A stretch of 64,000 nt of DNA from the NCBI RefSeq assembly GCF_004802635.2, contig NZ_CP046052.1:1-64000 (forward strand), given 5' to 3'. Of this stretch, positions 1-64,000 are shown one piece after another. Each line of letters begins with the position of its first letter. Within the stretch, counting starts at the first letter, position 1. Origin of the DNA: Methylocystis heyeri. Its GTDB lineage: Bacteria > Pseudomonadota > Alphaproteobacteria > Rhizobiales > Beijerinckiaceae. The notes beneath the pieces are model-generated. The model was not told the origin of the DNA. It saw only the letters and a list, made by a program, of their open reading frames with translations, and did no database searches. Both the position numbers and the translations under genes were made by a program.

Positions 1-1494
1 ATGTCCAATTCCAAAATGCTGACCGCCGCCGATTTCACGGATGAAGATATGCAACGTTGGGAACGGGTGCGCACGCGTTTGCGCGCCGAACTCGGAGACG
101 CGATCTATGGCTCGTGGTTTACGCGGCTGGAGCTCGATCGAGTCGAGAACAACAGCGTACACCTCACCGTGCCGACGAAGTTTCTTCGCAGCTGGATGCA
201 AACCCACTATCTGGATCGCATCAAGGCCCGGGTCGCCCATGAATTCTCCATGGATCGCGTGACGATCGAGCTGCGCTCTCCAAGCAGGAAAGCGAAATTG
301 CGCGATGCCGGCGCCGCAGCCGATCGGCCCGCCGAGACTTCGCAGCCTTCGTTTCTCGAGCAGAAAGCGCCGCCGGTTTCCGCGCCGCCCTCGGCGCAGC
401 GTCGCCCGACGTCAAAAGCCGCGCCGCGGTCGGAGGCGGAGACCGTCGTCGGCTCTCCGCTGGACCGCCGGTTGACGTTTTCGACCTTCCTCATCGGCCC
501 GCCGAACCAACTCGCCTATGCGGCGGCGTGCAGGGTCGTCGAATCTCGCGGCCCGGATTGCGCGCCGCTGTTCAATCCCTTCTACACCCACGCGGCGGTC
601 GGACTCGGGAAGACCCATCTGCTCCAGGCCATGGCGCATGCGGCGTCGGAGAACAAACGTCGCGTCGTCTATCTGACCGCCGAAAAGTTCATGAGCGGCT
701 TCGTTTCCTCGCTGACCGCCCAGACAGCGATCGCGTTCAAGGAAAACCTGCGTTCGATCGACATGCTCATCATCGACGACGTCCAGTTCCTCCAAGGCAA
801 ATCGATCCAGCAGGAATTCTGCCATACCTTGAACGCGCTGATCGACGCGGGGCGGCAGGTCGTGGTGGCGGCGGATCGGCCGCCCGCCGAACTCGAAACG
901 CTCGACGAAAGAGTTCTCTCGCGCTTCAAGGGCGGTCTTTGCGTCGACATCGGTCCGCTCGACGAAACGCTGCGCACCAAGATATTGGAAGCGCGAATCG
1001 AGGCGGCGAGAGAAAGCCAGGGCAATTTTTCCGTGCCGCCGGAAGTCGTCGCCTATGTCGCGCGAACGATCGCCACAAACGGGCGCGATCTCGAAGGCGC
1101 CGTCAATCGCCTGTTGGCGCATTCGACCTTGAACGGCGCGCCCATATGTCTCGCAACTGCGGAGACGGCGATACGCGACCTGGTGCGGACGCAGGAGCCG
1201 AAGCGGGTCAAGATCGACGACATTCAAAAGCTGGTGGCGAGCCATTACAACATCACCCGCGCCGACATCCTTTCTTCGCGCCGCACCGCCAATGTCGTGC
1301 GGCCGCGGCAGATCGCGATGTATCTTTCCAAGATGCTCACGCTGCGATCCCTGCCGGAAATCGGGCGGCGTTTCGGCGGGCGCGATCACACCACGGTGCT
1401 GCATGCGGTTCGCAAGATCGAGGAGCTCGCCGCGAAGGATCAGTCCCTGGTCGAGGTGATCGATTTGCTCAAGCGAATCCTGACGGAGCAATAA
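1..1494 (+). CDS. dnaA: Chromosomal replication initiator DnaA
   Basis: This 497-residue protein is the replication initiator that binds and opens the chromosome origin. The N-terminal oligomerisation domain (about residues 15-95) is followed by a variable Pro/Ala-rich linker (about 100-150). The AAA+ domain carries Walker A GLGKT (201-205) and Walker B IIDD (257-260). The C-terminal DNA-binding domain has the DnaA signature around RDHTT (461-465). The first Gly of the classical P-loop is Ala, which I recall as usual in alphaproteobacterial DnaA. The gene starts at base 1, so its promoter and ribosome binding site lie outside the window. It converges on the next gene. Confidence 0.97.
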
Positions 1495-1583
1495 AGGGCG
1501 CCACTCGACCCTGCTCGCGGCCGAGAGTTTGCGCGCAGCGACGCGCCGATCCTCGCGGGATTGGCGCGGCTCCTGTCGGCGGC

Positions 1584-2672
1584 TCAGCGGCCGGTCTTCA
1601 CTCTCGTCCAGGCGCGCGTGAACGGCCGTTGCGCCGCAATGTCGGGCGCGGTGACCGCAAATAGCCGTTTCATGATCGTTTCGCCCGGATAGATCCCATT
1701 GTTGCCGGCGATGGAAGGATCGACCAGGGATCGCGACGCGCCGACGCCATTCGCGAAACGAGTGGAGTCGGTGTTGCGCGCGGCGACCTCCGGGCGCATC
1801 AGATAATCGATGAAGAGATGCGCTTCCTCCTTGTGCGGCGCATCCTTGGGAATGGCCAGCGTATCGAGCGTTATCAGCGTTCCTTCCTGGGGAATGACAT
1901 AAGCGATGTCGACGCCGTTTTCCGCCTCCCGGGCGCGGGCGCGGGCCTGGAAACTGTCGCCCGACCATCCGATCGCAAGGCAGATGTCGCCATTGGCGAG
2001 CGCGTTTATATATTCCGAGGAATGGAATTTTTTCACGTAGCGGCGCAGGCCCGCGAGATGTTCCTCGGCGCGCTTGATGTCCTCGGGGCTTTTGGAGTTT
2101 GGATTGAGCTTGAGGTAGTTCAAAGTGATTGAAAAAATATCTTCCGGGCTGTCGAGCATATAGACGCCGCAGTCCGCGAATTTTTTCAAATTCTCTGGCT
2201 TTAGAACCTGTTCCCAGCTGGTGATGGGCTTGTCGCCGATGCGCTCCCTGATCTTGGCCGTGTTGTAGGCGACGCCTGTCGTGTACCACATATAGTCGAC
2301 GGCATATTGGGCGCCGGGATCGTAGCGCAGCAACTTCTCGGCAATCTCCGGCCAGAGATTTTTGGCGTTGGGCAGCCTGGCTTTATCGAGAGGCTGCAGA
2401 ACGCCCGCGGCGATTTCCCGCGCCAGGAAGGTCGCGGAAGGGACGACGACATCATAGCCCGTCGAGCCGGCGAGAAGGCGTGTCTCAAGAATTTCGTTGG
2501 AATCATATGTGTCGTAGACGACCTTGACGCCGGTCTCGCGGGTGAAATCGTCGAGCGTCTTGGGGTCGATGTAATCGCTCCAATTGAAGACGTTCACGAC
2601 GCGCTCGGCGGCGGTGGCGGAGCCTGCGAAAGCCACGCTGGCGAGCAGCAACGCCGTCAGGGTTTTTTTCAT
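1584..2672 (-). CDS. Polyamine-type ABC transporter substrate-binding protein (PotF/PotD-like)
   Basis: The 362-residue product is a periplasmic solute-binding protein of the spermidine/putrescine type, expected to deliver a polyamine or similar cation to an ABC importer. It starts MKKTLTALLLASVAFAGSA, a clear Sec signal peptide, and the mature protein begins with VVNVFNWSDYID, the usual opening of PotF/PotD proteins. I chose the ATG at 2672 over the longer frame because the signal peptide begins there. No permease or ATPase gene is adjacent, so its transporter partners must be elsewhere. It is divergent from mmcB and convergent with dnaA. The exact ligand cannot be read from the sequence. 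Confidence 0.9.
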   Translation of the reverse strand: MKKTLTALLLASVAFAGSATAAERVVNVFNWSDYIDPKTLDDFTRETGVKVVYDTYDSNEILETRLLAGSTGYDVVVPSATFLAREIAAGVLQPLDKARLPNAKNLWPEIAEKLLRYDPGAQYAVDYMWYTTGVAYNTAKIRERIGDKPITSWEQVLKPENLKKFADCGVYMLDSPEDIFSITLNYLKLNPNSKSPEDIKRAEEHLAGLRRYVKKFHSSEYINALANGDICLAIGWSGDSFQARARAREAENGVDIAYVIPQEGTLITLDTLAIPKDAPHKEEAHLFIDYLMRPEVAARNTDSTRFANGVGASRSLVDPSIAGNNGIYPGETIMKRLFAVTAPDIAAQRPFTRAWTRVKTGR

Positions 2673-2784
2673 GCCGGATGGCCTCGTCGAAACCGGTCGA
2701 CTTCGACCGCTCAAAAAAGGGCGCCGCATATGCTTGTAAGCGGCGTCGCGATGCCGGATCATAATCCAAAAGGGAACTGGCCGC

Positions 2785-3243
2785 ATGTCCGTCGCGCAGC
2801 CTCACGCCGCCCAACCCGGCGCCCGGCCGGATCTTACCCGCGACGTCACCCGCGGCGCTCACAGGCTATTGCGCGCCCTGGGCTACTCCGTGCTCGAAGA
2901 GTTCCCCTTGCCGAACGGCCGCAGGGCGGATCTCGTGGCTCTCGCCAGGGACGGCTCCCTCCGCATCGTCGAAGTGAAATCCTCCCTGGCCGATTTTCGG
3001 TCGGACGACAAATGGACGCATTATCTCGGCTTTTGCGACCGGTTCTATTTCGCGATTCCGCTCGCCTTGCCGACCGGACATTTTCCCGGCGAGGCCGGCC
3101 TGATCCTCGCCGACGCGCATGGGGCGATGATGGAGCGGGAATCGCCGGCGCGGGCGATCGCCGCGGCGACCCGCCGGTCGATGCTGATACGCTTCGGCTC
3201 TCTGGCCGCGGATCGGCTGAGCAATGCGCTCGCCGCGCGGTGA
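2785..3243 (+). CDS. mmcB: MmcB family DNA repair protein
   Basis: This is a 152-residue protein of the alphaproteobacterial MmcB family, linked in Caulobacter to tolerance of mitomycin C damage. The stretch GRRADLVAL followed by RIVEVKSSLADF gives the D...ExK arrangement of a PD-(D/E)XK nuclease fold, so a nuclease-like role in DNA repair is likely. The family's WTHYLGFCDRFYFAIP segment follows. The ATG at 2785 is preceded by AAGGGA. It stands alone, divergent from the binding-protein gene. Assignment to the family is secure; the biochemical activity is inferred. Confidence 0.88.
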   Translation: MSVAQPHAAQPGARPDLTRDVTRGAHRLLRALGYSVLEEFPLPNGRRADLVALARDGSLRIVEVKSSLADFRSDDKWTHYLGFCDRFYFAIPLALPTGHFPGEAGLILADAHGAMMERESPARAIAAATRRSMLIRFGSLAADRLSNALAAR

Positions 3244-3368
3244 GGCGGCTTCGCGCCAACTATGCGCTAACCACGCCAGAACGAGCGCCTTGACCTGAGG
3301 CCATCCATGCGCAGGCTGGAGCGTTTCCAGCCGCAGGATGCCGGTTCCGCGTTGGAAGCGCGTTAAAA

Positions 3369-3413
3369 TAAAAGCTTAGAGGACTTTCTTAGACTGCGCA
3401 TTCAAAGCTTTTA
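3369..3413. repeat. Inverted repeat upstream of the duplicated-half protein
   Basis: TAAAAGCTT (3369-3377) and AAGCTTTTA (3405-3413) form a perfect 9-base inverted repeat 27 bases apart. It ends 17 bases before the ATG at 3431. It could be an operator or a leader hairpin; there is no further evidence. Confidence 0.35.
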
Positions 3414-3430
3414 GGCGAGATTCATTGACG

Positions 3431-4903
3431 ATGGTCACGAAAGAAGATTTTCTCGCTGAGGGCCGCGTGCGTTACGGGCGCGCCAATCCCGAGCGGATCG
3501 AGAGCGAGCTCTACGAACTGATCATCGCCAAGGACTGGAGCGCCTGGTCGGCCAAGGAAGAGTTCAAGGACGATCGCGCGAACTGGGGCTGCGGGGGCGA
3601 GGTCGTCTCGGCGCGGCGCGTGACCGAATTCCCGCCGGTCTGGACCTTTCAACGCTTCGGCATGAGCCGCACGGAACTCTCCGACGGCCGCATCGTGTTC
3701 ACCGGCGGCGAGCACGAGGATTATTACGACCCGGATTTTTGCATCTACAACGACGTCATCGTGAGGCATCCGGACGGTCGTCACGAATTTTTCTTTTACA
3801 AGCTGTGGGATTTTCCGCCGACTGATTTCCACAGCGCGACGCTGGTCGGCGAAGAGATTATCGTCGTCGGTTCGCTCAGCTATCAGGACTTGCGGCGCAT
3901 CGGCGAGACGCAGGTCTATGCCCTCGATACGACCAGTTTCGCCATGCGCAAGGTAAGGACGTCGGGGGCAGCGCCGGGGTGGATCTCGCGCCATTACGCC
4001 GACCCTGTAGGCGACAGCGTCGTGCTGTGGGGCGGCGAAATATTCGGCGCCTCCGGCAAGTTGGTCTCCAACCAGGAGATCTTCGAGCTCGATCTCAAAT
4101 CGTGCCTCTGGCGCAAGCGCGCGATCGGCGACGAGGCGCTGTTTCCGGTCTCGTCCTCCGACTATCTGTTGCATAAAACGCCGCGCTACGGATGCGCCAA
4201 TCCCGAGCGCGTCACAAACCCGTTCTGGCTGGAGATGGCGCGGCGCAACTGGCCTCCAAAACAGGCGCGGCTGCATTTTGGCGACTTCCTTCCTCCGGAA
4301 CCGCAGGTCGAGCGCCCAAAGTTCGGCTCGCCTGAATATCCCCTGGGCGAGGACAAGGAGGCCGAAGCCAAGCGCAACGAAGCTATTCTCGCCTATGTGC
4401 TGGCTTGCCAAGTCGCCGGCCCGCGGGAAAACAAAGTCTGGACCGCCTTGCGCGATGAAATGGCTGTGGTCCGCCGCGCCGATGGTTCGGTTTTCTCGAT
4501 CGCCGGCCAGCTCAAGGCCTATGGCGCCGAAGCGTTAGACGAATGGAGCTACAACGACATCATCATTCGATGCCCCGACGGCGCGGTCGAAATCTACGCC
4601 TATCGGCTAGAGGATTTTCCGACCGCCTGGGCGCTCTGCGCAATGGAGGCCGAGGGCGCGATCTGGATCTTTGCGAGCGGCCTCAAGAGCGAAGCCGGTC
4701 CGCTGATGGCGATTCTGCGCCTCGACCCCGAGACGATGGCGATGACTCGCATTTGGGAAGAGCCGCCGGTTCGAGTCATCACTTCGTCCGAGACGACGAC
4801 GCTCGAGCAAGGCCGCATCGTCTTCGCGACTTCCTTCGAGCCCGGGCCGGAGCCGCGGGTGAGCTTCGATCCGCGGGAGTTGAGCTGGCGTTTGGAGCCT
4901 TGA
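3431..4903 (+). CDS. Uncharacterised protein built of two homologous halves
   Basis: I do not recognise this 490-residue protein. It has no signal peptide or membrane segment. It looks like an internal duplication: RYGRANPER (14-22) recurs as RYGCANPER (252-260), and YNDVIVRHPDG (106-116) recurs as YNDIIIRCPDG (374-384), each followed by a Tyr/Phe-rich strand and a 'DFP' motif (127-129 and 395-397). Many short beta-strand-like stretches with Gly-Gly turns (GGEHEDYYD, LWGGEIFG) suggest a beta-propeller or kelch-like fold. The ATG at 3431 is preferred over the TTG six bases upstream; the ribosome binding site is weak. It is flanked by mmcB and regA and is probably a single-gene transcript. Function unknown. 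Confidence 0.75.
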   Translation: MVTKEDFLAEGRVRYGRANPERIESELYELIIAKDWSAWSAKEEFKDDRANWGCGGEVVSARRVTEFPPVWTFQRFGMSRTELSDGRIVFTGGEHEDYYDPDFCIYNDVIVRHPDGRHEFFFYKLWDFPPTDFHSATLVGEEIIVVGSLSYQDLRRIGETQVYALDTTSFAMRKVRTSGAAPGWISRHYADPVGDSVVLWGGEIFGASGKLVSNQEIFELDLKSCLWRKRAIGDEALFPVSSSDYLLHKTPRYGCANPERVTNPFWLEMARRNWPPKQARLHFGDFLPPEPQVERPKFGSPEYPLGEDKEAEAKRNEAILAYVLACQVAGPRENKVWTALRDEMAVVRRADGSVFSIAGQLKAYGAEALDEWSYNDIIIRCPDGAVEIYAYRLEDFPTAWALCAMEAEGAIWIFASGLKSEAGPLMAILRLDPETMAMTRIWEEPPVRVITSSETTTLEQGRIVFATSFEPGPEPRVSFDPRELSWRLEP

Positions 4904-4952
4904 GCGGGTCTCGCGCGGCGCGCTGCCGCCGCCGTCCGGCCTCGAAATGCTT

Positions 4953-5558
4953 TTAGCGCGGGGCGCGTTTCGCCAGGATGCGCTGCAACGTGCGCCGGTG
5001 CATGTTCAGCCGCCTCGCGGTTTCGGAGACATTGCGATCGCAGGCTTCGAACACGCGCTGGATATGTTCCCATCTCACGCGGTCGGCCGACATGGTGACG
5101 TCGCCGGTGTCCGGCCGGTCGCTCTGGGTGGCCATCAGCGTGTGGTAGATTTCGTCGGCGTCGGCGGGCTTGGCGAGATAATCGAAGGCCCCGAGCTTCA
5201 CGGCCGTGACCGCTGTGGCGATATTGGCGTAGCCGGTGAGAATCACGCCCCTGGCGTCGGGGCGCTTCGCCTTCAACTGCGAGATGACGTCGAGGCCGTT
5301 GCCGTCTCCGAGCCGCATGTCGATCACCGCGAAGGCGGGCGCGGATTTTTCCAGCGCGGCGAGGCCCTCCGCGACCGATTCGGCGGTGGTCACGGCGAAG
5401 CCGCGCGCTTCCATGGCGCGCCCGAGCCGGTTGAGAAACGGCCTGTCGTCGTCGACGATGAGCAAGGTCAATTCGGAGGGCTCCAGTTCCGCAAAAGGAC
5501 CGTCGTCATCCGTAACCGCCGCGTTTTCGCGGTCAGCGCCGTATTTGTCGTGGGTCAT
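4953..5558 (-). CDS. regA: Redox response regulator RegA/ActR/PrrA family
   Basis: This 201-residue response regulator is the partner of the upstream sensor kinase. In this family the pair controls photosynthesis, nitrogen, hydrogen or carbon metabolism genes in response to redox state. The receiver domain shows the acidic pair in LLIVDDD, phosphoacceptor Asp in FAVIDMRLGDGNG, Thr in ILTGYA and Lys in LAKPAD. After a short linker, the Fis-type helix-turn-helix ends NVSETARRLNMHRRTLQRIL, nearly invariant in RegA/ActR/PrrA. The ATG at 5558 follows AGGGGGAG at a suitable distance, so I reject the 20-residue longer frame. It lies 124 bases after regB on the same strand. Confidence 0.95.
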   Translation of the reverse strand: MTHDKYGADRENAAVTDDDGPFAELEPSELTLLIVDDDRPFLNRLGRAMEARGFAVTTAESVAEGLAALEKSAPAFAVIDMRLGDGNGLDVISQLKAKRPDARGVILTGYANIATAVTAVKLGAFDYLAKPADADEIYHTLMATQSDRPDTGDVTMSADRVRWEHIQRVFEACDRNVSETARRLNMHRRTLQRILAKRAPR

Positions 5559-5682
5559 CTGCGTCAATCTCCCCCTTGACAGGTAGCAACATTCTAACGG
5601 CTTTGATCTCTTGGGCAATGTCCTCGAGCTGGAGCCCGGACGACTGCGCGCGCCAAAAGCGGTTTTGGGCCCGCCGCCCCCG

Positions 5683-7011
5683 CTAGGTCAAGACGCTGGC
5701 TCCACGTTCGAAGGCGCCCCTGGGCCAGCTTATGGTTATGCGGGCTCCGGTTCGCGGAGATTCGATATTGCCTGCCTCGACCGTGGCGCCCGAGCGCTCC
5801 AGCAGGGTTTTGGCGATGAACAGCCCGAGGCCGAGGCCGAGGCCGTTTCCCGGGTCGCCCTTGAGCCGCCGACCGCTGGAATGGCCGCTGAGATAAGGGT
5901 CGCCGAGGCGGTCGAGTATGGCGGGCGCAAAGCCGGGGCCGTCGTCCTCGATAGTGATGATGACGAGGTTGGGCGTCCAGCGCGCCGCGATCTTGACCGT
6001 GGTCTTGGCGAAATCGACCGCGTTCTCGACCAGATTGCCGAGACCATAGAGCAGGCCGGGGTTGCGGGCGCAAATGGGGCTGGGCGCAGGGCCGTCCTTG
6101 ACGACGCTTATCTGCACGCCCTGATCGCGCTGCGGCTCCACGACCTCCTCGATCAGCGTATCGATCACCTGCATATTGAGGACATGCGCCTCATCGGTGC
6201 CGAGCGAAGCGAGTTTTTTCAATATCTCGCGGCAGCGGCGCGCCTCCTGCGCCAGCAGCGCCAGATCCTCCTGCATCGCCGGCGCCGCCGCCGGGGCGGA
6301 TTTCTGCATCTCGTTGATGATCAGCGTGATCGTGGCCAGCGGGGTGCCGAGCTCATGCGCGGCGGCGGCGGCCAGGCCGTCGAGCTGGGTGAGATGTTGC
6401 TCCCGGGCGAGCACGAGCTCCGTCGCCGAGAGAGCCCCCGCGAGCTGGCGCGCCTCGTCGGATACGCGGGCGGCGTAAATGCCGATGAAGGCGGCGCTCA
6501 GCACCAGGGCGGCCCATACGCCCATCCGGTACAGCAGCGGAAACTGCAGCGTTTCGCCGTTTCGCCACGGCAGGGGCTCGTAGTCCACGGTGAGGAAAGT
6601 GGCCGCCGCGATCATCAATATGCCGAGCAACAGCGTCAATTTGCGGGGCAGGGAGACCGCGGAAATCATGACCGGCGCGAGGAACAGCATCGCGAAGCTG
6701 TTTACGACGCCCCCGGTCAGGTAGAGCAGCGCGGCGAGCTGGAGAATGTCGAAGGCGAGCAGGGCGGCCGCTTCGGTGTCGTCCAGGCGGAAGCTGCGGG
6801 GAGTGCCGGCGCGCAGTGCGATATTGAGCGTCGCGGATGTGGCTATGGCGACGAAGCAAAGGCCGATCGGGAAGTCGAACTTCAGATAATAATAGACGTC
6901 GAGCATTGCGATGCTCTGGCCGATGATCGCAATCCATCGGAGCATCACCAGCGTGTCCACCCGCAGGTGGCGCGCCGCCTCGCCGAAATCGTCCTCGATC
7001 CGCTGCGTCAT
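5683..7011 (-). CDS. regB: Redox sensor histidine kinase RegB/ActS/PrrB family
   Basis: The 442-residue membrane kinase is the sensor of the RegB/RegA redox system. The N-terminal half has six hydrophobic segments. Between two of them lies GGVVNSF, at the site of the family's quinone-binding GGXXNPF motif, so the conserved Pro is Ser here. The phosphorylation box reads AAAAHELGTPLATI, and about 40 residues later RRCREILKKL holds the Cys that acts as the redox switch in Rhodobacter RegB. The ATPase domain has N (GNLVENAVDFA) and G (DDGPGF, GLGLGLF) boxes. I start at the ATG at 7011 because the family begins close to there. It is transcribed ahead of regA. Confidence 0.95.
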   Translation of the reverse strand: MTQRIEDDFGEAARHLRVDTLVMLRWIAIIGQSIAMLDVYYYLKFDFPIGLCFVAIATSATLNIALRAGTPRSFRLDDTEAAALLAFDILQLAALLYLTGGVVNSFAMLFLAPVMISAVSLPRKLTLLLGILMIAAATFLTVDYEPLPWRNGETLQFPLLYRMGVWAALVLSAAFIGIYAARVSDEARQLAGALSATELVLAREQHLTQLDGLAAAAAHELGTPLATITLIINEMQKSAPAAAPAMQEDLALLAQEARRCREILKKLASLGTDEAHVLNMQVIDTLIEEVVEPQRDQGVQISVVKDGPAPSPICARNPGLLYGLGNLVENAVDFAKTTVKIAARWTPNLVIITIEDDGPGFAPAILDRLGDPYLSGHSSGRRLKGDPGNGLGLGLGLFIAKTLLERSGATVEAGNIESPRTGARITISWPRGAFERGASVLT

Positions 7012-7135
7012 TTTACGCTCCGAGCAAGCTGATCCGGTCCCTGCGCCTTGTGGGCGCGTTCGAGCGGATGATTCGGTCCGGTCGGAGGGCGCTCGAACGT
7101 TCGAAAACACGGAAATCACGCAAGGTCAAACCGTT

Positions 7136-7185
7136 GGAGCGCATTCCGATCGCAAAGGCCGGCGAAATTCGCCGAAAACGCCCTA
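7136..7185 (+). repeat. Dispersed intergenic repeat, family 1, copy a
   Basis: GGAGCGCATTCCGATCGCAA and the following bases match copies at 14981 and 24028, with related minus-strand copies near 49210 and 50676. The shared core is GCATTCyyATCGCAAAAGCC. It lies between regB and the downstream end of the Sec operon. Confidence 0.55.
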
Positions 7186-8052
7186 AAACCCCATCCGCGC
7201 GGCGCGCCACAGGCGCCATTGCCTGCGCCAGGGGGATGGCGCGGGAAGCGGCTGAAAGGGCTGATAGTCGGACCTCTCCATGCGGTCCAGATACAAGGGA
7301 GCTGCAGCAGCGAACAGCAGCGCCCCTCGCGCGGCCTCGTCGAGCTTCGGCGCCGCGATCCTCGCCGAGTCGAGCTTTTCGCGGGCGAGCGCCCGCAACT
7401 CGGCCAAAGCGGCGCGCAGTCGCCGCGAATCGCGCCCCGCCTCGACATCCTCCGCCGGAACGCCGTGCCGATGTAGGAGATCGGCGGGGAGCAGGGCCCT
7501 TGCGCCGCCCTGCCGCGGCAAGTCCCACAGGACCCTCGTGATTCCCAAGGCTGCGCCGGCGTCCTCGAGAGCAGTGCCCGCATCGGAGCCGAGGGCTTCG
7601 CCGAGGCACAGGGCGCACCAGCGCAAGGGGAGGGCGTCGGCCTTGCCGCAGTAATCCAGCAGCGCCGCCACGGACACGGTCCGGTCGTCGTAGAAGTCGG
7701 CCACCCGGGCGTCGAGAAAGGCCAGGAACTCGCCCGGCTCGAGCCGATTTTGCGAGATCGTGTCGGCGAGCGCGTCGGCCACGGGATGCGCATTGGCCCC
7801 GGAAGCCTGTTCGATCGTATCCGCCCACCAGCGCAAGCGCATTTCGCCCAGAAGGGGCTGGGTCACTTTTTCTCGCGCTTCGGCAATTTCCACCACGAAG
7901 GCGCGAATGGCGTGGAGATGCCTGCGACGGTCGGAGGGAGCAAACAGAGCGGCGAGCCAGGAATCCCGGTCTTTCTCCCGTAGCGTCGTTTCGCAGAGGG
8001 CGTAATGCGCAGAAAGTTCGGATGCGCGCGCCGCGCCGACTGAAAGGGTCAC
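7183..8052 (-). CDS. Squalene/phytoene synthase family protein (NDUFAF6-like)
   Basis: This 289-residue all-helical protein belongs to the trans-isoprenyl diphosphate synthase superfamily, head-to-head branch. It resembles the NDUFAF6 subgroup, which in eukaryotes assists complex I assembly; bacterial members lack a proven reaction. MRLRWWADTIE and LGITRVLWDLPRQ occupy the positions of the two motifs of true synthases, but the double DxxxD pattern is not intact, so classical squalene or phytoene synthesis is doubtful. It starts with GTG at 8052, one base after the stop of the preceding gene, implying translational coupling. It closes the yajC-secDF operon. Confidence 0.85.
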   Translation of the reverse strand: MTLSVGAARASELSAHYALCETTLREKDRDSWLAALFAPSDRRRHLHAIRAFVVEIAEAREKVTQPLLGEMRLRWWADTIEQASGANAHPVADALADTISQNRLEPGEFLAFLDARVADFYDDRTVSVAALLDYCGKADALPLRWCALCLGEALGSDAGTALEDAGAALGITRVLWDLPRQGGARALLPADLLHRHGVPAEDVEAGRDSRRLRAALAELRALAREKLDSARIAAPKLDEAARGALLFAAAAPLYLDRMERSDYQPFQPLPAPSPWRRQWRLWRAARMGF

Positions 8053-8053
8053 G

Positions 8054-8431
8054 TCACACCGCTATCAGCAAGGCCGCTACACGTCTGCCTTCGTCGAGCA
8101 GCATGTTGAACGTGCGCACGGCGGCTCCGGTGGCCATCGTCTCGCAGCCGACGCCCGCGGCCCGCAGCCTGGCCCTGAGAGCGCCGGGCAGCGGCCGCAA
8201 CTCGGCGCCGCTGCCGATGATCAGCAGATCCGGGGGGCCGGACGGATCGGCGATCGCCAGATCGATGACGGCGGCGTCGATCTCCGCCGCCTGCGTGATG
8301 GCGCTCGCCCGGACGCCGGACGGGGTGGCGAGAATCGAGCCGCGGTGCGACATATCGGCGAAGCGGAATCCGCCGCCGCCGTATTCGTCGATCCTGTGTC
8401 GCCCCGGGACGTATCCTTGCTCGCTCGCCAT
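8054..8431 (-). CDS. Mth938-like (DUF498) domain protein
   Basis: This 125-residue protein belongs to the Mth938/NDUFAF3-like family. Typical elements are IDEYGGGGFRF near the N-terminus, PDLLIIGSGAELRPLP in the middle and the C-terminal TGAAVRTFNMLLDEGRRVAALLIAV. Human NDUFAF3 is a complex I assembly factor, and its frequent neighbour here is an NDUFAF6-like protein, which makes a shared role tempting but unproven in bacteria. The ATG at 8431 lies eight bases beyond the secF stop codon. It is in one operon with secDF and the squalene/phytoene synthase-like gene. Confidence 0.88.
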   Translation of the reverse strand: MASEQGYVPGRHRIDEYGGGGFRFADMSHRGSILATPSGVRASAITQAAEIDAAVIDLAIADPSGPPDLLIIGSGAELRPLPGALRARLRAAGVGCETMATGAAVRTFNMLLDEGRRVAALLIAV

Positions 8432-8439
8432 CTGCAGGG

Positions 8440-9471
8440 TCAGGCGGTCGAGGGTTTCGTTTTCTTGCCGGAAGCCCTGGCGGGCCCGGGCTTTGCCGGC
8501 GCAGGAGCCGCCGCCTTCTTCGGCTTTTCGATCTTTTCCGCCTCCTCTTCCGCGGATGCGCCGGCCCGCTCGCCGTCCTCGTTGCGCAGGCCGAGGTAGA
8601 TCAGCATGGGCGAGCAGATGAAGACCGAGGAATAGGTCGCCACCACGATTCCCCAGATCATCGCGAAGGAGAACGAGCGAATCACCTGGCCGCCGAAAAT
8701 GGCCAGCGACAGCAGCGCGAGAAACACTGTGGTCGCGGTCATGATCGTGCGGGGCAGCACCGCGTTGATCGACATGTCGATGATCTGCGCGGTGCTCATT
8801 TTCTTGTATTTGCGCATCATCTCCCGGATGCGGTCCAGCACGACGACGGTTTCGTTCAGCGAATAGCCCACGATGGTCAGGATGGCGGCGATGGAGGTGG
8901 TGTTGAATTCGAGCTGGGTGAGAGCAAAAAAGCCGACCGTGAGGAGCAGATCGTGCATCGTCGCGATGACGGCGCTGATCGCGAACTGCCACTCGAAGCG
9001 GAACCAGAGATAGCCGAGGACCGCGATGATCGAGAGAACGACGCCGAGGGTTCCGGACTGGACCAGCTCGCCCGAAACGCGGGGACCCACGACCTCGACC
9101 CGCCGAACGTCGTAATCGTTCTCGACGGCGTTTCGCACCCGTTCGACCGCCGCCTGCTGAGCCACGTCGCCGCCCGGCTGCAGGCCGAAGCGAAGCGTGG
9201 CGTCGGCCTGACTGCCGAAGGCCTGAACCTCGACGTCGCCGAGGCTCAGCTTTTCGGCGATGGCGCGAAGCGTTCCGACCTCGGCCGAACCGCCCTTGGC
9301 CCGCAGCTCGATCACCGTGCCGCCAGCGAAGTCGATGCCGAAGTTCATATGCACGAAAACGAACAGCAGGACCGCCATGATCGAGAGCGCGGCCGACATC
9401 GGATAGCTCACGCGGCGAAACCGCATGAACGGGAATTTAGTGTTCTCAGGGGCGAGGCGCAGGAGTTTCAT
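8440..9471 (-). CDS. secF: Protein translocase subunit SecF
   Basis: The 343-residue protein is SecF, the RND-like partner of SecD that uses the proton gradient to help proteins leave the Sec channel. It has the first membrane helix after FRRVSYPM, the family motif FGIDFAGGT, a periplasmic domain, and five more helices including VGYSLNETVVVLDRIRE. The C-terminal tail (about 35 residues) is Lys/Ala/Pro-rich and probably disordered. It begins 14 bases after the secD stop and is clearly co-transcribed. Confidence 0.96.
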   Translation of the reverse strand: MKLLRLAPENTKFPFMRFRRVSYPMSAALSIMAVLLFVFVHMNFGIDFAGGTVIELRAKGGSAEVGTLRAIAEKLSLGDVEVQAFGSQADATLRFGLQPGGDVAQQAAVERVRNAVENDYDVRRVEVVGPRVSGELVQSGTLGVVLSIIAVLGYLWFRFEWQFAISAVIATMHDLLLTVGFFALTQLEFNTTSIAAILTIVGYSLNETVVVLDRIREMMRKYKKMSTAQIIDMSINAVLPRTIMTATTVFLALLSLAIFGGQVIRSFSFAMIWGIVVATYSSVFICSPMLIYLGLRNEDGERAGASAEEEAEKIEKPKKAAAPAPAKPGPARASGKKTKPSTA

Positions 9472-9485
9472 GTGTCTTTGGCCCC

Positions 9486-11075
9486 TTAAATCGGCAAGCG
9501 GGTAGGACGGGCGCGGTGATACCAGACGGCGATCATCATGCGCGTCATGGTGACTGCTGTGACGATGGTGGTGAGAATGCCGAGCGCGAGCGACACGGCG
9601 AAGCCGCGCACCGGACCCGAGCCGAGGAAGTAGAGAATGGCCGCGGCCACGAACATCGTCACATTGGAGTCGACGATGGTCGCGAAGGCCCGGTTGAAGC
9701 CCGCGTCCAGCGAAGCCAGGATCGAGCGCCCGGCGTGCTGCTCCTCGCGAATGCGCTCGTAGATCAGCACGTTGGAGTCCACCGCCATGCCGATGGTGAG
9801 CACGATTCCGGCGATGCCCGGCAGGGTGAGGGTCGAGCCGAGGAGGATGAGGCCCGCGAAGATGATCGCGATATGGACGAAAAGCGCGAGATTGGCGAAA
9901 ACGCCGAACACGCCGTAGGTGATGAGCATATAGACCACCACCAGGCCCGCGCCGACATAGGCGGCTCTCTTGCCGGCGTCGATCGAGTCCTGGCCGAGGC
10001 CCGGGCCCACGGTGCGTTCCTCGACGATGTTCAGCTTCGCGGGCAGCGCTCCCGCGCGCAGCAGGATCGACAGGTTATTGGCCTGCTCCACCGTGAAATG
10101 GCCGGATATCTGCCCGGATCCGCCGGTGATCGGCGTCAGGATGCGCGGCGCCGAAATGACCTTGTTGTCGAGCACGATGGCGAACAGGCGGCCGACGTTC
10201 TTGGACGTCACTTCGCCGAATTTCTGGGCGCCCTTGATATTGAAGCGGAAGTTGACCACCGGCTCGCCGCCGCGCTGGTCGAAGCCGGGCTGGGCGTCGG
10301 TGAGATCCTCGCCCTGGACCATGACCTGCTTTTCGACGCCGATCTTGCCGGCCTGCTCGGTCTGTTCCAGTTCCTCGACGTCCGCCGGATTTTCGCCCGG
10401 CTCGGAGACGAGGCGGAATTCCAGCTTCGCGGTCTGGCCCAGAATGGTCTTCAACTGTTCGGGGTCCTGGAGACCCGGCACCTGGACGACGATGCGGTCG
10501 TCGCCCTGGCGCTGGATGCTGGGCTCTCTCGTGCCGAGCTGGTCGATGCGGCGGCGAATGACCTCGATCGACTGGTCCACCGCACGCCGCACCTTTTCGG
10601 TCAGGCCGGTGTCGGTCACGGTCACCCGAATGAGGCCGTCTCCCGAATCCTCGATGTCGAGCGGCGGCGCTCCGGCGCCGAGCCGGTTGGAGTAGCTCTG
10701 GGCCAGGGCTTTCAGCTTGGGCATGATTTTGGCGCGGTCGGCGGCGTCCGGAACGCGGAACTGGACGCCGCGGGCCTGTTGCCCGATGCCGCCCGTTATC
10801 GCCACTTTCTCCTCCCGGAGGATGCGCCGGGCGTCGTCGCGCAGATTCATCGCCAGCGTATGGAGCACGGACGGCTTGTCCACCTCCAGCATCACATTGG
10901 AGCCGCCTTGGAGATCGAGGCCGAGCACGATGGTGGGAGGCCTCGCCCAATCGGGCAATTTCGACGCCAAGGCCTCATAGCTGGAAGGAGACAGGAGACT
11001 GGGCGCGACGACCAGAATGGCCGCGAAGGTCATTCCCAGGATCGCGACGATTTTCCAGGTGGCGAAACGCAGCAT
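9486..11075 (-). CDS. secD: Protein translocase subunit SecD
   Basis: This 529-residue inner-membrane protein is SecD. The first helix (WKIVAILGMTFAAILVVAP) is followed by LGLDLQGGSNVMLEVD, the family's opening motif. The periplasmic region contains the P1 head and base domains, and the C-terminal part holds five helices with GMAVDSNVLIYERIREE and the RAFATIVDSNVT segment. Length and order are normal. It is preceded by yajC (50 bases) and followed by secF (14 bases), the standard yajC-secD-secF order. Confidence 0.97.
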   Translation of the reverse strand: MLRFATWKIVAILGMTFAAILVVAPSLLSPSSYEALASKLPDWARPPTIVLGLDLQGGSNVMLEVDKPSVLHTLAMNLRDDARRILREEKVAITGGIGQQARGVQFRVPDAADRAKIMPKLKALAQSYSNRLGAGAPPLDIEDSGDGLIRVTVTDTGLTEKVRRAVDQSIEVIRRRIDQLGTREPSIQRQGDDRIVVQVPGLQDPEQLKTILGQTAKLEFRLVSEPGENPADVEELEQTEQAGKIGVEKQVMVQGEDLTDAQPGFDQRGGEPVVNFRFNIKGAQKFGEVTSKNVGRLFAIVLDNKVISAPRILTPITGGSGQISGHFTVEQANNLSILLRAGALPAKLNIVEERTVGPGLGQDSIDAGKRAAYVGAGLVVVYMLITYGVFGVFANLALFVHIAIIFAGLILLGSTLTLPGIAGIVLTIGMAVDSNVLIYERIREEQHAGRSILASLDAGFNRAFATIVDSNVTMFVAAAILYFLGSGPVRGFAVSLALGILTTIVTAVTMTRMMIAVWYHRARPTRLPI

Positions 11076-11125
11076 TGCTTGCTCTTGACGTTGGAATGGC
11101 GGTCAATCTGGCCGGCTTGCGCTCA

Positions 11126-11551
11126 TCAGCTCTTGCTGGGCGAGGCGTCCCTCACGGGCTCCCCTTTGGTGCGGATTTCCGTGATCGCGGAGCGGAGCAT
11201 GCGGCTGCGGAAATTGGGAGCGAGCTCGATTTCGAACTCGTTGTCGTCAACGATCTTCGTCACCTTGCCGATGAAGCCGCTGGTCGTCACTACGGTGTCG
11301 CCGCGGCGGATGTTCTTGAGCTGGCTCAATTGTTCTTTCTGCTTACGCTGCTGAGGCCGGATGACGATGATGTAAACGATGCCGATGATGACCAGCACCG
11401 GCACGATCTGGGCGAAAAGATCCGGCAGCGAGGGCGGGGCGTCGGCGCCGCCGGGCTGTTGCGCTCCCGTGGAGGTCGTCGTCTTCGGGGCCGGGGCCGC
11501 CGGAGCCGGAGTTTGTTCGGTTTGCGCCATGGCTTCCGGGATCAGTTTCAT
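11126..11551 (-). CDS. yajC: Preprotein translocase accessory protein YajC
   Basis: This 141-residue protein is YajC, a single-pass subunit associated with SecDF. After an N-terminal Pro/Ala/Thr-rich segment come the membrane helix VPVLVIIGIVYIIVI and the invariant RPQQRKQKEQ. The soluble domain reads LKNIRRGDTVVTTSGFIGKV, the family hallmark. I prefer ATG at 11551 over the GTG at 11557 because AAGAGAT sits at better spacing, but either is possible. It is the first gene of the Sec operon. Confidence 0.94.
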   Translation of the reverse strand: MKLIPEAMAQTEQTPAPAAPAPKTTTSTGAQQPGGADAPPSLPDLFAQIVPVLVIIGIVYIIVIRPQQRKQKEQLSQLKNIRRGDTVVTTSGFIGKVTKIVDDNEFEIELAPNFRSRMLRSAITEIRTKGEPVRDASPSKS

Positions 11552-11557
11552 TTCCAC

Positions 11558-11935
11558 GATCTCTTTTTAGAAACGCCACGATTGGGGCGCGGGCTGCCCG
11601 CCGCGGGCGGCGGTGGGACGAATGGCCGCGGACTATAGCCGCTCACTTTACGAAAGCAATGGCGGCGCGAAGCGGCGGAGTTTACAGGCCGCCGCCGCTT
11701 CCGGCTCCCTCCGCCCGGCGCGCCGCGCGCGATTGCTTAACCATCGGCGCAAACTGCAGCGCGGCAGGCAACCAATCCCCCGTCCGACGCGTTGAATGCC
11801 TAGGGATATTTAACAATGGCGGCCCGATGATCCCCGGCGGCGCCGGAGGGACGGACGAAGGCCAGATTCCGCCATGAAGAGGCGGCAATTTGGTCGCTGC
11901 GTTCGAATCGCCGGCGCGAAAGTGGAGTGCCTGTT
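11558..11935. other. Intergenic region between divergent yajC and the Gly/Trp/His-repeat gene
   Basis: These 378 bases separate two divergent genes and should contain both promoters. I see no convincing coding frame, no RNA gene and no clear promoter hexamers. Confidence 0.5.
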
Positions 11936-12325
11936 ATGTTGCAAAAACTTTCAATGACAACGATGGCCGCCGTCCTGGCGGGCGCTGTGGCGGTGTCGAC
12001 CCCGGCGGAAGCGTATCGCGGCGGCGGCTGGCATGGCGGCGGCGGCGGCTGGCACGGTGGCGGCGGCGGCTGGCACGGTGGCGGCGGCGGCTGGCACGGC
12101 GGCGGTGGCGGCTGGCACGGCGGCGGTGGAGGCTGGCACGGCGGCGGCGGCTGGCACGGGGGTGGTTGGCATGGCGGCGGCTACGGCTGGCGCGGCGGCT
12201 ACTACCGCCGCGGTTGGGGCGGCTATGGCTACCCCGCCGTAGGCGTCTGGGGGCCCGGTTACTATGGCGGTGGCGGCGGCGGCTGCTGGCAGTGGTGGTA
12301 CGGCCGCTGGGTATGGGCGTGCTGA
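11936..12325 (+). CDS. Secreted Gly/Trp/His-repeat protein
   Basis: The 129-residue product has a Sec signal peptide (MLQKLSMTTMAAVLAGAVAV, cleavage likely after AEA). The mature part is almost entirely GGGGGWH-type repeats, with seven WHGGG units in succession, then a Gly/Tyr/Arg-rich tail and a C-terminal aromatic stretch with two Cys (CWQWWYGRWVWAC). GTGGAG eight bases upstream supports the ATG at 11936. Such low-complexity His-rich secreted proteins may bind metals or form an envelope layer, but function cannot be assigned. It is a single-gene unit followed by a palindromic repeat. Confidence 0.8.
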   Translation: MLQKLSMTTMAAVLAGAVAVSTPAEAYRGGGWHGGGGGWHGGGGGWHGGGGGWHGGGGGWHGGGGGWHGGGGWHGGGWHGGGYGWRGGYYRRGWGGYGYPAVGVWGPGYYGGGGGGCWQWWYGRWVWAC

Positions 12326-12330
12326 CAGGC

Positions 12331-12366
12331 TCGGCGCGTTCGGTTCAATCAGAGTCGAACGCGCTG
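12331..12366 (+). repeat. Palindromic intergenic repeat, family 2, copy a
   Basis: GCGCGTTC (12334-12341) and GAACGCGC (12357-12364) form an inverted repeat around CGGTTCAATCAGAGTC. The element matches copies at 15161-15197 and, reversed, at 28546-28577. It lies six bases after the stop of the Gly/Trp/His gene, so it may also act as a transcript end. Confidence 0.6.
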
Positions 12367-12381
12367 CGTTTTTCGATGCGC

Positions 12382-13539
12382 TCAGGCGGAAAGTTCGCGC
12401 GCGAGGCCGCGCATGAATTCGACGCAGTGTGAAAGCTGATCGATTTCAATATATTCGTCGGGCTGGTGCGCTTCGTCGATGCGCCCCGGCCCGCACAGGA
12501 CGGTCGGAACCCCGGCCTGCTGGAATTGCCCGGCTTCGGAGGCGTAGGGCACCGCGATGGTGTGGTTGGCTCGGGCGAGACGCAGAGCCAGCTGTTCGGC
12601 GGCGGAGCCCGGCTGCGGCGCGAGCCCCGGCACTTCCGTCTCGGTGGTCGTTTCGATCGCCGCCTGGGGGAAGTTCTGGAAGGTCCGTGCGGCGAGATCG
12701 CGCGCATAGAGTTCGAGGCGTTCGCGGGCGAGCGATGGAGCGACGCCCGGCAATCCTCGAAATTCCCAGTGAAACTGGCAGTCGCGCGCCACGATGTTGC
12801 GGGCGGTCCCTCCCGATATGAGGCCGACATGGATGCTGGAGTAGGGCGGATCGAAACGCCCGGTAGGGTCGCCCTCGGCCATCAGACCTTCGGCGATGCG
12901 ATCGAGTTCGGCGACCAGCCTACAGGCGGTGTGAACCGCGCTCAGCCCTTTATGCAGATTGGCGGAATGTATCTCGAAACCGCGCACCCGCGTCGTCTGG
13001 GTGACGACCGATTTATGCGCATCCGCGACCTGCATCGAGGTCGGCTCGCCCACGATGACGGCGGCGGGCTCGGGCAGATCGACCCCGAAGCGGGCGATCA
13101 GATCCAGCGGTCCGACGCAGGTGGTCTCCTCGTCGTAGCTGAGAAGAATGTGGATCGGCCGCTTCAATCCCGCCGATTTGAACTCAGGCAGCATGGCGAG
13201 ACAGACGGCGTCGAAGCCTTTCATGTCGACCGCTCCGCGCCCGATGAGACGCGAGCCTTCCCGGCGAAGCGTGAAAGGATCGCCGCTCCATTCCTGGCCG
13301 GCGACCGGAACCACGTCGGTGTGGCCGGACAAAACGACGCCGCCGGCGACATTGGGGCCGATCGTGATGAAAAGCGAGGCTTTGTCGCCGCTCGCGTTGG
13401 GCGCGCGAACATATTGAACGCCCTGCTCACGCAGGTATTCTTCGACGGCGTTTATCAAAGGCAGGTTCGACAACGAGCTTTCCGTGTCGAATCCGACCAG
13501 CCGCGCCGTCAGATCGATCGCTTTTTCCAATCTGCTCAT
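12382..13539 (-). CDS. argE: Acetylornithine deacetylase
   Basis: This 385-residue M20-family metallohydrolase most likely removes the acetyl group from N-acetylornithine in arginine synthesis. Metal-binding and catalytic residues are visible in LSGHTDVVPV, GRGAVDMKG, YDEETTCVG, VGEPT and the C-terminal DEAHQPDEYI. The dimerisation domain contains RGFEIHSANLHKGLSAVH. It starts at ATG 13539, seven bases after apaG, which implies co-transcription. M20 specificity is hard to read from sequence alone, but length and motifs match proteobacterial ArgE. Confidence 0.88.
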   Translation of the reverse strand: MSRLEKAIDLTARLVGFDTESSLSNLPLINAVEEYLREQGVQYVRAPNASGDKASLFITIGPNVAGGVVLSGHTDVVPVAGQEWSGDPFTLRREGSRLIGRGAVDMKGFDAVCLAMLPEFKSAGLKRPIHILLSYDEETTCVGPLDLIARFGVDLPEPAAVIVGEPTSMQVADAHKSVVTQTTRVRGFEIHSANLHKGLSAVHTACRLVAELDRIAEGLMAEGDPTGRFDPPYSSIHVGLISGGTARNIVARDCQFHWEFRGLPGVAPSLARERLELYARDLAARTFQNFPQAAIETTTETEVPGLAPQPGSAAEQLALRLARANHTIAVPYASEAGQFQQAGVPTVLCGPGRIDEAHQPDEYIEIDQLSHCVEFMRGLARELSA

Positions 13540-13546
13540 GGATTAT

Positions 13547-13939
13547 TCAGTTGAGCGTGGGGTTCGACAGCGGACTGTCGAGCGAAAAAGTCGGCACCTC
13601 GATGTCGAAGGATTCCCCTTCCGCCGTCACCATCCGGTAACTGCCCTGCATGATGCCGGACGGCGTGTTCAGCGGACAGCCGGATGCGTAACGGAAGGTT
13701 TCGCCGGGTTCGAGCACCGGCTGCTCCCCCACCACTCCGGGACCGCTGACCTCCTCGCGTCTGCCGTTGGCGTCGATTATGATCCAGTGGCGGGACACGA
13801 GCTGCACGCGATTTCGGCCGAGGTTTGCGATTTCAATCGTATAGGCCCAGAAATACCGGTCCTGCGCGGGGTCCGAGCGCTCCATCAGAAAATCGGGGAG
13901 CGCCGTCACCTGAATGTCGTGTGTGATTGCGATGTACAT
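13547..13939 (-). CDS. apaG: ApaG (CorD) family protein
   Basis: The 130-residue protein is a full-length ApaG, a small fibronectin-III-like beta-sandwich linked in enterobacteria to Co2+ resistance and Ap4A levels; its biochemical role is unclear. The family pattern is obvious: RYFWAYTIEIANLG, VQLVSRHWIIIDANG, GPGVVGEQPVLEPGE and YASGCPLNTPSGIMQGSY. The ATG at 13939 starts exactly at the conserved N-terminus, so the much longer open frame upstream is not part of the gene. It precedes argE. Confidence 0.95.
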   Translation of the reverse strand: MYIAITHDIQVTALPDFLMERSDPAQDRYFWAYTIEIANLGRNRVQLVSRHWIIIDANGRREEVSGPGVVGEQPVLEPGETFRYASGCPLNTPSGIMQGSYRMVTAEGESFDIEVPTFSLDSPLSNPTLN

Positions 13940-14059
13940 GGTCCGCAGTGTAGAGCGCGTGGGTGGAAAGTGAAGCTCGTTTCTTGACGCAGCAACATCC
14001 ATGCCGCAGGATTGTGACGGCAAGCAGACAAGGGTCTGTCCGGGCGACGGGCGAAAAGC

Positions 14060-14527
14060 GTGACGAGCACTGTGTCTTCGACGGATTTTCAGGCAGGATC
14101 CAGGCGCCTCGGCGCCGGGCGTCCCTCGGCCTCGCGTCCGTTGCAGGCTGCGCAACGTCAGTGGCTGCTTCGTTTGCTTTTCCTGCTGGCCCTGATCGCT
14201 CAGGCGAGCCTTCCCGCATGGGCCGACCACGGCTCCCTGGGCGGAGCTGAAACAGCCGAAAGCGCTTTTCAACTCTGCGCAAAGGATGGGCTGCAATCCC
14301 AGGACCCCAGGGGATCGCATCCGGAGAATTCCGGCCACGGCCACTATGTCTGCGTCCTTTGCTGCCTCTCTTACGGAGGGGCCGCCCTCGTCGCCGTTCA
14401 GGACGACGGCGTCGGCGTCGCGTTTCCCCCCGTCGTGTCGCGCCTCACCTTCGCTTCCGACAGTTTTTCGTCGCCTTTGCGCCGCGGCGCGGCCAACCGA
14501 TGCAGGGCGCCGCCGCTATTCCTCTGA
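14060..14527 (+). CDS. Probable DUF2946-like small secreted protein
   Basis: This 155-residue frame begins with GTG and encodes a hydrophobic segment (WLLRLLFLLALIAQASLPAW) that looks like a signal peptide or anchor. A His/Cys cluster (HPENSGHGHYVCVLCC) follows, reminiscent of DUF2946 proteins, which often sit near copper or TonB genes. No such neighbour is present here. The start is uncertain because the ribosome binding site is weak, and a later TTG is possible. Coding is supported by the signal-like segment and motif, not by a strong family match. Confidence 0.5.
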   Translation: MTSTVSSTDFQAGSRRLGAGRPSASRPLQAAQRQWLLRLLFLLALIAQASLPAWADHGSLGGAETAESAFQLCAKDGLQSQDPRGSHPENSGHGHYVCVLCCLSYGGAALVAVQDDGVGVAFPPVVSRLTFASDSFSSPLRRGAANRCRAPPLFL

Positions 14528-14635
14528 CACATCGCCATGTTAGCGCCTCTGCCGAGCCATCTTTGTTTGTTCAGGTGGCGAGCGTCGGGGCGCAGCGACT
14601 TTTTCACGTCCTTTACAGGATCAGGGGAACTTTCC

Positions 14636-14866
14636 ATGTCTATTTCAAACCTCGAAACCGGGCGGGCCGATTGCCCGCGGCCGCTTGAAACGCCTTGTCC
14701 TCTCGAAGCCGCCTGCTCCAATCGCGGCGATTTCGCTCTCTGCGTCGAAAATCCGCCTCGGAAGGCGATGCTCCCTTCGGGCGGGGAAACGACCGCTCAG
14801 GGAGCGAGGCTGATCGATCTCGAGCGTCGGGCTCGCTTTGGGCGCTTCGGCTTCAGCAGGGGCTGA
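14636..14866 (+). CDS. Possible small Cys-containing protein
   Basis: A 76-codon frame starts at an ATG preceded by CAGGGGAAC at good spacing and encodes MSISNLETGRADCPRPLE, with four Cys in the first 40 residues. It follows the DUF2946-like gene by 108 bases on the same strand. I recognise no family, and its 3' part runs toward a repeat-rich region, so it could be a remnant or a chance frame. Confidence 0.3.
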   Translation: MSISNLETGRADCPRPLETPCPLEAACSNRGDFALCVENPPRKAMLPSGGETTAQGARLIDLERRARFGRFGFSRG

Positions 14867-14980
14867 AAACTCATCCGAACATACGCTCGGCGCGGCGCCT
14901 TGCCGGAGGCCGCGCCCCGCCTCGGCGCATTCGCCGCTCGAATCGTTCGAGCTGCGAGAAATTGCGCCGGATTTGAAGCT

Positions 14981-15023
14981 GGAGCGCATTCTCATCGCAA
15001 AAGCCTGTCAGCTTTTGGCGCTC
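14981..15023 (+). repeat. Dispersed intergenic repeat, family 1, copy b
   Basis: GGAGCGCATTCTCATCGCAA is followed by AAGCC and TTTTGGCGCTCC. It matches copies at 7136 and 24028. The ends GGAGCGC and GCGCTCC are inverted, so the element can fold. Confidence 0.6.
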
Positions 15024-15079
15024 CGGCGCGGATGATTCGACTTCCAAGAATGCGAACGCCGGGCGATGAGCCCAGCAAA

Positions 15080-15147
15080 GTCGGCATGGCGCCCAATCAG
15101 GGCGACGAGCTTTCGCCCTGATTGGTGGCGGACTGCGCCATGCCGAC
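15080..15147. repeat. Long nested inverted repeat (hairpin)
   Basis: An outer pair GTCGGCATGGCGC (15080-15092) / GCGCCATGCCGAC (15135-15147) encloses an inner pair CCAATCAGGGCGA (15093-15105) / TCGCCCTGATTGG (15113-15125). Both are perfect 13-base arms; the loop is seven bases and a nine-base bulge lies on the 3' side. No T-tract follows, so it is not a classic intrinsic terminator. Confidence 0.8.
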
Positions 15148-15160
15148 ACTTCTCAGGCCT

Positions 15161-15197
15161 GGAGCGCGTTCGGTTCAGACAGAGCGGAACGCGCTCC
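15161..15197 (+). repeat. Palindromic intergenic repeat, family 2, copy b
   Basis: GGAGCGCGTTC (15161-15171) and GAACGCGCTCC (15187-15197) are perfect 11-base arms around a 15-base loop. The loop bases GGTTCAGACAGAG resemble those at 12342 and, reversed, at 28556. Confidence 0.75.
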
Positions 15198-15284
15198 AAA
15201 GGTCACTGGCAGAGCGTGTTCTTATGCAAAACCGCCTCGGGGTTGTCGGGAACATGCCTAAACGCCGTGCGGAACGCCCGGCGA

Positions 15285-16496
15285 TCAGGCGCGAGCGCGC
15301 GCTGCGCTCAATCCCCTCTCCATGTCGTCGATGAGGTCGTCGGGGTCTTCGAGGCCGACCGAAAGACGAAGCAGGCCCTCCGAAATTCCCAGGGCGGCGC
15401 GCGCTTCCGGCGTCAGTCGCTGATGGGTCGTCGTCGCCGGATGGGTGATCAGGCTTTTGGCGTCGCCGAGATTGTTGGAGATTTTCACGACGCCCAGCGC
15501 ATTGGCGAATGCGAAGGCCGCCTCCTTGCCGCCGACGACCTCGAATGTGACCAAAGTGCCTCCGCCGGTCATCTGGCGGCGCGCGAGAGCCGCCTGGGGG
15601 TGGTCGTCCCGGAACGGATAGAGCACCCGAGCAATCCCGCTTTGGGAGGCGAGGAAGTCCGCGATTCTCGCGGCCGTCGAGGTCTGCTGGGCGACCCGCA
15701 GCTGCAGGGTCTCGAGCCCTTTCAACATCACCCAGGCGTTGAAAGGCGACATGGCGGGGCCGGTCTGCCGCAGGAAATTATGCAGATTTTCCTCGATGAG
15801 GGCCTGCGATCCCAGTATCACGCCGCCGAGGCACCTTCCCTGGCCGTCGATATGTTTGGTCGCCGAGTAGACCACTATGTCGGCGCCGAGCTCGAGCGGC
15901 TTTTGAAGCAGGGGCGTCGCGAAGACATTGTCCACGACGAGGCGCGCGCCGGCTTCATGAGCAAGATCGGCCAGCGCCTTGAGATCATAGACCTCGAGGC
16001 CGGGGTTGGTCGGCGTTTCGAGAAATAAGACTTTGGTTTCCTTGCGGATAGCGGCTTTCCACTGCGCCAGGTCGGCGCCGTCCACGAGGGTCGCCGAAAC
16101 GCCGAAGCGCGGCAGCAGTTCCTCCACGACATAGAGGCATGAGCCGAAAAGAGCGCGCGCCGCGACGACATGATCCCCGCATTTGACCTGGGACAGCAGA
16201 GCCGCTGTGACCGCGGCCATGCCGCTCGCGGTGGCGCGAGCCGCTTCTGCGCCTTCCAGCAGACACATGCGCTGCTCGAACATGGCCACTGTCGGGTTTG
16301 AAAAGCGCGAGTAGATGAAGCCCGGATCGTCGCCCTTGAAACGGGCTTCGGCGGCCTGCATCGTGGGATAGGCGAAGCTTTGCGTCAGGAACAGCGCTTC
16401 CGACATTTCCCCGAACGGAGAACGCAACGAGCCGCCGTGGACGAGCAGGGTGGCTGGTTTCAGGGAGCGGCTCTTGGGGTCGCTGGGGGCTGACAT
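15285..16496 (-). CDS. metZ: O-succinylhomoserine sulfhydrylase
   Basis: This 403-residue PLP enzyme of the Cys/Met metabolism family makes homocysteine from O-succinylhomoserine and sulfide in methionine synthesis. Key features are YSRFSNPTVAMFEQR, ATASGMAAVTAAL, FLETPTNPGLEVYDL, VVDNVFATPLLQ and the PLP-lysine segment YSATKHIDGQGRCLGG. The combination and length fit alphaproteobacterial MetZ better than MetB or MetC. The ATG at 16496 follows GGAGAA at ideal spacing. The neighbours apaG and dcd are often found near metZ in this order of bacteria. Confidence 0.9.
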   Translation of the reverse strand: MSAPSDPKSRSLKPATLLVHGGSLRSPFGEMSEALFLTQSFAYPTMQAAEARFKGDDPGFIYSRFSNPTVAMFEQRMCLLEGAEAARATASGMAAVTAALLSQVKCGDHVVAARALFGSCLYVVEELLPRFGVSATLVDGADLAQWKAAIRKETKVLFLETPTNPGLEVYDLKALADLAHEAGARLVVDNVFATPLLQKPLELGADIVVYSATKHIDGQGRCLGGVILGSQALIEENLHNFLRQTGPAMSPFNAWVMLKGLETLQLRVAQQTSTAARIADFLASQSGIARVLYPFRDDHPQAALARRQMTGGGTLVTFEVVGGKEAAFAFANALGVVKISNNLGDAKSLITHPATTTHQRLTPEARAALGISEGLLRLSVGLEDPDDLIDDMERGLSAARARA

Positions 16497-16745
16497 GGGT
16501 TCTCCTCGAAGCGGCGCGAGCGCGAGTCTGCCGCAAAAGACGGCGCAAAAAGCGGGGTTCTCGGGGAGACCCGGCCTTTTAGCGCCTTGTTTAATGTGGC
16601 GGCAAGCCGGCCGGCTCAAATAACCACGAGCCCAATAAAGGCCGAAGCAAAGCGCCTGTCAACCGCCAGAAAGCTCAAGGAGTTTGGGCGGCGCCGCTTG
16701 CGCCGCGGGCCAAAGCGGAGAATGTAGGGCGAAATTCGAGGGGAC

Positions 16746-17888
16746 TTGGCCGCGGAAGGGGGCGGGCGATTGGATATCTTGCTGCTGGCGGGCTCAAACG
16801 CGGGTCTTCGCGATGGCTGGGCCGCCCAATTCATGGAGCTCGCCCAGGACCACAGGGTGAAAAACCGCTTTCTGGGCGCCGTGGGATCGCTGTTTGGATT
16901 GTTGCGGCTGCTCCATCTGGATCGGGACCTCTCGGGACAGCCCGATCTGATCATTTTTGAATATGCTCTCAACGACGCCATCATGCTCGGCGATTGCGGC
17001 CTTTCGGCCGCCATGTTGCGAGATACGCTCGACGAGGTGGCCCAATATTGCGCGGAGCGCCAAATTCGATTGCTGTTCCTGGCTTTGCAGCCGCGGGACG
17101 CGCGCGCCGGCTTTTTTTCGTCGTCGCCCCGTGTCCTGCGCAGCTATTCCCGTGTCGCGAAGGCGCGGGCGATGCGCCCCTGCCTGACCTTGAACGAAAT
17201 TCTCGGCGGTCGTCCGGACGCCGGCTGTTACCAGGACGCCTATCACCTGACGCAGCCGGTGTCCCGCAAGGTCGCCGAACGGCTTCTGTCCCTGGTGGGG
17301 GAAGAAGAAATTCCCGTTCCTCTGGCGGCCCCGCGACGCCCCTGCGCCTTCTCCTATGTCGGCGCGGAAGCCGCCGCAGCGCTCGGTCCGGTCAGCACGG
17401 AGGCGCATGAGAGCAAGGTCTTCTCCGGCCGCTTTCTAAAGATCGAGCGCTCGGGCTCGAGCCGCTGGCCCGGACGTGGGCGGTTGGCGGGGCTGATGCT
17501 GCGTTCTTCCGGCCGGGCCGGGATCTACGTAGTGGGGAATGCGGCGAAGGCCTATAGGAAATGTTCGGCCTCGCTGATGCAGCAGACCGTCGCCAACCTC
17601 ATTCTTTTGCATTATGTGTCGCATCGGCTCCATGTCGACGACGACCTCGTGATTGCGATGCCGGGCCAGCCGTCCGCCGTCTTCGCGCTGGAAAACGACG
17701 GCTCGATGCAGGAAGCGGCGCCGAACGCTTCTTTCTTCGAGCAGTGTCTCGAAATCAACGGCGTCATGCTGTGGCGGCCGGCGCCTTTATGGGCTCGGCT
17801 GCAGGCGGCAGCGGCGCTTTGGGCCGCACGCTTGCGCCTCCGCCGCAGTGGCGCGCGCCGGGCTCCCGTGGAATCATGCGCGCAGTAA
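16746..17888 (+). CDS. SGNH-hydrolase-like protein with a C-terminal extension
   Basis: The 380-residue product resembles an SGNH/GDSL-type esterase. LLLAGSNAG (Ser17) takes the place of the GDS block, FEYALND supplies the Asn block and YQDAYHLT the Asp-x-x-His block near residue 165. The C-terminal half (about 190-380) has no motif I know and may be a beta-sandwich binding domain. There is no signal peptide. The frame opens with TTG at 16746; the TTG at 16770 lies just after GGAAGGGGG and may be the true start. It precedes dcd by 49 bases on the same strand. Substrate unknown; carbohydrate deacetylation is one possibility. Confidence 0.65.
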   Translation: MAAEGGGRLDILLLAGSNAGLRDGWAAQFMELAQDHRVKNRFLGAVGSLFGLLRLLHLDRDLSGQPDLIIFEYALNDAIMLGDCGLSAAMLRDTLDEVAQYCAERQIRLLFLALQPRDARAGFFSSSPRVLRSYSRVAKARAMRPCLTLNEILGGRPDAGCYQDAYHLTQPVSRKVAERLLSLVGEEEIPVPLAAPRRPCAFSYVGAEAAAALGPVSTEAHESKVFSGRFLKIERSGSSRWPGRGRLAGLMLRSSGRAGIYVVGNAAKAYRKCSASLMQQTVANLILLHYVSHRLHVDDDLVIAMPGQPSAVFALENDGSMQEAAPNASFFEQCLEINGVMLWRPAPLWARLQAAAALWAARLRLRRSGARRAPVESCAQ

Positions 17889-17937
17889 AGGATCGGGCCG
17901 GGACCGCAACCCGGTTCGCAAGCCGAGGGTTCAGGGA

Positions 17938-19092
17938 ATGATCGACAGAGGGCGGGGCGATTCGACGGCCGCGAGCGGAGGCTTCGGCGTCCTGCCCGGG
18001 CGGGGCATCGGCAGTTTGTTCGAAGCCGGGGCGATACGATCCTCCTCTCCGCTCCATCCCACGCAGATCCAGCCCGCGAGCCTCGATCTGCGGCTCGGGG
18101 AAAAAGCCTACCGCGTGCGGGCGAGCTTCCTTCCCGGGAAAGACCGTCAGGTCGGAACCATGCTGGAGGCCCTCGCTTCGGACGAGATTTGCCTGACGGG
18201 CAACGGCGCTGTGCTGGAACGCGGTTGCGTCTATGTCGTGCCCCTGATGGAGAGCCTCGTGCTGCCCGGCGATCTTTCAGGCGCGGCCAATCCCAAAAGC
18301 TCCACCGGCAGGCTCGACATCTTCACCCGCCTCATCGCAGACCACGGCGACAGGTTCGATCTCGTCGAGCAGGGTTATCGGGGCCCTCTCTACGCCGAAG
18401 TGTCGCCGCGCAGTTTCTCGGTGCGCTTGCGCGCCGGTTCGCGGCTGAACCAGCTTCGGTTCCGCCGGCATCCGACGGGCGAGCCGCAGCTGACCAGCTT
18501 CGCTTTGGGCGATGCCGCGCTCGAAGCGCGCCACGCGAAAAACGCGCTCGTCGACGGACCGCTCAATCTTCGCGACGGGGTGGTCCTGCGCGTCGATCTC
18601 TCCGAGCCGCTGAGCCCCAAGGGCGTGGTTGGGTATCGTGCGCAAAAACACGCCGACGTTATCGACGTCGACCGCGTCGGCGCCTACCGCATGGAGGATT
18701 TCTGGGACCCCTTGCCGGCGCGGCCCGACAAGCGGCTGATCCTCGATCCGGGCGATTTCTACATTCTCGCTTCGCGCGAGCGATTGTCGATACCACCCGA
18801 TCTTGCGGCTGAAATGGCGCCGATGGACGCCGCCATCGGCGAGTTTCGCGTCCATTACGCCGGCTTCTTCGATCCCGGCTTCGGCGCCGGAGCGGACGGA
18901 CGGCCGAGCAGCCGCGCCGTGCTGGAGGTGCGCAGCCGGGAGGTTCCGTTCATTCTCGACGACGGCCAGTTCATCGGCCGGCTGGTCTATGAGCCGATGG
19001 CGGAATTGCCCGGCGAACTCTACGGCGAAGCGGGAAGCTCGAACTATCAAGGCCAGGGCCTGAAGCTCTCCAAACACTTTCTGTCTTGCTAG
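17938..19092 (+). CDS. dcd: 2'-deoxycytidine 5'-triphosphate deaminase, bimodular
   Basis: This 384-residue protein is the alphaproteobacterial type of dCTP deaminase, supplying dUTP for thymidylate synthesis. It contains two dUTPase-like modules: the first with QIQPASLDLRLGEKAYRVRA and AANPKSSTGRLDIFTR, the second starting near LILDPGDFYILASRERLSIP and including AEMAPMDAAIGEFRVHYAGF. It is about twice the length of E. coli Dcd because of this duplication. The ATG at 17938 was chosen because homology begins there; the longer open frame overlaps the SGNH gene. It converges on the M14-type gene 26 bases away. Confidence 0.88.
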   Translation: MIDRGRGDSTAASGGFGVLPGRGIGSLFEAGAIRSSSPLHPTQIQPASLDLRLGEKAYRVRASFLPGKDRQVGTMLEALASDEICLTGNGAVLERGCVYVVPLMESLVLPGDLSGAANPKSSTGRLDIFTRLIADHGDRFDLVEQGYRGPLYAEVSPRSFSVRLRAGSRLNQLRFRRHPTGEPQLTSFALGDAALEARHAKNALVDGPLNLRDGVVLRVDLSEPLSPKGVVGYRAQKHADVIDVDRVGAYRMEDFWDPLPARPDKRLILDPGDFYILASRERLSIPPDLAAEMAPMDAAIGEFRVHYAGFFDPGFGAGADGRPSSRAVLEVRSREVPFILDDGQFIGRLVYEPMAELPGELYGEAGSSNYQGQGLKLSKHFLSC

Positions 19093-19118
19093 AGCGCATT
19101 TTCGATGCGCCTTCCGTC

Positions 19119-20126
19119 CTAACCGATCCGATGCATGAAATAGCACAGGCAATCGAGCCTGATGGCGCGCGGATCGAGCGTCAGCATCGCGGGGATCGCC
19201 GGCCGGGTCAGACGTATCCGGCCATCGGCGTAGTCGAAATATTCTTCGGCGGGGTGATCGCCGTCGCCGGGAAGCGTTTCGAGCCGAAACGACTCTCCGC
19301 ATTCTCCGAGGATATCGCCCCGGCGCAACGGCCGGAAATTGAGATGGTCGAGATCGCTGCGGAAACGGAAATCCGCCGCCGAGCCGTCAAAGGAGAAACT
19401 GGCTTGCGCAGGCAGTTTCACGATCGCGCAGGTTCGCAGCAGATCCACATCCTGCGCCGAGGGGCCGTGCTCGGGAAAGCGGGACATGGCGAGGACAGCT
19501 TCGATGAGGCTCGCCGCATGATCCGCGCCCACGCCGGCGCCCGCCTTGCCGCATTCGACCGTTATCGCGGGGCAAAGCCGCGCCATGGCCCCCGCCTGCA
19601 CGCCGAGCGGCCGCTGAAAATGCACCACGGTGCGGGAAAATAATTGCGCCAGCGAAATAAACTCCGGCTCGAGCCGCGTGACGCAGCTGTAGTGCGGATT
19701 GAAGCCGGTGTTGTTGTGGATGTCGACGCTCGCGAAAGGTTTTTTGCGGGCGGCGTAATCGAAGACCGCGCCGGCCATGAGGGATAGAGGCGCGTGAGGC
19801 TCGAGGGTCCCGGGCCAGATGCGGTTGAAATCCATCTGTTCCGGCAGCGTTCTCACATGAGCCGCGGCGGCCCCGACATTGCCGACGAACAAAAGCAGCG
19901 CGCGATGCAATTCCCGCTTGCCGCAACGGCGCAGGACCTCTTGAACGGCGATGAGCCCGCTGTCTTCATTGCCGTGAAGAAGAACGGACAGGAAAAGGGG
20001 GCGAGGATCGCGTCCCGGCAGGTCGATCAGACTGGGGCCCGGAAGAATCTCGATCAGCCGATCCGCGGGGCAGTCGAGAAAGCCCGCGGGCAGCTTGTCG
20101 AACAAGGCGAAGTGCGAGTCGTTCAC
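19119..20126 (-). CDS. M14-family (AstE/AspA-like) deacylase
   Basis: The 335-residue protein belongs to the zinc carboxypeptidase-like group containing succinylglutamate desuccinylase and aspartoacylase. Zinc ligands are visible in LLHGNED and, further on, VDIHNNTG; the Arg region is VRTLPEQMDFNRIWPG and ITVECGKAG provides the later catalytic Glu. It starts with GTG at 20126 after GAGGAG. It lies nine bases after the GCS2-family ligase and is surely co-transcribed with it. Since no arginine-succinyltransferase genes are nearby, its substrate is more likely an amide made or used by that ligase; this is inference. Confidence 0.82.
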   Translation of the reverse strand: MNDSHFALFDKLPAGFLDCPADRLIEILPGPSLIDLPGRDPRPLFLSVLLHGNEDSGLIAVQEVLRRCGKRELHRALLLFVGNVGAAAAHVRTLPEQMDFNRIWPGTLEPHAPLSLMAGAVFDYAARKKPFASVDIHNNTGFNPHYSCVTRLEPEFISLAQLFSRTVVHFQRPLGVQAGAMARLCPAITVECGKAGAGVGADHAASLIEAVLAMSRFPEHGPSAQDVDLLRTCAIVKLPAQASFSFDGSAADFRFRSDLDHLNFRPLRRGDILGECGESFRLETLPGDGDHPAEEYFDYADGRIRLTRPAIPAMLTLDPRAIRLDCLCYFMHRIG

Positions 20127-20135
20127 AAGCGCTCC

Positions 20136-21533
20136 TCACGGTTCCCATTGATGCGCCGGCGCGCCGCTGCGCTGTCGCTCGCAATAGGCCGCCATCAGTC
20201 TGAAAGCGTCGCCCTCGCGCAGTGCGAGGCCCCGCCGCTGCCATACGGCGCCAGTCTGGCCTCCTTGCACGCGCGCTTCAACTATATCGAGATAGGAGCC
20301 CGCCGCTACGCCGAGGTCTTCGAGACCGCGGCGCGCGGAAGGGAGAATATGTCGCAGCAGCAATTCCCGCGCCTCGATGGTCTCGCCGCCGGGCCAGATC
20401 AATTCCGCGCCGAGGCCGAACCGCGCGGCGGCGTAGAAGTTGGACTGCGCCTGTTCAAAGGCGAGCGTGTTCGCCTCTCCCGATCGCGTCAGATCATGGA
20501 CGAGGCCGCAATAGAGCGCGGTGTTCGCGACCATGTCGGAGATCGAAGGCCCGGCCGGCAGTATGCGATGCTCGATGCGCAAATGCGGCGTTCCGTCTTC
20601 GTCGAAGCCGATCAGCGCGCGGTTCCAGCGCCATATCGTGCCGTTGTGAAGGCGCAGATGACGCAGGGCCGCCGGGCTTTCCTCGAAGAATATGGGCAGC
20701 AGCACCGGGTAGTCGGCGAGGTTCTCTTCGAAGAGTTCGATGCAGGAGCGGGCGACGTAACCCGAGCCCATGCTCACCCTGCGTGTTTTTTCCGGGATGT
20801 CGACGGCCTGCTCGAACAAGGGAATCCGCGTCTCGCACCAGAGAGACTTGCCGAACAGGAACGGCGCATTGCCGCTCGCTGCGATGATCGGTCCGGAAGC
20901 GGCGATGGAGGCGTTGTAATAAAGATGGGCGCGCTCGGCCGGGATTTTCAGATGGATCTGGAACGAGGTCGCCGCCGCTTCGAGCATGACGTCGCAATGT
21001 TCCGACACGAGATGATCCGCGCCTTCGATGTCGACGCGCAACGGGCGGCCGCGGCGTCGTCGCAGCACCTCGTTGTTGAGCGCGTAATATCGGTTCAGCT
21101 TCGAAATGTTTTCGAGCGTCATGTCGGAGTCGCGAATGGTCGGGAGCGTGCCGATCATCACCATATTGGCGTCGAGGCCGTGCGCGACGTCGTTGCATCG
21201 CGTCCATAGCGCGCAAAGAATCTGTTCGGCGCGAGAGAAGGCGTCCGCTTCCAGAGGCAGGGGCGGGGGGTTGAGCTCCACATTGAACCGCGACAGTTCG
21301 GGGCCGACCTGCGGATTGTCCACCGCCTGAAGAAGGGCTTCGTTGATCGGCGCGGGAGAGTAGCTGTGGTCCACGATCCAGGCTTCGATTTCGAAGCCCA
21401 GTTCCAGACCTCGATTGGAGAAGCGACGGCTTTCGAACAGTTCTCGCGCCATGCGCGTTTCGAGCGCAAGCCTTTCGGCGAAGCGGCGAAAGTCCTTCGC
21501 GTCGAAGCCGATGTTTTTGATTTCCTCGCCCAT
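20136..21533 (-). CDS. Glutamate-cysteine ligase family (GCS2) carboxylate-amine ligase
   Basis: This 465-residue protein belongs to the GCS2 family of ATP-dependent carboxylate-amine ligases. Features include LELGFEIEAWIVD at the start of the domain, the active-site region LSRFNVELNPPPLPLE, HCDVMLEAAATSFQIHLKIP, and RIEHRILPAGPSISDMVANTA. The family joins a glutamate-type carboxylate to an amine, and glutathione precursor synthesis is only one of its roles. The adjoining M14 hydrolase suggests a dedicated amide metabolism or quality-control pair. It starts at ATG 21533. Confidence 0.82.
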   Translation of the reverse strand: MGEEIKNIGFDAKDFRRFAERLALETRMARELFESRRFSNRGLELGFEIEAWIVDHSYSPAPINEALLQAVDNPQVGPELSRFNVELNPPPLPLEADAFSRAEQILCALWTRCNDVAHGLDANMVMIGTLPTIRDSDMTLENISKLNRYYALNNEVLRRRRGRPLRVDIEGADHLVSEHCDVMLEAAATSFQIHLKIPAERAHLYYNASIAASGPIIAASGNAPFLFGKSLWCETRIPLFEQAVDIPEKTRRVSMGSGYVARSCIELFEENLADYPVLLPIFFEESPAALRHLRLHNGTIWRWNRALIGFDEDGTPHLRIEHRILPAGPSISDMVANTALYCGLVHDLTRSGEANTLAFEQAQSNFYAAARFGLGAELIWPGGETIEARELLLRHILPSARRGLEDLGVAAGSYLDIVEARVQGGQTGAVWQRRGLALREGDAFRLMAAYCERQRSGAPAHQWEP

Positions 21534-21885
21534 CGCCTTTGGTCCGTGGTCTCCATGGGCAGGCTCGCCCGCCGCCCCGGCGGCAAAACGCCGCGGCCAG
21601 TCTCCCCCTCGCCATCTTGCACGCCCCGCCGTGAAAGACGCGCAAGCTTCCTTCCGGCTCCGCCCAAGCCGCTGAAAAGCGAGGCTTTTGCGCGGGCGGC
21701 GTTTTTAGGCTATTTTTCGCCGTGATGTTGACTTAGCGTGCGTGCGTGTTGGGGGGAGAGGGAAATTCGGCGGCTGAAGCCGCGGTCACGCTCGCATTCG
21801 AGCCCGTTCCACCCAAATCGCCTTGCCCTCGGGACGCATTGTTCCGGGAGGGGTCAACCGGCGCATAGCCAGCTCGGGCTCGGCT
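21534..21885. other. Intergenic region between divergent GCS2 and DUF882 genes
   Basis: These 352 bases hold the promoters of two divergent genes. No RNA gene, strong hairpin or supported reading frame is visible. Confidence 0.4.
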
Positions 21886-23877
21886 ATGCGGGAGGTTAAC
21901 ATTGCGCCGACGACGCGGCGCCGACTTAGTGAGCAAGAGAGATTGTCCCCAGACGCCATTGTCCGCAAACCAAAACAATCGTCTGTGGCCGCCTCTTCGC
22001 TTCTGGCGGCGTTAACCATCGTCGCGGGAATCGCGACTCCCTCTTTCACGGAAAGCGCCATCGCGAACGGCGATACGCGAACCTTGAATCTTTTTTATGT
22101 ACATACGCAGGAATCGATTTCCGCGACCTATCTCGTCAACGGCCAATACGACCGCAATGTCCTGCAGCAGTTGAACTGGTTCCTGCGCGACTGGCGCCGG
22201 GACGAGCCCACCAACATGGATCCGCGTCTCTTCGACGTGGTGTGGGAGGCCTATCGCTCCGCAGGAGCCGGCGGCGAAGTGGTCAAGGTCGTTTCCGCCT
22301 ATCGCTCGCCCCAGACCAATGCGATGCTGCGCGCGCGTTCCCGCGCCGTCGCCAAATATTCCCAACATATGCTGGGCAAGGCGATGGACACGACCTTGCC
22401 CGGGATGCCGATGTCGCGAATTCGCGAGGTCGGCATGCGCATGCAGCGGGGCGGGGTAGGCTATTATCCCACTGCCGGGACGCCTTTCGTCCATCTCGAC
22501 GTCGGAAATGTTCGCGCCTGGCCGCGCATGACCTATGAGCAACTCGTCGAACTGTTCCCCGACGGCAAGACGGTCCATATCCCGTCCAATGGTCAGCCGC
22601 TGGCGCGCTACGAAGAAGCTAAGGCCGAGATCGAGGCTCGGAACAACGGCGCCGTCGTAATGGAGCCGCGCAGATCGCCCTTCGGGTTCCTGGCGTTTTT
22701 GTTCGGCGGCGGCGAGGACGAGGCCGAAGACGTGACGACCCCGGCGCCTGCTCCCCGCAAGCAATGGGCCGCGCTTGCGCCGCGCAATTCGAGGTCGGCT
22801 CGCGCCGCCGCCGAATCCGACGAGGAGGGAGGCGGCGAAGCTCCGCTCGAAACCCCGCGCCGCGGGCGAGAAGTTCTGGCCAAGGCCGAGGCCAATCTGC
22901 CTCGCGGCGAAACCGTGATGACAGCGGCTCCCGACGACGGCGCCGCCGCTGCGGCCAAGGCGGATGCCGCCGCTGCAAAAGCCGCCGCGGCAGCGGCGGC
23001 GAAGGCCGAAGCCGCCGCAGCGAAAGCGGAAGCAGCCGAGAGGGAGAAGCTCGAGCGCGCGCCATTGCCTCCCCAGCGTCCGGCGTCGCTTGAAAAAGCC
23101 GATCCGCAGGAGGCGATGCCGTCCGATAAGCGGCTGGCGGCGATCGAGCCGGAGGCGAACTCCCCGAACTCGGCCGTTTCGCCCGGCGCCGCCTCCACGG
23201 CCGGAGCGGAGCCCGACGCCGCCGCGAGCGACATCGACGCGCCGCTTCCGCCGCGAAGGCCCCATAATCTGGCCGCGGGTTCGAACGCGCCGCTGCCGCC
23301 GGTCAGGCCGACGGAGTTCGCTTCCGCGGGGAAGTCGGACGCCAACGCTTCTCAAGAGCAACCCACTCCCCAGCCCGTAGCCCTGGCGCCGGCCCCTCTG
23401 CCGCAGCCCCGCCCCAAGAATTTGAGGGCGGGCGACAAGGCTAGGGAAGACGGGGCGCTGTCCAATCTGATGGACTCGACCGGCTCTTCCGCTCATGCCG
23501 CCAAACCGCGCTCCCCCGCATCCGACGACGACCCTCTGGCCTTCGCCCCGCCGACTGCCGCGAAAGGGACAAGCTCGGGCGCAAAGTCCCCCGCCGGCAA
23601 GACGACGATAGGCAAATCCACTCCGGGGCCGCGCGCGGAATTTGTGCCCGCCCGGCTCGAGCCCTCGAATTTTCACGCCATGACAGCCGCAAGTCCCACG
23701 ATCGGCGATTCTGCGGCGCCAGCATCGGGTTCCTCGATGATGGGAGCGTCGGTCGGGGGCGTTCGCGCCGCGGCTCACGCCTCCAGACCGGGCGCGCTGA
23801 AGGATATCGAGCCGACGGCTCGGCCGGCGTTCTCGGACGATGCCGGGGCCGACGGGGCCGACGCTCCCGCCCGCTAG
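21886..23877 (+). CDS. DUF882/YcbK-like M15-type peptidase with long disordered tail
   Basis: This 663-residue envelope protein has a basic N-terminus and a hydrophobic signal segment (SLLAALTIVAGIATPS). The DUF882 domain (about residues 60-230) shows the M15 zinc-peptidase pattern: SAYRSPQTNAML, SQHMLGKAMD and HLDVG. This predicts a peptidoglycan cross-link peptidase or binding role. The remaining 430 residues are Ala/Pro/Glu-rich low complexity with recurring 'PLPP.RP' motifs, probably a periplasm-spanning disordered tail. I prefer the ATG at 21886 to a TTG 63 bases earlier. The gene stands alone. Confidence 0.82.
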   Translation: MREVNIAPTTRRRLSEQERLSPDAIVRKPKQSSVAASSLLAALTIVAGIATPSFTESAIANGDTRTLNLFYVHTQESISATYLVNGQYDRNVLQQLNWFLRDWRRDEPTNMDPRLFDVVWEAYRSAGAGGEVVKVVSAYRSPQTNAMLRARSRAVAKYSQHMLGKAMDTTLPGMPMSRIREVGMRMQRGGVGYYPTAGTPFVHLDVGNVRAWPRMTYEQLVELFPDGKTVHIPSNGQPLARYEEAKAEIEARNNGAVVMEPRRSPFGFLAFLFGGGEDEAEDVTTPAPAPRKQWAALAPRNSRSARAAAESDEEGGGEAPLETPRRGREVLAKAEANLPRGETVMTAAPDDGAAAAAKADAAAAKAAAAAAAKAEAAAAKAEAAEREKLERAPLPPQRPASLEKADPQEAMPSDKRLAAIEPEANSPNSAVSPGAASTAGAEPDAAASDIDAPLPPRRPHNLAAGSNAPLPPVRPTEFASAGKSDANASQEQPTPQPVALAPAPLPQPRPKNLRAGDKAREDGALSNLMDSTGSSAHAAKPRSPASDDDPLAFAPPTAAKGTSSGAKSPAGKTTIGKSTPGPRAEFVPARLEPSNFHAMTAASPTIGDSAAPASGSSMMGASVGGVRAAAHASRPGALKDIEPTARPAFSDDAGADGADAPAR

Positions 23878-24323
23878 TTTCCCTCCCGAGCCTTTCCGGA
23901 GCGATGCGATCCCGCAGTTCGCGTCCTCTCGCCGCAGCGCGCCATCCCCTCGAACGAAGGGTCGCGGCGCTCCCCGCCACGGCGGCGCAAGGCAATTTCT
24001 TCGCCGGGGAAGTCATCATCCCGTTTGGAGCGCGTCTTTTACGCAAAAGCCGGTCAAATTTGGCGCAAATGCGCTCCAAGTCATCGGGGCGGCTGGCTAT
24101 TTTGTTGCGGCGCACCGCAAAAATTCTCGGATATCCAGACCCTTCCGCTCTGGCGTTAACGTATTTGTAGCCAAGAAATGGCGCCAATCCGGACAATATA
24201 TAGAAACAAACTTAGGGATTCGGCGTATACAAATAGACTCACATTCGAAGCGTCGCCGGACGTTGCCGGCGCACGCAAGGATATTTTGGAAAAATGATAG
24301 ATCGGAAGGATGAGGAGGCTGCG
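23878..24323. other. Intergenic region with a family-1 repeat and an AT-rich segment
   Basis: These 446 bases lie between the DUF882 gene and the small membrane protein. They contain a family-1 repeat (24025-24079) and then an AT-rich stretch (about 24150-24300) that may carry the promoter of the downstream small gene. I see no convincing gene. Confidence 0.45.
24025..24079 (+). repeat. Dispersed intergenic repeat, family 1, copy c
   Basis: TTGGAGCGC (24025-24033) and GCGCTCCAA (24071-24079) are perfect terminal inverted arms. The interior includes ACGCAAAAGCCGGTCAAATT, matching copies at 7136 and 14981. Confidence 0.7.
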
Positions 24324-24542
24324 ATGCCTGTCGCGGAGCGGGATTTTCGTCATCGAAGGCCGGCGGCGCAGGCAGGTTACGGCCGCCTCGGCGCCAGGGT
24401 CAGGCGTGACGCCGTCGTCCTTGCTGCGGCGGCGGTGGGGGCCATCGCAATCTGCGTCGCCGCCGGACTCTATTTTTTCGCCGGGTGGAGCGCGCTTGCT
24501 CTGTTCTTCTTCCTGTTCGGAATGGGCGCGGCCATGAAATGA
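24324..24542 (+). CDS. Small membrane protein
   Basis: This 72-residue protein has a basic N-terminus followed by one long or two short hydrophobic segments (VVLAAAAVGAIAICVAAGLY and WSALALFFFLFGMGAAM). GAGGAGG six bases upstream supports the ATG at 24324; an ATG at 24294 in frame is the alternative. It ends six bases from the convergent sugar transferase gene. I do not recognise a family. Its position at the edge of the exopolysaccharide region is the only clue. Confidence 0.6.
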   Translation: MPVAERDFRHRRPAAQAGYGRLGARVRRDAVVLAAAAVGAIAICVAAGLYFFAGWSALALFFFLFGMGAAMK

Positions 24543-24548
24543 GGGGTC

Positions 24549-26030
24549 TCAATAGGCGCTGCTGTCCCGAAAAACGAGTCGAACCGTCTTGAAGATGATT
24601 TTGATGTCGAGCCAGAGGGTCCAGTTTTCGATGTATTGGATGTCGTAGTCGACACGCCTCTGCAGCTTCAGGACGCTATCCAATTCTCCACGCAATCCGT
24701 GAATTTGCGCCCAGCCGGTCAATCCCGGCTTCACGCGGTGACGGACGGCGTAGTAATCGACCAGATCCTCGAGGTTCCTGCCTTCCGCCTTTGTGGCGAG
24801 CGCATGGGGACGAGGGCCGATCAGCGACATGGAGCCCTGGAGAACGTTTATCAGCTGCGGCAATTCGTCGATGCTGTACCGGCGCAATATCCGGCCCACG
24901 CGGGTGACGCGCGGGTCGTTTCGGCTGGTCTGCTTTTCCGCATGATGGTCCGTCATCTCGGTGTACATCGAGCGGAACTTCCATAGCTCGAACGGGCGGC
25001 CGTTGAAGCCCGTGCGTATCTGCTTGAAAAAGACCGGTCCCCGACTTTCGATGCGTATCGCCAGGGCGACGAGCGCGAACAGCGGCGACAAAGCGAGCAG
25101 GCCGAGCCCCGCCAGGATTATGTCCTCCATGCGCTTCAGCCACAGGCCCCAGCCATGGATCGATTCCTCGATCGCACAGAAAGCGGGGCGGCTCCCGAGT
25201 TGGCAGATCCTGCGGATCGAGCGATCGACGGCGCCATCGTCGGGGACGACGAAGACCCGAGTCGAGAGATGGCGCAGCACATCCAGTCTGCTCAAGACCA
25301 GAGGTATATCGGCCCAGGGAGCCGAGACGTAGACGTGGTCGATTTCCAGCTGCGCAACCATTTCGGCGACCGCTCCAAGATCGGCGAAGGACGCAAACTC
25401 GAGGCTGTGAAGGACGCGAACCTGCTTGGCGGTTTGGGACTCGATTTCCCGGGAAGCGATTGGAGGCGCGAACATGCCGATGGACAATGCGCGGCTCACA
25501 CAGGCGCCGCGCTCGAGCGCGCGCTCGATGAGCTTGAAGAAAACGGTCCGGAATTCGAATTTGAGCAGGAAGGCGAGAACGGCCCAGGTGAAGAACCAGA
25601 GCCGCGAATATTTTTCGGCCGATTTGGTCGCGACAACGATAACCAGCATGAACGCAAAAGTTGCAAAGGTCGTCAGCGGAAGGCGCCTGAACGCTCGTCG
25701 GCGATCCAATATGGCGTCCGTCCGATAAACGCCGAGCAGATGCGCCCAGATCAAGTTGGAGAAGACGCCCAGCAGGAGGGCTTCCGTTCCCAGATCCTGT
25801 AAGGGCCGGGCCGCGCCGTTGAAAAATTCGGCGACGACGCCGGCGCCGTTCGCTCCCAGCGCCATCGCGAGAGTAGCGGCAATCGCCATTGCCGCTACGC
25901 AGCTCTGCGGCGAAATTCTCCTCGACTTTGCAATAGCGGTAGACGTCACGCCAAGCTCACGGGCCTGACTCGCCTCTAGGTGGCATTCCGAGGTCGCGCG
26001 CAAGTCTAAATCCTTGCAATATGAAGGCAT
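24549..26030 (-). CDS. Undecaprenyl-phosphate sugar phosphotransferase (exopolysaccharide initiation)
   Basis: The 493-residue membrane enzyme starts exopolysaccharide synthesis by moving a hexose-1-phosphate from a nucleotide sugar to undecaprenyl phosphate. It has four N-terminal membrane helices, a CoA-binding-like domain (about 170-290), then the catalytic domain with the membrane-entering helix MEDIILAGLGLLALSPLFAL, FKQIRTGFNGRPFELWKFRS, DELPQLINVL, LIGPRPH and KPGLTGWAQIHGLRGE. The architecture is that of WcaJ/PssY/ExoY-type enzymes; glucose or galactose cannot be distinguished. I start at ATG 26030; an upstream TTG at 26072 lacks a ribosome binding site. Confidence 0.9.
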   Translation of the reverse strand: MPSYCKDLDLRATSECHLEASQARELGVTSTAIAKSRRISPQSCVAAMAIAATLAMALGANGAGVVAEFFNGAARPLQDLGTEALLLGVFSNLIWAHLLGVYRTDAILDRRRAFRRLPLTTFATFAFMLVIVVATKSAEKYSRLWFFTWAVLAFLLKFEFRTVFFKLIERALERGACVSRALSIGMFAPPIASREIESQTAKQVRVLHSLEFASFADLGAVAEMVAQLEIDHVYVSAPWADIPLVLSRLDVLRHLSTRVFVVPDDGAVDRSIRRICQLGSRPAFCAIEESIHGWGLWLKRMEDIILAGLGLLALSPLFALVALAIRIESRGPVFFKQIRTGFNGRPFELWKFRSMYTEMTDHHAEKQTSRNDPRVTRVGRILRRYSIDELPQLINVLQGSMSLIGPRPHALATKAEGRNLEDLVDYYAVRHRVKPGLTGWAQIHGLRGELDSVLKLQRRVDYDIQYIENWTLWLDIKIIFKTVRLVFRDSSAY

Positions 26031-26146
26031 TCCCCGGACTGTAGAAGAATCCGCCGATGATGCAAGGGCCAAGGTCGGATCGGTCTGCGATATATGCGGA
26101 TATTATTTATTTGCAATGTGAGCCGGGGTCATGGCAGCCTTCCATC

Positions 26147-26905
26147 ATGATCTCATTCTTCAAGCACAGAGCTGCTTCCCGCAAGGAAGCTGGCGGCGCC
26201 TCGGCGCCTGCAGGAACCCGCATCTACGCGATAGGAGACATCCACGGTCGATTGGATCTGCTGACGCGCCTTTCGAACCGGCTGCGCGAGGATATGGCCG
26301 CCAATCCCTGTGAGAATGCGACAATCGTTCTTTTGGGCGATTACGTAGACAGAGGTCCCGATTCTGCCGGCGTGATCGATTGGATCATGGATGGCGGGCT
26401 TCCTGCGCCCTATCACGCCTTGCGCGGCAATCACGAAGCTACGCTGCTCAACTTTCTCGACGACGTCTCGGTGCTGGAAGAGTGGCGCAGATTCGGCGGA
26501 CTCGAAACGCTCGGATCATATGGAGTCGACGTCCGGGAGCCGATGCGGGGAAGAGCTTACGCGGAGGCGCAGGCTCGATTCAGAGAGGCGCTGCCTTCGG
26601 CGCATCTCGATTTCTATCACGGCGCCGCGCTGTCCTGGAGCGCAGGAGACTATTTTTTCTGTCACGCGGGAGTGAAGCCGGGCGTGCCTCTGACGCTGCA
26701 GCAGGAATACGATCTCCTCTGGATCCGCGACGAATTCAATCTTTATCGGGGTTCCTTCGAGAAGATCGTCGTTCACGGCCATACGCCCGTCGATGCCCCG
26801 GAGTCGCTGCCGAATCGCATCAATGTTGACACGGGCGCTTACGCCACCGATGTCCTGACGGCGGTGGCGCTGGAGCGCGACGAGCGCCGTTTCATCACGA
26901 GCTGA
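26147..26905 (+). CDS. PPP-family serine/threonine phosphatase-like metallophosphoesterase
   Basis: This 252-residue protein belongs to the bacterial PPP (PrpA/ApaH-like) metallophosphatases. The two-metal site is complete: YAIGDIHGRLDLL, VLLGDYVDRGPDS, ALRGNHE, FCHAGVKPG and VVHGHTP. Length is typical for the single-domain PPP group that removes phosphate from Ser/Thr or Tyr. It is divergent from the sugar transferase and inside the exopolysaccharide region, where a phosphatase could oppose the tyrosine kinase; that link is inference. The ATG at 26147 begins 20-odd residues before the first motif. Confidence 0.88.
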   Translation: MISFFKHRAASRKEAGGASAPAGTRIYAIGDIHGRLDLLTRLSNRLREDMAANPCENATIVLLGDYVDRGPDSAGVIDWIMDGGLPAPYHALRGNHEATLLNFLDDVSVLEEWRRFGGLETLGSYGVDVREPMRGRAYAEAQARFREALPSAHLDFYHGAALSWSAGDYFFCHAGVKPGVPLTLQQEYDLLWIRDEFNLYRGSFEKIVVHGHTPVDAPESLPNRINVDTGAYATDVLTAVALERDERRFITS

Positions 26906-26914
26906 AAGCGCATT

Positions 26915-27583
26915 TCACTTTTTTCGCGCGGGCGCGGGATAGCAGCCGACGCCTTTTTGGCCGTCCTTGGAGGGTTCCAGAAACGACGCGCAATCGAAAT
27001 CAGGATCGACCGGCGGCGGCGGCGGCACGGCGCCGCGGTCGCCGGCAGGCGCGTTCGACAGGCCGAACTCCTGCGACGTTCCTTTCGCCGGAGAACCGGC
27101 GGGTTCGGCGCGCCAGGACTCGCGGGCTTTCTGGCCAATGGAGAAATTGACGCCTGCGTCTCTCCTCGCGATCGCGCGAGGCGAAAAACTGATATGCGGT
27201 CCCGCAGTGAAGGGAGTGGTCACGGGGTCCCTGCCGGAGGACGTCACGACGAAGCCCTGTTGGCGGGGCGAGAAATATATGCCCGATTTCTTTCCGGCCC
27301 ATCCGTCCGCGCCCTTGAAGCCCAAACTGCAGCCCGCGTCGGGAAAGAGTTTTTCGCAAGCCTCGCGGGTTGGAAAGCGCGGGGCTTTCTCTTCGAATTC
27401 CGCTTTGGAATTCGCCACGGCGTTTGCGCATTGCTCGGCGGTGAATTTGCCGGCGCCCATGCAGTTCTGTTCCGACCGGAACCTGTAGTCGCCCCGTGTC
27501 TGTGCGAAGAGGTTCGTCGACGCGCATAATGCGAGCCCGGCGATAATCAGGAGCGAGCCACTCGGCGCAACGTATCGTCCCAC
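26915..27583 (-). CDS. DUF1190/YgiB-like secreted protein
   Basis: The 222-residue product has a signal peptide (LLIIAGLALCASTNLFA) and resembles the DUF1190 (YgiB) family: RSEQNCMGAGKFTAEQCANAVANSKAEFEEKAPRF split around conserved Cys, then REACEKLFPDAGCSLG. The C-terminal part is Pro/Ser-rich and ends with two further Cys. The start is a GTG at 27583 after GGGAG. It is convergent with the phosphatase and divergent from the export gene. DUF1190 has no established biochemical role; the assignment is moderate. Confidence 0.7.
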   Translation of the reverse strand: MGRYVAPSGSLLIIAGLALCASTNLFAQTRGDYRFRSEQNCMGAGKFTAEQCANAVANSKAEFEEKAPRFPTREACEKLFPDAGCSLGFKGADGWAGKKSGIYFSPRQQGFVVTSSGRDPVTTPFTAGPHISFSPRAIARRDAGVNFSIGQKARESWRAEPAGSPAKGTSQEFGLSNAPAGDRGAVPPPPPVDPDFDCASFLEPSKDGQKGVGCYPAPARKK

Positions 27584-27787
27584 AGTCTCCCGCCCGTTTT
27601 GCGATTTCTCAAAAAGGTCATGCTATATTAGCAATATGTCGGGCGGATATGAACAGTGTGTCGGCCGTTAATCATGTTTGTTGACGATGGTTAATAGTGG
27701 TTGCAAAGCCCGTTCCGGAATGGCAGTTCTTCTTGCAAGCCGATTTCGGCCCCGAACAGCTGTTTCTCTCAAATTCGCGAGAGGCGT

Positions 27788-28369
27788 ATGAATATCGGAA
27801 GAACCGTTCGGGCGCTCATGTGCGTCTTTTTGTTGCTCACTCAGGCGGCGTGCGACAGCCTCCCTTTTAGTTCCGACGTCGCCAACGACCCGCCGATGCC
27901 TTCCCAGAACGCCATGAAAGTTCAGGCGGGCGATAAGCTGAAGGTCACAGTTTTCGGCGAAGACAAGCTGACGGGCGAATATGAAATCGACCCGGGTGGA
28001 AGCCTGTCGCTGCCGCTCGCCGGCACGGTCCAGGCGGCGGGACTGACGAAGCACGAACTGGAGCAGTTGCTCTCCAAGAAGTTGAGCAGCGGCAATTACC
28101 TCAAAGATCCCAAAGTTACGGTCGACATCGCTACATTCAGGCCGTTCTATGTTCTCGGCGAGGTGGAAAAGCCGGGCGAATATCAGTTCCGCAGCGGATT
28201 GAACGTCATGAGCGCGATCGCGGTGGCTGGAGGGGCGACTTATCGCGCGAGCCATTCCCGCGTGATGATACAGCGGGCGGGCCAGACCGAATTCGTCGAA
28301 TACAACCAGTCTCCCACGGTCGGAATCTACCCCGGCGATCTCATCAAGGTGCCCGAGCGCTATTTCTAA
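27788..28369 (+). CDS. Polysaccharide export lipoprotein (Wza/GumB/ExoF-like)
   Basis: This 193-residue protein is an outer-membrane polysaccharide export component. The signal peptide ends in a lipobox, LTQAAC, so it should be a lipoprotein. The export domain begins VQAGDKLKVTVFGEDKLTGE and continues with the SLSLPLAGTVQAAGLT segment. A SLBB-like repeat follows (FYVLGEVEKPGEYQFRSGLNV). It is short compared with Wza because it lacks a C-terminal pore helix, like many alphaproteobacterial members. It pairs functionally with the Wzz/BY-kinase gene nearby, although the two are on opposite strands. Confidence 0.9.
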   Translation: MNIGRTVRALMCVFLLLTQAACDSLPFSSDVANDPPMPSQNAMKVQAGDKLKVTVFGEDKLTGEYEIDPGGSLSLPLAGTVQAAGLTKHELEQLLSKKLSSGNYLKDPKVTVDIATFRPFYVLGEVEKPGEYQFRSGLNVMSAIAVAGGATYRASHSRVMIQRAGQTEFVEYNQSPTVGIYPGDLIKVPERYF

Positions 28370-28478
28370 GGCGCTCGGCTCCGGGGCGACGCGAAAAACG
28401 CAGATCAGCCGGAAGCCGTGTGACGACCCGAAGAATGCGATTAATCGGGAACCTCATGCGCCAGGAAACTCGCGATTT

Positions 28479-28507
28479 GGAGCATGTTCCCAAAAAATGC
28501 AAAGCGG
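28479..28507 (-). repeat. Dispersed intergenic repeat, family 3, copy a (half element)
   Basis: GGAGCATGTTCCCAAAAAAT and the next bases GCAAAGCGG match the reverse complement of 40833-40860. Only the left arm is well kept here; the expected right arm is degenerate. Confidence 0.5.
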
Positions 28508-28545
28508 CTTCTGGAAAAGCGCAATGCGCAACAAATAACTTTAGG

Positions 28546-28577
28546 AGTGCGTTCGGCTCTGTTCAAACCGAACGCGC
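28546..28577 (-). repeat. Palindromic intergenic repeat, family 2, copy c
   Basis: Read on the minus strand this is AGCGCGTTCGGTTTGAACAG followed by AGCCGAACGCACT, an imperfect palindrome that matches the copies at 12331 and 15161. It lies just after the stop of the Wzc-coupled membrane protein. Confidence 0.6.
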
Positions 28578-28594
28578 TGTAGTCCCGCGAAGAG

Positions 28595-29269
28595 TCAGTG
28601 CTGGGCGTCGAGCGCTTGCAGCCAGAACCGGCCGCCGTCTCCGCGGGCTTGCAGCTCCTGCTTCATGGCTTCCTGAACGCGAGGCGATTTGGCCGCAAAT
28701 GCTTCCCTAACCAATATGGCCTGATCCAAAAGCACGCGTCGCGCGAGATCGACCAGATCGTTCATCGTCGTTCGCTGCATGTCGCGCGGCAGAAACTCCC
28801 ACAGTTCGATCTGATCTAGCGTGCGATAAAGCATCGTCTGGAGTTCTCGCGGATGCGTGACGCTCGACATCTGCAAGGCTTCGGTGATTTCGTCCAGCGC
28901 CGCGCCCCGATTCCAACGCAGCCGCGCCAATTCCAGCCACTCTTGCCCTGCGGTCGGCTCGACCGTCAGAAAGTCGATCAGCTTTTTTTCTTCTACGGGC
29001 GGGTTTTGAAGCGCCTTCTGGAGTAGGAAAAGCGTCTTCATAGCCCGTGAGGATACGCCCGGCTCAGACCGCCAGCGCTCGACCCGCGTCAAGGCGTCGA
29101 CAATCTCTTTGCGGCGCTTGGCGTCGGAAACGTTCTTCCGAGGTTGCAGAAGAGCGAAAGCCGCGGCGTCGTCGAAACCGAAACTGACGAGTCGCCATCC
29201 TTCGATCAGGACGGCGGTTGAAACCGCCATAACGCCGGCGGCTATCAGGGCGGAGCGCAGCGGCGGCAT
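28595..29269 (-). CDS. Uncharacterised membrane-anchored protein coupled to the BY-kinase
   Basis: This 224-residue protein has one N-terminal membrane helix (ALIAAGVMAVSTAVLIEGW) and an otherwise helical, TPR-like periplasmic part with no motif I know. The ATG at 29269 uses TTGAGG as its ribosome binding site, and that sequence overlaps the TGA stop of the upstream BY-kinase gene, so the two are translationally coupled. This points to a role in exopolysaccharide assembly. A family-2 palindrome lies 17 bases after its stop codon. Confidence 0.75.
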   Translation of the reverse strand: MPPLRSALIAAGVMAVSTAVLIEGWRLVSFGFDDAAAFALLQPRKNVSDAKRRKEIVDALTRVERWRSEPGVSSRAMKTLFLLQKALQNPPVEEKKLIDFLTVEPTAGQEWLELARLRWNRGAALDEITEALQMSSVTHPRELQTMLYRTLDQIELWEFLPRDMQRTTMNDLVDLARRVLLDQAILVREAFAAKSPRVQEAMKQELQARGDGGRFWLQALDAQH

Positions 29270-29277
29270 ACACGACC

Positions 29278-31497
29278 TCAATTGTGGTAGTATTTTTTGT
29301 AGTAATAGCCGCTGTAGTGTCCATAGGCTCCGTATTTTGGGGTCTGGCTTTCGTCGACGACGGTAAGGGCGACGCCGGCGAGCTTATGGCCGCTGGCGAA
29401 ATAATCGGTGTTGTGTGCGGCGGTTTCGCGCTTGGTGGTCTGCCAGCGCACCACGAACACCACCTTGTCGACGATCGGCGTCAGCACCTTGGCGTCGATG
29501 ACCGGTTCGACCGGGGGAGAATCGATCACGATGTAATCGTACACGTCGCGCAGCTTCTCGACGAAGCGCTTCATGCGCTCCGAGCCGAGGAGATCGGGCG
29601 GATTTTGCGATTTCATGCCGGCGGGAATGACGGTCACGCCGAGCTGCTGCGAGGCGATCTGCTCGAAGGGCGTGCCGGCGGTCAGGAAATCCACCAGCCC
29701 GGGCTTGTCCTCCAGCCCGAAATATTTGCTCGTCGACGGATGGCGAAGGTCGCCGTCGATCAGCAGGACCCGCTGCCCGGCCTTGCCGGCCGACAGCGCC
29801 AGGCTCAGCGCCAGCGTCGATTTGCCTTCGCTGGGGATCGAGGAGGTGATCAGGATCGCCTTGGCCGGATGGTCCACGTCCGCCATCTGGATGCCGACGC
29901 GGATCGCCCGCACCACCTCGGCGTAGCGCGACAGCGGCTTGGCGAGCAGATACTGCCCGGGGTCGGCCACCTTGCCGTCGATCCGGCGGTCCTTCTCGGC
30001 CAGCAGCGGAATAGCGCCCAGCACCGGATAGCCCAGCTTGTCCTCGACCTCGCGCGAGCTCGAGAAGCCGGAGTTGAGCATGTCCAGCGCGATCGCGCCG
30101 CCGGTTCCCAGCAGCAGGCCGACCAGCCCCGCCAGCGCCTCCACGACGCCCTTCTTGGGGAAGGAGGGCGAGATCGGCTTGGTCGCCGGGGAGATCACCC
30201 GCGCTTCGCGCTCCTCGAAGCTCGACTGCTCCTGGGTGATCTTGGCGCGCGACATGAAATTCTCGAACAGCGTCTTGTTCGAGGCGTTGATGCGCTCCAG
30301 TTCGCGCAGCCGCACCGCGACGCCGTTGTCCTGCCCGGTCAGGCCCGTCACCTGGTCGAGGCTGTTCTGCAGCGAGGCCTCGCGCGATTTGGCGACGTCG
30401 TAATCGTTCTTCAGATTGATCAGGATGCGCTTGATTTCCTCGGCGATCGAGCGGTCGATGTCGCGCCGCTCCGCCCGCGCGTTGATCAGCAGCGGATGCT
30501 GGTCGCCGTAATGCGCGAGAAGATCGGCCTCCTTGCGCGCCACTTCGGCCTGCTGCCGGCGCAGCTCCGAGATCACCGAGGAATGCACGACGTCGGGGAT
30601 GGCCTGCACATTGCCGCCGCGCGAGGTGACCTGCGCCGCCTGCTCGTATTTGGCCCGCTTCTCGGCGGCGTCGGCCCGCGCCGAAATCAGCTTGCCGTTG
30701 AGCTCGGAAAGCTGCTGCTCGGAAATCGTGACCTTGTTCTCGCCGCCGGTGCCCTGGAGATTATGCTCCTTGCGGAATCGCGACACCGCCTCTTCCGATT
30801 GGCGCAGCTGGTCCTGCAGCCCCTCCATGCGCTCGGCCAGCCACACCGAAGCGCGTTTGGCGGCGTCGTAGCGCGCGTCGAGCTGATCGACCACATAGGC
30901 GTCCGCCACCGCATTGGCGAGGCGCGCCGCCTTGGCGGGGTCTTCCGAGGTCACCGAGATCGACAGCACATAGGTGCGGTTGACGCGGGCGACTTCGAGA
31001 GCGTCCTTCAATTTCTTGATCGAGTTCAGAACCTCCGGCGGAATGCCGCTCCCCGCGCCGGAGCCGCTCTTGTCCGCCTCGTCGGACCGCAGCAGCCCGG
31101 CCAGAAAGCCGAGCAGGCCGGTGTGCGCGCTGGGGCCGAATTCGGGGTCCTGGGTCAGCTTTTCCTTTTCCACCACCCGGCGCAGCAGATTGGTCGACTG
31201 GATCACGGAAAGCTGGCTGTCGACGTTGCCGGTCTCCAGATTGAGCTCGGGCAGGATGTTGTCGCCGCCGAAGATCTTTTCCTTGCGCGGCTCCAGCAGC
31301 ACCTGCGCCATGGCGGTGTAGCGCGGCGCTATGGTCAGCGTGATCAGAAAGGCGAGAACCATCACGCACGCGGCGCAGGCGAGGATCAGTTTCCAGCGGC
31401 GGTGCAGGAAGTCCTGCACCTGGCGCAGGTCGATCGCATCGTCTTCGGCGCCTCCCTCGATCGCTCGCGTCAATTTGGAAGGAATCTTGCCGTGCAT
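29278..31497 (-). CDS. Polysaccharide co-polymerase/tyrosine autokinase (Wzz-BY-kinase fusion)
   Basis: The 739-residue protein fuses a Wzz chain-length domain to a bacterial tyrosine kinase, as in ExoP, GumC-Wzc and VpsO. Helix one is LILACAACVMVLAFLITLTIA; a long coiled-coil periplasmic region (about 150-430) ends at helix two (ALAGLVGLLLGTGGAIALDM). The kinase has Walker A SSIPSEGKSTLA, Walker A' VLLIDGDLRHPS and Walker B VIDSPP. The C-terminal tail carries the Tyr cluster YGAYGHYSGYYYKKYYHN, the expected autophosphorylation sites. Start ATG 31497 follows AAAGAGAG. It controls polymer length and export. Confidence 0.95.
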   Translation of the reverse strand: MHGKIPSKLTRAIEGGAEDDAIDLRQVQDFLHRRWKLILACAACVMVLAFLITLTIAPRYTAMAQVLLEPRKEKIFGGDNILPELNLETGNVDSQLSVIQSTNLLRRVVEKEKLTQDPEFGPSAHTGLLGFLAGLLRSDEADKSGSGAGSGIPPEVLNSIKKLKDALEVARVNRTYVLSISVTSEDPAKAARLANAVADAYVVDQLDARYDAAKRASVWLAERMEGLQDQLRQSEEAVSRFRKEHNLQGTGGENKVTISEQQLSELNGKLISARADAAEKRAKYEQAAQVTSRGGNVQAIPDVVHSSVISELRRQQAEVARKEADLLAHYGDQHPLLINARAERRDIDRSIAEEIKRILINLKNDYDVAKSREASLQNSLDQVTGLTGQDNGVAVRLRELERINASNKTLFENFMSRAKITQEQSSFEEREARVISPATKPISPSFPKKGVVEALAGLVGLLLGTGGAIALDMLNSGFSSSREVEDKLGYPVLGAIPLLAEKDRRIDGKVADPGQYLLAKPLSRYAEVVRAIRVGIQMADVDHPAKAILITSSIPSEGKSTLALSLALSAGKAGQRVLLIDGDLRHPSTSKYFGLEDKPGLVDFLTAGTPFEQIASQQLGVTVIPAGMKSQNPPDLLGSERMKRFVEKLRDVYDYIVIDSPPVEPVIDAKVLTPIVDKVVFVVRWQTTKRETAAHNTDYFASGHKLAGVALTVVDESQTPKYGAYGHYSGYYYKKYYHN

Positions 31498-31646
31498 CGA
31501 AAAAACTCTCTTTAAGGCGCGCTCTCGCTTCTCTGGTAGTGCAGGTCGCAAGAGGTTAGCAAGCGATATCCAATAATTGCATCACAGCCGCATGTCACGC
31601 TGTGGATCAATTGCGGCGCGCCGGCGCCGGCAGCCTTCCAGGGGCC

Positions 31647-33182
31647 CTAAAGCGAGGTTCGCTCCCGGCTGCTCCATGATTGCGCGACGCCCGCCCCGAT
31701 CAGCGCCGCCCAGGTGAGCGCAATCGCCTGAATCTGGATGCTGAAGTCGACGAAGGCGTGCAGGGCGAGGATCGTCGTGGCGGCGCTGGCGGCGAGCGGG
31801 GCCGTGGCCGCGGCTTTTCGGGTGAGGGCGGCGCGTACGCACTTGCCGAACAGATAAAGGAGGGCGCCGAACAGGGCCAGCGCCAGCGGGACGCCCAGCC
31901 CCTGAAGCGCTTCGAGGTAGCTGTTGTGGCATTTGTCCCAAACCCCGAGGATGCCGACCGACCTGTCCCGATACATCGGGAAGACGTCCTGGAAGGTCCC
32001 ATCCCCGAACCCCAACAGCGGTGCGTCCGAAATCGAGCGCCAGGTCAGGCCGTAGGCCGCAAGGCGGTCGTCCGACGCCAAACCCTCGGTCGTCAATCGA
32101 TCGGCCAGAAAGTCGCCGTAATTCAAAAAGGCCGCGCCTATGGCCAGCGTGCTCAACAACAGGGTGAAACCGACGGCCGTCGCGTTTTTGCGGCCGCGTA
32201 CGGCCACAAGCGACAGGCAGGCGAGAATCCCCCCGACGGTCGCCGCGACTCCCCCTCGTGATCCGGTCAGAACGAGAGCCGCTCCAATGACGAAGGCGCA
32301 TGAAATCCATAATCCGCCATCCCCCGCGGTGATGGCGACAAAGCCGGCAATCCGCCGCCCGAGCGAGGCTGCGCGATTTTGCGTCTCCCTCAGGTAAACG
32401 GTGGAAATCAGGCTGAAACAGCAGACGAGGCCGATTCCGGCGTAGGTGGCGTAGGAATTCCGATTGACGAATGTGGAAGTCAGCGAATCCGTGTAGCCTT
32501 CCTTTTCGAACCAGAGAATCGTCTTCGGAAATATATAGAAGGCGACGATGCCGTAGGCTGCGTAGACGGCGCCGATGATCGCCACCGCCTGGACGAGGCG
32601 CCACGCTCTTTCGGCGGATCGGCACATCTGCAACGCCAGCCAGAACGTCAGGCCGTAAGTGGCGAAGCGCAAAAGCGCCAAAACGGTGTCCTCCCGGCTC
32701 ACGCTGATGGAGCCGGGAAAATCGCGCTTCAGGAGGTCTCTGGCCATTTGCCAGACCGGATGCTGATAGGCTCGGGGGATCGAGGGGGCCATCTGGAGCC
32801 ATGACCACAAGCAGACCGCGGCGAATATGAGCGCGGCGGGCCAGATGCGGCCGATCGAGACGGGATGCCGCTTCCCGCTCCAAAGCAGCGTCGCCTCGTA
32901 AGCCAGGGTCAAGGCGGCGATTCCGATCGCGTTCACGCCCCAGATGGCCGGCCGATTGGAGGCGAACCAAAAGGGCGCCCAGGCCAGCATCGCCAGGAAG
33001 CAGTAAAACAGCGCATCCTCGACCGAGCGCCGGCTCGGCGGAGCTGACGCGGAGGAATCGGTTTCTCCGGAATCCGGACCTCTGCTCTTTCCCGCGTTCC
33101 GGGAGCCCGTCGCCGACGCGCGAGAAAGGAGGCTTCGGACGAACTCGAAGCCCTGACCGGAGAATTCGGGGGTCGCTTTCAA
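31647..33182 (-). CDS. O-antigen ligase/polymerase family membrane protein (Wzy-like)
   Basis: This 511-residue protein has a 55-residue polar N-terminus and about eleven membrane helices. The large periplasmic loop with TSTFVNRNSYATYAGIGL and the later LTGSRGG segment are typical of the O-antigen ligase/Wzy superfamily; RNSYA is the family's conserved Arg/Asn/Tyr motif. A second loop contains LLGFGDGTFQDVFP and DKCHNSYLEALQGLG. It most likely polymerises repeat units in the periplasm. It starts with TTG at 33182 after GGGGAAGGAAGG, a strong ribosome binding site. It precedes the BY-kinase on the same strand. Confidence 0.85.
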   Translation of the reverse strand: MKATPEFSGQGFEFVRSLLSRASATGSRNAGKSRGPDSGETDSSASAPPSRRSVEDALFYCFLAMLAWAPFWFASNRPAIWGVNAIGIAALTLAYEATLLWSGKRHPVSIGRIWPAALIFAAVCLWSWLQMAPSIPRAYQHPVWQMARDLLKRDFPGSISVSREDTVLALLRFATYGLTFWLALQMCRSAERAWRLVQAVAIIGAVYAAYGIVAFYIFPKTILWFEKEGYTDSLTSTFVNRNSYATYAGIGLVCCFSLISTVYLRETQNRAASLGRRIAGFVAITAGDGGLWISCAFVIGAALVLTGSRGGVAATVGGILACLSLVAVRGRKNATAVGFTLLLSTLAIGAAFLNYGDFLADRLTTEGLASDDRLAAYGLTWRSISDAPLLGFGDGTFQDVFPMYRDRSVGILGVWDKCHNSYLEALQGLGVPLALALFGALLYLFGKCVRAALTRKAAATAPLAASAATTILALHAFVDFSIQIQAIALTWAALIGAGVAQSWSSRERTSL

Positions 33183-33395
33183 TTAGCCTTCCTTCCCCAT
33201 GTCGGGCTCTTGTCGGGCGTGCAATGTGTCTCGCAAAACTGGCGGCGCATCTATCATTTTTTTCGCCGGGCCGCCAGCCGGCGTCGATCGGCGGCGCAAC
33301 CGGGAGGGTCGCCGTTCCTCGGCATGCGAGGCCTCCGGGCGCATGACGCGCAAAGCGGCGTTCGCGGCGGCCGGAGCTAAAGATTTTGTGGAGAG

Positions 33396-33480
33396 TGGTG
33401 GGGGAAGTAGGACTCGAACCTACGAAGGCTAAGCCAGGGGATTTACAGTCCCCCCCCTTTGCCGCTCGGGACATTCCCCC
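33396..33480 (-). tRNA. tRNA-Tyr (GTA)
   Basis: Read on the minus strand, a GGGGGAA/TTCCCCC acceptor stem, a long variable arm, the TTCGAGTC T-loop and an encoded CCA end identify a class II tRNA. The anticodon loop CTGTAAA gives GTA (33444-33446). Coordinates include CCA. Confidence 0.96.
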
Positions 33481-33484
33481 ACTG

Positions 33485-33531
33485 GTCTGGATGGTTGGGC
33501 TCCAGACGAACGACCCTGCCGAAGCAGGGTC
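33485..33531 (-). other. Two hairpins in the tRNA-Tyr leader
   Basis: GTCTGGA/TCCAGAC (33485-33491, 33501-33507) and GACCCTGC/GCAGGGTC with a CGAA loop (33512-33531) are perfect stems lying between the predicted promoter and the tRNA. They would be in the precursor's 5' leader. Confidence 0.55.
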
Positions 33532-33543
33532 ATGAGCAACGCG

Positions 33544-33572
33544 CTTATGCGGAATTATGACGGTTCGGTCAA
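33544..33572 (-). promoter_or_regulatory. Sigma-70-type promoter for tRNA-Tyr
   Basis: On the minus strand TTGACC (-35) and CATAAG (-10) are separated by exactly 17 bases, about 65 bases upstream of the mature tRNA. Confidence 0.6.
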
Positions 33573-33628
33573 CCCCCAAAACATCGTCGCCGGGCTCTTC
33601 TCGACAGGAGAACGCCGGCGGCGGGGGT

Positions 33629-34687
33629 TCAACCGCCGTCGGAGTCGAGGTTTCTGCGCGCCGCTTCCGCCCGAAGCGAAAACACGCGCGGGGCGAAACG
33701 GGTCGAATCGAGAATCGGCTGGGCTCCCCTGATCAATTGGGGAGAGGTCGAATCCTCCGGATCGCGCGCCGCGGCCGGCGCAGCTTCGGCTGCGATCTCG
33801 GCCAGGTCGGGGCGCCGGGGCGGGAGGGGAACCTCGGTCTCGCGATCCCGAGACTCCGGCGCGAGGCCGCCGCGGGCCTGCCCGAGATAGGCGACGCGAA
33901 GGCCGTCGGCCTCGGGCCTTGCGGCGACGGCCCGGCGCGCTTCGGCGTCGCCCGCAAGACGGGCCAGAGCGGGGGGAACCGGCGCACGATCGGGGGCGAC
34001 GATGCGCGTGGGCCCCGGGGGAGCGTCCTCCGGCCGGTTAAGCGCGCTCGCGACCGCGACTCTCACATTCTCGGCGATATCATGGAGAGGATCGGCCGCG
34101 GCGGGCGGCGGAGGCCGATTGGTTTTTCTGGAAGCGATCATCACGCCGCTGTCGTCGTGCAGGCAATTGCGCATGCCGAGCGCGATCAGCTCCGTGCCGC
34201 GCAGGACCTTATATTGGCGCGTGAGATAGCCGAGGCGCCCGCGAACGGCTGAAGGATAGCTTTCGAACAAGCGATCGGACACGCCGAGGTCGACCTCGCG
34301 GGTGATGGCGTTGTAGGCCTGATGGAATTTCACCTGCGCGTCGGGATAGACGCAGACATTGGGAAGGCTCAGCGCGAGCGTGCAGGCGGAACGGCACTCG
34401 TGCAGGCGAACCTCGCGATTCTCGCGCCGGTAAAGCTCGGTCTGCGCTTCATATTCGCTTACCAGGCCGCCGACGTCCTTATAGACGACGACAGGCTGCG
34501 GCGATGGCGGCGGCGTTAGATAGCCCAAGACTTCAAACCCTCTACGCAACGAGACTTTCACCAGAAATTCACCACGACAGGGTGAACGATCTGTTAAAAG
34601 CGGGAGTTCGCGCCCGATATCATTCGGTGAGAGGGCTAGACGCGAAAACAGGGATTTTTGAGGCGGCGGCGCGGCCATGGCCGCCAT
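33629..34687 (-). CDS. ClpP/crotonase-like (COG3904-type) putative serine protease
   Basis: The 352-residue protein contains a domain resembling periplasmic ClpP-like proteins: PVVVYKDVGGLVSEYEAQTE, then the putative nucleophile segment ECRSACTLALSL and, about 25 residues later, VKFHQAY with the likely catalytic His. The C-terminal 150 residues are Pro/Ala/Arg-rich and probably disordered. No signal peptide is visible from the ATG at 34687 (AGGA upstream), so location is uncertain. It follows the NrtR-like gene by 13 bases and is likely co-transcribed. Protease activity is inferred. Confidence 0.65.
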   Translation of the reverse strand: MAAMAAPPPQKSLFSRLALSPNDIGRELPLLTDRSPCRGEFLVKVSLRRGFEVLGYLTPPPSPQPVVVYKDVGGLVSEYEAQTELYRRENREVRLHECRSACTLALSLPNVCVYPDAQVKFHQAYNAITREVDLGVSDRLFESYPSAVRGRLGYLTRQYKVLRGTELIALGMRNCLHDDSGVMIASRKTNRPPPPAAADPLHDIAENVRVAVASALNRPEDAPPGPTRIVAPDRAPVPPALARLAGDAEARRAVAARPEADGLRVAYLGQARGGLAPESRDRETEVPLPPRRPDLAEIAAEAAPAAARDPEDSTSPQLIRGAQPILDSTRFAPRVFSLRAEAARRNLDSDGG

Positions 34688-34700
34688 AATTCCTAACGGA

Positions 34701-35693
34701 TCAGCCGCCTACGCCGACCCGCAGCCCGGGGGCCGGGCGTTCCTGAAGCACTTCGCGCCTGAAGCGGAACAGCGCCGCCGGGCGGCCGCCGGTCTTGAGC
34801 GACATCTCGCCTGTCGGCTCCACGATCGCCGAGCTTTCGACCAGCCGCCGGAAGTTTTGCTTATGCAGATGCCGGCCGGAAATCGCCTCTACGGTCCGCT
34901 GCAGCTCTGTCAGGGTGAAGAGCGTGGGCATCAATTCGAAAATCACCGGGCGGTATTTCATTTTTGCGCGCAGCCGTCCCATCGCGGTCGCCATGATGCG
35001 GCGATGGTCGTGCCGCATCGCGAGGCCGAGGGGCGGCAGCGCGCCTCTGCGCCTCGCCGCCTCGCGCCCGTCGCGCAGGGCTTCTTCGACCAGGCCGGCT
35101 TCATAGAGAAGCTCGTAGCGCTCCAGGACGTTCTCCTCGTTGAAGTCGCGTCCCTGCGGCTTGAACAGCAGATTGAGCCGCTCGCTGCGGGTCAGGCCCG
35201 AAGATGAAAATTCGTTCGGGGCTTCGTCCGCCCAGCGGCGCAGCTCGGGCAAAATGGTGGTTTCGATTATTTCCGGCCGCCCCTGGCGGAGGTCTTCCCA
35301 GGGGAAGAACGAATACCAGGGCCTGTAGCCGCAGATCCGCGCCGCCTGTTGATCGGTGAGCCGCGTCAAGGCCAGATAACCCACCGAAACGATATGGGGG
35401 TCCCGGTCGCCGAAGCGGGCGTGACGTCCCCGATCGCCGAAGGTGTAGAGCTGCTCGACGTATCCGATCGGCGCGCCGGTCTGCTGGGCCACGAAATCGC
35501 GCAGGGCGATTTCGAACGTCCTGTGCCGCAGCGGGTCGAACTCGCCCGACGGCAGGGCGGCCAGGGACTCCGAAGAGTCGGGAACCGTCAGAATGAGCGG
35601 ATCGTCGTCGTGGGCGGCGACGATTGCGGCGGTCAGGCCGATCGCCAGCGGCAGCGCCGCGCGGGAGGTCGAGGTTTTTTCAGCAAGGCTCAC
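34701..35693 (-). CDS. NUDIX-related NrtR-like regulator ('NAD regulator')
   Basis: This 330-residue protein has an N-terminal NUDIX-like domain (PLILTVPDSSES, LPSGEFDPLRHRTFEIALRD, VEQLYTFGDRGRH, VSVGYLALTR) without an intact Nudix catalytic box, and a C-terminal winged helix (LFTLTELQRTVEAISGR, KQNFRRLVESSAIVEPTG, GRPAALFRFRR). This is the NrtR layout, in which a degenerate NUDIX domain senses ADP-ribose or related nucleotides to control NAD synthesis genes. The start is a GTG at 35693; an ATG just upstream is out of frame. It lies between the phosphatase and ClpP-like genes. Target genes are not evident nearby. Confidence 0.78.
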   Translation of the reverse strand: MSLAEKTSTSRAALPLAIGLTAAIVAAHDDDPLILTVPDSSESLAALPSGEFDPLRHRTFEIALRDFVAQQTGAPIGYVEQLYTFGDRGRHARFGDRDPHIVSVGYLALTRLTDQQAARICGYRPWYSFFPWEDLRQGRPEIIETTILPELRRWADEAPNEFSSSGLTRSERLNLLFKPQGRDFNEENVLERYELLYEAGLVEEALRDGREAARRRGALPPLGLAMRHDHRRIMATAMGRLRAKMKYRPVIFELMPTLFTLTELQRTVEAISGRHLHKQNFRRLVESSAIVEPTGEMSLKTGGRPAALFRFRREVLQERPAPGLRVGVGG

Positions 35694-35845
35694 GACACTT
35701 GAAATCCATGAAATCGCGCTGCGCGATCTTCTTCTATCGCAAGGCGCCGGCGAGCGCGAATGATCGGAAAAGTCGAGGCGTTTTTTACGGATCGAGCGCA
35801 GGGAGCCCGCATTCGCCTCGCAACGGGCGCCTGCGACGATGCGCT

Positions 35846-36364
35846 TCAGCCGAGCTCCATGGCGAAAGGCGTCCCCTCGAAGCAGTCCGCGCCGCGGCCG
35901 ATCGCCGCCACCGCCTCCACCATTCGTCCCTGTCTGCCGAGCAGCCTGTCGGCCAGTTCTACGAAACGACGGTTCGGGGTGGCCGTAGGCGAGGCGAGGC
36001 GCAGGCTCTGCGCTATTTCGAGTTCGGAACGGCTCGGCTCCAGGGCGCAGGCGCCGACGAAGGCGGCGGCGGGAGAACGGCTCACGCCGGCGTAGCAATG
36101 GATCACCAGCGGCTGTTCCCGGTCCCAGTTGCGCAGGAAAGCGAGAAGGCTCTCCACATGTTCCGCTCCCGGAAGAATATGGCCGTCCAGCGGCGTCTCT
36201 ATGTCGGAGACGGAAAGGCGCAGATGGCGAGGGGGCTCGATTTCGCTCGGACGCAGGGATGAGGCTCCTGCGGTCAGAATCGTCACCAGCGAGCGGGCGC
36301 CGGTCGTTCTCACCGTATCCACCACCTTGCGCAAGGGGCAGACATAGAGACAGCCTGACTTCAT
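35846..36364 (-). CDS. Protein tyrosine/dual-specificity phosphatase-like protein
   Basis: The 172-residue protein carries the Cys-based phosphatase loop VIHCYAGVSRSPAAA (Cys-x5-Arg) and an upstream general-acid region (LSVSDIETPLDGHILP). It belongs to the small alphaproteobacterial group of dual-specificity-like phosphatases. ATG 36364 sits after AAGGTGAG; an in-frame GTG at 36376 is too close to that site. It is followed on the same strand by the NrtR-like gene after 152 bases. It could act on the BY-kinase of the exopolysaccharide region, but there is no direct evidence. Confidence 0.8.
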   Translation of the reverse strand: MKSGCLYVCPLRKVVDTVRTTGARSLVTILTAGASSLRPSEIEPPRHLRLSVSDIETPLDGHILPGAEHVESLLAFLRNWDREQPLVIHCYAGVSRSPAAAFVGACALEPSRSELEIAQSLRLASPTATPNRRFVELADRLLGRQGRMVEAVAAIGRGADCFEGTPFAMELG

Positions 36365-36585
36365 TTTGTCGCTCACCTTAAAAAACGCCCCGCGAAACCG
36401 CGCCCCGGCCTTCGTCCGGAGAGCGCCTTCGGTTCGCCGATCTCGCGGCGTTCAGCCGCTCCGGAGACACCATGCGAACCGAAAACGCGCAGATATCGGA
36501 AAGTCCTTCTCGCATATTCGCGTTTCTGGCGCATCCGCTGATCCGAGCCTCGCTCGCGCGACCGACGCTTCGAGGCCGGCGGATG

Positions 36586-37194
36586 CTAGCTCCCGCCTTC
36601 CAGCCGCCTGAACCGTTCGAGAAAGCGCTCCTGCGCCGCCTCGATCGGAAGGGGGGAAAGCTGCTCGGCGAAGTCGTTCGACCCCGCGGGGCCGCCAAAG
36701 ATGCGCCTGGCTTCCGGTTCTGTAAAGCCGGCGAGCTTCGTCGCCTCCAGAAAGGCGGCGGCGCGGTCGGATTTTTTGCATAGCAGCAAGGTGCGGCGCG
36801 AGGGCGTCGCCGGAAGGGAAAAACGCTGCAGTATGGCCGTAAGGATCCGGTTTTCCACCTGTTTATACGCCTCTCCGATCGCCGCCTTGAACGGAGAGAT
36901 CATATCCCCGATCACATATTCAGGCGCGTCGTGAAGCAGCATGAAAAGGCGATCCTCCCGGGAAAGCGAGGGTTCCAGGGATGCGGCGATTTTTTCCACG
37001 AGCAGGCAATGCTGCGCCACGGAAAAGATGAAATCGCCATGGGTCTGGCCGTTCCAGCGCGCGACGCGGGCGAGGCCATGGGCGATGTCCTCTATCTCGA
37101 TGTCGAGCGGCGACGGATCGAGCAGATCGAGCCGCCTCCCGGAGAGCATGCGCTGCCAGGCGCGCGGCGGAACAGGCTTCTTGGATGCGTGCAA
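36586..37194 (-). CDS. HD-domain phosphohydrolase (YfbR-like)
   Basis: This 202-residue HD-family protein resembles YfbR 5'-deoxynucleotidases. The metal-binding residues are [27 protein letters not shown] and a later Asp in [13 protein letters not shown]. The N-terminal [19 protein letters not shown] segment is strongly conserved in the alphaproteobacterial group, so I keep the TTG start at 37194, which follows GGGAGAAG, rather than an internal ATG at 37149. It is divergent from thrS. The natural substrate, probably a nucleotide, is not certain. Confidence 0.83.
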
Positions 37195-37436
37195 AAGACT
37201 TCTCCCAACCAGAAGGCTCCATTAGCCGGGGCGCGCGGGAGAAGGAAGCCGCTATCCCGCCTTCGGCGGAGCGGAAGCCGACGTCGGCGCCGGCCGGCGC
37301 CTGCTCCGCCGGCGTTTCGCCCGGGTTTTTCTTGCCAATCCGAATCCTGCTCCCTATTCACTGGCCGGTCCGCGACCAGTGGACGGCACGCGACTTACGC
37401 CGGCTCGCATCGGCGATTGAGCGCAAAAAGGAGCAC

Positions 37437-39392
37437 ATGATGATCTCGGTCACCTTCCCCGACGGAGCCGCACGCCAGTTCGAGCCGGGCGTTTCCGGCC
37501 TCGATGTCGCAAAGAGCATTTCGCCGTCCCTCGCCAAGCGCAGCGTCGCCATGACCATCGACGGCGTGCTGAGCGATCTCGCCAGCCCGCTGGACCGCGA
37601 CGCCAAAATCGAATTCGTCGGCCGCGAAGACCCTCGCGCCCTGGAGCTGATCCGACACGACGCCGCCCATGTGCTGGCCGAGGCGGTGCAGGAACTTTTT
37701 CCCGGCGCGCAAGTCACCATCGGTCCCGTGATCGAGAACGGTTTTTACTACGATTTCCACCGGGATACGCCTTTTACGCCCGAGGACCTTCCCGCAATCG
37801 AGAAGAAGATGCGCGAGATCGTCGCGCGCGACGAACCCATCGTTAAGGAAGTCTGGAGCCGCGAGCAGGCGACCGCCTATTTCCACGCCAAGGGAGAAGC
37901 CTTCAAGGGCGAACTGGTCGATGCGATTCCCGCCGGCGAAAAGCTCAACATCTATAAGCAGGGCCACTGGCTCGATCTCTGCCGCGGGCCCCATATGCCC
38001 TCCACCGCGAAGATCGGCGGAGCCTTCAAGCTGATGAAGGTGGCCGGAGCCTATTGGCGCGGAGACCACACCAGGCCGATGCTGTCGCGAATCTACGGCA
38101 CGGCTTTCGCCAAACAGGAAGATCTCGACGCCTATCTGCACCGCCTCGAGGAGGCCGAGCGCCGCGATCATCGCCGCCTCGGTCGCGAAATGGATCTGTT
38201 CCATTTCCAGGAGGAGGGGCCGGGAGCGATCTTCTGGCATCCCAAAGGCTGGGTGATGTTTCAGAAGGTCATCGCCTACATGCGCCGGCGCCTGTCGCTC
38301 GACTATAACGAGGTCAATGCGCCGCAGCTGCTCGACAAGACGCTGTGGGAGACCTCCGGTCATTGGCAATGGTTCCGCGAGAACATGTTCGTCTCGCAAC
38401 CGGCGCGCGATCAGACCGACGAAGATCGCCTTTACGCGATCAAGCCGATGAACTGTCCTGGCCATATTCAGATCTTCAAGCATGGCTTGAAGTCCTATCG
38501 AGATCTGCCGCTGCGCCTCTCGGAATTCGGCATTGTGCATCGCTATGAGCCGTCCGGCGCGCTGCACGGCCTGATGCGCGTGCGCGCTTTCACCCAGGAC
38601 GACGCGCATATCTTCTGCACGCAGGAGCAGATGGCGGAAGAGTGCCTGAAGATCAATGAGCTGATTCTCTCCACCTATCGCGACTTCGGCTTCGAGGACG
38701 TGCTGGTGAAGCTCTCGACGCGGCCCGAACATCGCGTCGGCGCGGATGAATTGTGGGACAGCGCCGAAGAGATCATGACGAAAGTGCTCGCCGACATTGA
38801 AGCGTCGTCGGGCGGTCGCGTGAAGACCGGAATCAACCCTGGCGAAGGCGCGTTCTACGGGCCGAAATTCGAATATACGCTGCGCGACGCGATCGGCCGC
38901 GAATGGCAATGCGGCACGACGCAGGTGGACTTCAATCTGCCGGGCCGTTTCGGCGCCTTCTACATTGGCGCGGACAGCGAGAAGAAAACGCCGGTGATGA
39001 TTCACCGCGCCATCTTCGGCTCGCTGGAGCGCTTCACCGGCATTCTCATCGAGCATTACGCCGGTCATCTGCCGCTGTGGCTCTCGCCGGTGCAGATCGT
39101 CGTCGCCACCATCACCCAGGACGCCGACGACTACGCCCTCGAAATCGCCGCCGCGGCGCGCAAGCTCGGGCTGCATGTGGAGCCGGATCTGCGCAACGAA
39201 AAAATCACCTACAAGGTGCGCGAGCATTCCCTGGCGAAGATTCCGGCGCTGCTGGTGGTCGGCAAGAAGGAGGCGGCAGAGCGGACGGTTTCGGTGCGCC
39301 GGCTCGGTTCGCAGGCTCAGACTTCCATGCCGCTCGACGAAGCTTTGGCGTCGCTGGTCGCGGAGGCCACGCCGCCCGACCTCAAACCGTAA
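37437..39392 (+). CDS. thrS: Threonyl-tRNA synthetase
   Basis: The 651-residue class II synthetase charges tRNA-Thr. Order of domains: TGS (1-62), the editing domain with [11 protein letters not shown] and [15 protein letters not shown], the catalytic core with motif 2 ([20 protein letters not shown]) and the zinc-binding Cys in [10 protein letters not shown], motif 3 near [11 protein letters not shown], and the anticodon-binding domain ([18 protein letters not shown]). ATG 37437 follows AAAAAGGAG at good spacing; the second ATG at 37440 is also possible. No T-box leader is visible, as expected in Proteobacteria. Confidence 0.97.
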
Positions 39393-39872
39393 GCTGAGTC
39401 GGGCGCGCGGGGGGAAGATGCGACGCTCCCCCCGCCGCGGCTCCCGGCGCGGGTTCCGCGGGCGCGCAAGCGATGACGGATTTCTGGTTCAAAGACCCTG
39501 GAGCGAACTCGCGCAGGCGGGGCCGAGGGGCTGTCGCAATGCGCTCCAAGCGAGCCGGGTGGGGCCAGCGTTTTTGCGGACATTAACCTTAATGGAAACA
39601 ACCGTCTTTCTGTTGGAACTGATTTTTATGCATGGGCAGCCCCGGTCGGAGCCCCGCGCCCGCAGGAGAAAAACCAGGGGTTTCAACGGGTAGCGGTCTC
39701 AAAATATCTTTTTATTAATGTACGGTGACGTCGGAGACGCGCGAGACCGCCGGAGCGCGTCGTGGTTAACGCACGGTAAATTCGTGAAAAGTTGAAGGTT
39801 TTGCGTTTACAAAATTTTAAGCATGGCTATTCTCGAACCCATGGCCCTATTCATTCAAAGAAGAGGTGCGAT
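39393..39872. other. Intergenic region before the RpfF-like gene
   Basis: These 480 bases contain a thrS-proximal hairpin (39407-39435), a short family-1-like fragment near 39535-39550 and an AT-rich segment (39690-39830) likely to hold the rpfF-like promoter. No supported gene is seen. Confidence 0.45.
39407..39435 (+). terminator. Hairpin downstream of thrS
   Basis: GCGGGGGGA (39407-39415) and TCCCCCCGC (39427-39435) form a 9-base stem with an 11-base loop, 14 bases after the thrS stop codon. There is no T-tract, so terminator function is uncertain. Confidence 0.4.
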
Positions 39873-40802
39873 ATGTCTTCCATTTCAACCGGCACATTGG
39901 CCGCTCCTAAAAGCGGCGAACTCAGCCCCGAGGAAGTGATCGGAGCCATCAGGCGCGAAGCGGGCGTGCTCCCTCAACTCGAAGTTTCCTACGAGCCCGC
40001 GATAAAAACCGTCTGGCTGACGTTGTGTCCCCAGCCGAAACCGGTTTTCACGCTGGATCTTCTGAATAGCCTGAACTCCGTTCAGAGGGCTATCTGGGCG
40101 CTATGGGGCAAGCCTGAAAATTACGCGTCCTCGCCGGTGCGTTTCGTGGTGCTTTGCGGCGACGGTCCGATTCTCACGCTCGGCGGAGATCTCGATTTCT
40201 ACCTCGATTGTCTGGCCCGGGGCGATCGCGCCGGCTTGCACGAATACGCCCGCGCCTCGGTGGAGGCGGTCTGCTGGAGCGCTTCCAGCCTGCGCGGGGC
40301 CGCTATCTCTCTGGCCGTGGTTCAGGGAAAGGCTTTCGGCGGCGGCATAGACGCGCCGTGCTCATGCAATCTGGTGGTGGCCGAGTCCCAGAGCATGTTC
40401 AGCTACCCTGAGGTGAAATTCAACCATTTCCCGATCACGGCGGTGAGCGTGCTGACGCGGCGGGTCGGTCAGAGGACCGCCAAGAGGATTCTGACTTCGG
40501 CAAAAGAGTTCACGGCCGAACAATTCGAAGGGATGGGCGCGCTGGACGCCGTCGTGCCGGAAGGCGAAGGCAGAAACTGGGTGCGGTCCTACGCCGCGGA
40601 AACATTGCCGATGCATTCCGCAAGGCTTTCGCTTTATACGGCGTTTCACCGTGTGGCCGGCAATTTCGAGGAAGAACTCAAGCCACTGGCCCAGATGTGG
40701 GCGGACAGCATGATGCGTCTCAATCCGATGCAGATATCGAGAATGCAGCGGCTGGCTCAGGCTCAGGAGCGCATATTGCAATACACCTTCGCGGGGGCCT
40801 AG
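39873..40802 (+). CDS. RpfF-like enoyl-CoA hydratase/thioesterase (DSF synthase family)
   Basis: The 309-residue crotonase aligns from memory over its whole length with Xanthomonas RpfF, which makes the cis-2-unsaturated fatty-acid signal DSF. Shared blocks are TLGGDLDFY (oxyanion hole, 102-110), VVQGKAFGGGID (149-160), YPEVKFNHFP (178-187), SAKEFTAEQFEGMGALDAVV and the C-terminal MWADSMMRL. RpfF uses two Glu: the first (E141) is Asp160 here, the second (E161) is retained as Glu180, with the same 20-residue spacing. ATG 39873 follows AAGAGG. A c-di-GMP enzyme gene is next on the same strand. Activity and product are inferred. Confidence 0.8.
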   Translation: MSSISTGTLAAPKSGELSPEEVIGAIRREAGVLPQLEVSYEPAIKTVWLTLCPQPKPVFTLDLLNSLNSVQRAIWALWGKPENYASSPVRFVVLCGDGPILTLGGDLDFYLDCLARGDRAGLHEYARASVEAVCWSASSLRGAAISLAVVQGKAFGGGIDAPCSCNLVVAESQSMFSYPEVKFNHFPITAVSVLTRRVGQRTAKRILTSAKEFTAEQFEGMGALDAVVPEGEGRNWVRSYAAETLPMHSARLSLYTAFHRVAGNFEEELKPLAQMWADSMMRLNPMQISRMQRLAQAQERILQYTFAGA

Positions 40803-40815
40803 CGCCAAAGACGAA

Positions 40816-40855
40816 GCCTGTTCCCAAAACCGCTTCGCACTTTTTGGGAACAGGC
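40816..40855. repeat. Perfect hairpin repeat, family 3, copy b
   Basis: GCCTGTTCCCAAAA (40816-40829) and TTTTGGGAACAGGC (40842-40855) are perfect 14-base arms around a 12-base loop. It starts 14 bases after the RpfF-like stop. It resembles widespread rhizobial intergenic palindromes and the half copy at 28479. It may end the rpfF-like transcript. Confidence 0.75.
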
Positions 40856-40970
40856 TCTAGCAAGCGCGAGCGTTCCTCGTTGGGTTGCATTTTATTCGGT
40901 TACGGCGTCTTTACTTTTTGTCGATACCGTTGAGCGACGGACTTTCCGTTCCCATGGCGGTGGCCAAGTA

Positions 40971-43331
40971 ATGCATTCAGCGAATTCCGAACCCGCTAGG
41001 TTTACCGTTGGGCTTTTTTCGTTGCGCGGCTATCTACATAGCGCGTATCGGGAGGCCGGCGTGTCTGTTAAAGATTTAGCGAGCTATAGAAACCTGGTTG
41101 CTTTTCTCTTTGCTTCTCCCGCATCCCTGATTCTTGGGCTGGTCTGCAGTTGCTTGCTTCCTTATCTTTGTTGGCAGGCGAGTGGAGACAATTTATTCGA
41201 GCTGCTGTTTTTCGTTTCGCTGCTGATCGGCGCCCTGCGGCTTTGCACCCTGGTCAGATATCATAGCAGGGACCACACCGGCGAGGATGAGGCGACCACC
41301 CGTTGCTGGGATAGGGAGTTCGTGCTGGGCGCTACGGCCATGAGCGCCGCTCTCGGCGCAACAGGCTATTTCGCGATCGCAGAGACGGCCAGCGCGTCGG
41401 TGCATTTGACGATCGTGGCGTACAACGTCGCTCTGGCCTCCGCCTATGTCGCGAGAAACGCCGCCCGCCCCAAATTCGTGCTGGTTCAAATCCTGACGAT
41501 CATGGCGCCGTTTTGCCTCGCGCTGATGGGGTCTGGCGACAGGTATTACAATTATGTCGGGTTATCGGGAATACTTTTCATCGCGGGAAACGGCGTGGTC
41601 GCATGGAGCGTCCACCGCAATCTCGTCGCGCTGATTGAGGCCAAGAAAACCGCCGATCGGCTTTCTAGCCAGCTTCACCTTCAAAACCTCACCCTCGACG
41701 CCGCCATCAACACCATGCCGCACGGACTGGCGATGTTCGACGAGAATCTCGATCTCGCGGTCGCCAATGAGCAGCACTATTCTCTCTTCTCGCTACGAGA
41801 GCCGTCCATTCAGAAGACTTTCGCCGCCACGGAGAGGCATCTCGTCAAGTCGCGCCTGATCTCCAGGGCCGACGCCCTGTCCCTGTTCCACGCCTGCCAG
41901 GTAAGCCTGAAGGAGCGACGACCTTCGAACATCGAACTCGTCACCTATTCCGGCATGAATCTGGTCGTAAGCTTCACCCCCGCTCTTGAAGGGGGTGTTC
42001 TTATGTTGACGGAGAACGCCACCGAGCGCAGGACCGTGGAGGCGAAGATCGAGAGGCTGGCGCGCTTCGACATTCTCACCGGCCTGCCGAACAGGCACGA
42101 GTTCGGCCTGCGCTTGTCGAGGGCTTTCGACGCGCTCGCCGGCGGTGGGCCCGCTTTTGCGGTTTTCTACGTCGATCTCGACGGCTTCAAGCGAGTCAAC
42201 GACACTCTGGGGCATGAAATCGGCGACGAACTTCTGGTCGAGGTCTCCAAACGGCTGCATCGCAAGAAGGAGACCGAAGCGATCATCAGCAGGCTGGCCG
42301 GGGACGAATTCGCCGCCATCCACCTCGTCAGTCATCCTGACGCCACTCTATCCATCGCGCAGGAGATTACGTCGGCTCTCAAGGAGCCGTTCTCCCTCGG
42401 CAACAACACCGTCCGGATCAGCGCCAGCATCGGCATCGCCTTCGCCCCCCTGCATGCCACGACGCCAGAAGCCGTCCTCAGGCACGCGGACATCGCGCTC
42501 TACCGCGCCAAGGCGAGCGGTCGCGGAAGCACGGTGATCTACGACGAGAGCATGGCTGCGGAACTGAACGAGCGCGTCAGCCTCGAGGCCGATCTCGCCG
42601 CGGCGGCGGCGGAAAGCGCTTTCGAGCTCCATTACCAGCCGATATACGATCTCGCCACGGGCAAGGCGGTCTCCTACGAAGCCCTGATGCGTTGGCGCCA
42701 CCCCACCCGCGGCTATGTGTCGCCGAGCACCTTCATTCCCATTGCGGAGCAGACCGGCCGCATCGAACAACTCGGCTGTTTCGCGATCCGCCAGGCCTGC
42801 GCGGACGCCGCGTCCTGGCGCGACGACACCAGTGTATGCGTCAATGTCTCGGTTTTGCAGTTCCGCAATCCGGGCGTCCTCATGCAATGCGTCGAAAGCG
42901 CGCTCGCCAGCACGGGTCTCGACCCGCGGCGGCTTACGCTGGAAATCACCGAAAGCCTTTTCATCGACGAATTCGAGTCCACCTTGGGCACGATCGAGCG
43001 GTTGAAGGCCCTGGGCATCAAGTTTTCTCTCGACGATTTCGGCACGGGTTATTCTTCGCTCTCCAACCTGAGCCGGCTCCCGCTCTCGATCGTCAAGATT
43101 GATCAATCGCTCTCGAGAGACATCACCTTCAACACGACCTCCTACGCCGTGGTCGAAGCGGTTTGCTCGCTCGCAAAACGCATCGACATGATCGTCGTTG
43201 TCGAAGGGATCGAGACGCAGGCGCAAAAATTGGCGATCCAATCGCTCGGCGCGGACCGTGGTCAGGGATGGCTGTTCGGGAAGCCGGAGCCGGCCCGCCA
43301 TATATCGGAGCAGCAGAGGCGCGCCGCCTGA
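40971..43331 (+). CDS. Membrane PAS-GGDEF-EAL protein (c-di-GMP turnover)
   Basis: This 786-residue protein has about six N-terminal membrane helices (35-210), a PAS-like domain (about 240-345), a GGDEF domain with AGDEF at 443-447, and an EAL domain with YEALMRW (E570) and DDFGTGYSS plus VVEGIE. The EAL metal and catalytic residues look complete, so phosphodiesterase activity is likely; AGDEF instead of GGDEF may still allow cyclase activity. An in-frame GTG at 41061 has a stronger GGGAGG site than the ATG at 40971, so the first 30 residues may be absent. It follows the RpfF-like gene by 168 bases. Confidence 0.88.
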   Translation: MHSANSEPARFTVGLFSLRGYLHSAYREAGVSVKDLASYRNLVAFLFASPASLILGLVCSCLLPYLCWQASGDNLFELLFFVSLLIGALRLCTLVRYHSRDHTGEDEATTRCWDREFVLGATAMSAALGATGYFAIAETASASVHLTIVAYNVALASAYVARNAARPKFVLVQILTIMAPFCLALMGSGDRYYNYVGLSGILFIAGNGVVAWSVHRNLVALIEAKKTADRLSSQLHLQNLTLDAAINTMPHGLAMFDENLDLAVANEQHYSLFSLREPSIQKTFAATERHLVKSRLISRADALSLFHACQVSLKERRPSNIELVTYSGMNLVVSFTPALEGGVLMLTENATERRTVEAKIERLARFDILTGLPNRHEFGLRLSRAFDALAGGGPAFAVFYVDLDGFKRVNDTLGHEIGDELLVEVSKRLHRKKETEAIISRLAGDEFAAIHLVSHPDATLSIAQEITSALKEPFSLGNNTVRISASIGIAFAPLHATTPEAVLRHADIALYRAKASGRGSTVIYDESMAAELNERVSLEADLAAAAAESAFELHYQPIYDLATGKAVSYEALMRWRHPTRGYVSPSTFIPIAEQTGRIEQLGCFAIRQACADAASWRDDTSVCVNVSVLQFRNPGVLMQCVESALASTGLDPRRLTLEITESLFIDEFESTLGTIERLKALGIKFSLDDFGTGYSSLSNLSRLPLSIVKIDQSLSRDITFNTTSYAVVEAVCSLAKRIDMIVVVEGIETQAQKLAIQSLGADRGQGWLFGKPEPARHISEQQRRAA

Positions 43332-43533
43332 AAGGATGCGGAAGCGTCCCGGAATCAGCGATAGTTCCATGGAGCGGATCGGCTCGCAGTCGCTTGTCGA
43401 TAGAACCGGGCCCCTTACTCTCTGAGGCGCCCACGCAGAGGGGTTCGAGGGGTGAGCCGCTGCGCCGGCCCTGCAGCGATCGCGAGGCGGTTGCTTATCG
43501 TCCGAGAGCGTCGTCGGACGCGCTTGCCTTTTT

Positions 43534-44838
43534 TCAGCCTTCCGCCCGGTTGAGGGCCGGTTCGCCGGAGGGGAATATCACGCGCAGGCAGGCTCCGCCC
43601 TGAGGCGGTCTTTCCCAGGCCAGCGCGCCGCCGAGACTGGCGGCAGTCTCCTTGATGAGCGTGAAGCCGAATCCAGGCTGCGCGGAAGCTGGATCGAAGT
43701 CGGCCCCGTCATTGGCTATGGTGAGCAGGAGATTGGGTCCGGATCTCGTCAACCGTAATCTCATCGCGCCCGCGCTGTCCCCCGGAAAGGCGTATTTCAG
43801 CGCGTTGATCGCCGCCTCCATGTAAATCAGTCCGAGGCTCCGCGCTCGGCGCCGATCCAGGCCGATATCGGCCTCCACTCGGGATTCGACCTTTAAGCGC
43901 CCATCGAAGGTCTTTCTCATGGACTCCGAGAGTCTCGCGAGATAGGTCGCCATCGGCACGGTTTCATCCGCTTCGTCATCGAGCAGCCTATGCAGTTCTA
44001 CGGCGTTGCGCAGCCTCAGAATCCAGCGATCGAACTGTTCCGGGTTCTGGCTCATCTCGGCTTCGCGGGCGGCGAGGGATAAAAAAGCCTGATATTCGTT
44101 TTTCACCCTGTGGCGGAGTTCGTCGTAGCGAGCTTCAGCTTCGGCGCATTTTCTCTCGCTGGAGGCGAGGCGCCGGCTCAATGACGTCAGCTCGAACTGG
44201 TCTTCCTCATATGCGATCGGCGAGGGTTTTGCCGCCGCACTGGCCTTTATCGGCGTGGCGGCGCCTTCGAACATCGATTTCAGGACCCATGAGCTGAGAA
44301 AAACGAAGGCGCTGAACTCGCATAAATGGCCGACGTCGCGTGGATCGTCGAAGCCGAAGTGGAATCTGGGAGGGATGAAGAAATAGAGGCTGGCGGCACA
44401 GGCCAGGAGCAAAGCGAAAGACGCCGCTTCATAGCCGAACAACAACGCGCTGAGGATAATCGGCGCAGCCAGGGAGATATAGGCGTGTTCGCGCGGATCC
44501 GTGTCGAGCGCCAGGTTGAGCCCAATGCCCAGCGCGCTCAGGACTACAGCGACCAAATAGCGCGTCGGCCGGGAGATTCTGGAGAAATACAGCTCCAGAT
44601 CGTCGCTCAATCTCGAGCGCCTGGGCAGGAGCGCGCCCGGCCGCGGGTTGGAATAAAGGCTGGCGGCCGCCGCGGCCAGCATATAGGCGAGGACAGAGAC
44701 GGGGACCGCGACGATCGGCAGTCCGAGCCTCATCAGAATCACGCCGCTCAGAAATCCGCCCCCTATCGCAAAAGACAGGATGGCTCGCGGGAGAACCATA
44801 TATTCATCCATGCCAGCGGCCGGCTTGAACAAGCTCAC
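43534..44838 (-). CDS. HisKA_2/HWE-type sensor histidine kinase with DUF4118 membrane domain
   Basis: The 434-residue kinase has two N-terminal helices, then a KdpD-like DUF4118 bundle (about 95-195) with LYFFIPPRFHFGFDDPRDV, then the HisKA_2 phosphoacceptor helix ELRHRVKNEYQAFLSL and a HATPase domain with IYMEAAINALKYAFPGD and IANDGADFDP. No response regulator gene is adjacent, so it is an orphan; kinases of this group often act in general stress signalling in this order of bacteria. The start is GTG 44838 after GGGAG; ATG 44811 is possible. It is convergent with the GGDEF-EAL gene. Confidence 0.85.
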   Translation of the reverse strand: MSLFKPAAGMDEYMVLPRAILSFAIGGGFLSGVILMRLGLPIVAVPVSVLAYMLAAAAASLYSNPRPGALLPRRSRLSDDLELYFSRISRPTRYLVAVVLSALGIGLNLALDTDPREHAYISLAAPIILSALLFGYEAASFALLLACAASLYFFIPPRFHFGFDDPRDVGHLCEFSAFVFLSSWVLKSMFEGAATPIKASAAAKPSPIAYEEDQFELTSLSRRLASSERKCAEAEARYDELRHRVKNEYQAFLSLAAREAEMSQNPEQFDRWILRLRNAVELHRLLDDEADETVPMATYLARLSESMRKTFDGRLKVESRVEADIGLDRRRARSLGLIYMEAAINALKYAFPGDSAGAMRLRLTRSGPNLLLTIANDGADFDPASAQPGFGFTLIKETAASLGGALAWERPPQGGACLRVIFPSGEPALNRAEG

Positions 44839-44914
44839 TCCCGACGACTCCCTTCATTCGCGCGTTCCGCGCGCCTCGTCGCCTGCTCCCGATCGAGAGC
44901 CGCCGACGAACGAC

Positions 44915-46000
44915 CTATTTCGTCTCCGGAACGACATAGGTCACATGGCCCATCTTGCGCCCCGGCCGGATCTCCGTTTTTCCATATAGGTGAAGGCAGG
45001 CGCCTTTTTCCCTCAAAATCTCGCGCCACCTGGAGGCGTCTTCGCCGATCAGGTTCTTCATGACAGCCCGCCCGTGGCGCCGGGTTTCGCCGAGCGGCCA
45101 TCCGGCGATCGCCCGCATATGCTGCTCGAACTGCGAGGTCGACGCCCCGTCGATGGTCCAGTGCCCGGAATTATGAACCCGCGGCGCGATTTCATTGACG
45201 ACCAGCCGCTCTGTGGGAGCCGATTGCTGCTCTATCAGGAACATTTCCACGGCCAGAATCCCGACATAATCGGCCGCCTCGGCGATCTTGCGCGCGATAT
45301 CGGCGGCCTGCGCCGCGGTCTCCGGCGCAAGCCCGGCGGGAACCGTCGTGGTGGCGAGAATATGGTGCTCGTGCACATTTTCGCAAACGTCGAAGGCGCG
45401 AAATTCGCCGTCGAGAGAACGGGCCGCCACGATCGAGATTTCTTTCGCAAAGGGGACGAAGCTCTCGAGAATGCAGGGAACGCCGCCCAGTGCGCGGAAG
45501 GTGGCCGCGAGATCGGCGCCTCCCTGGAGCATGATCTGGCCCTTGCCGTCGTAGCCGAGCCGGCGGGTCTTCAATATGGACGGACGCCCGAGCCTCGCGA
45601 CTGCGCGCGCCAGAGCGCCGGCGTCGGCGACATCCGCGAATTCGGCGGTTTCTATCCCGAGGCTCTGGACGAAGCGTTTCTCGATCAGGCGGTCCTGAGT
45701 GAGCGCGAGAACCCGGGGGTTGGGCCTCACCGGTTTTCGCGCCGCGAGAAAATCGGCCGTCGCCGCCGGGACATTCTCGAATTCATAGGTCACGACGTCG
45801 ACGCTGTCGGCGAATTTGCCGAGCGCGTCCTGATCCTCATAGGCCGCGATGGTGCGGGCTGCGCAGACGTCGAACGCCGGTTCGCTCGCCGCCGGGGAGA
45901 AGATGTGGCTCTTGAGCCCCAGCCGGGCGCCCGCCATGGCCAGCATCCGCGCCAGCTGACCGCCGCCCAGGATACCTATGGTCGCGCCTGGCTCGAGCAT
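44915..46000 (-). CDS. purK: 5-(carboxyamino)imidazole ribonucleotide synthase
   Basis: This 361-residue ATP-grasp enzyme carboxylates AIR to N5-CAIR in purine synthesis. It begins IGILGGGQLARMLAMAGARLG, and shows VVTYEFENVPA, TRRLGYDGKGQ, CILESFVPFAKEISIVAARS, FLIEQQ and VNEIAPRVHNSGHWTIDG, all standard PurK segments. It starts at ATG 46000, three bases after the purE stop codon, so purE-purK form one operon. Length is normal. Confidence 0.97.
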   Translation of the reverse strand: MLEPGATIGILGGGQLARMLAMAGARLGLKSHIFSPAASEPAFDVCAARTIAAYEDQDALGKFADSVDVVTYEFENVPAATADFLAARKPVRPNPRVLALTQDRLIEKRFVQSLGIETAEFADVADAGALARAVARLGRPSILKTRRLGYDGKGQIMLQGGADLAATFRALGGVPCILESFVPFAKEISIVAARSLDGEFRAFDVCENVHEHHILATTTVPAGLAPETAAQAADIARKIAEAADYVGILAVEMFLIEQQSAPTERLVVNEIAPRVHNSGHWTIDGASTSQFEQHMRAIAGWPLGETRRHGRAVMKNLIGEDASRWREILREKGACLHLYGKTEIRPGRKMGHVTYVVPETK

Positions 46001-46003
46001 TCT

Positions 46004-46540
46004 TCACCCATCACTGCTTGGCGTCGCCGCCACATTGTCGGTCTGCCGCGAACGATACTCCAAAAGACGTTCTGCAATCCCGGCGTCGTTGCGCGCGAGA
46101 ATGGCGGCTGCGAAGAGAGCGGCGTTGACGGCTCCCGCCTTCCCGATCGCCAGCGTGCCGACCGGGACGCCGCCAGGCATCTGCACTATGGAGAGAAGCG
46201 AGTCCATCCCGGACAGCGCCGCGGATTCCACGGGGACGCCCAGCACGGGCAGGGGCGTCATGGCGGCTGTCATGCCGGGCAGATGCGCGGCGCCGCCCGC
46301 TCCGGCGATGATGATCTCGAAGCCCTCGCTCTCGGCGTTTTTGGCGAAGGCGACCAGCCGGTCTGGAGTGCGGTGCGCAGAAACGATGCGCGCCTGATGT
46401 CCAATGCCCAGTGCGTCGAGCGTCTCGGCGCAATGTCGCATCGTGGCCCAGTCGGATTGCGACCCCATGATGACGGCGACTGGAGTTGCGGACTTGGACA
46501 CGGCGTTTCCGGCAGGCTGGAAGATGAAGGCTTGCGCCAT
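46004..46540 (-). CDS. purE: N5-carboxyaminoimidazole ribonucleotide mutase
   Basis: This class I PurE (178 residues) converts N5-CAIR to CAIR. The family motifs are [49 protein letters not shown] and [21 protein letters not shown]. The N-terminus before VAVIMGS is about 25 residues longer than usual; I take ATG 46540, but a GTG 51 bases downstream (46489) would give the standard length. It is the first gene of the purE-purK operon. Confidence 0.95.
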
Positions 46541-46705
46541 AGCCGAAGAGGCTTCGTCATGCAAGCCGCCACTCGACCCGGCTCACGCTAAAATCCGCCG
46601 ACGCCGGTCGGCCCTTGCGCAACGCGGTCCGGCGCACATTATGGGAAAGACGACCGCAGAATCTCTCTAATTCATTGAATTTGCGTAGCTTATTCCCATG
46701 GAGCG

Positions 46706-46939
46706 CTAGTGCGGGAAGTGGATCGCCGTCCCCAGGGCCGTCACCAGACAACCGCCTGCCAGGGCGATCAAAAAGCCCGTCAATCCGATCGACCAGAGGG
46801 AAATCCGTTTGTCGGGCCCGCCGTCGTTTTGTTCGAGCAGCGCGGCGGCGTTGGCGATGCCGCGGACCTTGCGACGGCCGGTCGCGGAGGCCTGCGACGA
46901 GGCGAAGGATTCGTTGAGCGAGACGAACATCCGCGGCAT
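46706..46939 (-). CDS. Small membrane protein
   Basis: The 77-residue product has a polar N-terminus (MPRMFVSLNESFASSQASAT) and one C-terminal membrane helix (LWSIGLTGFLIALAGGCLVT). ATG 46939 follows AGGACG. I do not know a family or function. It lies downstream of a DUF465 gene on the same strand after a 149-base gap; the longer open frame reaching 47092 probably is not translated. Confidence 0.55.
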   Translation of the reverse strand: MPRMFVSLNESFASSQASATGRRKVRGIANAAALLEQNDGGPDKRISLWSIGLTGFLIALAGGCLVTALGTAIHFPH

Positions 46940-47088
46940 TGAAGCGTCCTTATCTGTGGCCGGACGCCCGCTTGCCTGTCTCAAAACGAGCCGGCGGCGA
47001 CGTCCCGCCGCTAACGCTTCAATCGCCATGCCATCCCGAATTCGGACGTTTTCAGGTGTAAAGCTTCTTTCGCCCGGTTCTGGAAGCT

Positions 47089-47307
47089 TCATGCGATGAT
47101 ATCGGGCGTTATCTCGTCTTCGATGCGCTGCAGGCGGTCGCGCAGCAGAAGCTTGCGCTTTTTCAGCCTCTGGATTTGAAGCTGATCCACGCCGCCGAGG
47201 GCGAGAAGGGCGTCGATAGCCGCCTGTAAATCATGGTGTTCCAGCCGCAGGCGCTCAACTTCCGCGCGCATTGCAGCTCGTTCCGCTTCGTTTCGATTAT
47301 CGTTCAT
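47089..47307 (-). CDS. DUF465 (YdcH-like) small coiled-coil protein
   Basis: This 72-residue helical protein has the DUF465 pattern: ERLRLEHHDLQAAIDALLAL followed by QIQRLKKRKLLLRDRLQRIE. The Lys/Leu-rich core LKKRKLLLRD is diagnostic. No biochemical role is known for the family. ATG 47307 is preferred over a TTG directly upstream. A second DUF465 gene lies at 49281-49460, so the window has two paralogues flanking selO. Confidence 0.8.
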   Translation of the reverse strand: MNDNRNEAERAAMRAEVERLRLEHHDLQAAIDALLALGGVDQLQIQRLKKRKLLLRDRLQRIEDEITPDIIA

Positions 47308-47414
47308 CAATCGCCGCCCGCGCCGTCGCCCGAATGCGAGCGAATGTGCGTCAATCCGCCAGAATCGTAAATAATATTATCTCGTTCGACATGCCGCGCC
47401 AGCAAGCCCGAACT

Positions 47415-48836
47415 TCATTCCGCCTTGCAGGCCGCGCGCATTTCCGAGATCTGCCCGAGTTTCGAGTAGAAGAGCCCCCAATCGTCCCGCTCGGATATGG
47501 CGGTCCATATCGTCTCGACTTCGTCGATGAGCATGGAGCAGGGCCGTTCCCGCGAAAAATAGGGATGGTCGAGACGGGCCGTGGCGCATGGCTCGAAACC
47601 GTCCAGCGCCTCGCGCACAGGCTGGAAGTCGGTTGTCTCATAATGAGGCGCCGCCGGGCTCCGCCGCGCACGCGAGGAACTCGCGAGTCCGCCGCGCCAA
47701 TCGAACACCGCCTGCTCCAGGGGGGCCTGCGAGGCGATGAGGAATTTGACGAAAGCGGAGGCCAGATTCGCATCGCGATCGGGGCCTTGCGAGACGAGCC
47801 CCAGCCGGCGCAGCAGCATTTCGTGAAAGGCCCGCCGCGACAGGTCCGGATAGGCGTCTATGGCCGATTGCGCTGCGGCGAGTCCGGTCATGGGCAGGAG
47901 GCATTCGGCCAGCCGGGCCAGATTCCAGCCTATGGCGCCGGCCTGGCGCCCGAAAGCATAGAGCCCCGATTCGTCGAAATAGGCCGCGGTGAAGCGGGTG
48001 TCCCAGGTCGGGGCGAAGCGCCAGGGCCCATAATCGAAGCTTTCGCCGGTTATGTTGATGTTGTCGGAATTGAGCACGCCATGGACGAAGCCCGCGGCCA
48101 TATAGCTCGCGGCGAGGCGGGCTACCCGTTCCGTCACCTTTTCGAGAAAGGACGCGGCGCGCCGCCCGGGCGTCTCGCCGGCGATCTCGGGGAAATAATG
48201 GGCGATGGAATGGTCCAGCAGACGTTCGATCGCCGCCTTGTCTTCGAGGTAGGCGAGCCGCTGGAAGGTCCCGATCCGGATATGGGAGTGGGAGAGCCGC
48301 ACCAGGACGCTCGACCTGGTGGGCGAAGGCTCGTCGCCCCGGATCAGCTGCTCGCCGGTTTCTATCAGGCTGAGGCTTTTGGACGTATCGACGCCCATGG
48401 CTTCGAGCATCTGCGTCGCCAGAATCTCCCGGACCCCGCCTTTCAGGGTCAGGCGTCCGTCGCCGCGCCTCGACCAGGGCGTCTGGCCGCTGCCCTTCGT
48501 GCCGAGATCGAGCAGTCGGCCGTCTTCGTGATCCCTGACCTGGGCGAAAAGAAAGCCTCGCCCATCGCCGAGGTCCGGATTGTAGGTCCGGAACTGGTGT
48601 CCGTGGTAGCGGAGCGCAAGCGGCCTCGCGAATGAATCCGGCAGGGGCTCGAATTTGCCGAAATGGGCGATCCACTCCTCGTCGTCCAGGGTTTCGAGAC
48701 CGATCCGCTGCGCCCAGCGCTGGTCCCGGAAGCGCAGAACGTGCCGGGGAAACGCCGCGGGCTCGACCTCGTCGAAAAAGCTCTCGCCGAGGGAGCCGTG
48801 AAGAGTTTCGGGACGATAGAGCCGGGATACGGGCAT
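47415..48836 (-). CDS. selO: Protein adenylyltransferase SelO (YdiU)
   Basis: The 473-residue pseudokinase SelO transfers AMP to Ser/Thr/Tyr of target proteins in oxidative stress. Family segments include ALRYHGHQFRTYNPDLGDGRG, LDLGTKGSGQTPWSRRGDGRL, TLKGGVREILATQMLEAMGV, and the metal-binding AAGFVHGVLNSDNINITG followed by DYGPWRF. The protein is full length apart from lacking the C-terminal selenocysteine tail, which most bacterial members also lack. ATG 48836 matches where homology begins; the much longer open frame upstream is rejected. Confidence 0.93.
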   Translation of the reverse strand: MPVSRLYRPETLHGSLGESFFDEVEPAAFPRHVLRFRDQRWAQRIGLETLDDEEWIAHFGKFEPLPDSFARPLALRYHGHQFRTYNPDLGDGRGFLFAQVRDHEDGRLLDLGTKGSGQTPWSRRGDGRLTLKGGVREILATQMLEAMGVDTSKSLSLIETGEQLIRGDEPSPTRSSVLVRLSHSHIRIGTFQRLAYLEDKAAIERLLDHSIAHYFPEIAGETPGRRAASFLEKVTERVARLAASYMAAGFVHGVLNSDNINITGESFDYGPWRFAPTWDTRFTAAYFDESGLYAFGRQAGAIGWNLARLAECLLPMTGLAAAQSAIDAYPDLSRRAFHEMLLRRLGLVSQGPDRDANLASAFVKFLIASQAPLEQAVFDWRGGLASSSRARRSPAAPHYETTDFQPVREALDGFEPCATARLDHPYFSRERPCSMLIDEVETIWTAISERDDWGLFYSKLGQISEMRAACKAE

Positions 48837-49280
48837 GAAGCGGGAGCCTGAACGAGCCCGGCGCCGCCTGCTCGGCCGAAGACGGCCTGGCGAGGAAATC
48901 GCGCCGGAGCTGGAAAAACGGGGACGGATCTTGTTGCGGCGGCCGATCGGCCTCTGCGACACGCTCTCCGTCCGCAGAAGCATTTCGCGCGCCAGTCGAG
49001 CGAGGGCAAGGGGGGCGGTCGGCTTCAGATCGGACAGATGGTCCGATCCTCGGGAGAAGCGCCGGGAGCCGGCGGGCGAGCAATGCAAAACCCTGCCGGG
49101 TATTTGTGGAAGGCGCTCTTCAAAGAAGCCAAAAGGCGGAGATCTCTCCCCGCCCTGGCTGGCCGCCGACAAAGCGCAATGTCGAAAGCTCGACACTTTT
49201 TGCGACAAGAATGCGTTGCGACTTTCTCGGCTCGATTTTCTAACGCTCGGGCGGTAAGCGCGCCGGCGCCGGGTTTTGGG
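48837..49280. other. Intergenic region upstream of selO
   Basis: These 444 bases separate selO from the second DUF465 gene on the same strand. They contain a minus-strand family-1 repeat copy (about 49175-49218). Several open frames exist on both strands but none has a supported start or known motif. Confidence 0.4.
49175..49218 (-). repeat. Dispersed intergenic repeat, family 1, copy e
   Basis: Read on the minus strand, CGCATTCTTGTCGCAAAAAG matches the family-1 core, followed by a TCGAGC/TTTCGACA segment. It is more diverged than copies a-c. Confidence 0.45.
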
Positions 49281-49460
49281 TCAATGCAGCGTCTCGGTCT
49301 GTTTGAGTTTGGAAATCTCGTCTTTGATGAGAAGCTTTTTGCGTTTCAGCTCGTGAATCTTTTGCTCGTCCATAGACCGGTGAAGTTGTTCCTGAGTGAT
49401 TTCCTTTTCCAGCGCCTCATGACGGCGCTCAAGCTCGACGATATGGCTTTGTAAGGACAT
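49281..49460 (-). CDS. DUF465 (YdcH-like) small coiled-coil protein
   Basis: This 59-residue helical protein has the DUF465 layout: MSLQSHIVELERRHEALEKE, then IHELKRKKLLIKDEISKLKQ near the C-terminus. The start is secure because GGAGG lies seven bases before ATG 49460. It is a paralogue of the 72-residue protein at 47089-47307. Function unknown. Confidence 0.88.
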   Translation of the reverse strand: MSLQSHIVELERRHEALEKEITQEQLHRSMDEQKIHELKRKKLLIKDEISKLKQTETLH

Positions 49461-49844
49461 CGGGAACCTCCCTGCTTCGAACGCATCGCCACGGAAGCCG
49501 AAAGGCTGTGCGGCGTGAGTGCGCTCCGGCTTACAAATCAGGCGCGATCCTCTCCTCTCTCGCACGCAGGCCCGGGAACGGAAAGCGCGCCAGACCGGAC
49601 GAAAGCGTCCAGCCGTTGCAGTGTGACAGAATTATTTTGTCCTGCAAGGCCAAGCCGAGCGGCCGAATGAAGGTTTTTTATCATGCAGATGACGTCATTT
49701 GAGCTTCTCTTTAACAATGGCGCCGGCGTGGCGTCGCCCTGCCGATTTTTTGTCTTCGGCAGGAGATGATTTTGTTAAAAACGCTTGCGCAATGTGCAGC
49801 GAGCCTTTATACGCCCCTTCACACCGGCAGCCGCCAAGGCGCCC
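49461..49844. other. Intergenic region before tRNA-Val
   Basis: These 384 bases carry a perfect hairpin CCTGCCGA/TCGGCAGG (49738-49763) and, further on, the tRNA-Val promoter. No reading frame is supported. Confidence 0.5.
49785..49813 (+). promoter_or_regulatory. Sigma-70-type promoter for tRNA-Val
   Basis: TTGCGC (-35, 49785-49790) and TATACG (-10, 49808-49813) are 17 bases apart and end 31 bases upstream of the mature tRNA. Confidence 0.65.
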
Positions 49845-49919
49845 GGGCGCGTAGCTCAGCGGGAGAGCACTTCGTTGACATCGAAGGGGTCACAGGTTCA
49901 ATCCCTGTCGCGCCCACCA
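49845..49919 (+). tRNA. tRNA-Val (GAC)
   Basis: GGGCGCG pairs with CGCGCCC in the acceptor stem, GTAGCTCAGC...GGGAGAGC forms the D-arm, the anticodon loop TTGACAT gives GAC (49877-49879) and GGTTCAATCC is the T-arm. An encoded CCA ends the 75-base gene. Confidence 0.97.
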
Positions 49920-50226
49920 TCTAAACAATAAGCGGGTTTTAGACGCGAGCCGAAGACGCCATGAGGCGCCAGGCGCTGAAACGCCGCGCCGGCGGCAGAG
50001 AGTTCTTACCTCTCGGCGCGGCGGGTTTCCGTCTCAGCCCTATCATCGCCCGCCAGGATCGACGCCGCCTACCGCGCAGCAGATCAAAGCGCTTAGCCGA
50101 CTTCGCCTCTTCTCTCGCCTCAGCGGTTCAACCTCTCAAAATGCGAGCGCCCCGCCGTCACGGGGACGGTCGGGGCGCTTCATCATATCGGCGACCGTCG
50201 GCAGCTGAAGCGAGAAGCCGCTCTGC
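49920..50226. other. Intergenic region with two strong hairpins
   Basis: Besides the minus-strand terminator at 50146-50179, the region has CGCCGCGCCG (49982-49991) and CGGCGCGGCG (50014-50023), a perfect 10-base stem that may end the tRNA-Val transcript. No coding frame is supported. Confidence 0.5.
50146..50179 (-). terminator. Rho-independent terminator of the small secreted protein gene
   Basis: On the minus strand AGCGCCCCG/CGGGGCGCT pairs, extended by GACGG/CCGTC with a one-base bulge and a five-base loop. A short TTTT follows four bases later. It lies 48 bases after the stop of the 84-residue protein gene. Confidence 0.65.
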
Positions 50227-50481
50227 TCAGGGAACGCGCTCGTCGCACTGATAGCGGGTTTCGTGGCTGCTGATCTCGTATCCCTCGTCCAGAGCCACAT
50301 CCACTTCCCGGCATGACGCGCTGGCGGCCACATTGCGCGGCGCGTTGGAGATCTGGCTGGCGTCCTGGCGGGAGGTAGTCGGGGATTCCGCGGAGACGAG
50401 CGAGGCGTCGAGCGCGCTCGCCAAGTCGGTGCAGGCGACTATGGCGACAACAAACACAAGAGCGGGGAACCCGAATTTCAT
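50227..50481 (-). CDS. Small secreted protein of unknown function
   Basis: The 84-residue product starts with a signal peptide (MKFGFPALVFVVAIVACTDL, cleavage near ASA) and leaves a mature peptide of about 60 residues with two Cys (ASCREVD and RYQCDE) that may form a disulfide. The ribosome binding site is weak. It is followed by a well-formed terminator, which supports it being a real single gene. I recognise no family. Confidence 0.6.
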   Translation of the reverse strand: MKFGFPALVFVVAIVACTDLASALDASLVSAESPTTSRQDASQISNAPRNVAASASCREVDVALDEGYEISSHETRYQCDERVP

Positions 50482-51174
50482 GTCTTGCGACTCTATTTTT
50501 TTGGGGGCGACGCTAAATACGCGGCTGTAGTGCGGCGCGGTGGCTTTTAGGCGACTCGGCGAGGGGTTAACAAGCGAAAAATAGCCGAAAATTCGCTAAA
50601 AAATTAAAAACGCCGCCGAGCCGCTCGCTTAGAGCGCATTTTCGCAGCCGCAGCCATGCTCTTGCGATAAGAATGCGGCCCAACTCTGTGATCAGGAGCG
50701 ATTTCCGATCGGCCGGACGATCCCCTCCGGTCGGAGGGCGTCCCAGCGCCGGCCATCCCGATGGAAGAACTTTCGGGCCGCCGTCGAGCGCAAGGGGTTC
50801 TTTCGGCCCAACGCCGCCGCCGCGCGCATGTGGGCGCGACGATATCCGGCTTGCGCGTCGAGCGCTCCGCTCCATACAACTGGCGAATGAACGGGAAAAC
50901 GAATCAGTCCGGCGAAAAGCCCCTGATCCTTCCTTGTTCAAGACGGGATTTCCTGCAATCGGACGGTTTGGGAACCGGTTGGGGAAAAATCGGCGGATTT
51001 TTCGACGGGCGTTCGCTCCGACTTTTCGACTGGCGTGATTTCTCGACGGCCGGGCGACACCGTCCGGTGGGAAACGCGCCGAAACAAAAGCCTGGAGTCT
51101 TTCCCTGTTAGGAAAGACTCCGCGCCCGCCGGTTCGGGCGGGGCGTGGAACTCTTCGCGAGGGAGGTTGGCGAA
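50482..51174. other. Long intergenic region upstream of parC
   Basis: These 693 bases separate the divergent small secreted protein gene and parC. A minus-strand family-1 repeat (50632-50678) is present. Open frames on either strand have Arg/Ser-rich, low-plausibility translations, and I see no RNA gene with certainty. Confidence 0.5.
50632..50678 (-). repeat. Dispersed intergenic repeat, family 1, copy d
   Basis: On the minus strand, GCATTCTTATCGCAAGAGC matches the family-1 core. The far end GAGCGCATT (50632-50640) is inverted relative to the other end, as in copies b and c. Confidence 0.5.
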
Positions 51175-53436
51175 ATGGCGCAAAAGGGCGCTCAATCCCG
51201 GGGCGGCGGCTCCGGAGAAGACACGGCCGTCGCGCCTATCGAACTGCGCAAGGCGCTCGAGGAGCGCTACCTGCGTTATGCGCTTTCGACCATAACCGAT
51301 CGCGCCCTGCCGGATGCGCGCGACGGCCTGAAGCCGGTGCATCGGCGCATTCTCTACGGCATGCACGTCCTGCGGCTCGATCCCGCCGCGCCTTTCAAGA
51401 AATGCGCGAAAATCGTCGGCGACGTCATGGGCTCGTTTCATCCTCACGGGGATCAGGCGATCTACGACGCGCTGGTCCGCCTGGCCCAGGAATTTTCCTC
51501 GCGCTATCCGCTGGTCGACGGTCAGGGGAATTTCGGCAATGTCGACGGCGACTCCGCCGCGGCCTATCGCTACACCGAAGCGCGAATGACCGCTGTCGCC
51601 CGGCTCCTGCTGGAGGGGATCGACGACGACGCGATCGACTTCAAGCCCAATTATTCCGGTGAGGAAAAAGAGCCTGTCGTCATCCCGGCGGCGCTCCCTA
51701 ATCTTCTGGCCAACGGCTCGCAGGGAATTGCGGTCGGCATGGCGACTTCCGTGCCGCCTCACAACCTCGCCGAGCTTTGCGACGCCGCGCTCTATCTGAT
51801 CGCCCATCGCCACGCGACGGCGGAGCAATTGCTCACATTCGTTCAGGGGCCCGACTTCCCCACCGGCGGGATCGTCGTCGACAAGCGCGAAGACATCGTC
51901 GAGACCTACCGCACCGGCCGGGGCTCATTCCGGCTGCGCGCCCGCTGGACGAAGGAAGAGCTGCCGCGCAGCGGCTGGGTCGCGGTCGTGACCGAGATCC
52001 CCTACGGGGTGCAGAAATCGCGCCTGATCGAGCGGCTGGCGGACCTCGTCATGGAGCGCAAGCTCCCTCTGGTCGCAGACATCCGCGACGAATCCGCTGA
52101 AGACATCCGCATCGTGCTGGAGCCGCGCGCCAGAAACGTCGATCCGGCCCTGATGATGGAGACGGTCTTCAAGCTTTCGGAGCTGGAGACGCGCTTCTCG
52201 GTCAACATGAACGTTCTCGTCGACGGCGTGACGCCGCGGGTGGTCTCGCTGGACGAGGCTCTGCGGCAATGGCTCGACCATCGCCGCGAGGTGCTGCTTC
52301 GCAGGTCGCGTCACCGGCTGGCCGCGATCATGCGGCGGCTGGAGCAGCTCGAAGGCATGATCGTCGTCTTCCTCAATCTCGACGAGGTGATCAGGATCAT
52401 TCGCGAGGAAGACGACGCCAAAGGCGTGTTGAAATCCACCTTCGCGCTCAGCGATCTCCAGGCCGACTACATTCTCGATACGCGCCTGCGCGCCCTGCGC
52501 AAGCTCGAAGAAATGGAGTTGCGCAAGGAGCGCGCCGAGTTGCTCGAGGAGCGCGCCGAGGTCGAAGGGCTCCTGGGCGACGAGTCGAAGCAGTGGCGCG
52601 CCATCACCGGACAGATACGCGAGCTCAAAAAGACCTTCGGGCCGCAAACCCCGCTGGGTCGCCGGCGCACGACCTTCGAGGATGCGCCCGCTCCGGCGGA
52701 TGTGGATCTGATCGAAGCCATGATCGAGCGCGAACCCGTAACCATCGTCGTCTCGCAAAAGGGGTGGATTCGCTCGCTGAAGGGGCATGTCGCCGATGTG
52801 TCGAGCCTGGCCTACAAGGGCGACGACGGACTGCTCGCGGCCTTCTTCGCCCAGACCACCTCGAAGATTCTGGCTTTCGCCTCCAACGGCAAGGTTTTCA
52901 CGCTCGACGCCGCCAAGCTTCCGGGCGGTCGCGGGCATGGCGAACCGATACGGCTGCTCGCCGATATCGACGAGGACGCCGACATTGTCCGCGTCATGCC
53001 GCATGCGCCGGGCTCGTCGCTGCTGCTCGTGGGCGATGACGGTCGAGGCTTCGTCGTAGGCGAGGACGATCTCATCGCCACGACCCGAAAGGGGCGCGCG
53101 GCCCTCAATATCGACGCTCCCGCCCGGCTGAAGATCGTCGCCCCCGCGGAGGGAGATCATGTGGCGATCATCGGCGAGAATCGCAAGCTGTTGATTTTCC
53201 CGCTGGAGGAGGCGCCTCGCATGGCCCGCGGCAAGGGCGTGCGGATGCAGCGCTACAAGGACGGCGGCGTCGCCGACGCCAAGACGTTCAAGCTGGCCGG
53301 CGGACTGCAGTGGACCGATTCTTCCGGGCGCACCCACACCGTGCCCGAGGCCGAGCTGGCGGAATGGCTGGGCCACAGGGCCGAAGCCGGCCGGTTGCCG
53401 CCTCGCGGCTTTCCAAAGAACAACAGATTCGGGTGA
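51175..53436 (+). CDS. parC: DNA topoisomerase IV subunit A
   Basis: This 753-residue type IIA topoisomerase subunit unlinks daughter chromosomes. The catalytic region has [62 protein letters not shown] with the active-site Tyr next to Arg, and [20 protein letters not shown]. The C-terminal part carries beta-pinwheel repeats ([34 protein letters not shown]) without the GyrA box, which fits ParC rather than GyrA. ATG 51175 follows GAGGGAGG; ten upstream codons are excluded. Confidence 0.94.
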
Positions 53437-53692
53437 AGCGGCGCTCGAACCTGCGGAAAGCGCGCTAGACGGGCCTTGCGCGCCGAGGGCGCGGCGTGCA
53501 AGAAATCCGCGCCGCCTTCGGGCGGTCGGCGCGGCGGCTTCGGCGCTCTCCCTGGTTCGTGCGGCAGAGCGTTGGAGGTTGCGGCGCATCCGGTTGAAAC
53601 GGCATGCTCCAGGGGCCCCGATCCCGAGCCTGCCTTCCGAGCGACGCACGAGGCCTTTAGCCAACCCACCCCAGCTTTGCGATCAACCCGCC

Positions 53693-54568
53693 ATGTCAGC
53701 CAAGCACCCAATAATATCGATAACCGGTTCCTCGGGAGCGGGCACGAGCTCGGTGAAGCAGACGTTCGAGCAGATTTTTCGCCGCGAGCGCGTCGAGGTG
53801 GCCTATGTCGAGGGGGACTCGTTCCATCGCTTCGACCGGGACGAGATGAAGCGGGTGATGCAGGACGCCCACGCCGGAGGCAATCACCATTTCAGCCATT
53901 TCGGCCCCGAGGCCAATCTTCTCTCCGATCTCGAAGAAATGTTCCGGGAGTATGGCGAATCCGGCGCCGGCCGCTTTCGTCACTATGTTCACGACGAGAA
54001 CGAGGCGGCGATCTTCGGGGCCCCTCCGGGCTCTTTCACGCCCTGGCAGGAACTGCCGCCCAACACCGATCTGCTCTTCTATGAAGGACTTCACGGCGCA
54101 GTGGTGACCGACGACGTGAATGTCGCCCGCTACGCCGATCTCAAGATCGGGGTCGTGCCGGTCATCAATCTGGAGTGGACCCAGAAGCTGCTGCGCGATC
54201 GGCAGTCGCGCGGCTACACCACCGAGGCGGTCACCGAGACGATTCTGAGGCGCATGCACGATTACGTGCATTACATCTGCCCGCAGTTCTCCGAAACCGA
54301 CATAAATTTCCAGCGCGCGCCGACGGTCGACACCTCCAATCCTTTCGTCGCGCGTTCCATACCCACGCCCGACGAGTCGATCGTCGTGATCCGATTTCGC
54401 GATCCTCGGGGCGTGGACTTTCCCTATCTCGTGACGATGATCGCCGGCAGCTGGATGTCCCGCGCCAATTCCATCGTCATTCCAGGAAACAAGCTGGACC
54501 TCGCAATGCAGCTCATTCTGACGCCGAGGATCCTCGATCTCGTAAAGCGCCGCAAGAGCTTGAGCTAA
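53693..54568 (+). CDS. prkB: Phosphoribulokinase
   Basis: The 291-residue class I phosphoribulokinase makes ribulose-1,5-bisphosphate from ribulose 5-phosphate and ATP. Motifs: P-loop ITGSSGAGTSS, YVEGDSFHRFDR, HFSHFGPEANLL, LLFYEGLHGAVV, and IGVVPVINLEWTQKLLRDRQ. Proteobacterial length is normal. It starts the cluster prk-tkt-fba-rpe on one strand, with nine bases to tkt. No RuBisCO gene is in the window. In Methylorubrum extorquens, which also lacks RuBisCO, the product of this enzyme was reported to act as a regulatory ligand for C1 metabolism; whether that applies here is unknown. Confidence 0.95.
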   Translation: MSAKHPIISITGSSGAGTSSVKQTFEQIFRRERVEVAYVEGDSFHRFDRDEMKRVMQDAHAGGNHHFSHFGPEANLLSDLEEMFREYGESGAGRFRHYVHDENEAAIFGAPPGSFTPWQELPPNTDLLFYEGLHGAVVTDDVNVARYADLKIGVVPVINLEWTQKLLRDRQSRGYTTEAVTETILRRMHDYVHYICPQFSETDINFQRAPTVDTSNPFVARSIPTPDESIVVIRFRDPRGVDFPYLVTMIAGSWMSRANSIVIPGNKLDLAMQLILTPRILDLVKRRKSLS

Positions 54569-54577
54569 GGAAGCACC

Positions 54578-56554
54578 ATGTCCAATCAGCCCCTCGAAAC
54601 CAGCCGGGAAGACGCCAACGCCATTCGCGCCTTGGCGATGGACGCGGTGGAGAAATCCAAATCCGGCCACCCCGGCATGCCGATGGGCATGGCGGATGTG
54701 GCCAGCGTTCTGTTTCGGTCATTCCTGAAGTTCGACGCCGCTGATCCGCATTGGCCCGACCGGGACCGTTTCGTCCTTTCGGCCGGGCACGGCTCGATGC
54801 TGATTTACGCTCTCGGCTATCTCGTCGGCTATCCCGGCCTCGACATCGAGGATCTGAAGAACTTCCGCCAGCTCGGCTCCAAGACCGCCGGGCATCCCGA
54901 ATACGGCCATGCGCCGGGCATCGAAACGACCACGGGCCCGTTGGGGCAGGGCCTGGCGATGGCGGTGGGCATGGCCATGGCGGAGCGCCTTCAGGCCGCG
55001 CGCTTCGGCGACGATCTCATCGATCACTTCACTTACGTCCTCGCCGGGGACGGCTGCCTGATGGAGGGCGTGAGTCACGAGGCCATCGATCTCGCCGGAC
55101 ATCTGCGGCTCGGCAAGCTGATCCTGCTCTGGGACGACAACGAAATCTCGATCGACGGGCCGACCAGCCTTTCGACCTCCACCGATCAGGCCGCGCGCTT
55201 TGCGGCGTCGGGCTGGCATGTCCAGAAGGTCGACGGGCATGATTTCGCCCAGATCACGCAGGCCATCGCCGCGGCGAAGGCCGACCCGCGACCCTCGATG
55301 ATCGCCTGCAAGACCATCATCGGCTTCGGCGCGCCCAACAAGCAGGGCAAGGAGAGCGCGCATGGCGCGCCGCTGGGTCCGGCCGAAGTCGCGGCCTCGC
55401 GCGAGGCGCTGGGCTGGGGCCATCACCCGTTCGAAATCCCCGCCCCGCTCCTGGAAGGCTGGCGCACGGCCGGCCGGCGCGGGGCTCCGGCGCATGCGGA
55501 CTGGAGGCGGCGCCTGGAGGCGTCGGGCAGGCGCGGAGAGTTCGAGGAATTCCTGAAAGGCGACGTCGCCGCGGATGTCGCCGGGCCTCTCGCGACCTTC
55601 CGGGAGGAGCTCGCGCGCGACAAGCCGAAGCTGGCGACGCGCAAATCCTCCGAGATGGCGCTCGGCGTCATCAACGGCGCGACCGGCGCCACCATCGGCG
55701 GTTCGGCCGATCTGACTCATTCCAATTACACCATAACCAAAGGCATGGGCTCGGTCGGGCCCGAGAGCTTCTCGGGCCGCTACATCCATTACGGCGTGCG
55801 CGAATTCGGCATGGCGGCGGCGATGAACGGCATCGCCCTGCATGGCGGCTTTGCGCCCTATGGCGGCACGTTTCTGGTCTTCTCGGATTACGCTCGCGGC
55901 GCGATCCGGCTTTCGGCGCTGATGAAGCTGAGGGTGATCTATGTGCTCACCCACGACTCCATCGGTCTCGGCGAGGACGGTCCGACCCATCAGCCCGTCG
56001 AGCATCTCGCCAGCCTGCGGGCTCTGCCCAATCTCAACGTCTTCCGTCCCGCCGACGCGATCGAAACCGCGGAATGCTGGGAACTGGCGCTCGCCGCCAA
56101 AGAGACGCCTTCCGCGCTCAGCCTTTCTCGCCAGAATCTGCCGACGCTGGATCGCCCGGTGAACGAAAATCTCTCCGCGCGGGGCGCCTATGTCCTGATC
56201 GAGCCGTCGGGCGGGCGCGACGTCACTTTGCTCGCCACCGGCTCCGAGGTGGCGATCGCTCTGGAAGCCGCCAGATTGCTGGACGTGCTCGGAAAGCGCG
56301 CCGCGGTCGTGTCGATGCCGAGCTTCGAGCTTTTCGCGGCCCAGCCCGCGGAATATCGCGCGCAAGTGCTGGGCTCGGCGCCGCGGGTCGGCGTGGAGGC
56401 CGCCGTGCGTTTCGGCTGGGACCGCTGGCTGGGCGAAAATGGAGTTTTTGTCGGGATGAGCGATTTTGGCGCGAGCGGACCCGCCGAAGCGCTTTATGAG
56501 CATTTCAATATAACGCCGCAGACTGTGGCGCAGGCCGCCGCCGCGCTACTTTAA
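54578..56554 (+). CDS. tkt: Transketolase
   Basis: The 658-residue TPP enzyme moves two-carbon units in the pentose phosphate and Calvin cycles. [14 protein letters not shown], the TPP/Mg motif [20 protein letters not shown] with [12 protein letters not shown], the conserved FGAPNKQGK, and [19 protein letters not shown] with [20 protein letters not shown] are all present. It is full length. It lies nine bases after prk and 31 bases before fba, within one likely operon. Confidence 0.97.
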
Positions 56555-56585
56555 CAACAGGCCGAACGGGAGAGGATTGGATAAG

Positions 56586-57656
56586 ATGGCGCTCGTCACC
56601 TTGCGACAACTGCTTGATCACGCCGCCGAGCACGACTACGGCGTGCCCGCTTTCAACATCAACAATATGGAGCAGGGGCTCGCGGTGCTGGAGGCCGCCT
56701 CCTCGGTCGATGCGCCGGTCATCATTCAGGCGAGCCGCGGCGCCCGCTCCTACGCCAACGACATCATGCTCGCGAAGATGATCGAGGCCCTGGTCGTCAT
56801 GTATCCCGACATTCCCATCGTGATGCACCAGGACCACGGCAACAGCGAAGCCACTTGCGCCAGCGCCATTCGTTTCGGCTTCTCCTCCGTGATGATGGAC
56901 GGTTCGCTCAAGGCGGACGGCAAGACGCCGGCGGACTACGCCTACAATGTCGCGGTGACCAGGAACGTGGTCGATTTCGCCCATTGGGTCGGCGCCTCGG
57001 TCGAGGGCGAGCTGGGCGTTCTCGGCTCCCTGGAGACCGGCGAAGGAGAGAAGGAAGACGGTCACGGCGCCGAGGGCAAACTCAGCCATGATCAGTTGCT
57101 CACCGATCCGGCCCAGGCCGCCGACTTCGTCGCCAAGACCAAGGTCGACGCTCTGGCGATAGCGATGGGCACCTCGCATGGCGCCTATAAATTCACGCGC
57201 AAGCCCGACGGCGCGATCCTCGCGATGAAGGTGGTCGAGGAAATTCACCGCCGCTTGCCCAGCACGCATCTCGTCATGCACGGCTCGTCCTCGGTGCCGC
57301 AGGAGCTCCAGGACGCCTTCAACGCCGCGGGCGGCGAGATGCCGCAAACCTGGGGCGTGCCGGTGGAGGAGATTCAGCGCGGCATCAAGTTCGGCGTGCG
57401 CAAGATCAACATCGACACCGATTGCCGCATTGCGATGACTGCGGCGATCCGCGCCACGCTGGGCAAGAACAAGGGCGAATTCGATCCGCGCAAATATCTC
57501 AAGCCGGCGCAGGAGGCGATGGTCAAGGTCTGCAGGCAGCGTTACGAAGAATTCAACACTGCGGGACAGGCCTCGAAGATCAAGCCGATTCCGCTCGCCG
57601 AAATGGCCAAGCGCTATGCTTCCGGCCAGCTCGATCCCCACATCGCCGGAAAGTGA
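56586..57656 (+). CDS. fba: Fructose-bisphosphate aldolase, class II (Calvin-cycle subtype)
   Basis: This 356-residue zinc aldolase cleaves or forms fructose-1,6-bisphosphate, and related enzymes also make sedoheptulose-1,7-bisphosphate. Zinc and substrate motifs are [46 protein letters not shown] and the catalytic-loop region [10 protein letters not shown]. It matches the CbbA/Fba subtype that is longer than E. coli FbaA-type in the middle loop. ATG 56586 is better spaced from GGGAGAGG than the TTG at 56577. It sits between tkt and rpe. Confidence 0.95.
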
Positions 57657-57663
57657 TGAAGAA

Positions 57664-57693
57664 CGGGCCCGCGGTTTTTTCGCCACGGGCCCG
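57664..57693 (+). other. Hairpin between fba and rpe
   Basis: CGGGCCCG occurs at 57664-57671 and again at 57686-57693; being self-complementary, the two can pair around a 14-base loop containing TTTTTT. It may attenuate or process the transcript, since rpe is on the same strand. Confidence 0.4.
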
Positions 57694-57714
57694 CGCGCAG
57701 CCCCGGAGCCTGCC

Positions 57715-58401
57715 GTGAACAACGACATCGTAATCGCGCCCTCCATACTTTCGGCCGACTTTTCGAAGCTCGGACAGGAAGTGCGGGACGTGGCGGCCGC
57801 AGGGGCGGATTGGATTCACCTCGACGTGATGGACGGCCATTTCGTGCCGAACATCACCTTCGGCCCCGGCGTGGTGAAGGCGTTGCGTCCGCATGCTGCG
57901 ATCCCCTTCGACGTCCATCTGATGATAGAGCCCGTCGACCCCTATATCGGGGCCTTCGCCGAGGCCGGCGCCGACATCATAACCGTGCATTCCGAGGCGG
58001 GACCGCATCTGCATCGCTCGCTGCAGACGATCCGCTCATTGGGCAAGAAGGCGGGCGTTTCGCTCAACCCGGCGACGCCGGAGAACATCGTCGACTATGT
58101 TCTGGACGAGCTCGATCTCATTCTCGTCATGAGCGTCAATCCCGGCTTCGGCGGCCAGAGCTTCATACCTTCGCAACTCGCCAAGATCCGCAGCATCAGA
58201 GAGAAGATCGGGCGACGTCCCATCCGTCTGCAGGTGGACGGCGGCGTTTCGGTCGACACCATCGCCCGCGTCGTGGAGGCAGGCGCCGATACGCTGGTCG
58301 CGGGCTCGGCGGCGTTCCGGAGCGGCGACAGCGCGCGCTATGCTGCGAATCTGTCCGAGCTGCGCCGGGCCGCGGCCGCCGCCGGAGCGATCGAGGTGTG
58401 A
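57715..58401 (+). CDS. rpe: Ribulose-phosphate 3-epimerase
   Basis: The 228-residue TIM-barrel epimerase interconverts ribulose 5-phosphate and xylulose 5-phosphate. Catalytic and metal residues are in [53 protein letters not shown] and LQVDGGV. It starts with GTG 57715 after GGAG, exactly where family homology begins. It is the fourth gene of the prk cluster and supplies the phosphoribulokinase substrate from transketolase products. Confidence 0.96.
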
Positions 58402-58589
58402 TTTTGCGGCGCAACGGCGCGGCCTCGCTGATGTAACACGCTTGTCACATTGCTGGGAGACACCCGCCCGTCGCGCGGGCGAGCGGGTTCGATCGAACCA
58501 GAATTCGAATGCGCGACCCGGATGTTGTCGAACGAGCATGTTCTCCTCCACAAGCCGCTTTGGGAGGGGAATGTGCGTCAAGGCGGAAA

Positions 58590-60086
58590 ATGCGCATGGA
58601 TCGTGGAATCGCGGTTGACTGCCCTCCTGCGGAACTGCGCGATCTCCTGACGCGCGTCGGCCGGCTGCGCGAGGAAGTGGCGAAGGACAGCGAGGCCCTG
58701 CAGGCCGCCTGGGGCGTTACGGCGGCGAACGAACCCACGCTCGCGGATATGCGCAACCTCGCCGATTATCTGGCTCTGCGCCGCCATGACCTCAGCGACC
58801 TTCAGCGCGAGCTCGCCTCCTTCGGATTGTCGTCGCTGGGCCGCAGCGAAGCCAGGACGCTCACGGCGCTGGACGCGCTGCTGGGGACGCTCACCAGGCT
58901 GTGCGGAGAGGGCGACGCTCCCTATCCTTCCAACCGGCTCATGCAGGCCGGCGAATCCGCGCTGCGAGCGGCCTGCGATCTGCTGTTCGGGCCGCTCGCG
59001 GCGGGGGCGCCTCACGCCCGGGTGATGGCCACGCTGCCTTCCGAGGCTGTGACCGGCGCCGAGCTGATCGAGCGCCTGATCATGTCCGGGATGGATTGCG
59101 CAAGGATCAATTGCGCCCATGACGACGCCGCCGCCTGGGCCAGGATGATCGCCAATATTCGGGCCGCCGAAGAAAAGCTGAAGCGCCCCTGCCGCATTCT
59201 CATGGATATAGCCGGCCCCAAATGCCGCATTGTCGCGGTGCGGGCGCCGGAGAAATTCCGCGCCCACAGGGGCGATCATTTCGTGCTCGCGGCCAGGGTC
59301 GACCCCGCCGCCAAAGGGCCGATCGCCATAGCGCCCAATTTTCCCCAGATCGTCGAGCAGCTGGAGATCGGGGCGGAGGTCTGGATCAACGACGGGAAGA
59401 TCGGAACGCGCGTCGTCTCGAAAGCAAAAGGGCAGGTCGAGCTGGAGGTTTTCAGCGCGCGCGCCAAGGGGGAGCGCCTGAAGCTGGAGAAGGGGTTGAA
59501 CTTCCCCACCACGGCGCTCAACCTGTCGCCGCTGACCTCCAAGGACTTCGCCGATCTCGATTTCGTCGCGGCTCATGCGGATCTCGTTGGATTCTCCTTC
59601 GTCCAGCATCCCGCCGACATCGAGCTGCTTCAGGATCATCTCGGCGCGCGCCGCGGCGACCGCCCCCCGCAGCCCATCATCCTCAAGATCGAAACGCCTC
59701 TCGCCCTGCGCAATCTGCCCAGGCTCATTCTCCAGTCCGCGCTGCACAATCCCACCGGGGTGATGATCGCGCGCGGCGATCTCGCCGTGGAGCTCGGCTT
59801 TGCGCGGCTGTCCGAGATCCAGGAGGAAATTCTCTGGCTTTGCGAGGCGGCCCACGTTCCGGTGGTCTGGGCGACGCAGGTGCTCGATAATTTCGTGCGC
59901 GAGGGCGTCGCCAGCCGGGCCGAGGCGACCGACGCCGCGATGGCCCAGAGGGCCGACTGCGTCATGTTGAACAAGGGCCCCTATCTCGCCGAGGGCGTGG
60001 CTTTTCTGCGCGACGTGCTGACGCGGATGGACCGGCATCACGCCAAGAAGTTTTCGCGCTATACGCCCCTGCACGCCTGGGATTAA
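58590..60086 (+). CDS. Divergent pyruvate kinase-like protein
   Basis: This 498-residue protein has an N-terminal helical extension of about 145 residues with no known motif, then a pyruvate-kinase barrel. Kept features are GMDCARINCAHD, the catalytic Lys/Glu in IILKIET (Lys366, Glu368) and RGDLAVE (395-401). Changed features are MDIAGPK (205-211; usually MDTKGPE) and MLNKGPY (459-465; usually MLSGETA). The C-terminal allosteric domain is absent. The name therefore rests on fold and partial active site. ATG 58590 or 58596 follows AAGGCGG. It lies 188 bases after rpe on the same strand. Confidence 0.75.
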   Translation: MRMDRGIAVDCPPAELRDLLTRVGRLREEVAKDSEALQAAWGVTAANEPTLADMRNLADYLALRRHDLSDLQRELASFGLSSLGRSEARTLTALDALLGTLTRLCGEGDAPYPSNRLMQAGESALRAACDLLFGPLAAGAPHARVMATLPSEAVTGAELIERLIMSGMDCARINCAHDDAAAWARMIANIRAAEEKLKRPCRILMDIAGPKCRIVAVRAPEKFRAHRGDHFVLAARVDPAAKGPIAIAPNFPQIVEQLEIGAEVWINDGKIGTRVVSKAKGQVELEVFSARAKGERLKLEKGLNFPTTALNLSPLTSKDFADLDFVAAHADLVGFSFVQHPADIELLQDHLGARRGDRPPQPIILKIETPLALRNLPRLILQSALHNPTGVMIARGDLAVELGFARLSEIQEEILWLCEAAHVPVVWATQVLDNFVREGVASRAEATDAAMAQRADCVMLNKGPYLAEGVAFLRDVLTRMDRHHAKKFSRYTPLHAWD

Positions 60087-60189
60087 TTCGGCTGGGGCCT
60101 TTTGGCTTCCGGCGGCGCGGGGCGACAAGGGTGTTGCGAAGCGGCGCCGCCCGCATTAAGGGTAGCCGTGCTTCGCGCGGCGAGGCTAT

Positions 60190-60264
60190 TGGGGCGTCGC
60201 CAAGTGGTAAGGCAGCGGATTTTGATTCCGCCATACGGAGGTTCGAATCCTCCCGCCCCAGCCA
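60190..60264 (+). tRNA. tRNA-Gln (TTG)
   Basis: TGGGGCG pairs with CGCCCCA in the acceptor stem; GCGGA and TCCGC close the anticodon loop TTTTGAT, giving TTG (60222-60224). The GGTTCGAATCC T-arm and encoded CCA complete a 75-base gene. Confidence 0.97.
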
Positions 60265-60699
60265 AATATCCTCAAAATCCGATACCTTGCGCGGCGCTTG
60301 GCGAAAGTCCCGCTTTACCCGGAGCTTTGCGTCACAAGCGCCGTCGCGGAGACCGGCGAACCGGGAGGTTCGCCTGGAAGAGCGAGGAATTCCCTCGCCG
60401 CCGTTTCAGGCCGGCTTTTCGCAATCCCCCCAAATTTTCGTTGCCGCCAAGCAGTTCATTACAGGTCGCGATCGGGTTCGCGCCTGGGCGGCTCGTTTAA
60501 TACCGCTTCCGACTGATCAGTTCACGGCACGGCGAGCGAAGCGAAAGCGATCCAGAGCCGCGCCAGTTCTCCTGGATCGCCGCGGAGCTTACGCTCCTCG
60601 CGAAGACGGCGCGAAGCCGCTTCATTCAGCCGGAAACCGTTTAAGATATTCCGATCCGTTCTCCATCCTGCGAGAGCCGCCCGCCGCCAGGGCGCCGGG
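60265..60699. other. Intergenic region between tRNA-Gln and the ABC exporter
   Basis: These 435 bases lie between tRNA-Gln and the 3' end of the ABC exporter gene on the opposite strand. I see no hairpin, promoter or reading frame with support. Confidence 0.45.
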
Positions 60700-62484
60700 T
60701 CAATCGATATGCTCCAGAGGACGATCGATCGCCATGCCGCTCGACTGGGTCTCAAACAAGCGCCGATAGGCGCCGCCGGGCCGGCGCAGCAGGTCGGCGT
60801 GAGAACCATCCTCGACGATCCGCCCCTTCTCGAACACGAGTATGCGATCGAGCCGCTGCACCGTCGACAGGCGATGCGCGACGACGAGCGTCGTGCGCCC
60901 GCGCGACAGCTCTTCGATCGCCGCGCGGATATGAAGCTCCGATAGGGAATCGAGCGAGGACGTGGCTTCGTCCAGCACGAGAATCGGGTTATCCGCCAGG
61001 ATTGCGCGCGCAATTGCGACGCGCTGCCGCTCGCCGCCCGAGAGCTTCACGCCGCGTTCGCCCACGAGCGTGTCGTAGCCGTCTGCGAGCCCTTCGATGA
61101 AAATATCGGCATGCGCACGGCGCGCCGCCGCCCGCATTTCCTCGCGCGTCGCCCCCGGGCGTCCGAATGCGATGTTCTCCGCAAGCGAGCGATGGAAGAG
61201 GACCGGATCCTGCGCGACGATTCCGATTGCGCGACGCAACGACGCGAGCGTGACAAGCGCTATGTTTTGCCCGTCGATGCGGATGGCGCCGCTCTCCAGA
61301 TTATAGGCGCGCTGCAACAGCCGCACGAGAGTCGACTTGCCCGCGCCCGAGGCGCCGACGAGCCCGACGCGTTCGCCGGGCTCGATGACGAGGTCGAGGC
61401 CGTCATAGACGGGGCGCGCGGCGTTGGGATAGCGGAAGCGGACTTTGTCGAATACGATCCGTCCAGCCGTCACCTCGAGCGGAGCGGCGCCCGGCGCATC
61501 GAGCACATCCGGCGCCGCGTCGGCAAAGCGCACCACATCCTCCATGTCGTTCACGCATTTCTGGAAGTTGCGCAGGTGACTGCCGAAATCGCGCAAGTAG
61601 CCGTTCAGCAGGCCCTGCAGGCCGATAAGGCTCACAACGTCGCCGCTCGAGAGCCGCTCCTCCCGCCAGAAGCAGACGCCGGCCCCGAGCAGCGCAACCT
61701 GCACCGCGATCATCACCGCCGTCTGCGCGCCCTCAGCAACGCTGTCGCGATACCAGTTGACGCGCGCGGCATTGCGCCACTCGCGCATCAGCTGCGCGAA
61801 GGCTTGGTCTTCACGCGTCTCCGCCGCAAAATCCCTGACGACCGGATTGCCGGTGATCGTATCCGCCAGACGCGCCGCGACGCGCGAGTCGAGGGCCTGA
61901 TTGGCTCGTCCCGCCGGCGCGACCCAGCCAAGCGACAGCGACACGGCCACGACGAGGAAAGTCGCGACTCCAAACGCGACGACGAGGCCCAGTTGCGGCC
62001 AGCGCCAGGCCAGCGTCGCTGTCGCGCCGAGCACGACGAGACAGGCCGGAACGAGGCCGAAGATCAGCGTGTCGCTCAACTGATCGAACGCCCACATGGC
62101 CCGTGTAATCTTGCGCACTGTGGCGCCGGCGAAGGCGTTGGCGTGCCAGTCGGAGGAAAAGCGTTGCACTTTTGCGTAGGCGTCGCGCGTCAGCGCTTCC
62201 ATGCCGGTCGTGACGAGCGGCACGAGCGCGAGGCCGAAGGTCTTGCGGCAAAGGTGGAAGCCGACGACGAGCGCGATCAGCGTCGCGAGCGCCAGAAGAG
62301 GCGCGTCACCGCCGCGGTTCGAGTCGACCAGCGAATCGACGAGGCGGCCCGAAGCGATAGGGACGCTCAGGTCTATGGCGTTGGAGAGCAGGCGCGCGCC
62401 GAGAATCAGCGCGAAGAGCCGCGGCGAGAGCAGCCAATAGCGAAGGGCGAAGCGAAGAGTCGCCAAATGCAGCGAGAAGGACAT
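60700..62484 (-). CDS. ABC transporter, fused permease/ATPase (exporter type)
   Basis: The 594-residue half-transporter has six N-terminal membrane helices (about 20-310) and a C-terminal ATPase with Walker A GASGAGKST, Q-loop IVAQDPVLF, signature LSGGERQR, Walker B ILVLDEATSSLD and H-loop VVAHRLST. The layout matches the MsbA/multidrug/lipid exporter group (ABCB-like) and it should work as a dimer. No partner gene or periplasmic adaptor lies nearby, so its cargo is unknown. ATG 62484 starts a typical cytoplasmic leader. Confidence 0.92.
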   Translation of the reverse strand: MSFSLHLATLRFALRYWLLSPRLFALILGARLLSNAIDLSVPIASGRLVDSLVDSNRGGDAPLLALATLIALVVGFHLCRKTFGLALVPLVTTGMEALTRDAYAKVQRFSSDWHANAFAGATVRKITRAMWAFDQLSDTLIFGLVPACLVVLGATATLAWRWPQLGLVVAFGVATFLVVAVSLSLGWVAPAGRANQALDSRVAARLADTITGNPVVRDFAAETREDQAFAQLMREWRNAARVNWYRDSVAEGAQTAVMIAVQVALLGAGVCFWREERLSSGDVVSLIGLQGLLNGYLRDFGSHLRNFQKCVNDMEDVVRFADAAPDVLDAPGAAPLEVTAGRIVFDKVRFRYPNAARPVYDGLDLVIEPGERVGLVGASGAGKSTLVRLLQRAYNLESGAIRIDGQNIALVTLASLRRAIGIVAQDPVLFHRSLAENIAFGRPGATREEMRAAARRAHADIFIEGLADGYDTLVGERGVKLSGGERQRVAIARAILADNPILVLDEATSSLDSLSELHIRAAIEELSRGRTTLVVAHRLSTVQRLDRILVFEKGRIVEDGSHADLLRRPGGAYRRLFETQSSGMAIDRPLEHID

Positions 62485-62778
62485 GGGCGTTCCGTTAAAA
62501 TGGAGAACAAAAGGCGCGGCGGAACTCGCAGGTTTCTACGAGCGGGCGCAGGCTTGCGACGAAACGATGGAGAAGGAAGCCGCGATGGCCTTGGCTAAAT
62601 AAATCGCGAGGTGACGCGGGAGCGGCGCATATATCTGCGCAAAACAATCACGTCGGCGAGGGCTTTGCAGCGCACGTCATATCTGACCATGGCCAGCTCC
62701 ATCGGCGAGGGCGTGATAACGTCTCACTCTACGTTAAAATCGAATGTTTTCGACGATCCGGGTCTTTAATTGAAGTCT
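62485..62778. other. Intergenic region upstream of the ABC exporter gene
   Basis: These 294 bases are partly AT-rich (about 62700-62778). They should contain the ABC exporter promoter. I see nothing else definable. Confidence 0.4.
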
Positions 62779-63004
62779 ATGGCGAAAAAATGACCTCTCC
62801 GCTTCGAAGAGCGTCTTACGTGGGGTTCACAAAGCCGTGGCGAAAATCGCCGGCTCTTCTCCCAAAGAGACGGAAGAGTTCAAGCAGAAGCTGTTGCAGC
62901 TCGACCGGATCAAAAGCGATGCTGGGGGGCGTCGGGGAACGCCAGGGTTCCTGGAATTTCTCCCGCGCCTTAGCCGTGGTCTTAAGACCATCGTACGACC
63001 TTAG
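62779..63004 (+). pseudogene. Candidate small gene with a frameshift in an A6 run
   Basis: ATGGCG at 62779 is followed by six A (62785-62790) and then an immediate TGA. If the run had five A, the frame would continue for about 74 codons to TAG at 63002, reading MAKNDLSASKSVLRGVHK, then AVAKIAGSSPKETEEFK, and ending in SRGLKTIVRP. The balanced, helical composition is more protein-like than the frame open by chance here. I do not recognise the family. It may be a true pseudogene, a slippage-expressed gene or a sequencing error. Confidence 0.4.
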
Positions 63005-63271
63005 TCCAGTTTACAGAGCCTGAACGGAGCGACAATATGCCGCCCGCTGGAGCATTTCTCGAGGCTTCCTCTGGAACCGCAGGGAATTTCCGCAACTTCG
63101 CCGAACCGGAGCGATCTTTATCGCTCCGCCGATCGGCGCACGGTCGAGCGGACAGCGCGAAAGATAAAGGGTCGAATTGGAGGCGGCTTTGGACCTATGC
63201 GCCGAAAGCCGGCCTCAATTCAAAGCATATCGAGCTTGGTTGCCTGAATCTGATTGAAGTTGGAGAGCGCG

Positions 63272-64000
63272 ATGTCGGGGCGATTGCGATCTGGCGCAGC
63301 GGCTGTTCTGCTGTGCGCCGTGGCGGCTTTTGTGGTTTTGGCTCTTGGGCCCTCGGTTGCCCGGGCGGAGCTGGAGAGCCCGGCGGCCATGGCCGCGGGG
63401 GCTGGCGTTCTTCCCGGTGGCGCGCATTTTGCCGAGCCCCTTGTGGCGATGGAGCCTGGAAGCCTGATCGACGAGCGGCTTCTGGAAAGAGCGCTGGCGC
63501 GTTACGAGCGCCGCGCCGAAGCCGACGATTTTTCGGCGCTTACCCGATATCTCGCGCATCATCCTCATTCGCCGTGGGCCGTCGCGCTGCAGGTCAATCT
63601 GGGGCTCGAATACAAGCATTACGGCTATCTCTCCCAGGCGCTCGATGTGTGGGAGCAGGCCTGGCGGGAGGGCAGGGCGGCAACCGGCCAGTATCGCAAG
63701 GCGCTGGTGGATCGCGGCGTCGGCGAACTGGTCCTGCTTCACGCCCAGCTCGGCCATCGCGAGCGCGTGAAGGAGCTGCTGGCGGAGATCGGGGATCGCC
63801 CGGTCGCCAATCCCGGCGGCGAATGGGTGCAGAAGGCGCGCGAGAATCTCTGGGTGATGGAGAACGAGCCCAAGCATGTCTTTCTTTGCGGGCCGCTCGC
63901 GCTCAAATTCCTGATGATCGAAGAGGGAACGACGCCGGAGAAGGTCAGGTTCATCAACCTCTACCGCGCGGGTCCGCAGGGCGTGAGCCTTGCGGAGCTG
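63272..64000 (+). CDS. 5' part of a large secreted protein (possible C39-peptidase-like/Rhs-type), truncated by the window
   Basis: The first 243 codons of a gene run off the window end with no stop. ATG 63272 follows GGAGAG. The product has a signal peptide (AAVLLCAVAAFVVLALGPSV, cleavage after ARA), then a helical TPR-like segment (residues 60-200: ALQVNLGLEYKHYGYLSQAL, ALVDRGVGELVLLHAQLG), then HVFLCGPLALKFLM. The Cys-Gly-Pro pattern there resembles the nucleophile of C39-like cysteine peptidase domains that sit near the N-terminus of some giant Rhs/YD-repeat secreted proteins. What follows is out of view, so this naming is provisional. Confidence 0.75.
   Translation, partial: MSGRLRSGAAAVLLCAVAAFVVLALGPSVARAELESPAAMAAGAGVLPGGAHFAEPLVAMEPGSLIDERLLERALARYERRAEADDFSALTRYLAHHPHSPWAVALQVNLGLEYKHYGYLSQALDVWEQAWREGRAATGQYRKALVDRGVGELVLLHAQLGHRERVKELLAEIGDRPVANPGGEWVQKARENLWVMENEPKHVFLCGPLALKFLMIEEGTTPEKVRFINLYRAGPQGVSLAEL

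Follow-up and report, generated by a model that had tools for sequence, protein, structure and literature searches.

A GGGID-type RpfF-like crotonase coupled to a membrane GGDEF-EAL protein in Methylocystis heyeri: a possible CtrA-timed fatty-acid-signal/c-di-GMP module

Could a crotonase with Asp in place of one of the two catalytic Glu residues of RpfF still produce a fatty-acid signal, and could that signal be read by the membrane-bound c-di-GMP enzyme encoded beside it? The question is raised by a gene pair (Table 1) in the window, the whole stretch of 64,000 nucleotides of Methylocystis heyeri DNA that was analysed.

Table 1 Features of the crotonase locus, with positions in the window
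Feature	Position	Strand	Remarks
Second TTAA-type match TTAACGCACGGTAAA	39766..39780	+	One mismatch
TTTACA-N5-TTAA element, CtrA-full-site-like	39806..39820	+	One mismatch to TTAA-N7-TTAA; overlaps -35-like hexamer
RpfF-like crotonase, GGGID subfamily	39873..40802	+	309 aa ORF; assigned by sequence, tree and predicted fold
Codon of Asp160 (GGGID)	40350..40352	+	Aligned with RpfF Glu141
Codon of Glu180	40410..40412	+	Aligned with RpfF Glu161
Codon of His185	40425..40427	+	Invariant in GGGID clade; Leu in 74/87 Glu-type rows
Strong hairpin just 3' of crotonase stop	40813..40857	+	-30.4 kcal/mol for 40800-40870, z -4.15
Membrane PAS-GGDEF-EAL protein	40971..43331	+	786 aa ORF
Six-helix membrane domain and signalling helix, residues 36-248	41076..41714	+	No Pfam family
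PAS_7 domain, residues 246-357	41706..42041	+	Missing in partners of L056, L080 and L081
GGDEF domain, residues 365-519	42063..42527	+	AGDEF motif, shared with KS32; the other 20 aligned partners have GGDEF
EAL domain, residues 541-772	42591..43286	+	Catalytic motifs intact, invariant in 22 aligned partners

Membership in the RpfF group

With the crotonase as phmmer query, the best four PDB sequences were all of the RpfF group (7zq7, 3m6m, 6dgn and 5fus; E 8e-34 to 4e-28) and the alignment covered nearly the full length, as a sequence-only reading of the locus had claimed. Behind them came DspI (5wyb) and an ordinary hydratase, both at 2e-12. When the predicted model (pLDDT 88.5) was compared with the PDB, the top 12 chains were all RpfF or DfsA (E 5.5e-20 to 4.8e-18), ordinary hydratases appearing only from E 6.2e-14 on. 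In a tree, 66 RpfF-like rows were split from three hydratases with an SH-aLRT of 100, and the crotonase did not cluster with the latter. These three comparisons rule out an ordinary enoyl-CoA hydratase; judged by sequence, tree and predicted fold, the crotonase is an RpfF-group protein.

The crotonase (P0001) also passes the model for the PRK08788 crotonase/enoyl-CoA hydratase family (NF006452), with 207.5 against a cut-off of 177. Three other GGGID members scored 175.4 (below the cut-off), 180 and 204 bits, a Bosea-type GGGID protein (G011) 166 bits and B. cenocepacia RpfF 412 bits, so that by bit score the GGGID members lie at the edge of this family. Against the NCBIfam RpfF equivalog NF053515 (cut-off 550 bits) the crotonase scored 131, and the Xanthomonas-like L135 passed with 580. 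This cut-off is narrow, since B. cenocepacia RpfF, the control, scored just 188 and failed too, and failure to reach it was dropped as an argument against RpfF membership.

A remodelled acid pair

In each of the four PDB sequences, the residue matched by Asp160 is the Glu of GGGFE, and Glu180 matches that of PEV/PEI. The crotonase thus carries Asp160 and Glu180 where RpfF has its two catalytic Glu residues (E141 and E161), and the first reading of this swap, including the register of Asp160 with E141, was correct. Among 146 distinct RpfF-like rows 59 have the Asp form, and all 59 also carry Ile159, His185 and a Gly deletion after Pro187; in 86 of the 87 Glu-type rows this Gly comes directly after FP. 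The first catalytic position is Glu in all 87 rows outside the Asp clade. Glu180 is invariant in the Asp clade, as are the glycines G105 and G157, which correspond to G86 and G138 of RpfF, to which an oxyanion role is assigned (excerpt of PMC9040811).

The 59 Asp-type tips form one group without any Glu-type member inside (support 0.89), and on 18 rows the GGGID clade had an SH-aLRT of 99; Asp160 is invariant throughout. According to these trees the GGGID members are a clade and a new subfamily of the RpfF group, one of the meanings that had been proposed for the Asp, and they keep the membrane GGDEF-EAL neighbour. The clade lies inside the RpfF-like set as a long separate branch (stem 0.81 in one tree, 1.12 in the tree with 66 RpfF-like rows), whose placement and sister group are not settled by the tree.

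In DspI the E126A change abolished swarming, marking the more sensitive catalytic position (excerpt of PMC5834635); with Asp at this position, activity could therefore be lost or changed. Among the literature matches listed, nothing useful was found on E144D/E164D mutants, and catalytic-residue terms were absent from PMC8659556. The GGGID clade is in this respect a natural experiment on the role of the first catalytic acid in RpfF.

Loss, or near loss, of catalysis would leave the GGGID protein as a protein switch that binds the membrane sensor, perhaps holding an acyl ligand. Models for such a role are RpfF binding RpfC and RpfF binding the FI (RpfF-interaction) domain of RpfR. The replaced Glu and the deleted Gly in all 59 clade rows agree with a switch, as do the reports that Xylella RpfF with both Glu residues replaced still supports DSF sensing (excerpts of PMC4504480 and PMC4958263) and that RpfF binds the RpfR FI domain (excerpt of PMC6361424). 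We nevertheless consider it unlikely: the invariant Asp retains the acidic character, and an inactive enzyme would be likely to drift at this position, at Glu180 and at the oxyanion glycines, which are invariant too. Moreover, no FI domain was found in the partner, whose N-terminus is the six-helix membrane region.

Dienoyl-CoA isomerase has Asp at the position of Asp160, and this counts for another alternative, namely that the crotonase works in metabolism, as an acyl-CoA hydratase or isomerase, with a c-di-GMP regulator as a mere neighbour. According to the DspI work, the acid pair separates hydratases from isomerases (excerpt of PMC5834635). The strength of the RpfF-group membership argues against a metabolic role, which seems rather improbable to us also in view of the gene neighbourhood described below.

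The membrane partner and its conservation

The next gene on the same strand encodes a six-helix PAS-GGDEF-EAL protein, as had been read from the sequence: Pfam gives the domains in the order found in RpfR, and the predicted model shows six long helices, which begin at residues 50, 74, 107, 142, 167 and 191 and are also backed by hydropathy peaks. The VIA-align comparison of the partner model covered the GGDEF-EAL part, residues 365-786. As PAS is missing in three partners, the six-helix domain is the sole input part common to the partners. The AGDEF motif suggests little cyclase activity.

The supposition that the partner is a membrane-bound counterpart of RpfR did not hold. Its significant BLAST match to B. 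cenocepacia RpfR covers residues 349-776 only, i.e. from the GGDEF domain. The PAS domain gave an hhalign probability of 1.2% against the DSF-binding PAS of RpfR, with a single-sequence template, and RpfR chains were absent from its phmmer matches in the PDB. With significant similarity starting at GGDEF and no detectable kinship of the PAS to that of RpfR, a membrane-bound RpfR orthologue was rejected.

One scan gave 51 relatives, and a membrane GGDEF-EAL neighbour was present in 51/51, always on the same strand as the crotonase. The search for these loci used exact peptide patterns of P0001 and was thereby biased towards close relatives; most are Bosea or close to Bosea, so the effective sample is far below 51. 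The Asp side of the partner tree comprised 17 of these loci and the window sequence.

A family sample was made up of 95 crotonase rows, taken to an E of about 1e-24 and with the partial G173 among them, and of 89 sensor rows, taken to an E of about 1e-8; the partial G238 and weaker rows were left out. In this sample Asp-type denotes at least 44% identity, Asp being read in 28 of 29 and not in the partial G173, and Glu-type denotes lower identity, Glu being read in fetched rows only, every one of which that showed the motif had Glu. A membrane sensor accompanied 28 of the 29 Asp-type crotonases; the exception was a gene truncated at the end of a contig. Conversely, sensors of at least 34% identity adjoined a crotonase in 22 cases out of 22; the fraction without a crotonase nearby was 5/35 in the second tier and 27/32 in the weakest, so this type of sensor also works without a crotonase. 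An Asp-type gene carried by a Bosea plasmid had no GGDEF-EAL within 6 kb.

The crotonase is genetically coupled to the membrane GGDEF-EAL protein, and crotonases of this kind usually have such a neighbour in several groups of soil- and water-dwelling bacteria. With Asp160 invariant in the clade and the pair conserved in relatives, the sequences exclude chance.

A related membrane sensor was also found within 4 kb, on either strand, of 29 of the 66 Glu-type relatives, which rules out the Asp and the membrane partner as one joint innovation. The membrane-bound arrangement is thus not peculiar to the Asp form.

In a flank comparison of 20 loci (minimum frame length 150 residues, E up to 1e-15, 12 largest clusters) the signalling enzyme was the one recurrent neighbour, in 20/20, and other neighbours changed between lineages. 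With other frames of both genes set aside, no third protein family among the 12 clusters occurred in more than 7 of the 20 loci; one smaller recurrent cluster was of ABC-transporter ATPases. A second crotonase-like frame near the pair in four of the 20 loci (L083, L115, L116 and L127; ECH_1 with 265.9 bits in L083 and 27.7 bits in L115) counts for a metabolic role. The constancy of the signalling enzyme counts against it. The M. heyeri genome has just 13 EAL and 20 GGDEF stretches in 4.7 Mb.

The predominance of Bosea could also mean that common descent in a few related genera, and no functional link, keeps the two genes together. This is very unlikely and already disfavoured: the pair stays while flanking genes vary, L082 and L085 have the opposite gene order, the partner in L056, L080 and L081 is a PAS-less membrane GGDEF-EAL protein of another branch, and related sensors also accompany Glu-type crotonases from other branches.

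Candidate CtrA control and comparison with known systems

Scanning 39390-41000 gave a single promoter-like match, and the TTTACA-N5-TTAA element overlaps its -35-like hexamer. The CtrA consensus, TTAA-N7-TTAA, is located near the -35 region (excerpt of PMC6180460). With start codons estimated by script, the element was found upstream of 48 of 52 Asp-type genes vs 0/1991 random stretches, and a one-mismatch TTAA-N7-TTAA in 50/52 upstreams vs 6/1982. Since random stretches are mostly coding, the test was repeated upstream of other frames in the same loci, giving 0/328 and 8/328, respectively.

The two genes are separated by 168 bp containing the strong hairpin. A hairpin of different sequence lies at the matching place in KS32. 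For the hairpin here a high-copy repeat was rejected, as the genome has just two exact copies of a 19-base piece from the right arm and flank. Given the gap, the hairpin and the reversed order in two loci, a single transcript is not assured.

On balance we judge the chances slightly better than even that the pair is a fatty-acid-signal/c-di-GMP module with a remodelled synthase, timed by CtrA through the candidate site. The crotonase, its oxyanion glycines being kept, would still bind an acyl-ACP or acyl-CoA thioester and, by analogy with RpfF biochemistry, would release an unsaturated or hydroxylated free fatty acid. This hydrophobic product would be sensed by the neighbour, most likely via the six-helix membrane domain with PAS as a modulator, and sensing would change the c-di-GMP phosphodiesterase output of EAL. 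If CtrA times synthase transcription, the signal would be tied to the regulator of cell cycle and motility in these bacteria. As a candidate receptor the partner is compact, with six helices fused to GGDEF-EAL and PAS optional.

A narrower version is possible but doubtful: the signal may be non-classical (not a cis-2-enoic DSF), its synthesis CtrA-gated, and it may be read from the bilayer by the six-helix domain of the c-di-GMP phosphodiesterase. With a shorter acid, one Gly fewer and a new His, the site of proton uptake or release would then be shifted. If true, this would be a third fatty-acid signalling architecture beside RpfC/RpfG and RpfR. If the module is real in either version, fatty-acid signalling tied to c-di-GMP would reach the Hyphomicrobiales, including Methylocystis and Bosea, for which no description of such systems was found among the open-access papers listed.

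The RpfF/RpfR system (BDSF synthase and soluble receptor) of Burkholderia, Cronobacter and relatives likewise has an RpfF-group crotonase, of the same fold, beside a PAS-GGDEF-EAL protein, and the GGDEF-EAL parts of RpfR and the partner are 40% identical. It differs in lacking the Asp/Glu acid pair, the Gly deletion and His185; in its receptor, as the partner here is membrane-bound, without an FI domain or an alignable PAS; and in its convergent genes (excerpt of PMC6361424), which are in tandem here. RpfF/RpfC/RpfG of Xanthomonas shares the RpfF-group synthase, and a membrane-bound receptor for the signal has been described in that context (excerpt of PMC5391125); here, however, the membrane partner carries GGDEF-EAL itself, and third protein families reach at most 7 of the 20 loci compared. 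DspI of Pseudomonas aeruginosa is also a crotonase implicated in a fatty-acid signal, but its similarity is much lower (E 2e-12) and it has two Glu residues. The same two-gene logic is seen in the Glu-type family members that are paired with membrane PAS-GGDEF-EAL proteins (e.g. L115, L116 and L119), in which, going by frame coordinates, the gap between the genes ranges from a few to about 25 bp (L115, L116) or gives way to a slight overlap (L119), Glu and FPGMGA are kept, and the sensors are 24-31% identical in the N-terminal part.

The crotonase and its active site

The window crotonase (P0001) is an RpfF-group protein. Its alignment with RpfF had been proposed from the sequence alone, and PDB sequence ranking, predicted fold and phylogeny all agreed with this. 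The top PDB sequences were the RpfF proteins 7zq7, 3m6m, 6dgn and 5fus, with DspI and ordinary hydratases about 16 orders of magnitude behind. The 12 best PDB chains for the predicted model (mean pLDDT 88.5) were RpfF/DfsA, followed after a gap by ordinary hydratases, and in a 69-row tree full support separated the 66 RpfF-like rows from three hydratases encoded in the window genome. P0001 scores above the cut-off of the PRK08788 family (NF006452; 207.5 vs 177) and below that of the NCBIfam RpfF equivalog (NF053515), although the latter says little because B. cenocepacia RpfF also falls below it (188 vs 550). Proteins with the GGGID motif straddle the PRK08788 cut-off (one from Bosea scores 175.4 vs 177); given these edge scores and the narrow equivalog cut-off, annotation by both models can miss or misname them.

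In the alignment, Asp160 of P0001 lies opposite Glu141, the first catalytic Glu of RpfF, and Glu180 opposite Glu161, as first read. Residues were counted in 146 distinct RpfF-like rows, drawn from samples at family, order, class and phylum level, from plasmids and from the contig scan. The first acid is Asp in 59 (Asp type) and Glu in 87 (Glu type); the second is Glu in 145, with Asp in one Glu-type row. The 59 Asp rows form one clade containing no Glu-type row (support 0.89; SH-aLRT 99 in a tree with 18 of them), so the GGGID proteins do group on their own.

Ile159 is found in every Asp row, at a position occupied by Phe, Leu or Trp in Glu-type rows. His185 is likewise invariant in the Asp rows, 74 of the 87 Glu-type rows having Leu there, and the Gly after FP is deleted in every Asp row (present in 86/87 Glu-type rows, Ala in the remaining one). 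The oxyanion glycines are retained in Asp-type crotonases. That these three changes accompany the Asp argues, at the level of the alignment, for a concerted reshaping of the surroundings of the acids, of which the swap is one element, and against a stray substitution. Judged by spacing, the deleted Gly would correspond, in our own assignment, to Gly172 of the mammalian hydratase, a place that can hold a catalytic acid in isomerases (PMC13126182, in excerpt). In DspI, the counterpart of the first RpfF Glu is described as the more important of the two acids (PMC5834635, in excerpt).

Pairing with a membrane sensor

The conserved unit is the pair of crotonase and membrane sensor. The expectation that GGGID crotonases keep a GGDEF-EAL neighbour was borne out: a same-strand membrane GGDEF-EAL gene adjoins the crotonase in 51/51 relatives from the genome-contig scan, downstream in all except L082 and L085, where it is upstream. 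Forty-eight of these partners align with the window sensor (P0002) in one stretch and three do not. Among 248 family genomes, in which Asp type was assigned at 44% identity or more and Glu type below, a sensor match lies within 4 kb of 28 of the 29 Asp-type genes, the sole exception (G210) being truncated by a contig end. Conversely, a crotonase lies beside all 22 family-sample sensors with at least 34% identity over residues 1–348, 30/35 of the next tier and 5/32 of the weakest. No crotonase was found in wider stretches round four of the five unpaired second-tier sensors; three of the four stretches stop at a contig end or close to one. Counting against strict pairing, a Bosea plasmid of 692 kb carries an Asp-type crotonase (L180:5971-6915) with no GGDEF-EAL gene within 6 kb. 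A DNA cytosine methyltransferase gene adjoins this crotonase.

Crotonase and sensor were the only proteins found in all 20 representative loci. The remaining clusters covering at least 10 loci were alternative reading frames of the two genes, and smaller ones among those listed (up to seven loci) include partly shared neighbours, e.g. ABC-transporter ATPases. Six window neighbours served as probes: apart from the window's own loci, five of them, including threonyl-tRNA synthetase, matched Methylocystis sp. KS32 alone, and the sixth had no match at all in the loci compared. KS32 is the closest named relative found (crotonase 85%, partner 76% identical). As the 4.7-Mb window genome has just 13 EAL and 20 GGDEF stretches, repeated chance adjacency is not credible.

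Four of the 20 loci have an additional crotonase-like frame close to the pair (L083:1123-2013, L115:3560-4378, L116:10066-10812 and L127:10237-11010); ECH_1 was confirmed in that of L083 (265.9 bits) and marginal in that of L115 (27.7 against 27).

The membrane-bound arrangement that the sequence-only reading had picked out is present but is not unique to the Asp form: 29 of the 66 Glu-type crotonases in the family sample have a related sensor within 4 kb, and in the Glu-type pairs L115, L116 and L119 the two genes nearly touch or overlap. Among 16 genomes of the window's genus, one (the window's) has the Asp type, 11 the Glu type and four neither, types being set by identity and the Glu itself read in seven of the 11. 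With the Asp profile, a 397-genome order-wide sample gave three matches of 496 to 549 bits and then a fall to 225 bits; the 11 rows fetched at that level were all Glu-type. The Asp clade extends to another family, as Jiella (Aurantimonadaceae) carries a member.

Upstream element and intergenic features

Features of the crotonase-sensor locus in the window
Feature	Position	Strand	Remark
TTTACA-N5-TTAA element	39806-39820	+	upstream of crotonase, overlaps -35-like hexamer
Crotonase P0001, 309 aa	39873-40802	+	reading frame
Strong hairpin	40813-40857		directly after crotonase stop codon
Membrane PAS-GGDEF-EAL protein P0002, 786 aa	40971-43331	+	reading frame, downstream of crotonase, same strand

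TTTACA-N5-TTAA occurs within 150 bp before the start in 48 of 52 Asp-type genes (the window and L039-L089; absent in strict form from L056, L085, L088 and L089), and at -57 to -74 in 43 of those 48. It was found in 0/1991 stretches of 150 bases taken at random from these loci and in 0/328 upstreams of other long frames. With one mismatch, TTAA-N7-TTAA is present in 50/52 Asp-type upstreams vs 6/1982 random stretches and 8/328 other-frame upstreams; TTAACC is present in 48/52. Because most of the 52 genes are from Bosea, we estimate about five independent lineages. Upstream of eight Glu-type paired genes CtrA-like matches were only scattered (3/8 within 250 bp).

A CtrA full site and an ungapped TTAACCAT variant, with activating sites near -35, are described in the excerpted PMC6180460. 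The upstream element resembles both and is a candidate CtrA site; the hexamer that it overlaps belongs to the sole promoter match in the stretch scanned. The crotonase gene may thus be under CtrA control.

KS32 also has a strong hairpin directly after the crotonase stop (L039, about 6973-6998), unrelated in sequence to that of the window. Allowing two mismatches at most, the motif AAACATTTACCT occurs between the two genes in 13 of the 14 Bosea-type loci checked (e.g. L043:6956), where it may be a promoter for the sensor. At this place the window and KS32 have another stretch in common, GGTTACGGCGTCTTTACTTTT.

The sensor and its likely role

Six membrane helices and PAS_7, GGDEF and EAL domains were found in P0002, in line with the initial description. 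The EAL motifs are invariant among 22 aligned partners. The GGDEF motif reads AGDEF in P0002 and its KS32 counterpart, and the other 20 have GGDEF. RxxD, which we take to be the inhibitory-site pattern, is seen in Bosea partner rows and lost in P0002. Taken together, these motifs lead us to expect a mainly phosphodiesterase output for P0002 in Methylocystis heyeri.

In the partner tree 15 of the 18 sampled Asp-partners fall in one clade. Pfam detected no PAS in the partners of L056, L080 and L081, which cluster in the tree with three comparably short unpaired proteins; the pairing has thus outlasted replacement of the partner or loss of one of its domains. The six-helix domain is favoured as the sensing part, because it is the only input domain shared by all partners.

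From what is known of RpfF, the crotonase would bind a thioester and release a free fatty acid; the neighbour would sense this acid and change c-di-GMP turnover. Neither the GGGID subfamily nor the crotonase-sensor pair was described among the matches listed in open-access literature on RpfF, RpfR or DSF in alphaproteobacteria, including Hyphomicrobiales, Bosea, Bradyrhizobium and Methylocystis, and on RpfF with membrane GGDEF-EAL proteins; further sources, in excerpt, were PMC6361424, PMC4504480, PMC4958263, PMC9040811 and PMC5391125. Compared with B. cenocepacia RpfR, P0002 is similar from residue 349 on, with 40% identity over GGDEF-EAL, but the PAS domains of the two proteins do not align.
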